Positions 1 through 43,164 of a stretch of 43,164 bases of DNA are shown piece after piece (the first letter of the stretch is position 1; each line of letters starts with the position of its first letter). The notes under the pieces were generated by a model. That model was given only the letters and a program-made list of their open reading frames with translations. It was not told the DNA's origin and did not search any database. The DNA lies in NCBI GenBank assembly GCA_018432955.1, contig JAHDSE010000086.1, positions 1-43,164 of the forward strand. The letters run 5' to 3'. A program made the translations under genes and the position numbers. The DNA is from Syntrophomonadaceae bacterium. Its GTDB lineage: Bacteria > Bacillota > Syntrophomonadia > Syntrophomonadales > Syntrophomonadaceae.

Positions 1-1
1 C

Positions 2-388
2 CGGCTGAAGGAAAAAGCGCAAATCGCAGTTATCCCGGTGGGCTTTAATGATGGTCTGGCTCTCGAAGTGAATAATAAGGCAACAGGCTTGCTGGATCTA
101 TTGAAGATATTGGCCAAAAAGATACTGGCTTACTGGAATTCTCCGAGATTCAACATCTATGTAAACATAAAGGGGTCTTCCTGTCCCATAAGAGGCAAGG
201 TTTTCATGCAAATGTCCATGGCGGAAATACCCCCTGACCTGGATGTTGAAATTGGTGATGAAGTTGAATTGCCGGTAAGAAAGACCCTGGCATCAAAGAA
301 TTTGCTGCGTCTATATATGAAAGAAGGCGAAGCAGTAAAAGTGGAAAGTGAAGACCTTACTGCCTATATGGTTGAGAAGGAGGATTAG
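2..388 (+). CDS. Alanine racemase-like protein, C-terminal part (5' end outside window)
   Basis: The reading frame is open from the first bases, so only the last 128 residues are present. The segment IAVIPVGFNDG followed by CPIRGKVFMQMSMAEI and DLDVEIGDEVELP has the layout of the C-terminal beta domain of alanine racemases (normally IPIGYADG, then VGRVCMD, then VGD). The Asp that normally follows the Met in the VGRxxMD motif is Gln here, and the YADG motif reads FNDG, so the protein may be a diverged paralogue and not the housekeeping enzyme. The PLP lysine and catalytic tyrosine would lie upstream of the window. It ends 3 bp before sppA, which suggests one transcript. The family assignment is fairly firm; the activity is uncertain. 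Confidence 0.7.
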   Translation, partial: RLKEKAQIAVIPVGFNDGLALEVNNKATGLLDLLKILAKKILAYWNSPRFNIYVNIKGSSCPIRGKVFMQMSMAEIPPDLDVEIGDEVELPVRKTLASKNLLRLYMKEGEAVKVESEDLTAYMVEKED

Positions 389-391
389 AAG

Positions 392-1294
392 GTGGGTAAA
401 AAACTGGTCGTTGCTTTGATAGTAATATTTCTTCTGGTAATGGGAGCACTATCTATAAAGGTTTCCAGTGCTCCTCAATACGGCCTGGCAGGTAAAGGAT
501 TATCCGGTATAGGAGTGATTGAGGTAAATGGACTTATTGGTGCCTCTGGAAGCTACCTGGGAACCGATACTTCATCTGCCGGTCAAATCATGAAAGCTGT
601 TCGGGAGGCGCGGGAGCGGGAGGATATCAAGGCTGTAGTGCTGAGAGTGAATAGTCCGGGAGGAGCCGCCGGGGCATCTCAGGAAATAGCCATCGAACTG
701 GATAAGTTGCGGGACAGCGGCAAGCCGGTGGTTACTTCCATGGGTGACAGCTGTGCTTCCGGGGGTTATTGGATAGCCTGCAGCACTGATTATATAATAG
801 CCAATGGAACTTCAATAACTGGAAGTATCGGGGTAATAATGGAATTGACCAATCTGCAGGAGCTTTTTGACAAGCTGGGAATTCGCCAGGAAACAATAAA
901 AAGTGGAGTTCACAAGGATATGGGTTCAGCGGGCAGGGAGATGACCGAACAGGAGAGAGCCATATTCCAGGATATGATAGATGATTCCTATCAGCAGTTT
1001 CTGGATCAGGTCAGGCAAGGCCGGAAAGGTAAAATAACTGAAGAAAAATTGCTGGAAATAGCAGATGGCAGGATGTTTACCGGGAGACAGGCTATGGAAC
1101 TGGGCATTGTAGACGGTCTGGGCAATTATTATGATGCCATTGAAAAAGCCAGGGATTTGGGCGGCTTAAGTAGTGAAAGCAAGGTGGAAGTATTGAACGC
1201 CAATAAATTCTGGGAGGAAATATTCTTGAGCTACGATGCCGGAAATGTATTGGGGGAATTGATATCACCAGATTCACAGCTATTGTTTGACTAG
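392..1294 (+). CDS. sppA: Signal peptide peptidase SppA (family S49)
   Basis: This membrane-anchored serine protease cleaves leftover signal peptides in the membrane. The 300-residue length fits the short, single-domain Gram-positive form. A signal anchor spans about residues 4-22. The catalytic Ser is in DSCASGGYWIA (Ser123) and the general-base Lys is in SGVHKDMGS (Lys175). Their 52-residue spacing equals that of the Ser/Lys dyad in Bacillus subtilis SppA. The oligomer-forming region with NSPGG (residues 87-91) is also present. The GTG start is preceded by a GGAGG site lying in the end of the upstream gene, 3 bp away, so the two genes are probably co-transcribed. A repeat element directly follows the stop codon. 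Confidence 0.93.
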   Translation: MGKKLVVALIVIFLLVMGALSIKVSSAPQYGLAGKGLSGIGVIEVNGLIGASGSYLGTDTSSAGQIMKAVREAREREDIKAVVLRVNSPGGAAGASQEIAIELDKLRDSGKPVVTSMGDSCASGGYWIACSTDYIIANGTSITGSIGVIMELTNLQELFDKLGIRQETIKSGVHKDMGSAGREMTEQERAIFQDMIDDSYQQFLDQVRQGRKGKITEEKLLEIADGRMFTGRQAMELGIVDGLGNYYDAIEKARDLGGLSSESKVEVLNANKFWEEIFLSYDAGNVLGELISPDSQLLFD

Positions 1295-1413
1295 TCTTCC
1301 TGAGGCAAAGCTGAAAGACCTTAAGATTCACTCTCCGGGCACTACTGATGCTCGCTTTGCTCACGAATAAGGCTGCTTCGCTAACGCCCAAAATGACATT
1401 GAATTATGCAAAA
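1295..1413. repeat. Intergenic repeat family 1, copy a (incomplete)
   Basis: About 119 bp that recur at 4554-4663 with roughly 85% identity by eye. The shared core includes CTCCGGGCACTACTGATG, then CGCTTTGCTCACGA, then GAATTATGCAAAA. This copy carries an extra run of about 10 bases (AAATGACATT) and lacks the left inverted end seen in copy b. It begins directly after the sppA stop and accounts for the spurious upstream extension of the next reading frame. The opening CCTGAGGC...GAAAGACCT resembles the TCATCCTGAG...GAAGGATCT repeats common in many bacterial genomes. Confidence 0.8.
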
Positions 1414-1446
1414 ATGCTCAAATATCGTAAAACAGGGGGGAGAGAC

Positions 1447-2028
1447 GTGACACCAACAGAAATAATATATGGGATATTTTTTCAACCGGTATCTACCCTG
1501 AGGTATCTGAAAAAGGGAAAACCATTGCTGGGCGGGTTGTTACTGTTTTTCTGTGTTATTCTCTTGAACATGATAATAAATAGGGGTTTAGGGATACTGG
1601 AATCGCAAAAGATGGCATTAGCCATTAATGCTGACTTGTTCTGGATATGGGTTCTGCTGGGGCCGATCTTTTCCCTGATTATCCTGTTTATTATGGCGGG
1701 ACTGTCTTCATTATTGAGTGAAGTGGTTTATGGAAAAGCTAATGCCGTTGGTTTGCTGGTATGTCTGAGTTTTGCTTCTGTACCAGGAGTATTGGGACCT
1801 CCACTGCAATATGCGGCTGTACTCCTGGGGCTGAGCGGGCTGGCCAGCTTTGTTGCTCTGGGGGTTTTTGTGTGGGTTATGGTTTTGCAGGTATTGTCTT
1901 TGCGAGAAGCTCTGGCATTGCAAACAGGGCAGGCAATATTTATTTATCTTTTACCTTTAATAACAATGTCGCTCATCTTTATGGCAGTATTTTTTATACT
2001 GTTTTCCATACTCCCGTTTTCAGGTTAA
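1447..2028 (+). CDS. Yip1-domain integral membrane protein
   Basis: A 193-residue membrane protein. The N-terminus (IYGIFFQPVSTLRYLKKGKP) matches the start of bacterial Yip1 domain proteins: a short amphipathic segment with a conserved Pro, then about five hydrophobic segments. Function is unknown; relatives are inner-membrane proteins of unassigned role. I start at the GTG at 1447 because a GGGGGGAGAG site lies just upstream. The in-frame extension to 1348 is translated repeat DNA. No catalytic motif is visible. It is separated from sppA by the repeat and from spo0F by 75 bp. Confidence 0.75.
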   Translation: MTPTEIIYGIFFQPVSTLRYLKKGKPLLGGLLLFFCVILLNMIINRGLGILESQKMALAINADLFWIWVLLGPIFSLIILFIMAGLSSLLSEVVYGKANAVGLLVCLSFASVPGVLGPPLQYAAVLLGLSGLASFVALGVFVWVMVLQVLSLREALALQTGQAIFIYLLPLITMSLIFMAVFFILFSILPFSG

Positions 2029-2103
2029 TTTATGCAGAAAATAAAGGATATTTTATGTAAGTGAAGAAATAATTGGTTAAAAACATTTGGGGGTTGGGGA
2101 TTA

Positions 2104-2463
2104 ATGAAACGGCGTATCTTAATAGTAGATGATCAAAAAGGAGTCAGGCGTTTATTGGAGGAGCTTTTCAAGAAAGATGGCTGGGAAGTCCACCTTGCCT
2201 GTGACGGTAAAGAAGCTATTGCCAGGGTTGATGAAACATTGCCTGATATAATCCTGATGGACATGAAAATGCCCAGCATGAATGGTCTGGAAGCCTCCCA
2301 AAAAATATTGGCCCGGAATAATAATCAGGCTATTCTTATGATGACTGCTTATGGGGAAATGGATGTAGTGCAGAAGGCTTTGGAGGCGGGCGTCAGAAAA
2401 TGCATAAGCAAACCGTTTGATATATTGGATTTGCGTGAAACCGTAAAGCGAATGCTGGATTAA
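2104..2463 (+). CDS. spo0F: Spo0F-type single-domain response regulator
   Basis: This 119-residue receiver domain has no output domain. The phosphorylation site is Asp53 (ILMDMKMP), with acidic residues Asp9 and Asp10 (IVDDQKG), Thr81 (MMTAYGE) and Lys103 (ISKPFD). In spore formers Spo0F relays phosphate from sensor kinases to Spo0B and Spo0A to start sporulation. The assignment rests on its length and on its position just before fba, as in the Bacillus spo0F-fbaA block. The RBS is the G-rich stretch GGGGGTTGGGG before the ATG. No phosphorelay partner is adjacent; the hybrid kinase at 35.5-38.2 kb carries its own receiver and HPt domain. Confidence is high for the fold and good for the name. 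Confidence 0.88.
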   Translation: MKRRILIVDDQKGVRRLLEELFKKDGWEVHLACDGKEAIARVDETLPDIILMDMKMPSMNGLEASQKILARNNNQAILMMTAYGEMDVVQKALEAGVRKCISKPFDILDLRETVKRMLD

Positions 2464-2563
2464 TTCAAGAATAGCAGTTGCTGTGAATAAAGGCGTAATT
2501 TTCTGTCCGTGGTTTTTTGTATATAAGCTAATAGAAAAAAATATAATTAGGGGTGATATAACT

Positions 2564-3418
2564 ATGGCACTTGTTTCAGTAGACGAATTGTTGTCCAGGG
2601 CTCAAGAACGTACTTATGCTGTAGGAGCTTTTAATGCCAATAACATGGAAATAATCCAGGCCATCGCCAAAGCGGCTGAGCTGGAGAATTCCCCGGTTAT
2701 TATGCAGGCCAGCCAGGGAGCTATTTCTTATGCAGGATTGGATTATATTACCGGTATGGTAGAAATAGCAGCGGAGTCTGTTAAGGTTCCGATAGCATTG
2801 CACCTGGACCATGGAACAGATTTTGACCAGGTGGTAAGGTGTATCCGCAGTGGTTTTTCATCGGTTATGTATGATGGTTCCAAACTGCCGCTGGAGGAGA
2901 ACATTGCTATGACCAACAAGGTTTTGGATATAGCCAGGCCTATCGGTGTATCAGTGGAGGCCGAATTGGGGAAAATAGGTGGTACAGAGGACAATGTTCA
3001 TGTAGATGAAAAGGAAGCTATGTATACTGATCCCGAAGAAGCCCGGTATTTTGTGGAGAAAACAGGAATCAAGAGCCTGGCGATAGCGATCGGGACAGCT
3101 CATGGACAGTACAAAGGGGAACCCAAACTGGATTATGGGCGTTTGGAAAAAATAAAATCCATGATCAATATACCCATTGTATTGCATGGCTCATCAGGGG
3201 TACCGGATGAAGCTGTGCAAAAGGCTGTAAAATTAGGTATATGCAAAGTGAACATCGATACCAATATTAGAGAGGCCTTTGTTGGAGAAATGAGGCGGGT
3301 TATAGCAGAAAAGCCTGCTGAAATTGATCCCCGGAAAATATTGGGGCCTGCCAGGGAAGTTACTGTTGAATTGATTCGCCAGAAAATGAGGGTCTTCGGC
3401 AGCTCAGGCCAGGCCTGA
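2564..3418 (+). CDS. fba: Class II fructose-1,6-bisphosphate aldolase
   Basis: This cytoplasmic zinc enzyme interconverts fructose-1,6-bisphosphate with dihydroxyacetone phosphate and glyceraldehyde-3-phosphate. The ATG at 2564 follows an AGGGGTGA site and gives a 284-residue protein that begins MALVSVDELL, as expected. The zinc and catalytic residues are in ALHLDHGTD (Asp82, His83), VEAELG (Glu132, Glu134), IGTAHGQY (His180) and LHGSSG (His208). The phosphate-binding end motif KVNIDTNIR is present. Upstream in-frame codons from 2483 lack a ribosome site and family similarity. It lies between spo0F and a transaldolase-like gene. With glpX nearby it serves glycolysis and gluconeogenesis. Confidence 0.96.
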   Translation: MALVSVDELLSRAQERTYAVGAFNANNMEIIQAIAKAAELENSPVIMQASQGAISYAGLDYITGMVEIAAESVKVPIALHLDHGTDFDQVVRCIRSGFSSVMYDGSKLPLEENIAMTNKVLDIARPIGVSVEAELGKIGGTEDNVHVDEKEAMYTDPEEARYFVEKTGIKSLAIAIGTAHGQYKGEPKLDYGRLEKIKSMINIPIVLHGSSGVPDEAVQKAVKLGICKVNIDTNIREAFVGEMRRVIAEKPAEIDPRKILGPAREVTVELIRQKMRVFGSSGQA

Positions 3419-3448
3419 TTGCCTGCTTGCGAGATTATGCGTACTAAG

Positions 3449-3760
3449 GGGAATTTTTGACACGGGCTCGCTACGCTCGCACACGGATTTAACAGATTTA
3501 CACTGATTTTTTTCGTTAATGTTTTTATATTTATGGGATTTCTACGAAGCTGAACTGATGGTTAATAAATTCCTTTTATTTCGATTTTCAGGATAACGGA
3601 AGCTATAGCTTCAATATTAATGGAAGCTGAGTATTTCATTAAACTATTAACTATAATTTTTTACGTCCACCAAACTAAAAATACTAAAAAGAATCTGTGT
3701 TAATCTGCGTCCGCAGGATCTGTGTGCGAGCGTAGCAAGCCTGTGTCAAAAAAATTTCCT
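3449..3760. repeat. Repeat family 2: 312-bp element with long inverted arms
   Basis: The left arm (3449-3508) and right arm (3690-3760) are imperfect reverse complements over about 60 bp. The best-matched part is GACACGGGCTCGCTACGCTC on the left against GAGCGTAGCAAGCCTGTGTC on the right. The AT-rich centre holds no credible gene. The outer right flank (TTGCTGCGTAGTAGTCTCTGTCTAC) resembles the ends of the elements at 11.4-11.9 kb and 40.45 kb. Related but more decayed sequence lies at 33.37-33.60 kb. The structure suggests a MITE-like or palindromic dispersed repeat. It fills the gap between fba and the transaldolase-like gene. Confidence 0.7.
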
Positions 3761-3846
3761 TGCTGCGTAGTAGTCTCTGTCTACTTGCAATTTGAATTAA
3801 TAGTTTAAAATTAGACTGCGTGAAGCACTTTAGGAGGTTGTTTTTT

Positions 3847-4494
3847 TTGCGTATTTTTATTGATTCTGCTAATATTGAAGAAATCAGGGAAATCAACAGC
3901 ATGGGTTTCCTGGATGGAGTAACAACTAATCCCAGCCTGGTTGCGAAAGAAAAAAGGAATTACCGTCAAGTGATTCAAGAGATATGTGCTATAGTCAATG
4001 GCCCTATAAGTGCTGAGGTAATTGGAACAGACTACGAATCCATGGTCAGGGAAGCTGAAGAACTGGCTAAAATTCACCCTAATGTAGTCATAAAAATTCC
4101 CCTGACCGAAGACGGTTTAAAGGCTATTTCTACTTTGAGGGACATGGACATTTCTACCAATGCAACTCTGGTTTTTTCTGCCAATCAGGCTTTGCTGGCA
4201 GCCAGAGCAGGAGCCAGCTTCGTCAGTCCGTTTATTGGAAGAGTTGATGATATTGGAAATGATGGACTGTTTTTGCTCCAGGACATGCTCAGTATTTTTG
4301 ACCAGTATATGATTGATACAGAAGTTATTGCTGCCAGTATAAGACATCCCATGCATGTGGTCGAAGCTGCCAAAATGGGTTCGCATATAGCTACCATTCC
4401 TTATAATATCATCAAGCAGATGGTAAAACACCCGCTTACTGATGCAGGTATAGAAAAATTTCTTGCCGATTGGAAACAAAATTCACAGAAATAG
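3847..4494 (+). CDS. Transaldolase / fructose-6-phosphate aldolase family protein (TalC/Fsa type)
   Basis: The protein has 215 residues from the TTG at 3847, exactly the family size, and begins [21 protein letters not shown] lies 8 bp upstream of this TTG, so the earlier GTG at 3820 is unlikely. The Schiff-base lysine is Lys83 in [19 protein letters not shown] (residues 26-31) and [11 protein letters not shown] are further family signatures. Members are either transaldolases of the pentose phosphate pathway or fructose-6-phosphate aldolases. The B. subtilis protein in this gene position (YwjH) is assigned as a transaldolase, which I favour. It sits between fba and glpX, with no murA2 gene between as in Bacillus. 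Confidence 0.92.
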
Positions 4495-4505
4495 AAGATT
4501 AAGAA

Positions 4506-4663
4506 TTTTGCATAATTAGTTTTTTAATATGATTCGTGGGGTACTTTAGTACTGTCATCCTGAGGCAACGCCGAAGGATCTTAAGATTCACCCTCCGGGC
4601 ACTACTGATGTTCGCTTTGCTCACGATTAAGGTGGCTTCGCTAACGCTCAGAATTATGCAAAA
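4506..4663. repeat. Repeat family 1, copy b: 158-bp MITE-like element with 12-bp inverted ends
   Basis: The element is bounded by TTTTGCATAATT (4506-4517) and its exact reverse complement AATTATGCAAAA (4652-4663). Bases 4554-4663 match copy a at 1294-1413. The body contains GTCATCCTGAGG and GAAGGATCTTAAGATTC. There is no reading frame of note. The inverted ends plus a second copy 3 kb away point to a small non-autonomous mobile element; a direct target duplication is not obvious. Confidence 0.72.
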
Positions 4664-4703
4664 CTCTCGATTAAGAAACAATTTTGAGAAGGGAGGTTTG
4701 TAA

Positions 4704-5699
4704 GTGGAGAGGGAATTGGCTCTTGAATTTGCCAGAGTAACCGAAGCAGCGGCTCTGGCTGCTGCCTGTTGGGTAGGCAAAGGTGACAAAGAAGCTGCAG
4801 ATGATGCTGCTGTGACTGCCATGAGGGTAATGTTTGATACGGTTTCGGTTGACGGCCTGGTAGTCATTGGCGAAGGAGAAATGGATGAAGCCCCCATGCT
4901 CTATATTGGTGAACGGGTTGGTATGGGAGTCTTGCCTCAGGTGGATATTGCCGTTGACCCGTTGGAAGGAACCAATATTGTTGCTAAAGGCTTAACCGGT
5001 GCAATTGCTGTACTGGCTGTTGCGCCCAGGGGTTCCTTACTGCATGCTCCTGATATGTACATGGATAAGATAGCGGTAGGTCCGGAATGTAAGGGAAGGG
5101 TTTTTCTGGAAGCACCGGTAAAAGACAATTTGCGCGAAGTTGCCAGAGCCCTGGATAAACTGATATCCGAGGTTACCCTGGTAACCCTGGATCGTCCAAG
5201 GCATGAAGGCATTATAGAAGAAGCGCGGAGAGCAGGTGCCAGAATAAAATTAATCAGTGACGGGGATGTCTCTCCGGGGGTTGCTGCAGCCTATCAGAAT
5301 TCGGGTGTTGATATCCTGATGGGGATAGGCGGTGCGCCAGAGGGAGTTATTACTGCTGCAGCCTTGAAGTGTCTGGGAGGAGATTTTCAGGCACGTTTGT
5401 ATCCGGAAGGCCCGGAGGCCGCGGATGAAATCAAGAGATGCCGGGAAATGGGGATCGATGATGTGAACAAAGTGTTCACTATTGATGAATTGGCCCAATC
5501 TGATGATGTTATTTTTGTCGCAACGGGTATTACGGATTCCTTTTTGTTAAAAGGGGTCAGGTATTTTAAACGTCGTGCAGTGACCCAAACCCTGGTTATG
5601 CGAAGTACATCAGGCACCATCCGGCATATAGAAGCTGATCATAATCTGGACAAAAAGCCCCTTTTCAAGGATCAGCGAATAAAGTTGAACAATTTTTGA
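4704..5699 (+). CDS. glpX: Class II fructose-1,6-bisphosphatase GlpX
   Basis: This enzyme hydrolyses fructose-1,6-bisphosphate to fructose-6-phosphate, the committed step of gluconeogenesis. The length of 331 residues is typical of class II. Metal and substrate motifs are IGEGEMDEAPML, DPLEGTN, LDRPRH and GIGGAPEGVITAAAL, all in the expected order, with the late motif RYFKRRAVTQTLVMRS. The GTG start follows GGGAGG. It lies downstream of fba and the transaldolase-like gene and upstream of rho, as in Bacillus. An anaerobe growing on short-chain acids or similar substrates would need it to build hexoses. Confidence 0.96.
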   Translation: MERELALEFARVTEAAALAAACWVGKGDKEAADDAAVTAMRVMFDTVSVDGLVVIGEGEMDEAPMLYIGERVGMGVLPQVDIAVDPLEGTNIVAKGLTGAIAVLAVAPRGSLLHAPDMYMDKIAVGPECKGRVFLEAPVKDNLREVARALDKLISEVTLVTLDRPRHEGIIEEARRAGARIKLISDGDVSPGVAAAYQNSGVDILMGIGGAPEGVITAAALKCLGGDFQARLYPEGPEAADEIKRCREMGIDDVNKVFTIDELAQSDDVIFVATGITDSFLLKGVRYFKRRAVTQTLVMRSTSGTIRHIEADHNLDKKPLFKDQRIKLNNF

Positions 5700-5708
5700 T
5701 TAATGCAG

Positions 5709-5739
5709 TTGATTAATTCTGCCTGGATAATGGTATAAT
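5709..5739 (+). promoter_or_regulatory. Candidate promoter for rho
   Basis: TTGATT (5709-5714) and a perfect TATAAT (5734-5739) are separated by 19 bp, slightly longer than ideal. It lies about 195 bp upstream of the rho start, so rho would have a long 5' leader. This is sequence resemblance only. Confidence 0.45.
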
Positions 5740-5869
5740 ATCTATAGGAAATCTGCGTACTCATGTACAGTTTTTTCCTCACCAGGGAGCCTATCGTGGA
5801 TAGTATTGTCAATCGAGACCCCGCATTTAGATTCATACACTCCATAGTGAAGCTTTTTTATTTTGATTT

Positions 5870-5912
5870 GGATAGACAAAGCCTGGTTCTCGCCAGGGAT
5901 AGCGGTGTGTCC
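5870..5912 (+). promoter_or_regulatory. Possible structured 5' leader of rho
   Basis: A hairpin CCTGG-TTCTCG-CCAGG (5882-5897) lies inside a longer imperfect pairing of GGATAGACA with TGTGTCC (5870-5878 with 5906-5912). It ends about 9 bp before the AGGAGG of rho (5921-5926), so the structure could affect translation. Rho autoregulates through its leader in some bacteria. No known RNA family is recognised. Confidence 0.25.
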
Positions 5913-5933
5913 AATGTTTTAGGAGGATAATAA

Positions 5934-7205
5934 TTGAATATCTCAGAACTGGAAAATAAAACCATGTTGGAACTCTATCAAATTGCCCGAAATGTTAACC
6001 TGACCGGTTATTCTAAACTACGGAAAAAAGAACTGGTTTTTGAAATAACCAAAGCGGTAACTCATTCAGATCAGTTGCTTCAGGCACAGGGTGTTTTGGA
6101 AATAATGCCGGATGGATATGGCTTTTTAAGACCCTTTGCCTACTTGCCCAGCCAGGAAGACATCTACGTATCTCCGTCCCAGATTAGAAAGTTTGAACTC
6201 CGTACAGGAGATCGTGTTGGGGGACAGGTAAGATCACCCAAAGATAGTGAAAGATTTTTTGCGCTGTTAAAAGTGGAGGATGTTAATGGCTTTCCTCCCG
6301 AAGATTCAGTAAAAAGGATTCATTTTGATGCTCTTACTCCTCTATATCCCCGGGAAAGATTGAAACTGGAAACTCAATCACAGGAATTGTCCACTCGTAT
6401 CATTGATTTGGTTTCGCCTATTGGCAAAGGGCAGAGAGGGCTTATTGTTTCGCCTCCGAAGGCAGGGAAGACGATTCTTTTACAAAAAATTGCCCAGGGA
6501 ATAAGCAATAATCACCCTGAAATAGAACTGATTATTCTTCTGGTTGATGAGAGGCCGGAAGAGGTTACCGATATGCAGCGTTCTACAAAAGCTGAAGTAG
6601 TAGCCTCAACCTTCGACGAACCGCCGGAAAACCATGTAAAAGTTGCCGATATGGTTCTGGAGAGAGCCAAGCGGCTGGTGGAGCACAAAAAAGATGTAGT
6701 GATATTGATGGACAGTATTACACGACTGGCACGGGCTCATAATCTCGTGGTGCCCCCCAGCGGTCGTACACTGTCCGGCGGTATAGATCCAGCTTCTCTG
6801 GATAAACCTAAGAGATTCTTTGGTGCTGCTCGTAATATTGAAGAGGGGGGCAGTATGACAATAATAGCTACTGCCCTGGTAGAAACAGGTTCCCGGATGG
6901 ATGAAGTGATATTTGAAGAATTTAAAGGCCGTGGAAATATGGATCTGGTATTAGACCGAAAACTTGCAGAAAAAAGGGTATTCCCGGCGATTGATCTCAA
7001 ACGCTCCAGCACCAGGAGAGAAGAGCTGCTTTTGACTGAAGAAGAAATGGGCCTGATCTGGAATCTTCGCCGAACCTTCAGTGACCACAATCAAGTCGAA
7101 ACCATGCAGATGATGATTGATACTATGAAAAAGACCAAATCCAATCAGGATCTTTTAAGAGCAGCCCCTGTTGTTTTTGGAAACAATAACAGAAGAGCAT
7201 ATTAA
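5934..7205 (+). CDS. rho: Transcription termination factor Rho
   Basis: Rho is a hexameric RNA-dependent ATPase that pulls transcripts from RNA polymerase. The protein has 423 residues from a TTG placed 7 bp after AGGAGG. The N-terminal helical domain (1-45) begins [17 protein letters not shown]. The cold-shock-like RNA-binding domain (about 50-118) contains GYGFLRP and [12 protein letters not shown]. The Walker A motif is SPPKAGKT (173-180) and the Walker B region is [16 protein letters not shown] (255-270). [10 protein letters not shown] is the secondary RNA-binding Q-loop region. The sequence is close to canonical with no large insertion. In Bacillus rho is followed by rpmE (ribosomal protein L31); here a terminator and a wall hydrolase follow. 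Confidence 0.97.
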
Positions 7206-7324
7206 GCTTATAATATAAATTAAAATATAGATGATATATATTTCTTTTGTAAAATACAAATGGAAGCTCAGAGAAAAGCATAGAAAATATCTCAGAAATT
7301 GAATAAATACCATAAATAATGTGA

Positions 7325-7356
7325 AAAATAAGGGTCATAAGCCCCTTATTTTTTTT
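7325..7356 (+). terminator. Intrinsic terminator after rho
   Basis: AATAAGGG (7327-7334) pairs perfectly with CCCTTATT (7343-7350) around an 8-nt loop, extended by A-U pairs and followed by a T-run to 7356. It separates rho from the downstream peptidase gene. Confidence 0.85.
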
Positions 7357-7384
7357 CTGCCTGTACAAGCGAGGTGAAAATATA

Positions 7385-8245
7385 GTGTTAAAGAAATGGG
7401 CAGCCTTACTGGTATTATGTTGCTTAATCCTGGGGGTAAGCGCAGAAACGGGTTTGGCGGTTTTAACCAAGGGGGATTTTGTACCCTGTTGCCAGAGGCA
7501 AAGCCTGCTGACAGACAGCCAGGTAAAATTATATCAGGTTGCCAAAGGGGATACTCTCTGGGATATAGCCCGAAGGTTCAACGTAGATCTCAAAACCATC
7601 ACCATGATAAATAAACTGGATGATAATAGTAATTTAAGCATCGGCCAAACTCTGGAATTGCCTTACAGGAGCTCCAGTATTCATGTAATCAGCAGGGGGG
7701 AGACTATGTGGGATATTGCCAGCAGATATGATATCAGTGTAGGGCAACTGCAGAAGATGAATCCCGATAAGAACCCCAGGAGGCTGAAAATTGGGGATAA
7801 ATTAACTATCCCTTCCAGCGTACGCCAGGATATTGCGGGTGAAGTGAAGCCTTCCCGAGGTATTTCATTTAGCGGAGCTGTTTTAGCCTGGCCCATTATA
7901 GGTGTGATAACATCGAATTATGGATGGAGAAAATCAGGTTTTCACCATGGTTTGGATATTGCCGGTGATATTGGCGATTCAATCAAGGCAGCTGATGATG
8001 GTATAGTATCATTTGCAGACTATAAATCAGTATATGGACGCACGGTGATAATAGACCATGCCAATAAGCAACAGACCTTATATGCCCACCTGCAAAATAT
8101 ATATGTTAAAAAAGGGCAGGAAGTCAGAAAAGGACAGAAAATTGCTACATGTGGAATCAGTGGTCGAACTACAGGACCTCACCTTCATTTTGAGGTTAGA
8201 GAAGATAGTGATACTTATGACCCGTTGAAGTATTTGAGACAGTAA
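7385..8245 (+). CDS. Secreted LysM-LysM-M23 peptidoglycan endopeptidase
   Basis: A 286-residue exported cell-wall protein. A signal peptide covers about residues 1-25. Two LysM peptidoglycan-binding repeats follow at about 48-93 (YQVAKGDTLWDIARRF) and 98-144 (HVISRGETMWDIASRY). The C-terminal M23 metallopeptidase domain (about 165-280) has zinc and catalytic residues in FHHGLDIAG (His188, Asp191), YAHL (His235) and GPHLHFEV (His266, His268). The active site is complete, so unlike degenerate EnvC or NlpD proteins it should cleave peptide cross-links. The GTG start follows GAGGTG. It is a single-gene unit between two terminators. Roles in growth or spore peptidoglycan remodelling are both possible. 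Confidence 0.92.
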   Translation: MLKKWAALLVLCCLILGVSAETGLAVLTKGDFVPCCQRQSLLTDSQVKLYQVAKGDTLWDIARRFNVDLKTITMINKLDDNSNLSIGQTLELPYRSSSIHVISRGETMWDIASRYDISVGQLQKMNPDKNPRRLKIGDKLTIPSSVRQDIAGEVKPSRGISFSGAVLAWPIIGVITSNYGWRKSGFHHGLDIAGDIGDSIKAADDGIVSFADYKSVYGRTVIIDHANKQQTLYAHLQNIYVKKGQEVRKGQKIATCGISGRTTGPHLHFEVREDSDTYDPLKYLRQ

Positions 8246-8252
8246 AATAAAG

Positions 8253-8316
8253 AAAAAGCCTTTCTTGCGTCGTGAAAAACAGTTTTTTCAATCCTGCTCA
8301 AGGGAGGCTTTTTTTA
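8253..8316 (+). terminator. Probable terminator after the M23 peptidase gene
   Basis: AAAAAGCCT (8254-8262) can pair with AGGCTTTTTTT (8305-8315), enclosing a smaller GAAAAA/TTTTTT hairpin. The run of Ts at the end fits an intrinsic terminator, although the enclosed loop is long. Confidence 0.6.
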
Positions 8317-8387
8317 TGTTCTGATTTAGGATAGTCTATTAATATGATTAATCCTTAATTTTAAATTGTGGATTTTTAATTAGGGTA

Positions 8388-8405
8388 GAGAAGCTTGCGC
8401 TTCTC
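8388..8405. other. Perfect 7-bp hairpin with TTGC tetraloop
   Basis: GAGAAGC-TTGC-GCTTCTC forms a perfect stem in the otherwise AT-rich 196-bp stretch between the M23 terminator and the radical SAM gene. No T-run follows, so it is not a standard terminator. Its role is unknown; it might be part of a leader or an operator. Confidence 0.4.
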
Positions 8406-8511
8406 ATGTATTATTTTATGTATGCTTCTGTCCTTGTAGGGACTGCTTAATAATCAGACATCTAGTGTTTCAGCCAATGGCTTTAATATTTTTGCAGGAA
8501 AGAGGTTTAAT

Positions 8512-9765
8512 ATGTATCTAACTTTATATGCCAATGAACGGGGCGAAGTCCTGGAACATCCTGCTTTGAGTATGCTGGGACGTACAGGCCTGGATTGGGT
8601 GGGCCCGGAAAAAGAGGAAATGATCCCCCTGCCTAAAGGCTCATCTCTGGTCAGTATCCCTGATCATATACCGGTTGGTTTGGACAGGGATGAGAACCTC
8701 AGCTATTTTGAATTGGATCCGATGGCCCCCCAAAGGAAAGTATATGCCGTTGCTGCGCTCTTGCCCCAGGGTTTTACCCGCACGCTATTGCCTGCCTGTG
8801 TAAGCAGCAGCAGGGAGGCGGTTTTGCCTCTGATGGGTTATACAGCTGTGGGATTGAAAAATGATAAGATATATGTTGCTGCAGTGCAAAGCGACGAACA
8901 CCGCAAGTGGCATCCGGTGAATTACAATACTGAAGGCCTGGAAAGCAAAATACATGCAATACTGAAAAAAATGCCAGAGAACCGGATTGCCAGGCAGCTG
9001 GCCCGCTGTTCACTGGAATATGGTTGTTTTACGGCACAAAATATCTTTTACCAGAGATGGGAAGGGGGGATTCCCACAAGCAGGGCTTGTAATGCCAATT
9101 GTATTGCTTGTATTTCCGAAAGCCATGGTGGAGTCGATTCTCCCCAAAATCGAATAGACTTTAATCCCACTGTAGAAGAGATATGTCAATTGGGAACAGA
9201 GCATTTAGAGAGGGCTCAGGATGCCATTATCAGTTTTGGTCAGGGGTGTGAAGGAGAACCATCTCTTAATGCCCGAAACTTGTCCAGAGCTATTCAAATT
9301 ATTCGTGACAGGACTGAGCAGGGTACCATAAATATTAATACCAATGCAGGTTATAGCGAAGGGATCAAAGCAATCTGCGATGCCGGTCTTGATTCCATGA
9401 GGGTTACGATTTTTTCCTGTAAGGAAGAAAATTATAATAAATATCACCGCCCCAATACTTATTGTTTTAAAGATGTGGAAAGTTCCATTCGCTATGCCAA
9501 GGAAAAAGGGAAATATGTAGCCATTAATCTCCTGGTTTTTCCTGGTTTTTCCGATCGTGAAGAAGAGATAGAACATTTGTTGGATTTTGTTAAAAGAAAT
9601 GATATAGATATGATACAATTGCGCAACCTGAATATTGATCCAGAGCTGTTATGGCAGAGTTTTGAGAGTGAAATGGGGGGAATAGGGATAAACAAGTTCC
9701 TTGCTTTATTAAAGCAGGAAATGCCTCAACTCAAGCTGGGTTCATATACCCATCCCATCCGTTAG
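8512..9765 (+). CDS. Radical SAM enzyme of unknown substrate
   Basis: A 417-residue cytoplasmic protein. The iron-sulfur motif is ACNANCIACISE, with Cys193, Cys197 and Cys200 in the CX3CX2C pattern of radical S-adenosylmethionine enzymes. The following GQGCEGEPSL resembles the GGEP SAM-binding segment and is atypical. The barrel continues with strand motifs such as ININTNAG, MRVTIFS and YVAINLLVFPGF. About 185 residues precede the cluster, an unusually long N-terminal domain without cysteine clusters. No auxiliary C-terminal cluster is evident. The gene stands alone ahead of a YhaM-like gene 60 bp downstream. I do not recognise a named subfamily, so no reaction is assigned. Confidence 0.8.
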   Translation: MYLTLYANERGEVLEHPALSMLGRTGLDWVGPEKEEMIPLPKGSSLVSIPDHIPVGLDRDENLSYFELDPMAPQRKVYAVAALLPQGFTRTLLPACVSSSREAVLPLMGYTAVGLKNDKIYVAAVQSDEHRKWHPVNYNTEGLESKIHAILKKMPENRIARQLARCSLEYGCFTAQNIFYQRWEGGIPTSRACNANCIACISESHGGVDSPQNRIDFNPTVEEICQLGTEHLERAQDAIISFGQGCEGEPSLNARNLSRAIQIIRDRTEQGTININTNAGYSEGIKAICDAGLDSMRVTIFSCKEENYNKYHRPNTYCFKDVESSIRYAKEKGKYVAINLLVFPGFSDREEEIEHLLDFVKRNDIDMIQLRNLNIDPELLWQSFESEMGGIGINKFLALLKQEMPQLKLGSYTHPIR

Positions 9766-9825
9766 ACAGGTAAAATGTGGGCAGCAGGTTTAGCTGACAA
9801 GGTATTAAAGGAGTGAGAGGAAGAA

Positions 9826-10797
9826 TTGGATAAGAAAGGGCCTTTTACGGTAAAGGAACTCAAGCATCTACCGGCAGGCAAACAGGTATGGGGAAAGTAT
9901 CTGATCATAGAAAAAAGAGAAAGAAAAACCAGGGATGACCGAATAATAATAGATTTGAAACTGGGAGATTCATCAGGGGAGATTGATGCCATAGTCTGGG
10001 ATAATTGCTCAGTTACCGGCGAGATGAAAGCTGCTTGCGTGATAGGTTTATTGGGGGAAATCCGAACCTACAATAAGCGGCTGCAGTTGAATGCCAAAAG
10101 AATCAAGATATTGGAGGAAGATCCATCAGAATACCTGAAGACTCCAGATATTGATATCCACACGCTGATAGATAAATTTGATACATTACTGGATGCTATT
10201 GTAAATACTCATTTGAAAGAAGTTCTGCACAGAATTTTTTCTTCGGAAATACGGGAAAAGTTTTTCAAATCTCCTGCAGCCAAAAGCATTCACCATAATT
10301 ATCTCGGCGGCTTGCTGGAGCATACCCTTTCGGTGGCTGAGTTATGCAGCAGAGCTGCAGATTCATATCCATTTTTAAACAAGGATCTTCTGCTGGCTGG
10401 AGCCATTTTACATGATTTAGGCAAGATAATGGAAATTGAGCTTGAAGTGGTCCCCAGTTATTCAGTGGAAGGTCGCTTAATGGGACACATTGTACTGGGG
10501 AGCGAATTACTCAGTACTTATATAAAGCAAATGCGAAAGGATAACATTGCTTTCCCTGAAAAACTGGAGTGGATGTTAAAACATATGATATTAAGCCATC
10601 ATGGGAACCTGGAGTACGGTTCTCCGGTGATACCTCTTTTCCCGGAGGCATTTGTTCTGTATATGATGGATAATCTGGATGCCAAACTATTTGTCTATAA
10701 AAACAAGATTGAAGAAGATGATTCAGACGATGAGTTTTTTTCTGCTTATGACAAATTCTTTGGACAGTATTTTTTTAAATATCGTTACCAGGAATAA
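9826..10797 (+). CDS. YhaM-like OB-fold/HD-domain 3'-5' exoribonuclease
   Basis: 323 residues, close to the 314 of B. subtilis YhaM. The N-terminal OB-fold (about 8-95) contains DLKLGDSSGEIDAIVWDN and IGLLGEIRTYNKRLQLNA, the nucleic-acid-binding pattern of this family. The HD phosphohydrolase domain (about 150-290) has HHNYLGGLLEHTLSV and ILHDLGK (His196-Asp197), plus ILSHHGNLEYGSP. YhaM-type enzymes trim RNA and single-stranded DNA with Mn2+. The start is the TTG at 9826 with AAGGAGTGAGAGG upstream. No similar gene is adjacent. The family assignment is strong; the substrate is inferred from the family. Confidence 0.88.
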   Translation: MDKKGPFTVKELKHLPAGKQVWGKYLIIEKRERKTRDDRIIIDLKLGDSSGEIDAIVWDNCSVTGEMKAACVIGLLGEIRTYNKRLQLNAKRIKILEEDPSEYLKTPDIDIHTLIDKFDTLLDAIVNTHLKEVLHRIFSSEIREKFFKSPAAKSIHHNYLGGLLEHTLSVAELCSRAADSYPFLNKDLLLAGAILHDLGKIMEIELEVVPSYSVEGRLMGHIVLGSELLSTYIKQMRKDNIAFPEKLEWMLKHMILSHHGNLEYGSPVIPLFPEAFVLYMMDNLDAKLFVYKNKIEEDDSDDEFFSAYDKFFGQYFFKYRYQE

Positions 10798-10873
10798 TAA
10801 GGGACTGTTTTCAGAGAGAAGGACAGGTTATTTTGCCATGTCTTTTAAAACATGACAAAAAAACCCATTATGA

Positions 10874-11299
10874 TTATACCCGTCCGCCGTTTGATTTGAC
10901 TATTTCTACAGCTCTGGCTATATTTCCCTCGGAAGTTACCAGGGTAAGCACAAAGGCGCTGCCTCCTGCCGTATCAGCGTCAGGATTGCCCAGCCCACTG
11001 GCAGAATCGCTGGCTGCCAGCAATGGGTCAGATCCTCCTTCTATACCCGAAGGACTGCTCTCGGCGGCTCTGCTGGCACTGCTGGAATATATGGTCGGGC
11101 CGCTCAAGGTAGTAGCATTATTAATAGGGCTGTTGTATTCACTGTCATTGTTTACACCGTAGCGCGATATTCTATCTACCTGCACCGAACCGGAGTCAGG
11201 AACCAGCCCAGCCCTGCACATTTCTTCAGCAGCATTCTGAGCCTGCTTACTATAAGGAAAGTATGCCAGAATACTCTTCTCACCTTTTTCCAACTGCAA
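10874..11299 (-). CDS. Conserved-looking hypothetical protein, bipartite with Ser/Gly/Asn-rich middle
   Basis: 141 residues from a TTG that follows AGGTGAT on the minus strand. I do not recognise the family. Two structured ends flank a low-complexity middle. Residues 8-32 (SILAYFPYSKQAQNAAEEM onward) read as a beta strand plus helix. The last 25 residues (AFVLTLVTSEGNIARAVEIV, then KSNGGRV) read as another strand plus helix. The pattern recalls the split beta-alpha halves of small general-stress-type proteins with an inserted linker. Residues about 45-112 are rich in Ser, Gly, Asn and Ala. There is no signal peptide or membrane segment. Repeat DNA lies immediately upstream. Coding status is supported by the ribosome site and clean frame. 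Confidence 0.55.
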   Translation of the reverse strand: MQLEKGEKSILAYFPYSKQAQNAAEEMCRAGLVPDSGSVQVDRISRYGVNNDSEYNSPINNATTLSGPTIYSSSASRAAESSPSGIEGGSDPLLAASDSASGLGNPDADTAGGSAFVLTLVTSEGNIARAVEIVKSNGGRV

Positions 11300-11371
11300 T
11301 CAAATCACCTCATATGTTTTTAATTAATTTGCGTGATCGGCGAAGGATTTATACATTCGCAGTACGCAGTA

Positions 11372-11879
11372 GACAGAGAAAGCGCAGCAGTGGTTCTCTT
11401 TTACCGGGCTAGTGTGGCTTTTTGTAAGGCTTTCGAAAAAGCCGCCTGAAGACCAGACTCCGCTACCGGGAACACTAATGCTTGTCTCGCGTGTCCGGGG
11501 GTACAGCGCTAATTCCCTTCCATGGTCAATATCGCTCTCGCGCCATTCATGGCGCTCGCCTTCGCCAAGTTGTTCCTCGGTAGCTGCATCAACGGTCGTT
11601 ACGTCGGCGTTTTCAAAATCCTTACAAAAAGCGCGCTATACTTGTTTTTCTATAAGTAATCGTTATCGGCCGTACCAGACTATGGGGAAGTTTCTTGACT
11701 TGCTGCAGAAAAAAAGAAAATGTCCTTTATTTAAAAACAGCAGAAAATAAAACAATTGCTGCGTGAAAAAGCAAGGCAAGACGCGTCCCCTGCTCATGAA
11801 GATTTTGCCGTAATAATTTATAACTCAAGTAGTCGAAAAGAACCCGTGTCAAAAATTTTCTTGTTGCGCTTTCTCTGTC
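11372..11879. repeat. Repeat family 3: ~510-bp element with 18-bp inverted ends
   Basis: The ends are GACAGAGAAAGCGCAGCA (11372-11389) and TGTTGCGCTTTCTCTGTC (11862-11879), inverted with one mismatch. The inner right flank ACCCGTGTCAAAAATTTTC resembles the end of the 3.4-3.8 kb element. The core at 11553-11670 recurs in opposite orientation at 40506-40622. No reading frame here is convincing; the long plus-strand frame at 11412-11750 has no ribosome site or recognisable protein. On the minus strand a protein-like open stretch covers the core, but a TAG sits just upstream. I read this as a non-autonomous element or decayed remnant. Confidence 0.68.
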
Positions 11880-11995
11880 AAATGTGACAAAGGGAGTATT
11901 TTAATGTTTTAAAAATTGGATGGAACAAGTGGCTGTGTTTCTGCTTATTATAGAGTATTAGTAACTACTCTGTACAGACAGGAGGATTGTTAAGC

Positions 11996-12220
11996 ATGAA
12001 GTTGACAGAGCTGGCAGTGGGAAAGAGTGGGGTTATCACGTCTGTTGCGGGTGGAGGGATGCAAAGACGGAGGCTTCTTGACCTGGGCTTTATTCCCGGA
12101 AGCAGGGTGGAAAATGTGAGGTGCAGTCCTACAGGTAATCCTACAGCCTATCTTATCAAAGGGACGCTAATAGCCCTGCGCAGGGAGGAATCGGATATGC
12201 TTTTTGTAAAAATGCTTTAA
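11996..12220 (+). CDS. feoA: Ferrous iron transport protein A, FeoA
   Basis: A 74-residue SH3-like cytoplasmic protein that supports FeoB-dependent Fe2+ uptake. MKLTELAVGKSGVITSV, RRRLLDLGFIPGSRVEN and TLIALRREESDMLFV are the standard FeoA signatures. The ATG at 11996 follows GGAGGATT; a TTG at 11987 would lie too close to that site. It leads the feo operon. No clear Fur or DtxR-type box was seen upstream. The inverted repeat TGTCA-AATG-TGACA (11876-11889) sits at the edge of the upstream repeat element and could be an operator by chance. Confidence 0.93.
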   Translation: MKLTELAVGKSGVITSVAGGGMQRRRLLDLGFIPGSRVENVRCSPTGNPTAYLIKGTLIALRREESDMLFVKML

Positions 12221-12289
12221 TAATCTTTATAGTCCCGCCTTTGTCAGTATCAAGGCAGGAATTTAGTAACGCAGGGAGGTGAATGGCTG

Positions 12290-13036
12290 CTGGATAAATC
12301 AAGCCTCCTGGAAAAGGGATTCAATATAGAAGTTTTGCCTGGAGAAAGGGTGATTGCCCTGGTGGGAAACCCCAATACTGGAAAGAGCACCATATTCAAT
12401 ACCTTAACCGGGATGAGGCAGTATACTGGCAACTGGCCGGGTAAAACGGTGTTACAGACCCAGGGTTTTTATAGATTTAACAATAGGCATTATAAGCTGG
12501 TTGACTTACCAGGGAGCTATTCGCTGTTGCCGAGTTCTCCAGATGAAGAGGTGGCCCGCGATTTTATATGCTTTGCGCGCCCTGATTGTACTATAGTGGT
12601 TGCTGATGCTGCTTGCCTGGAAAGAAATCTTAATCTGGCATTACAGGTAATGGAAATTACCCCCAGGGTAGTGCTGTGTTTAAATCTTATAGATGAAGCG
12701 AAAAGAAAGGGAATAAGTGTGGATATCCTCAGCCTGTCGAAAGAATTGGGAGTGCCGGTGGTTCCTACTGTTGCTCTGAACAACTATGGTATAGAAGACT
12801 TAAAAAAAACCATAGCTGCTCTGGTAGAAGGAAAACTTGAATGCAGTCCCCGGCGAATAGAATATGATGATGAAGTGGAAAGGCTTGTAGAGGATATTGA
12901 ATCCCATATAAATCCCATTATTCCTCGAAGTTTAATAAATTTTCGCTGGCTGGCCTTAAGAATAATAGATGGTGACAGCAAATTACTGGAGGCTATCCGC
13001 TCCTATCTTCATTTGGAGGGCGAAATATTAATATGA
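12290..13036 (+). CDS. feoB: FeoB GTPase-domain protein (split FeoB, N-terminal gene)
   Basis: This is the cytosolic G-protein part of the ferrous iron transporter. Counted from 12290, G1 is GNPNTGKST (26-34), G2 lies near MRQYTGNWPGKTV, G3 is DLPGSYSL and G4 is NLIDEA. A helical GDI/spacer-like region follows, ending LHLEGEILI. The frame then stops where normal FeoB continues into its membrane domain. The only start well spaced from GGGAGGTG (12274-12281) is a rare CTG at 12290. The nearby ATG at 12283 is out of frame and stops after four codons. The alternative is the TTG at 12335, which lacks a good site but would still keep G1. It overlaps the next gene by ATGA, implying translational coupling. 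Confidence 0.88.
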   Translation: MDKSSLLEKGFNIEVLPGERVIALVGNPNTGKSTIFNTLTGMRQYTGNWPGKTVLQTQGFYRFNNRHYKLVDLPGSYSLLPSSPDEEVARDFICFARPDCTIVVADAACLERNLNLALQVMEITPRVVLCLNLIDEAKRKGISVDILSLSKELGVPVVPTVALNNYGIEDLKKTIAALVEGKLECSPRRIEYDDEVERLVEDIESHINPIIPRSLINFRWLALRIIDGDSKLLEAIRSYLHLEGEILI

Positions 13037-14427
13037 ATGCACTAAAAGAAGTTATTCCAAGTAATGCTGAACACTTTACAGAGGATTCCCTTAGAATAAA
13101 TAAAATCAGCGATAAAATAGTAAGTAGTATATACCGGGAAGCGGAATCAATAGCTGACAGAGTAGTATCCCAGGAAAAAGGCAAAATTGACTGGGATCGC
13201 AGAGTGGATGATGTTTTGACCTCCAGATGGCTGGGTTATCCAATAATGCTGCTCCTCCTGGGAGTGGTACTGTGGCTGACGATCACCGGTGCCAATTATC
13301 CTTCTCAACTGCTGGCTCAGGGGCTTTTCTGGGGACAGGATAGACTGACAGAATTCTTTATCTGGGCTGGGTCTCCTGGGTGGTTGCACGGTTTTCTGGT
13401 TCTGGGAGTCTACCGTTCTCTGGCCTGGGTTATTTCCGTAATGCTTCCCCCTATGGCGATATTTTTCCCCTTGTTTACCCTCCTGGAGGATTTGGGATAT
13501 CTGCCCCGGGTTGCTTTTAACCTGGATAATTTTTTTCGCCAGGCCGGATGTCATGGTAAACAGGCACTTAGCATGTGTATGGGTTTTGGCTGTAATGCTG
13601 CCGGGGTAATATCCTGTCGAATTATTGACTCTCCCCGGGAAAGGGTAATTGCTATTTTGACCAATAACTTCGTACCCTGTAACGGACGTTTTCCAACACT
13701 TATTGCTCTGGCCGCAATTTTTACAGCGGGTGCCGTATCAGGGACATACAGTAATTTGCTGGCATCTGCGGCTGTTCTTGGAATAATACTAATCGGAATA
13801 TTTACCACATTTACGATATCCTATCTACTTTCCAGAACAATTTTAAAAGGTATTCCATCGTCTTTTGCCCTGGAACTTCCTCCCTATCGTAAGCCCAGGG
13901 TGGGGCAGATAATTGTCCGCTCCATATTGGACCGGACTTTATTTGTATTGAAAAGGGCCATAATAGTAGCTGCCCCTGCAGGAGGAATAGCCTGGATAAT
14001 GGCCAATATATATATCGGGAATGCCAGTATACTGACACATACCGCTGGTTTTCTCGATCCTTTCGCTGCCTTGCTGGGATTGGATGGAATAATCTTAATG
14101 GCTTTTATTCTGGGCCTGCCTGCCAATGAAATTGTTCTGCCCCTGATTATAATGGGCTATCTCTGTACAGGGAGCATGCTGGAAATGGATAGCTTGCAGG
14201 CATTAAAAGAGCTGCTGGTGGTTCAGCATGGCTGGACGCCTTTAACAGCTTTATCGGTAATGTTGTTTTCGTTATTGCACTATCCTTGCGGGACCACTAT
14301 CCTGACTATTTACAAGGAAACCAAAAGCCACAAATGGACTCTTCTTGCAGTGCTGATACCATTGAGTGTTGCCTGTATAGTATGTTTCCTGCTTAATCAG
14401 ACCGCACTTGTGTTAGGGTTCGGCTAG
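13033..14427 (+). CDS. feoB: FeoB membrane-domain protein (split FeoB, C-terminal gene)
   Basis: A 464-residue polytopic permease part of FeoB. The N-terminal 60 residues complete the spacer helices, ending in the family signature DRRVDDVLTSRWLGYPIM. Core motifs follow: LEDLGYLPRVAF (151-162), MGFGCNAAGVISCRII (183-198, with the conserved Cys187), SPRERVIAILTNNFVPCNGR and GLPANEIVLPL. The hydrophobic segments match the two gate repeats of FeoB. Its ATG overlaps the stop of the GTPase gene (ATGA at 13033-13036). There is no sign of a recent frameshift: the second gene has its own start and coupling, so the split looks functional. The GTPase and permease would have to associate as separate chains. 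Confidence 0.92.
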   Translation: MNALKEVIPSNAEHFTEDSLRINKISDKIVSSIYREAESIADRVVSQEKGKIDWDRRVDDVLTSRWLGYPIMLLLLGVVLWLTITGANYPSQLLAQGLFWGQDRLTEFFIWAGSPGWLHGFLVLGVYRSLAWVISVMLPPMAIFFPLFTLLEDLGYLPRVAFNLDNFFRQAGCHGKQALSMCMGFGCNAAGVISCRIIDSPRERVIAILTNNFVPCNGRFPTLIALAAIFTAGAVSGTYSNLLASAAVLGIILIGIFTTFTISYLLSRTILKGIPSSFALELPPYRKPRVGQIIVRSILDRTLFVLKRAIIVAAPAGGIAWIMANIYIGNASILTHTAGFLDPFAALLGLDGIILMAFILGLPANEIVLPLIIMGYLCTGSMLEMDSLQALKELLVVQHGWTPLTALSVMLFSLLHYPCGTTILTIYKETKSHKWTLLAVLIPLSVACIVCFLLNQTALVLGFG

Positions 14428-14469
14428 GAATATAGGTTCATTTTTATGCGTAACTGCTTTATAATTTGA

Positions 14470-14500
14470 GAAAACAAAAAATGCCTTGCTGGTGCAAGGC
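14470..14500 (-). terminator. Intrinsic terminator of the min operon
   Basis: Read on the minus strand, GCCTTG-CACCAG-CAAGGC is followed by ATTTTTTGTTTT. It lies about 25 bp after the minC stop. On the plus strand no T-run follows, so it would terminate feoB transcripts poorly. Confidence 0.75.
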
Positions 14501-14524
14501 ACAAGGTTGCTTAATGCATAAAAA

Positions 14525-15139
14525 CTAGCGGCCTGTATTATTCCGGGAGCGGTATTCCTTAATACAAATATTATCGTCTTCCCAAAAGGCGATTTCCGGT
14601 CCAGTAGCCTGCACAGGTTCATCGGCGGAACGTGAGATTTTATTGGCTATTCTTATTTGGCTGGGACTTAGCTCCAGAGCGAATACTACACTGTCCAGAT
14701 TGCCTCTGTAACCCGCATGGGCAATACCCTGGAGCTTGCCCAATACTATAATATCCTGGGCAGCAATGATTTCTGCACTTTCGTGAACATCCCCCCAGAC
14801 CAGGACAGAACCTTCAGAAATAATTTTCTGGCCACTCCTTACATTTCTGTATATCACTGTATCTCGCTCCTGATTCTTTTCGGGAGCTTTTTTATTAAGC
14901 AGTATTTCGCTGTTATTCAAAATCATGCCGTTATCCAGACAGAGTCTTTGCAGTTGTGATAATTCTTGCTGGTTCAATAATTGCAAACCTTCTCCTTTAA
15001 AAACCACCCGAGAACCACCAAACAATTGCTTATTACTATTAAAACGCTCCTGAAGGAAAGCGTAGTAATCATCAAAAGACCCTTCTCCAAAGACGACAAC
15101 CAGGTTATTATTAATTCCTTTGATCTTAATCATTTCCAA
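14525..15139 (-). CDS. minC: Septum-site inhibitor MinC
   Basis: MinC inhibits FtsZ polymerisation away from midcell and is recruited by MinD. The protein has 204 residues. The C-terminal beta-helix domain (about 100-175) is clear: RNVRSGQKIISEGSVLVWGD, then GDVHESAEIIAAQDIIVLG, then LQGIAHAGYRG. The N-terminal domain is weakly conserved, as usual. A TTG (15139) or the ATG two codons later (15133) may be the start; AGGT lies upstream. It is the last gene of the minus-strand operon, 3 bp after minE. In most bacteria minC comes first, so this order is unusual. Confidence 0.92.
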   Translation of the reverse strand: MEMIKIKGINNNLVVVFGEGSFDDYYAFLQERFNSNKQLFGGSRVVFKGEGLQLLNQQELSQLQRLCLDNGMILNNSEILLNKKAPEKNQERDTVIYRNVRSGQKIISEGSVLVWGDVHESAEIIAAQDIIVLGKLQGIAHAGYRGNLDSVVFALELSPSQIRIANKISRSADEPVQATGPEIAFWEDDNICIKEYRSRNNTGR

Positions 15140-15142
15140 AAA

Positions 15143-15394
15143 TTACCTGCCTTTTAAAGGAATGTTAATATCCAGTGCCGAACGTCTTCCTTCATTAATA
15201 AAGGTCACTTCGGGATTGCCTTCTATTTCAACATGCCTGGATATTACCTCAATGATTTCTTCTTTTAAAGTCTCCATTAATTGTGCCGAGGTAGCAGTCC
15301 GGTCATGAGTCAATACCAGGCGTAAACGATCGTTGGCCTGTTTTCTACTGCTATTATTATCACCGGCAAAAAGCCTCTTTAATAAATTCAACAC
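15143..15394 (-). CDS. minE: Min topological specificity factor MinE
   Basis: 83 residues. An amphipathic membrane-binding N-terminus (MLNLLKRLF) is followed by the anti-MinCD region [12 protein letters not shown] and the dimerisation part [11 protein letters not shown]. MinE stimulates MinD ATPase and drives pole-to-pole oscillation. Its presence implies oscillation and not DivIVA-only placement as in Bacillus. The GTG start follows a run of Gs. It lies 15 bp after minD and 3 bp before minC. Confidence 0.94.
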
Positions 15395-15409
15395 TTGTTT
15401 AAACCCCCT

Positions 15410-16231
15410 TTATTTGTTAGGGAAAAGGTTTCGTCCCAGGTTCCGTATTTTGTTCCAAAAGCTGTTTTCTTCAAAAGTCGGAAATTCAATCTCTTTTCCG
15501 GTTAAACGAGCAGCAATATTATTGAAGGCAGTTGCGGCTATGGAATGTTCATTTAGAATAATAGGTTCGCCTTTATTAGTCGAAATGAGAACCCGTTTAT
15601 CTTCCGGGACTACTCCCAGAAGCTCAATACACAAGTGCTCCATTAAATCTTCAATACTCAGCATATCTCCCTTTTTAACCATTTCACTTTGTATTCGATT
15701 TACAACCAGCATAATATCTGTAAATCCTGCAGATTCGAGCATGCCTATAATCCGGTCGGCATCTCTTACTGCTGAAATCTCCGGATTGGTAACTACAATG
15801 GCTTTATCAGCTGCTATAATAGCATTTCTGAAGCCCTGTTCGATTCCTGCCGGACAATCAATAAAGATATAGTCAAAATCTGCTCGCATCTGCTCACAGA
15901 TTTCTTTTACCTGTTCAGGCTGAATTTCGTCTTTGTTTCTGGTCTGAGCAGCAGGCAACATAGAGAGTTCCGGAAAACGCTTGTCCTTTACCAGAGCCTG
16001 CTTGAGAGTACATTCTCCCTCGATTAGCTGGACTATGTCATAGATAACACGGTTTTCCAGACCCAGTATCAAATCCAGTTTTTTTAAGCCTATATCCAGG
16101 TCCATAACTGCTATCTTATAACCCATTTTGGCCAGCGATGTGCTGACATTGGCAACGGTTGTAGTTTTCCCTACCCCGCCTTTACCGGAGGTGACTACGA
16201 TAACCTGAGCTCCTTCCTTTTGTTCACCCAT
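15410..16231 (-). CDS. minD: Septum-site ATPase MinD
   Basis: A 273-residue membrane-cycling ATPase. The deviant Walker A motif is SGKGGVGKTT, with signature Lys17 and Lys22. The switch motifs are MDLDIGLKKLDLILGLE and FIDCPAGIEQGF. The C-terminal amphipathic membrane-targeting helix is FWNKIRNLGRNLF (258-270). It is the first gene of the minD-minE-minC operon, with GGGAGGG upstream of the ATG. A candidate promoter lies about 60-90 bp upstream. The divergent gene set on the other side is the B12-riboswitch unit. Confidence 0.96.
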   Translation of the reverse strand: MGEQKEGAQVIVVTSGKGGVGKTTTVANVSTSLAKMGYKIAVMDLDIGLKKLDLILGLENRVIYDIVQLIEGECTLKQALVKDKRFPELSMLPAAQTRNKDEIQPEQVKEICEQMRADFDYIFIDCPAGIEQGFRNAIIAADKAIVVTNPEISAVRDADRIIGMLESAGFTDIMLVVNRIQSEMVKKGDMLSIEDLMEHLCIELLGVVPEDKRVLISTNKGEPIILNEHSIAATAFNNIAARLTGKEIEFPTFEENSFWNKIRNLGRNLFPNK

Positions 16232-16290
16232 TAAAAATGGCCCTCCCTCTACTTATTTTCCTTATAGATATAACTAATAAATAAATTTTT

Positions 16291-16319
16291 CTTATAATTT
16301 TGAGCTTAAAAAACTCCAA
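16291..16319 (-). promoter_or_regulatory. Candidate promoter for minDEC
   Basis: On the minus strand TTGGAG (16319-16314) and TATAAG (16296-16291) are separated by 17 bp, about 60 bp before the minD start. Resemblance to the SigA consensus only. Confidence 0.42.
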
Positions 16320-16608
16320 TTAGTTCCCCCTGAAAAGGTATTCGTTACTAATAACCATATAATAGTAAAGATAAATGCTTGTTTATAGGGGGTTATTCTC
16401 TGGACTAATTTTACGTCGATTAAAATTTGGATTTTTTCAGAGGAAACCAATTAAAGAATATACGATACATTGCCGCCCGGAAAAGAAAACATCTGTCAGA
16501 TTAATATATAAAATCCTATTATTTTGCCAGAGCAGACAAAAGAAAACATATTTATCTAATTGTAAAACAAATTTCCTCCAGGATAAACTGCTATTTTTGG
16601 AAAAGGCC

Positions 16609-16636
16609 TTAATAAGCTGGGCAGTTATGTTATAAT
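16609..16636 (+). promoter_or_regulatory. Candidate promoter for the B12-riboswitch transcript
   Basis: TTAATA (16609-16614), a 16-bp spacer and a perfect TATAAT (16631-16636). Transcription would start about 16643, at or inside the 7-bp tandem repeat, and then read through the riboswitch. The rest of 16232-16608 is AT-rich DNA without a supported gene. Confidence 0.5.
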
Positions 16637-16640
16637 TTCT

Positions 16641-16717
16641 GTGAGGCGTGAGGCGTGAGGCGTGAGGCGTGAGGCGTGAGGCGTGAGGCGTGAGGCGTGA
16701 GGCGTGAGGCGTGAGAC
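16641..16717. repeat. 7-bp tandem repeat (GTGAGGC)n at the predicted transcript start
   Basis: Ten perfect copies of GTGAGGC (16641-16710) are followed by one variant copy GTGAGAC (16711-16717). The array starts 5 bp after the TATAAT and lies directly before the cobalamin riboswitch, so it would form the extreme 5' end of the RNA. Such arrays change copy number by slippage. Confidence 0.97.
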
Positions 16718-16751
16718 AAGTGAATATCTTTTGCTGGTAGCAGTTCCCCAT

Positions 16752-16985
16752 AATTGAGGTGCTGCTTTAATAGGGAAAGCGGTGAGAATCCGCTGCAGTT
16801 CCCCTTACTGTATTAGGGACGAAATCTGTAATATACCACTGTCCGGCACTCAAATGCTGTTTAACCTGAATATATGAAAATTTATACAATTTATAGATTT
16901 TATAAAACAGGTGAAATAGAATTTGAGTGCCGGATGGGAAGGTGCAGAGAATAGGATGAACTTGAGCCAGGAGACCTGCCAGCAG
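16752..16985 (+). promoter_or_regulatory. Cobalamin (adenosylcobalamin-type) riboswitch
   Basis: The conserved core is intact. Near the 5' end, GGGAAAGCGGTGAGAATCCG (16773 onward) is the L2/P3 signature. The B12 box AGCCAGGAGACCTGCC lies at 16965-16980. A perfect 13-bp stem pairs CCGGCACTCAAAT (16843-16855) with ATTTGAGTGCCGG (16921-16933), the variable P6-type arm, and is followed by GGGAAGGTGCAGA. After the box a hairpin CAGAAGT/ACTTCTG, a ribosome-site-like AAGGGAGG and a strong terminator form the expression platform. It should reduce expression of the two downstream secreted-protein genes when B12 is plentiful. Confidence 0.95.
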
Positions 16986-17033
16986 AAGTATAATACTGAC
17001 TTCTGGGGATAAGAAGGGAGGAATAATTAACGG

Positions 17034-17075
17034 ATGGTGCTTAAAAAACCGTTTTTATTAAACCTGGACTACTAG
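17034..17075 (+). CDS. Possible 13-residue leader peptide overlapping the riboswitch terminator
   Basis: AAGGGAGG (17014-17021) is followed 12 bp later by ATG and the short frame MVLKKPFLLNLDY, ending at a TAG within the loop of the terminator hairpin (17061-17090). A ribosome on this frame would cover the left arm of the terminator. It may be chance, but a strong ribosome site between a riboswitch and its terminator is unexpected if nothing is translated. The spacing is long, so confidence is low. Confidence 0.3.
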   Translation: MVLKKPFLLNLDY

Positions 17076-17090
17076 CAGTCCAGGTTTTTT
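17061..17090 (+). terminator. Riboswitch-controlled intrinsic terminator
   Basis: AACCTGGACT and AGTCCAGGTT form a perfect 10-bp stem around ACTAGC, followed by TTTT. It lies between the cobalamin riboswitch and the toroid-protein gene, the position of an attenuator. Regulation by B12 is inferred from this arrangement. Confidence 0.88.
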
Positions 17091-17122
17091 CTTATCTAAG
17101 CTTTATAATTTAAGGAGTGTGA

Positions 17123-18352
17123 ATGATGAAAAGATTTATATCCAAGTGGTCTGTATCTATATTATGCTTTTTTTCTCTGCAGGTTCTTTTTGCAGGTTTC
17201 CTCCTGCCACAGGCTGAAGCTGCTACGTCTGATAGTATTAGTTCTTCTATTGAAGAATTACAGGCTTATTATTCTGCTCAGGGAGCCTATAATGACTGGG
17301 AAGCACTGGGTCTGAGATGTACAGGAGTGGCTCCTGCTGACAAATATTCAGTTGGGGAACTATCTTCGGCATCTGATTATGCTCGTAGTATTATGGGAAC
17401 TATAGCTGCCGGGGATGAATCTGCTTCAGGAAACGCTTATATTCAGCAATTACAATCTATGCAGTCAATCGAAGGACATTTCAATACTGAGGAAAACAGC
17501 AGTTTAAATCAGACCATCTGGGCGGTAATTGCCCTGACTTTTGCAGAAGCCAATAATTACGATGTCAGCTATAATGCCGAAGCAGCACGGTCTTATATTA
17601 TCGGACAGCAGGACGTCAGCGGTGGTTTCGATGAGAGCGGTTGGGGAGTGGACGTGGATTCTACAGCCCATGCCTTGGTAGCCCTGGCTCCTGATAAGGA
17701 AGCCCATATCGCAGTGATTGACAATGCCCTCTCTTATTTAAAGGGACAACAGGCTGAGTCTGGAATATTTACTTCCTGGGGAACTGCGAGTCCGGATTCT
17801 ACTGCGGCGGTAATTGAGGCTATGGTAGCTCTGGGGGAAGATCCACAGAATCCGGCTGGAGAAGGCTGGCAGGGTAATATGCTTGATGCCTTAATGGAGT
17901 ATCAATTGCCCAATGGTGCTTTTTTCGCTTCCTGGGCACCTGATGAAGCCAATGCCATGACTACTGGAAATGCGTTGCTGGCACTGGGAGATTCACTTAA
18001 TGAAAAGTCTAAATACCTTAATGAATTAGATAACTTGAATGATTTGTCATTGGCTGTTGAAGCCTCTGATAGTTTCAGCCTGGATAGTGATGCTGCTATG
18101 GTATTATCTCTGGGCAATATGGGTGATACTTTGAAAGATGTCCTGCTTATTGCGGCACTGTTTAATACTGAAAATGAAAGTATGATAAATTACACTTACC
18201 TTAGCAGGCAATTGCAAATCGGTGAAACCGCAGTTTTGGGCTGTGGCTTTACTATCCCATCAAGTGGGGAATATGAAGTGCGGATTTACACCTGGGATAA
18301 TTGGGGAAATAAGAACCCTTTGTTGAGTCCTGTGTCTATACCGGTTAATTAG
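17123..18352 (+). CDS. Secreted alpha/alpha-toroid protein under B12 control (candidate corrinoid-binding protein)
   Basis: 409 residues. A signal peptide ends near QAEA-A (about residue 33). Residues about 40-290 contain repeated helix pairs with the pattern of prenyltransferase/squalene-oxidase toroids: IIGQQDVSGGFDESGWG, then LKGQQAESGIFTSWG, then LMEYQLPNGAFFASW, each followed by a helix like STAHALVAL. The C-terminal 110 residues look beta-rich. Prenyltransferase and cyclase catalytic motifs such as DXDD are not seen, so binding seems likelier than catalysis. The alpha domain of intrinsic factor and transcobalamin has the same fold class. Placement directly behind a cobalamin riboswitch and before a DUF4430 gene suggests B12 capture outside the cell. 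Function is inference. The ATG follows AAGGAGTG. Confidence 0.8.
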   Translation: MMKRFISKWSVSILCFFSLQVLFAGFLLPQAEAATSDSISSSIEELQAYYSAQGAYNDWEALGLRCTGVAPADKYSVGELSSASDYARSIMGTIAAGDESASGNAYIQQLQSMQSIEGHFNTEENSSLNQTIWAVIALTFAEANNYDVSYNAEAARSYIIGQQDVSGGFDESGWGVDVDSTAHALVALAPDKEAHIAVIDNALSYLKGQQAESGIFTSWGTASPDSTAAVIEAMVALGEDPQNPAGEGWQGNMLDALMEYQLPNGAFFASWAPDEANAMTTGNALLALGDSLNEKSKYLNELDNLNDLSLAVEASDSFSLDSDAAMVLSLGNMGDTLKDVLLIAALFNTENESMINYTYLSRQLQIGETAVLGCGFTIPSSGEYEVRIYTWDNWGNKNPLLSPVSIPVN

Positions 18353-18364
18353 GAGGGGGAGAAT

Positions 18365-19717
18365 TTGCTTAAGAAAAGATTAGTTTTCTTTATTCTGTTG
18401 AGCTTTTTGATAGCTTCACTTCCGGGAATGGCTCTGGGTGAGACAGTGACTACTCCTGCTGCTATTAATGCTGATCAGGTGACAATAGCAGGACAGACTG
18501 ACCCGGGGGAAAGGGTCAGTCTGTGTGTGGAAAGGGAAGATGGCAAGATATCCTATATACATCAGCTTTGTGCAAATGAAAATGGTGATTTTCAATTCAT
18601 GTTTTCCCTTAATAGTGGTGAATATTATGCCACTGTTTCTGTAAACGGTGAAAATCTGGAAATACCAGGAATTGGCATCGAGGTGATTTCAGGCGGAGAC
18701 CATGACAACGATGAAGATAAAAGCCCGGAAGTATATAGTGCCAGCATATCTGTTAAGGGTGATACGGAAAAGGGCTGGATACTGCCTGATAGTAATTGGA
18801 TCTGGACGGGGAGCTGTACAGTAATGAAAGCCCTTACCGAGGTCCTGGACCAATATGGGATAGACTATAGTATCACTTATGGAGGTTCCTATGTTCAGAG
18901 CATTGATGGTCTGGCACACAAAAAAGAAGGTTTTCCCAATAGCGGTTGGGTGTATAAGATAAACGGTGAAATTGGGGGACCGGCAAATGCAGAGAAAGTA
19001 GAAGACGGAGATTATGTTTACTGGTATTATTCACTGGATTATACGCAAGAGTCAAACATAGATGATTTGTCAATAAAGCAGCCGGAGCTGAAAAAACCGC
19101 CGGAAGAAACAGTGCCTGGCAGTGAACAGAGTGGAAAGCGGATTAGCTTTGATGATGTGGGTGATGATATAGCCTGGGCCAGGGATGCCATTGAATTACT
19201 GGCTGGCCGGGGAATAATAAAAGGAAGCGGCCAGTGTTATGAACCGCACCGTTCTATTAGCCGGGCAGAGATGCTGGCTTTACTGGTGAGAATAAATGAA
19301 TTGGAGAACAGAGAACCCATTACGGATTTTAAAGATGTAAAAGATACTGACTGGTTTTTCGATTCAGTGATACTTGCTGTTGCTCATGGATGGATAAGTG
19401 GATATGAAGATGGGACTATACAGCCGAATATGCCCATAAGCCGTAATGAACTGGCTTGTCTGCTGGACAGAGCAGCCGGTCCAGGCAAAAAACCAGATAT
19501 GACTGGTGAATTCTCTTTCAGTGATGAGAAGCAAATCCCTTCCTGGGCTTGGCAATCAGTTAAGTATGCCGTAGCAGAGGGTTGGCTTTCGGGTTATCCG
19601 GACGGCAGTTTTCGGGGAGAGGCTTATTTAAGCAGAGCCGAAGCTGCAGTGGTGATATATAATTATTTGCAAAAAATTGAGTCTGGCGAAGGAGCCTTAT
19701 TGGATGCAAATCAGTAA
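18365..19717 (+). CDS. S-layer-anchored DUF4430 protein (candidate surface B12-binding partner)
   Basis: 450 residues from a TTG after GGAGGGGGAG, 12 bp behind the toroid gene. The signal peptide ends about residue 25. Residues about 27-108 resemble a beta-sandwich with QVTIAGQTDPGERVSL. A DUF4430 domain spans about 125-226; its hallmark is SGWVYKINGEIGG followed by EDGDYVYWYYS. Three SLH motifs follow: FDDVGDDIAWARDAIELLAG (262 on), DFKDVKDTDWFFDSVILAVA (321 on) and SDEKQIPSWAWQSVKYAVAE (386 on), each with an SRxE-type segment. SLH motifs bind pyruvylated wall polymer, placing the protein on the surface. DUF4430 corresponds to the beta domain of transcobalamin-like proteins. Together with the toroid protein it could hold a corrinoid; this is not proven. 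Confidence 0.85.
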   Translation: MLKKRLVFFILLSFLIASLPGMALGETVTTPAAINADQVTIAGQTDPGERVSLCVEREDGKISYIHQLCANENGDFQFMFSLNSGEYYATVSVNGENLEIPGIGIEVISGGDHDNDEDKSPEVYSASISVKGDTEKGWILPDSNWIWTGSCTVMKALTEVLDQYGIDYSITYGGSYVQSIDGLAHKKEGFPNSGWVYKINGEIGGPANAEKVEDGDYVYWYYSLDYTQESNIDDLSIKQPELKKPPEETVPGSEQSGKRISFDDVGDDIAWARDAIELLAGRGIIKGSGQCYEPHRSISRAEMLALLVRINELENREPITDFKDVKDTDWFFDSVILAVAHGWISGYEDGTIQPNMPISRNELACLLDRAAGPGKKPDMTGEFSFSDEKQIPSWAWQSVKYAVAEGWLSGYPDGSFRGEAYLSRAEAAVVIYNYLQKIESGEGALLDANQ

Positions 19718-19744
19718 ACCGGTAAAAGAATAAATTTTGATTAC

Positions 19745-19776
19745 ACAGGGGCTTGGCGGTATTATCAAGCCCCTGT
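19745..19776. terminator. Strong hairpin between convergent genes
   Basis: ACAGGGGCTTG (19745-19755) pairs perfectly with CAAGCCCCTGT (19766-19776) over 11 bp with a 10-nt loop. No T-run follows on either strand. It lies between the DUF4430 gene and the minus-strand Smr gene and may stop both transcripts, but it lacks the classical tail. Confidence 0.45.
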
Positions 19777-19826
19777 ACGTTAAGAAGTGAGTTATCACAT
19801 ACTCCAATGTAGAAACACGTAGCATT

Positions 19827-20249
19827 TTATCTCCTGCCGCCTTTACGCTTCTGAGCTTTGAGGTTTTTCTGGACCTTTCTCTGCTGCCGCCCGGTGTTAG
19901 AAAAGATTTCCTGTTTTTTATCCTGTTGCTTTTTACCGCCTATATATTCACTTTCTTTTCCTCGGATGACAATTAAAGTATGGCCTTCATCAAACTCGAG
20001 GGCTATCGGAATATCTGATTCCCCGTATATTATTTTGTAGCCCGATTCTTTAATATACTTATTATCCTTCAACATTTTGCGTATTTCCTGTTTTAAAACA
20101 GAAAAATTACGCTTGCTATGATGACCTTTTCCGTGATTAAGGTCGAGAACATCTACCCCGTGCTTAATACACCATTCCAGATTTTGCTGGCTTTTTTGCA
20201 GGGCTTCTTCAAGACTGAGTCCGTGTAGATTCAAGCTTTCCACTTTCAT
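19827..20249 (-). CDS. Small Smr-domain-like protein with basic tail
   Basis: 140 residues. Residues 1-62 carry the Smr pattern: SLNLHGLSLEEAL near the start and LDLNHGKGHHSKRNFSVLKQ in place of the usual hGKG loop. Smr domains are small nucleases or nucleic-acid-binding domains, best known at the C-terminus of MutS2. Here the domain stands alone. Residues 63-105 form a second small segment (ALEFDEGHTLIVIRG) and the last 35 residues are very basic, ending KAQKRKGGRR, which suits nucleic-acid binding. It has no partner gene nearby and is convergent with the DUF4430 gene. Smr is a fair match but diverged. Confidence 0.7.
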   Translation of the reverse strand: MKVESLNLHGLSLEEALQKSQQNLEWCIKHGVDVLDLNHGKGHHSKRNFSVLKQEIRKMLKDNKYIKESGYKIIYGESDIPIALEFDEGHTLIVIRGKESEYIGGKKQQDKKQEIFSNTGRQQRKVQKNLKAQKRKGGRR

Positions 20250-20743
20250 TTAGCAAATTCAACTCCCCGGATATGAGCAGTAATATGAATAATATCCCCT
20301 GTGTCCGACTAATTCTGCTGATGAAAGACCAGAGTTTTAAAATGAAATCTCCATCATTAGTCATTCCTGCACAGCTTTCCTTAGCGATAACTACCGTATT
20401 ATTTTGCACAGTCAGCAAGTGGGCTTTATTTCATTCAATAAGAAGAGTAAGCTTCGTTGCATTATACACAGGGTGCATGTAAAAAATTCATAATCCAAAA
20501 ATTATATTATTATGAGTATATAATAATAGTTTGCTGATTTGGAATACAAATAATTTTTTTAGAACAATTGTTACAAATGACGGGCACTATTAGGATATTT
20601 ATCCTAAATATTTTAGGAATTAGCAGGTTGAACAGCTGGATTTTTAAAAGGCTCAGGAAGAGTACTCTGACAAAACCCGCCTTCTTTTGTGGTATTATTA
20701 ATATAGATATTAAGCATTTATTACTTGAAGGTGGGTATTATAT
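20250..20743. other. 494-bp gap without a supported gene
   Basis: AT-rich DNA upstream of both the Smr gene (minus) and pcrA (plus). A 69-codon minus-strand frame at 20209-20418 overlaps the Smr start and has no clear ribosome site, and the opposing plus-strand frame is no better. Near 20580-20625 lies a self-complementary AT-rich stretch including AGGATATTTATCCT. A weak promoter-like CTGACA upstream of GGTATTAT (about 20668-20700) could serve pcrA. I see no RNA family. Confidence 0.5.
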
Positions 20744-22834
20744 ATGTTGAACTTAATGGAAAACCTTAATGAAGAACAAAAGGAAGCGGTGCAGCATCTT
20801 GAAGGGCCCTGTATTGTCCTGGCAGGTGCTGGCAGTGGGAAAACCGGGGTATTAACGCGCCGAATTGCAAATCTTATCAATCAAGGGGTATCCAGCAATT
20901 CTATTCTGGCTATTACCTTTACCAATAAGGCTGCTCAGGAAATGAGGAAAAGGGTTGGAGAGATCTTCGAAAATTATACAGGTGCCTGGACCCAGACCTT
21001 CCATGCTGCTTCTTATCGTATCTTAAGAATGGATATTGACAAGCTGGGATATAATAGGAATTTCTCTATTCTGGATGATACTGAAAGCAAAAGTCTGGTT
21101 AAAGAAATACTGCGGGAAGAAAATGATTATGAGAGTAAGCCGGAAGAATTGCTTTATTCTTTTAAACAGTTAAAGAACAGCCTGCAGGAAGCGGAGAAAT
21201 ATTTTGGAAATTTATCACTTTCACCTGCAGAAAAGGAAAAATATTTGCGGGTATCTCGCATTTATAATGCCAGGCTCAAGGGACTTAATGCTCTGGATTT
21301 TGAAGATTTGATAATACTGTGTATCCAATTATTTAAGGAACATCCAGATGTTTTGGGAAAATATCAAAACTGGTTCAGGTATATCATGATAGATGAATAC
21401 CAGGATACCAATTACGCCCAATACATGTGGGCCAGCTTACTGGCCGCAGCACATCAAAATATCTTTATTGTGGGAGACCCGGATCAGTCAATTTACAGCT
21501 GGAGAGGTGCTGAACCTTACAATATCAAACGCTTTTTAAGCGATTATCCTGAAGCCCGGATAATTAAATTACAGACCAATTACCGTTCTACTGCATATAT
21601 TCTTGATGCGGCCAATCATTTGATTATGAATAATGAAAACCGGGAAGAAAAGGAACTCAGGAGTGCTCTGGGAAAAGGAGACAAACTGGTGCATTTCTGT
21701 GCTGGTGATAGTTTTCAAGAGGCCAGGTTTGTGGCTGATACAATAGGGGATTTGGTTGATCGCGATGGTTGGGAATACAAAGATTGTGCAGTTTTTTATC
21801 GAACTCATGCCCAGTCACGTATTTTGGAAGAGGCTCTGCTGAGAAAATACATCCCTTATCGGATTGTTGGAGCACGAAAATTCTATGACAGAAAAGAAAT
21901 AAAGGATATTGTGGCCTATTTGAAACTGGCCTGCAACAATAATGATCGTCTGAGTTTTCAACGGGTTATTAACACTCCGCGTCGGGGAATAGGTGATAAG
22001 ACTGTGGAAAAAATCGAAACCCATGCCCTGGAAAAGGATATGCCAGTTCTGGATGTACTCGCTGAACCTGAAGAAATTGAAGGTATCAGCAAGAAGATGG
22101 CTGCCAACATGAGGGATTTCTATGGAATGATCAAATTTTTTGCAGATTTGTCCAAATCGGGCAGCCCGGTAACGGAAATACTGGATTCTGTATTGGAAAT
22201 GACTTCGTATACAGAAGAATTAAAGAAGAATAACCAGAGTGATGCGGAAACCCGGATAGAAAACCTGAATGAGCTCAGATCCCTGGCAATACAATTTGAA
22301 CAGGAAGGCGGGGAGGGGCTGGAAGATTTTTTGGCCCGGATTGCGCTGGTTCAGGAAAGCGATGATTTGGACTATTCTGATTCGGTATTGCTGATGACCT
22401 GTCACGGAGCCAAGGGGCTGGAATTCCCGATTGTATTCATTACCGGTATGGAGGAGGGAATATTCCCGTCTTACCGCAGCGAAAGCCCTGAAGATATTGA
22501 GGAAGAAAGAAGATTATGTTATGTAGGTATTACCAGGGCCAGAGAAAAACTATTTCTCACCAATGCAGTAGCCAGGTTGCTGTATGGCTATGAACGCAAT
22601 AATCCGCCTTCCCGCTTTTTAAAAGAGATCCCTGAAGAATTATTGGTTTCCCCAAAGATACAAAAGCATGTAAGCTGCAAGCTGGGAGAAGGAGATACAG
22701 TAATTCACAAAAAATTTGGTGTAGGGAATATTACCAGTCTTAACGAGGAAGATGAGATCGCGGTAATCGATTTCGAAAGAGCGGGTGTTCGTATGTTGCG
22801 TTTAGACATTGCACCTCTGGACAAAATAAACTAA
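20744..22834 (+). CDS. pcrA: ATP-dependent DNA helicase PcrA (UvrD/Rep family)
   Basis: A 696-residue superfamily 1A 3'-5' helicase for repair and removal of replication barriers. Motifs in order: AGAGSGKT (26-33, Walker A), FTNKAAQEM (Ia), DEYQDTN (Walker B), VGDPDQSIYSWRGAEP (III), TNYRST, MTCHGAKGLEFPIVF (V) and RRLCYVGITRA (VI). The C-terminal Tudor-like RNA-polymerase-interacting segment is present (GEGDTVIHKKFGVGNI). The ATG follows AAGGTGGG. It precedes ligA by 39 bp, the usual Firmicute pairing. Confidence 0.96.
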   Translation: MLNLMENLNEEQKEAVQHLEGPCIVLAGAGSGKTGVLTRRIANLINQGVSSNSILAITFTNKAAQEMRKRVGEIFENYTGAWTQTFHAASYRILRMDIDKLGYNRNFSILDDTESKSLVKEILREENDYESKPEELLYSFKQLKNSLQEAEKYFGNLSLSPAEKEKYLRVSRIYNARLKGLNALDFEDLIILCIQLFKEHPDVLGKYQNWFRYIMIDEYQDTNYAQYMWASLLAAAHQNIFIVGDPDQSIYSWRGAEPYNIKRFLSDYPEARIIKLQTNYRSTAYILDAANHLIMNNENREEKELRSALGKGDKLVHFCAGDSFQEARFVADTIGDLVDRDGWEYKDCAVFYRTHAQSRILEEALLRKYIPYRIVGARKFYDRKEIKDIVAYLKLACNNNDRLSFQRVINTPRRGIGDKTVEKIETHALEKDMPVLDVLAEPEEIEGISKKMAANMRDFYGMIKFFADLSKSGSPVTEILDSVLEMTSYTEELKKNNQSDAETRIENLNELRSLAIQFEQEGGEGLEDFLARIALVQESDDLDYSDSVLLMTCHGAKGLEFPIVFITGMEEGIFPSYRSESPEDIEEERRLCYVGITRAREKLFLTNAVARLLYGYERNNPPSRFLKEIPEELLVSPKIQKHVSCKLGEGDTVIHKKFGVGNITSLNEEDEIAVIDFERAGVRMLRLDIAPLDKIN

Positions 22835-24883
<2,049 letters not shown>

Positions 24884-24900
24884 GGTAGTGATTTTTTGAT

Positions 24901-25593
24901 ATGACAGGTACCCTGATAAACGTGGGAGCTATAATAATGGCAGGTTCGGTTGGACTGCTGTTGAGAAAGGGGATTGCCCAAAGGTATTCCAGGAGTATTC
25001 AGGATGGTCTGGGTCTTCTGGTTTTGATTATTGGAATAGGCTATGCGCTTAAGGCTGAAAACCTGGCAGCTATCGGTATTAGCCTGGCACTTGGTGCGGT
25101 AATAGGTGAATGGCGTAATTGGGAAAACGGCCTGGAGAAGCTGGGACAGAGTCTGGAAAGGTTTTCCGGCAGAGGAGACAGCCAATTTGTAAAAGGCTTC
25201 GTTTCAGCAAGTCTCCTGTTTTGTGTAGGAGCTATGGCTATTGTGGGTGCCCTGGAAGATGGGCTTACAGGAAACCATCAGATTTTATTGATAAAATCCA
25301 TGCTGGATGGAATATTTGCCATGATATTTGCTGCCAGCATGGGAATAGGGGCTATATTTTCAGCAATCCCGGTATTGCTCTACCAGGGCAGTATAAGCCT
25401 TTTAGCCAATCTGCTAAAGCCTTTGCTGACTGATCCAGTGATCAACGATATTACTGCTTTGGGAGGAATTCTGATTGCAGGGCTGGGAACTAATCTGCTG
25501 GGAATCACCCGTATAAGAGTAGCCAATCTGCTTCCCGCCATATTATTGCTTCCTTTTCTACTGTTTCTTCTAAGCTTCTTACCTGAATATTAA
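24901..25593 (+). CDS. DUF554 family membrane protein
   Basis: A 230-residue integral membrane protein with about six to seven hydrophobic segments. The start GTLINVGAIIMAGSVGLLLR and the later motif FCVGAMAIVGALEDG are hallmarks of the DUF554 family (YdfK/YqgA type). Function is unknown; transport is suspected only from topology. It begins 17 bp after ligA, so it is probably on the same transcript. A small CACCCC/GGGGTG hairpin at 25602-25624 follows, without a T-run. Confidence 0.88.
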   Translation: MTGTLINVGAIIMAGSVGLLLRKGIAQRYSRSIQDGLGLLVLIIGIGYALKAENLAAIGISLALGAVIGEWRNWENGLEKLGQSLERFSGRGDSQFVKGFVSASLLFCVGAMAIVGALEDGLTGNHQILLIKSMLDGIFAMIFAASMGIGAIFSAIPVLLYQGSISLLANLLKPLLTDPVINDITALGGILIAGLGTNLLGITRIRVANLLPAILLLPFLLFLLSFLPEY

Positions 25594-25714
25594 TGGAATT
25601 CCACCCCGGATACCTGCAGGGGTGCCCTTTGCGGCTGCCCTGACTGCTTATTGCGAGCAAGACTTTCCCGGAATTAAACGACTTGCAGAACGAAGAATAT
25701 ACAGGGAAAATAAT

Positions 25715-25743
25715 TAGTGAATCAAGCAAGTTTTTGATATAAT
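25715..25743 (+). promoter_or_regulatory. Candidate promoter for gatCAB
   Basis: A perfect TATAAT (25738-25743) with a weak TAGTGA -35 (25715-25720) at 17-bp spacing, about 40 bp upstream of gatC and after the end of the DUF554 gene. Confidence 0.4.
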
Positions 25744-25783
25744 ATTGAACGTAATGTTCTGATAAGGGGAAGGAGGTAGTACG

Positions 25784-26068
25784 ATGAGCCTGAGTATCAA
25801 AGAAGTTGAACATATTGCTTTGCTGGCGAGGCTCAAGCTGACTGATGATGAAAAAGAGAGATTTTCTCAGCAGTTGAGTTCGATTCTCAACTATGCAGAT
25901 AAATTGAAGGAACTCGCCACCGATGATGTCCTTCCACTGGAGCATATTTTACCCATCTATAATGTTTTTCGGGATGATAAAATTCAGCCGGGATCGTTGA
26001 GAGAAGATATATTGTCCAATGCACCGGTGCTCCAGGAAGGCCAATACAAAGTGCCCAGAATAATGTAA
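25784..26068 (+). CDS. gatC: Aspartyl/glutamyl-tRNA amidotransferase subunit C
   Basis: A 94-residue linker subunit that wraps GatA and GatB. Signatures are EVEHIALLARLKLTDDE at the N-terminus, LSSILNYADKLKEL in the middle and REDILSNAPVLQEGQYKVPR at the end. An AAGGAGGT site precedes the ATG. It is the first gene of gatCAB. The complex converts Glu-tRNA(Gln) to Gln-tRNA(Gln) in organisms without glutaminyl-tRNA synthetase, and often also Asp-tRNA(Asn). Confidence 0.96.
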   Translation: MSLSIKEVEHIALLARLKLTDDEKERFSQQLSSILNYADKLKELATDDVLPLEHILPIYNVFRDDKIQPGSLREDILSNAPVLQEGQYKVPRIM

Positions 26069-26082
26069 GGTGGTGACTCAAT

Positions 26083-27546
26083 TTGGAATTATATCAACTC
26101 AGCCTACATGAACTGCAGGACATATTGAAAAAGCAGGATAGTTCTTCAGAAGAGATAGTGCTTTCCATACTGAAACGCATCAAGCTGGTAGAGGATAATG
26201 TTAAGGCTTTTGTTACCCTGGATGAAGAACTGGCAATCGAAAAGGCACGTAAATGTGATCAGGAAAAGGACTATACTGGTATTTCAGGTATTCCATATGC
26301 TTTAAAAGACCTTATTTGTACCAGAGGCATGAGAACTACATGTTCATCACACATGATGGAGAATTTTGTTCCCACTTATGACGCCACCGTAGCTGCAAAA
26401 CTCAAGGAGGCCAAAGGAATTCTGCTGGGCAAGCTCAATATGGATGAATTTGCCATGGGTTCTTCAACTGAGAACTCTGCATTTTATCCCACACGTAATC
26501 CATGGGATCTTGAGCGGGTTCCCGGAGGCTCATCCGGAGGATCTGCAGCAGCAGTGGCAGCCGATGAGGCCCCTTTTGCTCTGGGTACTGATACCGGGGG
26601 TTCCATAAGGCAGCCGGCTTCATACTGTGGAATAGTGGGGCTGAAACCTACCTATGGAAGAGTATCCCGCTCGGGTGTTGTAGCTTTTGCATCTTCACTG
26701 GATCAGGTGGGGGTACTCAGTAAAAATGTTAGAGACTGTGCTATAATTTTGAATATTATCGCCGGCCATGATCCTCTGGATTCTACCAGCGTAAATGTAG
26801 ATTTTCCTGACTATACAGAGTCTTTGAGTACAGATATCAAAGGCTTGAAGATAGCCTATCCCCAAGAATATTTTCAACAGGGTGTGGATGAAGAAATAAA
26901 GGAAGTGGTGAAAAAAGCACTGCTGAAATATGAGGAAATGGGTGCAGTAGTAGAAGAAGTTTCCCTCCCTCACAGCGAATACGCATTGGCGGCATATTTT
27001 CTGGTGTCTACGGCGGAAGCCAGTGCTAATTTGGCTCGTTTTGACGGGGTTCGTTATGGTATTCGCGATTTGGAGGCGGAAAATGTAGTGGAGATGTTTT
27101 CCAATACCAGAGCGGCTGGTTTTGGCGATGAGGTAAAAAGAAGAATAATGCTGGGAACTTATGCACTCAGTTCAGGGTATTATGATGCTTATTACCTTAA
27201 GGCTCTAAAGGTCAGGAGATTAATAAGCAATGATTTTGAAAAGATATTTAAGGATTTTGACATTATTGTTTCACCAACTACTCCTACTACGGCCTTTAAG
27301 CTGGGTGAACAAAACGATAATCCTTTAACCTTGTATATGAACGATATTCTTACGGTGCCGATTAATCTGGCAGGTTTACCAGGAATGTCTGTTCCCTGTG
27401 GCTTTGCTGCTGGTTTGCCGGTAGGTATGCAGATAATTGCCCGGCCTTTTGATGAAGCTGCAATTATTCGAGCGGCTTATGCTTATGAGCAGTACACCGA
27501 TCACCATACAGTAAAACCCTTGTTGGGGGTGAAAGAAAATGGCTAA
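26083..27546 (+). CDS. gatA: Aspartyl/glutamyl-tRNA amidotransferase subunit A
   Basis: The 487-residue amidase subunit that releases ammonia from glutamine or asparagine. The amidase catalytic triad is Lys75 (YALKDLI), Ser150 (PGGSSGGS) and Ser174 (DTGGSIRQP). The 75- and 24-residue spacings match known GatA proteins. The start is the TTG at 26083, which follows AAGGTGGTGA, 14 bp after gatC. It overlaps gatB by 8 bp, supporting coupled translation. Confidence 0.96.
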
Positions 27547-28990
27547 AGGCTATGAAACAGTAATTGGTCTGGAAGTACATGTCGAACTCAAAACAGAGAG
27601 TAAAATATTTTGCTCCTGCTCCACTGTTTTCGGAGCTGAGCCCAATACCCAGGTTTGCCCGATTTGTTCAGGGTTTCCTGGTATGCTGCCGGTTTTAAAT
27701 GCCAGAGTTGTTGAACTGGCAATTAAAGCCGGGCTGGCATTGAATTGTGAAATAGCTGACTATTGTAAATTTGATCGTAAGAACTACTTCTATCCTGATT
27801 TACCCAAGGCTTATCAGATTTCTCAGTATGATCTGCCCATATGCAAGAGGGGCTGCCTGGAGATTGATGCCGACGGACAGAAAAAAACCATTGGAATAAC
27901 CCGGGCTCATATAGAGGAAGATGCAGGCAAACTTGTGCACCAGGGGGATATTACCAGCAGCCCGTTCTCACTGGTGGATCTTAATCGTTCCGGGGTTCCC
28001 CTGCTGGAAATAGTGTCTGAGCCTGATATGAGAACTGCACAGGAAGCCAGAACCTATGTGGAAAAATTGCGTTCAATTTTGCTTTTTGCAGGGGTATCAG
28101 ACTGCAGGATGCAGGAAGGCTCTCTGCGATGCGATGCCAATGTGTCTGTTAGACCTGTGGGACAGAAGGAACTGGGAACCAGGGCGGAAATAAAGAACCT
28201 GAATTCATTCAGATCCCTGGAGAAAGCAATTGAATATGAAGCGAAAAGACAAATATTTGATATAGAGGATGGTGTGGAAATAGTCCAGGAAACCAGAACC
28301 TGGGATGAAGAGAAGCAAACAACCCGATCTATGCGTTCCAAGGAAGAAGCGCATGATTATCGCTATTTTCCTGATCCAGACCTGCCGCCGCTTAAAATAG
28401 GGAAGGACTGGATAGAAACGCTACGCGGCAGTCTGCCGGAATTGCCTGACCAGGCACAGGAAAGGTTGATCAGGGATTTTAATTTGCCTCTTTATGATGC
28501 AGTTATAATAACTTCAAGTCCGGAATACCTGGCATTTTTTGATGATTGTGTAAAGTTATACAGCGATGCCAAGGTGGTATCCAACTGGATGATGGGTGAG
28601 TTGAACAAAGTCCTGAATCAAAATAATATGGAGATAAGCGATTGCAAAATCAGGCCAAATGCTCTGGCAAGGATGCTGGAATTGATAGATGAGGGGACCA
28701 TCAGCGGAAAGATGGCAAAAACCGTTTTTGAAGAAATGTTTGCCAGCGGCAAAGAAGCTGATTTAATAATCAAAGAGAAAGGCCTGGTGCAGATATCAGA
28801 TGAAGAAACCTTAAAGAAACTGATAAACGATATAGTAGTGCAGAATCCTAAAGTAGTTGAGGATTATAAAAACGGCAAAAAAAAGGCTGCTGGTTTTTTT
28901 GTAGGCCAGGTTATGAAGGCCACCAAAGGACAGGCTAATCCTGCTTTGCTGAACAGCCTTTTAGAGGAGAGATTGCAAAAAGAGCTTTAA
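27539..28990 (+). CDS. gatB: Aspartyl/glutamyl-tRNA amidotransferase subunit B
   Basis: The 483-residue kinase/transamidase subunit that binds the misacylated tRNA. The N-terminal cradle starts [15 protein letters not shown] with CSCS and CPICSGFPG cysteines. [19 protein letters not shown] and [19 protein letters not shown] are family hallmarks. The C-terminal YqeY-like tail includes [20 protein letters not shown]. The ATG overlaps the gatA end by 8 bp. Length is full. Confidence 0.97.
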
Positions 28991-29050
28991 GCTGAACTTT
29001 TATCAAGGGAGAGAAAGAAAGGCTATTAGTATATGAGGAGGGATATATGA

Positions 29051-30232
29051 GTGGTGGAAAGTATGAACAGGGACTGGTTCCTTGAAGAAGGAGCGAAAGT
29101 ATATATAGTTGATACTACTTTGCGCGATGGTGAGCAAACAGCAGGGGTTGTATTCGCTAATGCGGAAAAAGTGAGAATTGCCAAATACCTGGACCAGATT
29201 GGTATTGATCAGATAGAGGCTGGTATTCCGGTAATGGGCGGTTTTGAGAAAGAGTGTATCAGGCATATTGTCAATCTTGGCTTGAAGGCGAGTATTATGG
29301 CCTGGAACCGAGCGGTTATTTCTGATATAAAGGAATCCCTGGAATGCGGTGTGGATGCGGTTGCCATTTCTATTTCCACATCGGATATCCACATTGAACA
29401 CAAATTACAGACTACCCGCGAGGATGTCCTGAGACGAATGGCGGATGCAGTCAAATTTGCCAAAGACAATGATGTTTATGTATCGGTAAACGCAGAAGAT
29501 GCTTCACGTTCCGATCTTGACTATTTAACGGAATTTGCCCTGATAGCCAAGCATGCTGGTGCCGATCGCCTGCGCTTTTGTGATACGGTAGGGACCCTTA
29601 CTCCCCTGACAACTTATCGTTATGTTAAAACCCTTATAGATGCTGTGGGTCTGGATATTGAGATGCATACCCACAATGACTTTGGCATGGCTACGGCCAA
29701 TGCCCTGGCCGGTGTATACGGCGGGGCCAATTATGTAGGGGTTACTGTCAACGGCCTTGGGGAGAGGGCTGGAAATGCCTGCTTGCAGGAAGTAATTATG
29801 GTACTGAAATATCTTTTGAAGCTGAATGTACCTTATGATACCATGTTGTTCAAAGAAGTAGCTGAGTATGTTGCCAGTGCTTCCGGGCGTCTGTTGCCAG
29901 TGAGCAAACCCATTGTGGGCTCCAATATATTTGCTCATGAGTCTGGGATTCATGGTGATGGCGTCCTTAAGAACCCACTTACCTATGAAGTTTTTACTCC
30001 TGAAGAAGTCGGCCTGGAAAGACAAATGGTACTGGGAAAGCATTCTGGTTCAGCGGCAGTGCGTTCCAAATTCAATAAGGAATATGGTATAGAACTCAAT
30101 AATAAGGAAGCGGATGAACTGCTGGAAAGGGTCAGGGCTTTATCCATTAATCTGAAAAGGTCTCTTTTTGATAAGGAGCTCATTTATATTTATGATGAAT
30201 ACTTGAAACAAAAAGAAAATAACAACTCATAG
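29051..30232 (+). CDS. Homocitrate-synthase-family condensing enzyme, probable Re-citrate synthase
   Basis: 393 residues of the DRE-TIM metallolyase family. VDTTLRDGEQTAGVVF gives the catalytic Arg25 and metal ligand Asp26, and the HxH metal pair is in MHTHNDFGMA (His206, His208). Overall it resembles NifV/AksA homocitrate synthases. In several anaerobes (Clostridium kluyveri, Syntrophus, Dehalococcoides) members of this broader family are Re-citrate synthases making citrate from acetyl-CoA and oxaloacetate. Here it heads an operon with an aconitase-like pair and a true isocitrate dehydrogenase, and no nif genes are seen, so Re-citrate synthase is the best inference. The GTG at 29051 is 8 bp after AGGAGGG; an out-of-frame ATG at 29047 stops after 12 codons. 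Confidence 0.85.
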   Translation: MVESMNRDWFLEEGAKVYIVDTTLRDGEQTAGVVFANAEKVRIAKYLDQIGIDQIEAGIPVMGGFEKECIRHIVNLGLKASIMAWNRAVISDIKESLECGVDAVAISISTSDIHIEHKLQTTREDVLRRMADAVKFAKDNDVYVSVNAEDASRSDLDYLTEFALIAKHAGADRLRFCDTVGTLTPLTTYRYVKTLIDAVGLDIEMHTHNDFGMATANALAGVYGGANYVGVTVNGLGERAGNACLQEVIMVLKYLLKLNVPYDTMLFKEVAEYVASASGRLLPVSKPIVGSNIFAHESGIHGDGVLKNPLTYEVFTPEEVGLERQMVLGKHSGSAAVRSKFNKEYGIELNNKEADELLERVRALSINLKRSLFDKELIYIYDEYLKQKENNNS

Positions 30233-30257
30233 GGTATAGCATTCGAAAGGAGACTTG

Positions 30258-31517
30258 ATGGTATTGGGGAAGACGATAGCAGAAAAAATATTATCAAAGC
30301 ATAGTGGTCAGGATGCCAGGGCCAATGACATAGTGGTAGCTGATCTCGATTTTGTTATGGGACAGGATGGGACATCCGGTCTGGCAATAAACGCTTTTGA
30401 ACAGATGCAGGGTCAGAAGGTTTTTGATCCGGGAAAAATAGCCATGGTAATAGACCACAGTGCGCCCAGCCCGTTGGCCGGGGTTTCTGCTCTGCACAAG
30501 CAGATGAGGGATTTTGCAGAGCTGCAGAAGATCCATTTGTATGATATTGGTGATGGGGTTTGCCATCAACTTCTCCCGGAACAGGGACATGTACTTCCCG
30601 GCAATCTGGTTATTGGTGCTGATTCTCACACCTGTACTTATGGGGCTATTAATGTCCTTTCTACAGGAGTAGGTTCTACTGATCTGGCCGCAGGACTGCT
30701 TTCCGGGAAGTTATGGTTCAAGGTCCCGGAGACCTTTAAATTTATGCTCAATGGCGAACTCCCCAAAGGTGTTTTTTCCAAAGATCTTATTCTCTATCTG
30801 ATAGGTGATGTTACTGCTGACGGGGCCACCTATATGGCTGCAGAATACGTTGGTGAGGCTATAGACAGGCTTTCCGTTGAAGCCAGATTTACTATAAGCA
30901 ATATGGCTATTGAGATGGGTGCCAAGTGCGGCTTGATGGAAGCTGATGCTAAAACTACCGACTGGGTTAAGGCCCACAGTAACAGGGAATTTGAGACCGT
31001 AAAAGCTGACAGTGATGCCGTATATGCCCGGGTCAAAGAATATGATGTTTCCAAACTTGAGCCCCAGGTAGCCAGACCCCATACGGTTGATAATGTTTCA
31101 CCGATAAGTGGAGTTGAAGGGATTCCTGTTCAGCAGGGGGTTATTGGTACCTGTACCAACGGCCGGATGGAAGATTTGCGTATTGCAGCTTCTATACTGA
31201 AAGGGAAGAAGATCAGCAAAAAATCCCGGCTGATTGTAGCTCCGTCATCGCGTCAGGTGATGATTGAGGCCATGCGGGAAGGATTAATAGAAATTTTTGT
31301 GGAATCCGGGGCAGCTGTGGTTACTCCTGGGTGTGGGCCATGTGTGGGAACCCATAATGGCGTTCCTTCTGATGGAGAAAATGTTATTTCCACTGCCAAT
31401 CGCAATTTTAAAGGGAGAATGGGTAATCCCACTGCCTTTATTTACCTGGCTTCTCCGGCTACAGTGGCAGCTTCAGTCTTATATGGAAAAATCACTGATC
31501 CCAGGGAATTTTTCTAA
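30258..31517 (+). CDS. LeuC-type aconitase family, large (iron-sulfur) subunit
   Basis: 419 residues from the ATG at 30258, preceded by AAAGGAG; a TTG at 30264 would give MGKTIAEKIL and is also possible. The three 4Fe-4S cysteines are in GTCTNGR (Cys299) and GCGPCVG (Cys359, Cys362). Other family motifs are VIGADSHTCTYGA and GVGSTDLAA. By sequence it belongs to the isopropylmalate isomerase/homoaconitase branch. Its position between a citrate-synthase candidate and an isocitrate dehydrogenase suggests it isomerises citrate to isocitrate. LeuA and LeuB are not neighbours. Substrate is inferred from context. Confidence 0.85.
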   Translation: MVLGKTIAEKILSKHSGQDARANDIVVADLDFVMGQDGTSGLAINAFEQMQGQKVFDPGKIAMVIDHSAPSPLAGVSALHKQMRDFAELQKIHLYDIGDGVCHQLLPEQGHVLPGNLVIGADSHTCTYGAINVLSTGVGSTDLAAGLLSGKLWFKVPETFKFMLNGELPKGVFSKDLILYLIGDVTADGATYMAAEYVGEAIDRLSVEARFTISNMAIEMGAKCGLMEADAKTTDWVKAHSNREFETVKADSDAVYARVKEYDVSKLEPQVARPHTVDNVSPISGVEGIPVQQGVIGTCTNGRMEDLRIAASILKGKKISKKSRLIVAPSSRQVMIEAMREGLIEIFVESGAAVVTPGCGPCVGTHNGVPSDGENVISTANRNFKGRMGNPTAFIYLASPATVAASVLYGKITDPREFF

Positions 31518-31558
31518 TGGGAATGCCCGGGATTTTCTTTGATGAAGGGAGAACGATT

Positions 31559-32059
31559 ATGGATTTAAAAGGCAAAGTGCATAAGTTTGGTGACGATGTC
31601 AATACAGATTATATTATTTCCGGTCGGCATAAGTTCAAGACACTGGATATGAAAGAACTGGCCAAATATGTTATGGAAGATCTGGACCCGGATTTCTATT
31701 CCAAGGTCAGCAAAGGAGATTTTATTGTCGGCGGGAGAAATTTTGGCTGTGGCTCTTCGCGGGAACAGGCTCCACTGGCTATTATCAATGCTGACATAGA
31801 TGCGGTTATTGCCAAATCTTTTGCCCGCATATTTTATCGCAACTGTATAAACACCGGTTTGGCATTGATAGAATGTGACACCGATCAAATAGATGAAGGT
31901 GATGAATTGGAAATCAATTTACAGGCCGGAATCCTGTACAATCGCACCAAGGGTATAGAAATACAGATTACTCCATTACCGGAGGTTATGTTAAAGATAT
32001 TATCCGAAGGCGGACTGGTGGAACATTTTAAAAAATATGGAACATTTAACTTTGATTAA
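31559..32059 (+). CDS. LeuD-type aconitase family, small subunit
   Basis: 166 residues from the ATG at 31559, which follows GAAGGGAGA. The upstream in-frame ATG at 31517 overlaps the previous stop and lacks a site. The swivelling-domain signature is [15 protein letters not shown], with [17 protein letters not shown] near the start. The substrate-recognition loop, typically YLRT in isopropylmalate isomerases, reads HKFK here, which argues against a hydrophobic isopropyl substrate. It pairs with the large subunit upstream. Stop and the ATG at 32059 of the next gene overlap. Confidence 0.85.
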
Positions 32060-32082
32060 TGTTTATAGAGGAGGTTCAGGAT

Positions 32083-33351
32083 TTGTTACAGGGAGAAAAA
32101 ATTAAGGTAAACAATGGAGTACTTGAGGTTCCGGATCATCCGATCATTCCCTTTATCGAAGGGGATGGCACTGGTCCTGATATCTGGGCTGCTGCCAGCC
32201 GGGTTATTGATGCCGCCGTGGAGAAGGCTTACCATGGTCAGAAATCGATTGTCTGGCAAGAGGTACTGGCAGGGGAAAAGGCCTTTAATAAGAATGGTGA
32301 ATGGCTTCCAGAGGAAACCCTGCAGGCTATTCGAGAATATATTATAGCTATCAAAGGACCATTAACCACCCCTATTGGGGGGGGAATTCGCTCTTTGAAT
32401 GTGGCCCTGAGACAGAATCTTGACCTCTATACCTGTCTGCGCCCGGTGCGTTATTTCGATGGGGTGCCTTCTCCGGTAAAAAAACCGGAAGATGTTGATA
32501 TGGTAATCTTTCGCGAGAATACCGAAGATATTTATGCAGGCATTGAATACCAGGAAGGTACTGAAGAAGTCAAGAAAATTTTGGATTTTCTCCAGCAGGA
32601 GATGGGTGTGGAAAAAATTCGTTTCCCCCAAACTTCCGGTATCGGAATTAAACCTGTTTCCGAAGAAGGCAGCAAACGCCTGATCAGGGCTGCCATTAAT
32701 TATGCCATTAACGAAGGACGTAAAAGTGTAACCCTGGTGCACAAGGGGAATATAATGAAGTTTACCGAAGGAGCGTTCAAGCAGTGGGGTTATGAACTGG
32801 CTGATGAGGAATTTGGGGACAGAGTATTTACCTGGGATCAATACGACAGAATCAAAGATGCAAAAGGAACTGAGGCAGCAGACAAAGCCCAGAAAGAGGC
32901 TGAAGAAGCAGGCAAAGTTATTATCAAAGATGCTATAGCGGACATCTTTTTACAGCAGATACTTACGCGTGCCAATGAATTTGACGTAGTAGCCACTTTG
33001 AATCTGAACGGAGATTATATTTCTGACGCACTGGCGGCACAGGTGGGCGGAATAGGTATTGCCCCTGGAGCCAATATAAATTATGATACCGGCCATGCCA
33101 TTTTTGAAGCTACCCATGGGACCGCACCCAAGTATGCCGGACTGGACAAGGTTAATCCTTCTTCGGTGATACTGTCTGCAGAGATGATGCTCCGCCATTT
33201 ACAGTGGCATGAAGCTGCTGATTTGATAATTGCAGCCATTGCCAAGACTATAGACAGCAAGGTGGTAACTTACGATTTTGCCCGTCTTATGGACGGCGCC
33301 ACTCAGGTCAAGTGCTCGGAATACGCCGATGAACTGATAAAAAATATGTAA
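32083..33351 (+). CDS. icd: NADP-dependent isocitrate dehydrogenase
   Basis: 422 residues from the TTG at 32083, which is 8 bp after AGAGGAGG (32067-32074). An ATG at 32059 is in frame but has no better site. The substrate residues match E. coli Icd at constant offset: Ser104, Asn106, Arg110 and Arg120 in [24 protein letters not shown] preference is supported by [14 protein letters not shown] (Lys-Tyr pair) and [11 protein letters not shown] (Tyr and Arg). Length and motifs exclude isopropylmalate or homoisocitrate dehydrogenase. The enzyme makes 2-oxoglutarate, CO2 and NADPH and fixes the meaning of the operon. Confidence 0.95.
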
Positions 33352-33371
33352 TATCTGCTTCCAGTGCACAT

Positions 33372-33600
33372 AAGACAGATAATACGACGTAGTTTAATAG
33401 ACGCAGATTATCGCAGATTTGTATGATTAACGCTGGTTTTTTGATGATTACTGGTCAACAATAGTCCGTTACCATAGTGGGGAGCTTCGTGTGCGAAATA
33501 AGAAATCAAAATAAAAAATCCGTGTTTATCTGTGTGTGAGCGAAGCGAACCCGTGGTTAATTAAATACGTAGTCTTTGTCTACTTTTAACTAAGGGTGTG
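33372..33600. repeat. Decayed repeat related to family 2
   Basis: ATCCGTGTTTATCTGTGTG followed by TGAGCGAAGCGAACCCGTGG (about 33518-33555) resembles the right arm of the 3.45-3.76 kb element. GACGCAGATTATCGCAGATT near 33401 resembles its other arm. The end TACGTAGTCTTTGTCTAC matches the outer flank there. The inverted structure is weak. It occupies the 276-bp gap between icd and metF, and no gene is seen. Confidence 0.5.
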
Positions 33601-33627
33601 TCAGGCTGAGATGGAGGATATTGGGTT

Positions 33628-34521
33628 ATGAAAATAATTGATTTATATAAAAAAAATAAGGTGGTTTTATCTCTGGAGGTTTTTCCTCCAAGGGCGAATT
33701 ATCCTGTGGAAACGGTTTTTCAGACTATAGAGGAATTAAAAAAGCTTGAGCCGGCGTATATTTCTGTTACTTATGGAGCAGGAGGAAGCAGCCGGGCCAG
33801 GACTGTAGAAATTGCCAGCAGAATTAAAAGGGAATATGGAATAGAAGCTCAGGCTCATTTGACCTGTGTCGGCCATGATAAAAAAGATATAAACTCTATT
33901 ATGGATCAATTGCTTGAAGAAGATGTTCACAATATTATGGCATTGAGAGGGGACCCGCCGCTGGATGATCCGGATTTTGATTATAGCCGGGGAGAATTTC
34001 CTTATGCCAGTGAGTTGATTAAGGAGATAAAAAAAAGAGACGAATTTGGCATTGCTGCTGCGGCTCATCCTGAAGGCCATCCAGAATGCAGCAGGCTGAA
34101 AGAGGATCTGTTCTATTTAAAAGAGAAGGTGGATACAGGTGTAGATTTTCTGATAAGTCAACTCTTTTTCGATAACCGGGTTTTTTTTGATTTTGTGGAC
34201 AGAGCCAGGAGTACAGGTATCAATTGCTTGATAATACCTGGTATTATGCCGGTATTGAATTCTCTGCAGATTAGAAGAATTATATATCTTTGTGGGGCTT
34301 CAATGCCGGCCAGGCTTTTGAAGATAGTAGACAAATATGAAGATAAGCCTCAGGATATGGAGAAGGCAGGCATAGAATATGCCAGCAGCCAGATTGAGGA
34401 GCTCATTGTTAATGGTATGCCGGGGGTTCATTTATATACCATGAACAGAGCCTGGCAGATTTGCAAAATAGTATCAAATACAGGAATTATCCAGACTGGC
34501 AGCAGTGAGAGAGGGAGTTAA
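33628..34521 (+). CDS. metF: Methylenetetrahydrofolate reductase MetF
   Basis: A 297-residue FAD enzyme that reduces methylene-THF to methyl-THF, used in methionine synthesis and, in some anaerobes, the Wood-Ljungdahl pathway. Glu17 in LSLEVFPPR is the catalytic acid position. VTYGAGGS, AHLTCVGHD, MALRGDPP, AHPEGHPE, FLISQLFFDN and IPGIMPV are the family motifs in order. Length is that of the bacterial catalytic domain. GGAGG lies upstream of the ATG. It stands alone and converges on degV, whose end is 8 bp away. No corrinoid methyltransferase or metV is adjacent. Confidence 0.95.
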   Translation: MKIIDLYKKNKVVLSLEVFPPRANYPVETVFQTIEELKKLEPAYISVTYGAGGSSRARTVEIASRIKREYGIEAQAHLTCVGHDKKDINSIMDQLLEEDVHNIMALRGDPPLDDPDFDYSRGEFPYASELIKEIKKRDEFGIAAAAHPEGHPECSRLKEDLFYLKEKVDTGVDFLISQLFFDNRVFFDFVDRARSTGINCLIIPGIMPVLNSLQIRRIIYLCGASMPARLLKIVDKYEDKPQDMEKAGIEYASSQIEELIVNGMPGVHLYTMNRAWQICKIVSNTGIIQTGSSERGS

Positions 34522-34529
34522 ATACTTTA

Positions 34530-35357
34530 CTAGTAAAAAACCAGACCCAGGGAACCTGGCCCGGTATGAGTTCCAATCACTGGTCCTACTTCATTGATAA
34601 GGATTTTGCCTGGGAAAAATTCTTTAATTTTATCATGGAGAAGCAGAGCTTCATCCAGAGCATCTACATGGATTACTGCCAGCTTTTGTAGATTTTCATA
34701 ATTATTTAATTCAAATATAATTCTCTCCACAGCTTTTTTCCTGGTCCTAATCTTCTCAAATACTTCGATTTTCCCCTTATTTATACATAATACCGGTTTT
34801 ATCTGCAGGATACTGCCTATTAATTTGCTTATATGGCTTATTCTGCCCCCGCGGCTGAGATACTCCAGGTCATCTACTACAAAGAATATTTTTAATTGAT
34901 CCCGTATTTTTCCAATTTCTGCTTTGATTTCATCAATATTTTTGCCAGCCTTTTTTAATTCGCAGGCCTTTATTACTTGAAATGCCAGCCCTGTGGTGGT
35001 AGATAGAGAATCTATTATTTCGATTCGTATATCCTTGTTATCCATCATATCTGAAGCAAGTTGAGCTGATTGTATGGTACCCGACAATTGAGAAGATATT
35101 AAAAGAACGAGGGCATCATCGTTATTCTGCAGATTTTCATATATATTCAAAAAATCACCGCTCGAAGGTTGAGACGTTAGCGGGAAAATCTTTTCTCTTC
35201 GCAGGAGACTGTAATAATCACTATTGGATATATCTATTCCATCCCGGAAGACTTCATTACGAATATGTATATTTAATGGCACTACCTTTACACTGTTGTT
35301 TTCTGCAAAATGAGCCGGTAAGTCCGCGGTACTGTCGGTAATAATGTTAAGGGCCAT
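34530..35357 (-). CDS. DegV family fatty-acid-binding protein
   Basis: A 275-residue two-domain protein. NIITDSTADLPAHFAE at the N-terminus, TSQPSSGDFLNIYE and SSQLSGTIQSAQ in the first domain, and GPVIGTHTGPGSLGLVFY at the C-terminus are DegV signatures. LEYLSRGGRIS is the domain-linking signature. In Gram-positive bacteria such proteins (FakB) present fatty acids to the FakA kinase. No fakA is in the window, so the specific partner is unknown. GGGAGGTA precedes the ATG. Confidence 0.93.
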   Translation of the reverse strand: MALNIITDSTADLPAHFAENNSVKVVPLNIHIRNEVFRDGIDISNSDYYSLLRREKIFPLTSQPSSGDFLNIYENLQNNDDALVLLISSQLSGTIQSAQLASDMMDNKDIRIEIIDSLSTTTGLAFQVIKACELKKAGKNIDEIKAEIGKIRDQLKIFFVVDDLEYLSRGGRISHISKLIGSILQIKPVLCINKGKIEVFEKIRTRKKAVERIIFELNNYENLQKLAVIHVDALDEALLLHDKIKEFFPGKILINEVGPVIGTHTGPGSLGLVFY

Positions 35358-35455
35358 TTACTACCTCCCTGAATGTTAAAAAACATATTGTAAAGCATAA
35401 CCCTTAGTTATGGAAGATGTCAATAGGGCTAAGTTGTGGGGATACGAAGATAAAA

Positions 35456-38224
35456 TCATCCAACATGGCTATTGATATTAGTGGATGCAGAATACAGATG
35501 AAGTGCCAGGGATTTTATAGAATGCTGAGATTTCCCCCGGGCAGCCTGTTCAAGAAGGGTGGCTATTCTGGATATCTCCATAAAACCATACATACCAGCA
35601 GTACCCTTGATATCATGGCTGATACTCTGTATGGCTTGTTTGTCCTTGGTCTCAATGGCAATTTGCAATTGTTCAAGCAGTTCTTCCAAAAGGTCTAAAA
35701 ATTCGGGAATAAGTTCAGTAATAAGCCGGGAAGAACTTTGTTCAGCATCATCCACAGAATCAATTCTTTTATTGATGTGTTTAAATATCTCCTGTGCCAG
35801 TTCTTCTCCTCTGAAAGGTTTGGCTATATAGGAAGTACAACCACAGGCCAGGCATTTGTCACGATCTTCACTCATTGCATGAGCAGTCATGGCAATTATA
35901 GGTATATCCTGGAAATCAGGATCCTTACACAGGAAAGCTGTGGTTTCATAACCGTCCATTACCGGCATCTGCATATCCATCAATATCAGATCAAAAACCT
36001 TTTCCTGAAGTATGCGCAAGCATTCCAGGCCATTTGATACAGCAGTTACTATGAAATCGTAATTTACCAACATTTGAGTTACGATTTTCTGGTTCAGTTG
36101 ATTATCTTCAACCACTAATATCCTGACTGGATTTAGTTCCAGTGCCATGTTTGCTGAATAATCCGGCTCTATCTGCCGTTCATTTAATGATAAATTGCTT
36201 TCAGGAGCCAGTTCCAGGGGAATTCTGAAACTGACATTTGTTCCATAGTCTTCGACGCTGTCAAGAGTTATTTCTCCATTCATTAAGTCAATGACTTTTT
36301 TGGAAAAGAAAAGGCCCAGGCCTGTCCCGCCATATTCGCGCGAGTTCGAACAATCAACCTGGGAAAAGGGTTCAAATACTCTGTCTACCTGAGTTGCCGG
36401 TATGCCAATGCCTGTATCTGAAACCGATACCCGGAGCCAGTATTTTTCAGCAAAATCTTTTTCAGTGTAAGCTTTCACATTAATTTCACCTTGAGTGGTA
36501 AATTTAAGCGCATTAAAAAGAATACTGGAGATTACCTGTGTGAATTTTGCCTGATCAAGTAACACTGCTTCAGTTATCTGCAAATCGATATCTTTGTTTA
36601 TAATGAGTCCTTTATCTTTTGACCCAGCTTCAATGATACTTATGCAATGATTCAAGAGCTCTTTGAGATTGCAGGATTCTGGATTGAGTTTGATCAATCC
36701 TACTTCAATTTTGGAGACATTCAGAATCTGGTTTATCCAGCCCAAGAGGTGCTCCCCGCAGCTTCTGATAATTTCCAAATTGGCTGATTGCTCATTGTTC
36801 AGGCTGCTTTCTTGGAGCAGGTCAACTGCTCCAAGAATCCCTATCATAGGAGTCCTCATTTCATGACTCATATTGGCTAAAAACTGAGTTTGGGTCATAT
36901 GGGCTGTTTGTGCTTCCTGGCGGCTCTTAACCAGTTCAGTAATATCAGTAGAAATAATAATTATGCTATTAGTTTCCTTGTTTTCTGTAAAAGGGTTGAT
37001 GCGATGCATAAAAACTCGTTCCTCACCATTCAAACGCAGTGTATGTTCCTCCTGGCAGCTTTGCCCTTCTTTAATCTGATGATAAATGGCTGAAATTTTT
37101 TCCTGGTCAAAATTCAGGATATCCAGTAGAAGCTCATCGCAAGAAATGTTGGTTTTATTAATGGACAAAATCTTCCTGGCCTGGTTATTCAAATAAACTA
37201 TTTCGCCTCCAAGATTCAAGACAATAATACTCTCTTGAATGTTCTCCAGGATATGAACCTGATATTCCAGCTTTTTTTCTGCCAGGATTTTATCACTTAC
37301 ATCAATGAGATTGGATTCAATACAATCTATTTCTGCATTATAGCGGCTGAACATTTCAAAATGTTTAATAGTTCTATCCTTGCATATTCCTTGAACAGGG
37401 AAATTAGCTACTACCTGTTTAATTTTCAAGAGATTGCTGAGCTTTTTCCCTTCTTCCGAATCTGCCCACAGACAATCTGAAGGAAGTCCTTTCATTTCAG
37501 AAGCTGAGTCATAGTGGAACAATTCGGCCAACTTATTATTGGCCATAATTACTTTGCCATCAGCCATTGAACAGGTAATCAAGCCTACCTGAGCGGTGTC
37601 GTATAAAGAACGGTATTTTTTTTCGGAAGCTATTAATTTTTCTTCAAGCTCCATATCTTTATCAATATTTATTGCTATTCCCGTGCCACCTTGAAAAATA
37701 CCGTTTTCATCAAATATTGGAGAATTATAAATTCCCAAATTAGTTACTTTCCCGGAAGGAAGCAGTAGACGACAGCGACAACTTAACGGGCCCTTATAAA
37801 TACTATCCAGAATATATTGCTTCTCTTCCCTGTCATCCGGATGAACCCAGTCCAGGCAAAAAGTGTCCAAGAAGTCTTCTGGAGCATAACCGGTTTGTTT
37901 TATTGTGCTTTTGCTTACAAAGGTCAAGATACCATTTTTATCATAGGTATATATTACATTGTAGGAATTTTCTATTATATCACAATATTGCCTCCTGGAA
38001 TATTCTAACATCTTTTCCGTTTTATGCAGGCGATGGACAAGAAGCAAAACGACAAAAGACATGATTGATATAAAAATAAATAAGGTTGAATAAAAAAAAG
38101 CTCCGCTAGAAAAATGATTATTTATGTCCAATACCGTCAGCAATAATATGCCGGTTACGAACAGCATTAAAGGCAGCAGGTATTTGCCAATTTTTCCTGA
38201 CATAATAGCAATCCCCCAATCCAT
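35456..38224 (-). CDS. Membrane hybrid histidine kinase: PAS-PAS-PAS-HisKA-HATPase-REC-HPt
   Basis: 922 residues. Two membrane segments lie at about 14-31 and 44-63. Three PAS-like regions follow at about 80-190, 200-310 and 320-430. The phospho-accepting His454 is in ANMSHEMRTPM. The ATPase domain has an N box with Asn571, DTGIGIP (Asp603) and GGTGLGLFF (632-640). A receiver domain (about 700-820) has Asp750 (LILMDMQMP) and Lys802. A C-terminal HPt domain has His870 (ISHDIKGTAGM). The full phosphorelay is on one chain, so a separate response regulator with DNA-binding or enzymatic output must exist elsewhere. A second ATG seven codons in has a better GGGGG site. The signal is unknown. Confidence 0.93.
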   Translation of the reverse strand: MDWGIAIMSGKIGKYLLPLMLFVTGILLLTVLDINNHFSSGAFFYSTLFIFISIMSFVVLLLVHRLHKTEKMLEYSRRQYCDIIENSYNVIYTYDKNGILTFVSKSTIKQTGYAPEDFLDTFCLDWVHPDDREEKQYILDSIYKGPLSCRCRLLLPSGKVTNLGIYNSPIFDENGIFQGGTGIAINIDKDMELEEKLIASEKKYRSLYDTAQVGLITCSMADGKVIMANNKLAELFHYDSASEMKGLPSDCLWADSEEGKKLSNLLKIKQVVANFPVQGICKDRTIKHFEMFSRYNAEIDCIESNLIDVSDKILAEKKLEYQVHILENIQESIIVLNLGGEIVYLNNQARKILSINKTNISCDELLLDILNFDQEKISAIYHQIKEGQSCQEEHTLRLNGEERVFMHRINPFTENKETNSIIIISTDITELVKSRQEAQTAHMTQTQFLANMSHEMRTPMIGILGAVDLLQESSLNNEQSANLEIIRSCGEHLLGWINQILNVSKIEVGLIKLNPESCNLKELLNHCISIIEAGSKDKGLIINKDIDLQITEAVLLDQAKFTQVISSILFNALKFTTQGEINVKAYTEKDFAEKYWLRVSVSDTGIGIPATQVDRVFEPFSQVDCSNSREYGGTGLGLFFSKKVIDLMNGEITLDSVEDYGTNVSFRIPLELAPESNLSLNERQIEPDYSANMALELNPVRILVVEDNQLNQKIVTQMLVNYDFIVTAVSNGLECLRILQEKVFDLILMDMQMPVMDGYETTAFLCKDPDFQDIPIIAMTAHAMSEDRDKCLACGCTSYIAKPFRGEELAQEIFKHINKRIDSVDDAEQSSSRLITELIPEFLDLLEELLEQLQIAIETKDKQAIQSISHDIKGTAGMYGFMEISRIATLLEQAARGKSQHSIKSLALHLYSASTNINSHVG

Positions 38225-38525
38225 ATTTTGATCCTGTTTATCAGGTTCTTCCTAAAAAAGCAACAAATATTAACAGAGAGTATCTATAAGATACAACAAA
38301 AATCCTGCAAAACTTGTCTTCTTATGGGAAAAACATAGGACTTTTTTTAAGTTTTAATGACAAATAATGTTAAATATGCGGGTAATATTATGCTTAAGGA
38401 AAAAATTTCTCTTAAGTTGTAAAAAAATATTGCTCTTTTTCTATTAAGGAAGGAATTTATCAGCGCCAGGGTGAATTATTTTCTATGGTTGATATCTTGT
38501 TAAAATGAAATGGAGGTGTCTTTTG
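38225..38525. other. 301-bp divergent intergenic region
   Basis: AT-rich DNA between the minus-strand hybrid kinase and the plus-strand glucosaminidase gene. It contains short AT-rich inverted sequences, for example CTTAAGG (about 38393) and CTCTTAAG (about 38411), and TAATATTAT, but no convincing promoter or RNA motif. Both genes must be driven from here. Confidence 0.5.
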
Positions 38526-39452
38526 GTGAACCGTTCTAGTCTTTTATGGGTTTTAGTCCTGATAGTGTTTTTTGCTGTTTCCGCTTCCTTCTTTACAAAT
38601 TTGTCCTCTGTAAGTGCAGAGCAGTTGATCAAGATATATATTGATGGGGAGGAGATTGAAACTGATGTTCAGCCCTTTATTGTGGATGGCAGGACTATGG
38701 TACCGGTTCGTTTTATCAGTGAAGGCCTGGGAATGCATGTTGCATGGGATGAGCAAAGCCGCAGTGTAATTATCACCAGTAAGGAGATGGCAGTGGATCT
38801 TCAGCCTGAGTTTCCAGAAAAGGCTGATTTCCCGGAAAACATAGAAGATATAAGTATTATGGGAGAATCACTGGCCAGCAGGGAAGATTTAAAGGCAATC
38901 TTGTGGGAGAACAATCCTGATGCCCCAGACCTGGTGGATTATTACCTGGATATAGGCCGGGAATATGGAATAAGAGGTGATATTGCATTCTGTCAGGCAG
39001 CCAAGGAGACCGGGTGGTGGAAATTTGGAAACCTGGTCAAAGCTGAGCAGAACAATTATTGTGGACTGGGTGCTACCGGTAGTCCTGCTACCGGAGATGA
39101 GGATCTGCGAGGTGCAGACCCGTCCAGGATATGGTTCGAGAAAGGTATGCACGGGGCATTTTTTGATTGCCCGGCTACTGGTGTAGAGGCTCATATTCAA
39201 CATTTATATGCTTATGCATCAAAAGAGCCTTTGCCAGAGGGCAAAGTGGTAGTTGATCCACGGTTTAATCTGGTTAACCGGGGAATAGCTTCTTGCTGGC
39301 TGGATTTAGGCGGGAAATGGGCATATCCGGGTTATGATGGGACAAAGTATGGGAGTTTATCGGAAGCATTTGATAATTGTGATACATACGGACATAGTAT
39401 TATTAATAACTATTATATAAAGGCTTTCTCTACTGGCAAAAGCAAAATATGA
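38526..39452 (+). CDS. Secreted wall glucosaminidase with copper-amine-oxidase-type N domain
   Basis: 308 residues from the GTG at 38526, 7 bp after GGAGGTG; the in-frame ATG at 38505 precedes that site and is less likely. A signal peptide or anchor covers about residues 1-31. A copper-amine-oxidase N-terminal-like beta domain follows (IYIDGEEIETDVQPFIVDGR, then MVPVRFISEGLGMHVAW), a common surface module in Clostridia. The C-terminal part matches the glucosaminidase family: FCQAAKETGWWKFGNLV holds the likely catalytic Glu, followed by NNYCGLGATG. It would cleave N-acetylglucosamine linkages in peptidoglycan. It is divergent from the hybrid kinase, and a link between the two is speculative. 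Confidence 0.87.
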   Translation: MNRSSLLWVLVLIVFFAVSASFFTNLSSVSAEQLIKIYIDGEEIETDVQPFIVDGRTMVPVRFISEGLGMHVAWDEQSRSVIITSKEMAVDLQPEFPEKADFPENIEDISIMGESLASREDLKAILWENNPDAPDLVDYYLDIGREYGIRGDIAFCQAAKETGWWKFGNLVKAEQNNYCGLGATGSPATGDEDLRGADPSRIWFEKGMHGAFFDCPATGVEAHIQHLYAYASKEPLPEGKVVVDPRFNLVNRGIASCWLDLGGKWAYPGYDGTKYGSLSEAFDNCDTYGHSIINNYYIKAFSTGKSKI

Positions 39453-39550
39453 TTAAGTATTGAACAGGGGATCAGGCACCTGGCCAGGTTAAATTCCCGT
39501 TTATTTGGGTGAAGAGTTGACACTAAGTGCTGGCCCGGCTAAGTTTCATA

Positions 39551-39585
39551 ATTAAAAAGGCAGGTTAAAACCTGCCTTTATTAAT
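39551..39585. terminator. Bidirectional terminator between convergent genes
   Basis: AAAGGCAGGTT (39556-39566) pairs with AACCTGCCTTT (39569-39579). T-rich tracts lie after the stem on the plus strand (TTTATTAATTAT) and on the minus strand (TTTTTAATTAT). It can end both the glucosaminidase and the satP-like transcripts. Confidence 0.8.
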
Positions 39586-39610
39586 TATGATAAATATTTT
39601 ATGGGCTGAT

Positions 39611-40240
39611 TTACTTCACCCAGGGACCGAAAGGCTTGCCTACTGGCAGGACGACTTGACCGTAATGGGTGTTAAGTACGGCGGCAGCAGAACCATAAAA
39701 AGAAAAGATCGATATTCCCAGTTCTGACCAGGCAGCCAGTTTATGCCAGGCTTCTCCTCCCCAGCCCAGCGTACTCATGAACAGACCCAGGAAAAGCAGG
39801 TCAATCAAAAAGAATATAGTAAAGAGAACCTTATGTGTTCCCATCGCACCTACAGTCATATAGACGGTAAAAATAAAATACCCCAGAAATGCAAAGCCTA
39901 ATTGATGCACATCAACAACCGCACCTTCTGCCAGACCAATAGTACCATTTCCCATCATCCAGGTCATTCCAACTGCAAACCAGAAAAACCCATATCCGCA
40001 AAAAGCAGTAGCTCCAAAAGTATTGTTGTGCTTGAAATCATAAAGTCCAGCTACAAATTGAGCAGATGCGCCCAAAAAGATAGCCCAGGGAATAATATAA
40101 GCGGTACCGCTGGTTATCCCAAGTTTTTGCGAAGAGGCTACAAGGGTTACCATTGCTAGCCCCAAGAGGCCCAGTGCTGATGGATTGCCAACCAGCTCCT
40201 GAACTGGCCCGTTGATTTTTACTTCGTTAATATTTGACAT
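39611..40240 (-). CDS. satP: GPR1/FUN34/YaaH (SatP) family acetate carrier
   Basis: A 209-residue membrane protein with six transmembrane segments. The family signature NPxxLGL is present as GNPSALGLLGLAM (18-30), followed by FVAGLYDFKHNNTFGATAFC and GYGFFWFAVG. E. coli SatP and relatives move acetate and succinate with protons. In a fermenter or syntroph the flux could be acetate export. AGGAGGT precedes the ATG. It is monocistronic, bounded by a terminator. Confidence 0.93.
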   Translation of the reverse strand: MSNINEVKINGPVQELVGNPSALGLLGLAMVTLVASSQKLGITSGTAYIIPWAIFLGASAQFVAGLYDFKHNNTFGATAFCGYGFFWFAVGMTWMMGNGTIGLAEGAVVDVHQLGFAFLGYFIFTVYMTVGAMGTHKVLFTIFFLIDLLFLGLFMSTLGWGGEAWHKLAAWSELGISIFSFYGSAAAVLNTHYGQVVLPVGKPFGPWVK

Positions 40241-40262
40241 AACTACCTCCTAAAATGATAAA

Positions 40263-40290
40263 AATGTATGTTGTATAACTGTGATGTCAA
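40263..40290 (-). promoter_or_regulatory. Candidate promoter for the satP-like gene
   Basis: On the minus strand a perfect TTGACA (40290-40285) is followed after 16 bp by TACATT (40268-40263), about 23 bp before the start codon. It would give a very short leader. Confidence 0.4.
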
Positions 40291-40448
40291 GTCGTAAATT
40301 CCTGAGCCTCCCTTCTTAATGTATTATATTGGTGTTAATAAATAACCATTTGTATATTCAACATATTTTTCAAAAATCCTGTTGAGTTTGTGACTTTTTT
40401 CTTTTTTATTAGTTTTTTATGTAACAAATGATAAGCAAAATATTCACA

Positions 40449-40690
40449 GTAGACAGAGAATGCGCAGCAGGGACTCTATCCATGGTTACTTGTTTCGAAA
40501 GATAAGCCGATAACGATTATTTATAGAAAAGCAAGAATAGCGCGCTTTTTGCAAGGAGGGGGAAACGCCGACGTAACGACCGTTGATGCAGCCACCGAGG
40601 AACAACTTGGCGAAGGCGAGCGGGCCATTGGTGTGGGACAGGGGTGTGGGACAGGGGTTGGATTGGACAGGGGGACGGTTCTTAAAGGGT
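40449..40690. repeat. Repeat family 3, second (partial) copy
   Basis: It begins GTAGACAGAGAATGCGCAGC, like the left end of the element at 11.37 kb. Bases 40506-40622 match the reverse complement of 11553-11670 at close to 90% identity, from GCCGATAACGATTA through AACGCCGACGTAACGACCG to GGCGAAGGCGAGCG. After the core the sequence diverges into two tandem copies of GTGTGGGACAGGG and then GACAGGGGGACGGTTCTTA, a motif seen in other dispersed bacterial repeats. No right inverted end is recognisable. Confidence 0.7.
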
Positions 40691-40701
40691 TCAATCGGAA
40701 G

Positions 40702-40776
40702 TTTTGCGCGTAGAAAGGCACAATAACCAGCAAATAACAGGTTATTGTGCCTTAATAATTAATCGCGCAAAATTTT
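40702..40776. other. Large two-tier hairpin flanking the IS91-type element
   Basis: An inner perfect 13-bp stem AGGCACAATAACC/GGTTATTGTGCCT (40716-40728 with 40740-40752) sits inside an outer perfect 9-bp stem TTTTGCGCG/CGCGCAAAA (40702-40710 with 40764-40772). TTTTT follows on the plus side. It could be a transcription terminator or a recognition hairpin of a mobile element. The 40.70-40.92 kb plus-strand reading frame that crosses it looks spurious. Confidence 0.7.
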
Positions 40777-40932
40777 TGATTGCCCTAGAAGAAGGAAGTC
40801 GCGGGGCTGAAGCAAATTTTATTGTCTATGGAAATTCAATCTTTTGTCTTTATGTTTTTCGCATTACTATTGCCTGGTTTTTTGTTTTCGTGTATAAATT
40901 CTTTCTAAGAATAGTCTAATTTGGGCATAGCT

Positions 40933-40954
40933 CCCCCTTTCCCCAATAAGGGGG
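40933..40954. other. Hairpin next to the IS91 transposase 3' end
   Basis: CCCCCTT-TCCCCAAT-AAGGGGG, a perfect 7-bp stem about 30 bp past the transposase stop. No T-run follows on the minus strand. A candidate for the element's origin- or terminus-type end. Confidence 0.5.
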
Positions 40955-40983
40955 TGCCTATCAAGTATTCGATTCTATCGTCA

Positions 40984-42144
40984 TCAGGGAGACATTTCCG
41001 GATAAAAAGAAGATGCTTGTTTAAGTTTACCTTGCTTGCATGCAGGACAAATGCTTACATCCCTACCCATAAGCAAGCATAGAATTTCAATGGCTGTTAG
41101 TCCTTCGAATTTGGGCTTGTATGAGGGGCTACCGGTCAGTTTTCGGCACAGTGCAAGTTTGGTCTTTTTGTTCCGATTGGCCAGTATACCATAGTGTCTA
41201 ATTTTCACAAAGCCTTTTGGAAGGATATGCATCAAAAAACGTCGTATAAATTCAATTCCCGTAAGGTTCAGGGTTTTCCCCTTACTGTCATCTTTGTAAT
41301 CTTTGACAGCAATTGTTACGGTATTTTCATCCATGGAAACAATCCTATTATTAGAAATTGCTATCCGATGTGTGTACCTCCCTAAGTACTTTACAACTGC
41401 CAGAGGACCTGAAAATGGTTTTTTGGTGTAGGTATACCAGTCCTTCGCATAGCAAATGTCCAATAAATTTTGAAAAGGCTTTAGACTCTGGTATTGCCTG
41501 GAATCCCCATAAAAATTAAGCTGATTTTGGCGGTGGTAAAGCTTCAGGTAGTATAAATATTTGCCACGGAATTTTTTAGAAAGTACTTTCACAGGAATAA
41601 AGAATTTTTTGCTACTACTCCGCCATTTGTTGAGATTGGTCAATCCCCCTGCTAATACCACTAGATGAATGTGCGGATGAAAATGCAAATCTTGCCCCCA
41701 TGTATGCAGTACAGCAAAAAAACCTGATTGTGCACCTAGATATTTTGGATCACCAGAAAGTTCATAAAGCGTTTCAGCAACAGTTTTGTACATTAAATCA
41801 TAGAGTAACTTCTGATTTTGATAAATTAATTGGTGAAGTTCCTGCGGCATAGTAAATACAAGATGGAAATAGGGAGCACTTAGAATGTCCCGGCTTCTTG
41901 CATCTACCCATACCGCATTATTAAGCCCTTGACACGAAGGGCAATGCCGGTTCCGTCATGAATTGTAAAAGATCTTTTTATACCCGCATTCCTCACATTC
42001 CAAAACATGCGCACCCAGTGCTGCAGTCTTACAGCGCATGATGTCCGCAGCAGCCTTGGCTTGCTGCGGCGAGGGTGTATAACTGTTCCTGTAGCTAGAA
42101 TAAAACTGATTAAAAACATTTGCAACGCTACCCATGGGTATCAA
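40984..42144 (-). pseudogene. IS91-family Y2 transposase interrupted by an in-frame TGA
   Basis: The frame is continuous from 42144 (TTG; ATG at 42135) to 40984 except for one TGA at 41956-41958. It encodes a zinc-binding N-terminus (CEECGYKKIFYNS, then RNRHCPSCQG after the TGA), the HUH motif HPHIHLVV (His158, His160 in read-through numbering) and the two catalytic tyrosines in KYLGRYTHR (Tyr253, Tyr257). In relatives the residue between YNS and RNRHC is Cys, so TGA replaces a zinc-ligand codon. No other damage was seen, so this is either a recent nonsense mutation or a recoded codon. The start overlaps the integrase end. The longest TGA-free frame begins at 41850, beyond the zinc domain. 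Confidence 0.85.
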
Positions 42145-42988
42145 GTGGGCTTTTGATACCCATCAGACTTTTGGCGGTCATGTGAAGATATATTTCGGTA
42201 GTCTTAAGATTTTTATGACCCAGCATTTGCTGTATGAAAACAATCTCGACACCATTTTCCAGGCAGTGTGTCGCAAAACAGTGGCGTAATGTATGGGCAG
42301 AAATACGCTGATTCAATTGCAGTTTGTTACGCAATTTAATCATAGTATTCTTGATGGTCTTAATATTAATATGTTCACCCGTATTTTGCCCCGGAAACAG
42401 CCAATCTTCAGGCGTGTAGCTACCGGGAGAAAAAGTTGTCCTGAAATACTGACGTAGCACCATAAGGGCCGTTTCCGATAAAATAGTATATCGGTTGGTA
42501 CCATGCTTGGCATTTTCTACCCGAACCCGCATGGTTTTAGAGCAAATATCATAAATTCTTAATTTGGCTACTTCGGAAACCCGTAAACCACTCCCATAAA
42601 GCAGGAGTAACATAGCTTTGTGCTTAAGATTTGTTGTTGCATCCAGGATGGACAGCACATCCTGCCTGGATGGAATGACTGGAAAAGTAGCCACTCTTTT
42701 CATGCGTGGGATTTTCTTTGGGTTCCATTCCTTCTGCAATATATAGGTGTAGAAAAATTTGATAGCAGAAATATAGTTGTTGATAGTACCTGCTGAAAGA
42801 CCTTTTTCTTTTTTGAGATAAAGGATATATTGCTGGATATCTCTTTCGGTGAGTTCTTCCATGCCTATACTTTTATCTTGAATAAACGTTATAAATGCAC
42901 GCATCCTTCGCATATATGATTCCTTTGAAGAATCTGGAGTCCCTTTAAGTTCAAAGTACAGGTTGATTTCTTGTTCATATTGATTCAT
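42128..42988 (-). CDS. Tyrosine recombinase (integrase) of the IS91-type element
   Basis: A 286-residue XerC/D-like recombinase. The N-terminal SAM-like DNA-binding domain covers about 5-85. The catalytic domain has all active-site residues: Arg136 (GSGLRVSEVAKL), Lys161 (ENAKHGTNR), His232 and Arg235 (SAHTLRHCFATH), His258 (LGHKN) and nucleophile Tyr267 (TTEIYLHM). The ATG follows AGGAGGT. Its stop overlaps the transposase start (the last codons CCCATGGGTAG contain the transposase ATG), so the two are translationally coupled. The gene is intact, unlike the transposase. Confidence 0.93.
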   Translation of the reverse strand: MNQYEQEINLYFELKGTPDSSKESYMRRMRAFITFIQDKSIGMEELTERDIQQYILYLKKEKGLSAGTINNYISAIKFFYTYILQKEWNPKKIPRMKRVATFPVIPSRQDVLSILDATTNLKHKAMLLLLYGSGLRVSEVAKLRIYDICSKTMRVRVENAKHGTNRYTILSETALMVLRQYFRTTFSPGSYTPEDWLFPGQNTGEHINIKTIKNTMIKLRNKLQLNQRISAHTLRHCFATHCLENGVEIVFIQQMLGHKNLKTTEIYLHMTAKSLMGIKSPLDTHG

Positions 42989-43112
42989 GGTAGTTACCTC
43001 CTGATCGTTGATGGATATTAATATCAGTTAATTACATCAGAAGGTTGGTGGAGATTTGCCAGATTTAAAAAACATCTGTATGGGTCTATTTGCACGTGAT
43101 ATAATCATAAAC

Positions 43113-43164
43113 ATGAAAAAGTATGCTCCCTTTTGTTTTGTTTGGTTTTGGCGATTAAACAATA
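43113..43164 (+). CDS. Possible start of a gene running off the window
   Basis: An ATG at 43113 opens a frame that stays open to the window end (17 codons, MKKYAPFCFVWFWRL). A TATAAT lies at 43100-43105, very close, and there is no good ribosome site. It may be chance. The stretch 42989-43112 otherwise holds only the integrase upstream region. Confidence 0.15.
   Translation, partial: MKKYAPFCFVWFWRLNN

What the first reader, a model, noticed from the sequence alone, without database searches (positions are those of the whole stretch)
16641..19717. B12-riboswitch operon for a secreted toroid protein and an S-layer-anchored DUF4430 protein: a possible bacterial counterpart of intrinsic factor/transcobalamin
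Seen: an intact cobalamin riboswitch with a terminator, then two signal-peptide proteins 12 bp apart. The first has helix-pair repeats of an alpha/alpha toroid plus a beta-rich tail. The second has a DUF4430 domain and three SLH motifs. Known: cobalamin riboswitches repress B12 uptake, synthesis or B12-sparing genes; animal intrinsic factor and transcobalamin combine an alpha6/alpha6 barrel with a DUF4430-like beta domain that sandwich B12. Inferred: the pair captures corrinoid at the cell surface of a Gram-positive anaerobe, splitting the two halves over two proteins with one fixed to the S-layer. No transporter gene is in the operon, so capture would feed a carrier encoded elsewhere.
Basis: partly seen in the sequence, partly recalled or inferred. 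Interest (0 to 1): 0.9.

Follow-up and report, generated by a model that had tools for sequence, protein, structure and literature searches.

The report
Two-piece bacterial vitamin B12 catcher
A vitamin-B12-sensing RNA switch in a Syntrophomonadaceae bacterium controls two secreted proteins that look like the two halves of the animal B12 carrier transcobalamin, made as separate pieces that probably dock on the cell surface and feed a B12 importer; such carriers were predicted in bacteria in 2007, but the two-piece, S-layer-anchored form with its own pairing domains appears new.

Summary
A full cobalamin riboswitch (16718-16997, 96 bits), an intrinsic terminator, a secreted alpha/alpha-toroid protein (P1) and, 12 bp on, a secreted DUF4430-SLH protein (P2) are all there. 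In 41 of 43 homologous operons with a readable upstream region, chosen by protein similarity alone, a cobalamin riboswitch lies just upstream. In relatives the two halves are often one polypeptide (toroid-DUF4430-SLH), followed by a DUF4430 lipoprotein and a complete ECF importer. A fused relative, folded by AlphaFold2, has transcobalamin, haptocorrin and intrinsic factor as its top 15 hits among 350,542 PDB chains. The carrier predicted 'elsewhere' exists: an ECF ATPase and S component sit on contig C161 of the same genome. New here: split pairs, and only split pairs, carry an extra C-terminal beta domain on P1 and an extra N-terminal Ig-like domain on P2. The same two domains recur in the same order on unrelated adjacent genes (e.g. 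subtilase then SLH protein), so they are probably a docking pair. The general idea (bacterial transcobalamin-like surface B12 scavengers) was published by Burroughs et al. 2007. Corrinoid binding, docking and the sandwich geometry remain untested.

The parts
16609..16636 (+). promoter-like sequence (TTAATA-16-TATAAT with extended -10)
   Evidence: best-scoring promoter-like match upstream of the operon; a consensus match only
16718..16997 (+). cobalamin riboswitch aptamer (RF00174), about 85-nt insertion in a peripheral stem
   Evidence: 96.1 bits, full model 1-189
17060..17087 (+). intrinsic terminator (expression platform)
   Evidence: 11-bp stem, 6-nt loop, U-run
17123..18352 (+). P1: secreted alpha/alpha toroid protein with C-terminal beta domain
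   Evidence: ORF, Pfam, AlphaFold2 model m3382e3c6f515
17225..18043 (+). P1 toroid domain (residues 35-307)
   Evidence: family HMM E 9e-126 (the window sequence is in the training set); 41-52% identical to 11 orthologues
18044..18349 (+). P1 C-terminal 'tail' beta domain, proposed docking domain
   Evidence: present in all split pairs, absent from all fused proteins; recurs in other adjacent gene pairs
18365..19717 (+). P2: secreted Ig-DUF4430-SLHx3 protein (TTG start)
   Evidence: ORF, Pfam
18434..18700 (+). P2 N-terminal Ig-like domain ('nig'), proposed docking partner of the tail
   Evidence: present in split pairs only; next to a tail gene elsewhere
18818..19033 (+). P2 DUF4430 / SLBB transcobalamin C-terminal-like domain
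   Evidence: PF14478 5.3e-12, 50.7 bits
19136..19675 (+). three SLH repeats, S-layer/cell-wall anchor
   Evidence: PF00395 1.1e-32, 3 stretches; sequence match to solved SLH proteins

Best explanation
The operon makes a two-piece, transcobalamin-like corrinoid receptor for the cell surface. When B12 is scarce the riboswitch lets transcription pass the terminator and both proteins are secreted. P2 is fixed to the cell wall by its SLH repeats. P1 docks onto P2 through its C-terminal beta domain and P2's N-terminal Ig domain. This brings the toroid of P1 and the DUF4430 beta-grasp of P2 together, and they hold one corrinoid between them, as the two domains of transcobalamin or intrinsic factor do in one chain. 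The corrinoid is then passed, probably by a DUF4430 lipoprotein (partial gene on contig C89), to an ECF-type importer (ATPase and S component on contig C161). Shown by computation: riboswitch, domains, fold match of a fused relative, conserved operon with importer, strict co-occurrence of the two extra domains with the split. Inferred: ligand, docking, handover.
For: Riboswitch directly upstream (39-390 bp, one overlapping the called start) in 41 of 43 homologous operons, against about 2 such riboswitches per genome; in the window genome, G010, G019, G026 and G028 it is the only one detected. Toroid and DUF4430-SLH are one polypeptide in G019, G026, G027, G028, G046 and two adjacent genes in the window, G010, G012, G018, G030, G049. 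The two forms interchange on the toroid tree, at least 2 changes forced by strong branches. Complete operons read riboswitch, toroid/DUF4430, DUF4430 lipoprotein, CbiQ-type T, double ECF ATPase, second toroid, ECF S component. Fused relative model (pLDDT 89.8): PDB hits 1-15 are all transcobalamin, haptocorrin or intrinsic factor, E 7e-12 to 9e-9. Invariant toroid residues (D55, Y56, N99, D147, D149, S150, T151, H153, D197, N249 of the L067 fragment) sit at the N-termini of alternate helices, as expected round one rim. Own genome: ECF A+S on C161, DUF4430 lipoprotein on C89, two B12-binding-domain proteins, no CbiC found. Tail and Ig domains only in split pairs, and as adjacent pairs elsewhere.
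Against: No binding data. The relative placement of the two domains is not predicted with confidence (linker pLDDT below 50, pTM 0.70; rmsd to transcobalamin about 22 A over both domains), so the sandwich is not shown. P1 alone resembles terpene cyclases, prenyltransferases and thioester-domain proteins more than transcobalamin in the PDB top 50. No sequence-level PDB hit to transcobalamin. The genome is 67% complete, so absence of corrin synthesis is not established; the negative association with CbiC in the family is not significant (Fisher p 0.16 and 0.12).
Confidence: 0.75

Rival explanations
1. P1 and P2 act independently: the DUF4430 protein and the toroid each bind corrinoid, or only one does, without forming a joint receptor; neighbourhood reflects shared regulation only.
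For: No interface is predicted; L072 has a toroid-SLH protein without DUF4430, and DUF4430 lipoproteins without toroid are common.
Against: The same two domains are one chain in sister genomes with the same riboswitch and, in L067 (G028), the same minD upstream neighbour as the window; the two extra beta domains appear only when the halves are split.
Confidence: 0.12
2. The pair captures some other ligand or cell-wall component whose supply is linked to B12 status (for example a corrinoid precursor, another tetrapyrrole or cobalt).
For: DUF4430/SLBB domains are diverse and may bind other ligands (PMC1796856, reviewer 2); the S components match folate- and riboflavin-type ECF models weakly and no cobalamin model.
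Against: Cobalamin riboswitch in 41 of 43 operons; the fold match is specifically to animal B12 carriers.
Confidence: 0.08
3. P1 is a secreted enzyme of the squalene-hopene or drimenyl-diphosphate cyclase type, B12-regulated for another reason.
For: Best Pfam and PDB sequence hits of P1 alone are class II terpene cyclases; P1 has DVDST (residues 177-181) where cyclases have DxDDT (general knowledge).
Against: The third Asp of the DxDD motif is Ser in all 12 orthologues; the protein is exported and has no cyclase second domain; fused relatives match transcobalamin far better.
Confidence: 0.02
4. The locus is a decaying remnant: the importer genes were lost from the operon and P1/P2 no longer do the job.
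For: Lipoprotein and importer genes lie on other contigs, unlike in complete operons.
Against: Both ORFs are intact, invariant residues are kept, and separate importer operons, some with their own cobalamin riboswitch, are also found in relatives (L191, L193, L194).
Confidence: 0.03

Closest known systems
Animal transcobalamin / intrinsic factor / haptocorrin
   Same: Alpha/alpha toroid plus transcobalamin C-terminal-type beta-grasp; secreted; the fused bacterial relative has these as its best PDB fold matches
   Different: Two separate proteins joined (probably) by extra beta domains; anchored to the S-layer by SLH; riboswitch-controlled; feeds an ECF importer instead of receptor-mediated endocytosis
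Bacterial SLBB 'transcobalamin-like clade' proteins predicted by Burroughs et al. 2007 (PMC1796856)
   Same: Toroid+SLBB surface proteins next to CbiO/CbiQ genes, predicted B12 scavengers; Syntrophomonas wolfei and Desulfotomaculum reducens are among their examples
   Different: A search of that paper finds no riboswitch or SLH term; the passages read report no S component and no split of toroid and SLBB over two genes with a paired set of extra domains
ECF-CbrT cobalamin transporter of Lactobacillus (PMC5997447)
   Same: ECF-type import of cobalamin
   Different: The passages searched show no secreted toroid/DUF4430 receptor or DUF4430 lipoprotein; whether CbrT is the same S-component family as here was not tested
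BtuG/BtuH surface B12-binding proteins of Bacteroidetes (BtuH: PMC8941943)
   Same: Cell-surface accessory corrinoid capture
   Different: Gram-negative outer-membrane lipoproteins of other folds (general knowledge)
Cohesin-dockerin pairs
   Same: Proposed role of the tail/Ig domains: hold a secreted protein on an anchored partner
   Different: Different domains by sequence (no Pfam hit for the tail domain; the Ig domain weakly MG2/filamin-like); binding not tested

Membership tests
Cobalamin riboswitch (RF00174) | Full aptamer above gathering score, B12-box | tested here: met
   96.1 bits against 31.5, model 1-189, B12-box intact
Cobalamin riboswitch (RF00174) | Expression platform before the first gene | tested here: met
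   Terminator 17060-17087
Cobalamin riboswitch (RF00174) | Ligand-dependent control | not testable with these tools
   Needs in-line probing or a reporter
Transcobalamin / intrinsic factor family | N-terminal alpha/alpha toroid | tested here: met
   P1 by Pfam and AlphaFold2
Transcobalamin / intrinsic factor family | C-terminal SLBB beta-grasp (DUF4430) | tested here: met
   P2 PF14478 5e-12; fused relative fold match
Transcobalamin / intrinsic factor family | Both domains in one chain | tested here: not met
   Two ORFs in the window; met in sister genomes
Transcobalamin / intrinsic factor family | One cobalamin sandwiched between the domains | not testable with these tools
   Domain arrangement not confidently predicted; no ligand docking available
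Bacterial SLBB transcobalamin-like scavengers (Burroughs 2007) | Secreted or cell-surface protein with SLBB domain | tested here: met
   Signal peptide, DUF4430, SLH
Bacterial SLBB transcobalamin-like scavengers (Burroughs 2007) | Operon with CbiO/CbiQ-type transporter genes | tested here: not met
   Absent from the window operon; present in most relatives' operons; ECF A+S of this genome on another contig. The paper calls this a general, not an obligatory, feature
Bacterial SLBB transcobalamin-like scavengers (Burroughs 2007) | Host lacks B12 biosynthesis | tested here: inconclusive
   CbiC not found in a 67%-complete genome or in 8 relatives with close toroids, but the association is not significant
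SLH S-layer-anchored proteins | SLH repeats at one end of a secreted protein | tested here: met
   Three repeats, 1.1e-32
Class II terpene cyclases (SHC type) | DxDD catalytic motif | tested here: not met
   DxDS in all 12 orthologues

The most novel reading that the evidence does not exclude
The tail (C-terminal, gene 1) and Ig (N-terminal, gene 2) domains are a general, undescribed docking pair with which Gram-positive bacteria plug secreted proteins onto an anchored partner encoded next door. The window's B12 receptor would be one use of it, a subtilase and a cohesin-domain protein others. The modular split would let a ligand-binding pocket be assembled from two polypeptides on the S-layer.
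Probability: 0.45. Interest if true: 0.7.

Novelty: new variant of a known kind. Interest (0 to 1): 0.6.

Why it matters
How Gram-positive anaerobes capture scarce corrinoids outside the membrane is poorly known, and the bacterial transcobalamin hypothesis of 2007 seems, in the open papers searched here, never to have been tested. The riboswitch link in 41 of 43 operons turns a domain-based guess into a strong functional prediction. The split form offers a clean test (two purified proteins, one ligand), bears on where the animal B12 carriers came from, and suggests a simple docking pair for surface display.

Tried and rejected
Sequence profiles of toroid or DUF4430 against the PDB did not reach transcobalamin; only the fold comparison did. 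A P1-only fold search listed terpene cyclases, prenyltransferases and complement thioester proteins in its top 50. A negative association between corrin synthesis (CbiC) and this operon in the family was not significant (Fisher p 0.16 for close toroids, 0.12 for any toroid). The idea that the split is a sequencing or assembly break was rejected: each gene has its own signal peptide, P2 has a Shine-Dalgarno run, each has an additional domain, and five relatives have the same arrangement. The (GTGAGGC)n array was checked for a role and is found nowhere else in the genome or in the relatives' loci. Papers linking DUF4430 or SLBB with cobalamin riboswitches: none found in the open library.
Full report
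OBSERVATION. The window is contig C41 of a 1.98-Mb, 67%-complete genome. At 16718-16997 lies a complete cobalamin riboswitch, followed by a terminator at 17060-17087 and two genes 12 bp apart. P1 (409 aa) has a signal peptide, an alpha/alpha toroid (Pfam 2.8e-6; AlphaFold2 pLDDT 88.5) and a seven-strand beta tail. P2 (450 aa) has a signal peptide, an Ig-like domain, DUF4430 (5e-12) and three SLH repeats (1e-32).

RIBOSWITCH LINK. I collected loci from relatives by protein similarity alone and then looked for riboswitches. Of 43 operons with a readable upstream region, 41 have RF00174 just before the first gene, 39-390 bp away with one overlapping a called start. The exceptions are L130 and L131. 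Relatives carry about two cobalamin riboswitches per genome, so chance cannot explain this. In the window genome and in G010, G019, G026 and G028 it is the only cobalamin riboswitch detected.

OPERON. My HMM maps and Pfam/NCBIfam give a recurrent order: riboswitch, toroid with or fused to DUF4430 (often with SLH), DUF4430 lipoprotein, CbiQ-type T component, double ECF ATPase, second toroid, ECF S component. The window has only the first two genes. In the same genome a DUF4430 lipoprotein gene, cut by the contig end, is on C89, next to the subtilase and regulator genes that lie downstream of the operon in relatives. ECF A and S are adjacent on C161, the T gene being cut off. Separate ECF T-A-S operons with their own cobalamin riboswitch occur in G009, G018 and G027.

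FOLD. Relatives G019, G026, G027, G028 and G046 have toroid and DUF4430 in one chain. The L067 (G028, S. palmitatica) fragment, 52% identical in the toroid to P1 and 38% in DUF4430 to P2, was folded with 20 sequences (pLDDT 89.8, pTM 0.70). Against 350,542 PDB chains, its best 15 matches are all transcobalamin, haptocorrin or intrinsic factor, E 7e-12 to 9e-9. The rmsd over both domains is about 22 A because the linker is not confidently placed: the domains match, the sandwich is not shown. Invariant toroid residues lie at the N-termini of alternate helices, consistent with one functional rim; this is inference.

SPLIT AND DOCKING. Six split pairs (window, L064, L065, L066, L068, L070) carry a C-terminal beta 'tail' on P1 and an N-terminal Ig domain ('nig') on P2; no fused protein has either. 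Split and fused forms alternate on the toroid tree (at least two changes forced by strong branches). Searching 121 genomes with each domain shows tail and nig again in adjacent genes in the same order. These are a subtilase with C-terminal tail overlapping by 4 nt an SLH protein with N-terminal nig (G066, G112), a cohesin-domain protein and a CFI-box protein (G051), a pair whose second gene has SLH (G104), and G107. Tail hits without a nig neighbour exist (G075, G104:C9). I infer a docking pair; L072, where the toroid is fused directly to SLH, shows another way to anchor it.

HOW IT PROBABLY WORKS. Low B12: the riboswitch permits read-through; P2 anchors in the cell wall; P1 docks on it; toroid and DUF4430 close round a corrinoid; the lipoprotein passes it to the ECF importer. 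Shown: genes, riboswitch, domains, fold match, genome context. Inferred: ligand, docking, handover. The genome has two B12-binding-domain proteins (C84, 856 aa; C91, 599 aa), so it uses corrinoids. CbiC was not found, but the genome is incomplete and the family-wide association is not significant.

WHAT IS KNOWN. Burroughs, Balaji, Iyer and Aravind (2007, PMC1796856) defined the SLBB superfamily, noted bacterial toroid+SLBB surface proteins with CbiO/CbiQ neighbours and paired SLBB proteins, predicted B12 scavenging, and suggested transfer to animals from Gram-positive bacteria. A term search of that paper finds no riboswitch or SLH, and the passages read do not describe the S component or the split form with paired domains. 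No experimental follow-up was found in the open library searched, which lacks most subscription journals. I therefore rate this a new variant of a known, predicted kind.

Noticed in passing
16641-16715: (GTGAGGC)10.7 perfect heptamer array between the promoter-like site and the riboswitch aptamer, so probably inside the leader RNA; unique in the genome and absent from relatives' leaders.
   Followed up: partly
L179, L180, L098, L181, L182: Adjacent secreted gene pairs unrelated to B12 carrying the same tail and Ig domains in the same order, e.g. subtilase-tail followed by Ig-SLH (G066, G112) and cohesin-tail followed by Ig-CFI-box (G051).
   Followed up: yes
12335-14427: feoB appears as two ORFs, a GTPase part (233 aa) and a Gate/FeoB_C membrane part (464 aa) with overlapping ends; either a real gene split or a frameshift.
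   Followed up: no
L104 3-743 (G000:C89): Partial DUF4430 lipoprotein cut by the contig end, next to subtilase and a pyruvate-phosphate-dikinase-regulator-like gene, the genes found downstream of the operon in relatives.
   Followed up: partly
L072 12099-13652: Toroid fused directly to SLH repeats without DUF4430, with DUF4430 present only in the downstream lipoprotein.
   Followed up: yes
L089 6048-6230 and 11514-11697: Two cobalamin riboswitches on one strand of a toroid/DUF4430/ECF cluster, one before the ECF operon and one before a 1378-aa multi-DUF4430 protein.
   Followed up: no
40984-41850: Y2_Tnp-type putative transposase (PF04986, 2e-60) near the contig end.
   Followed up: no
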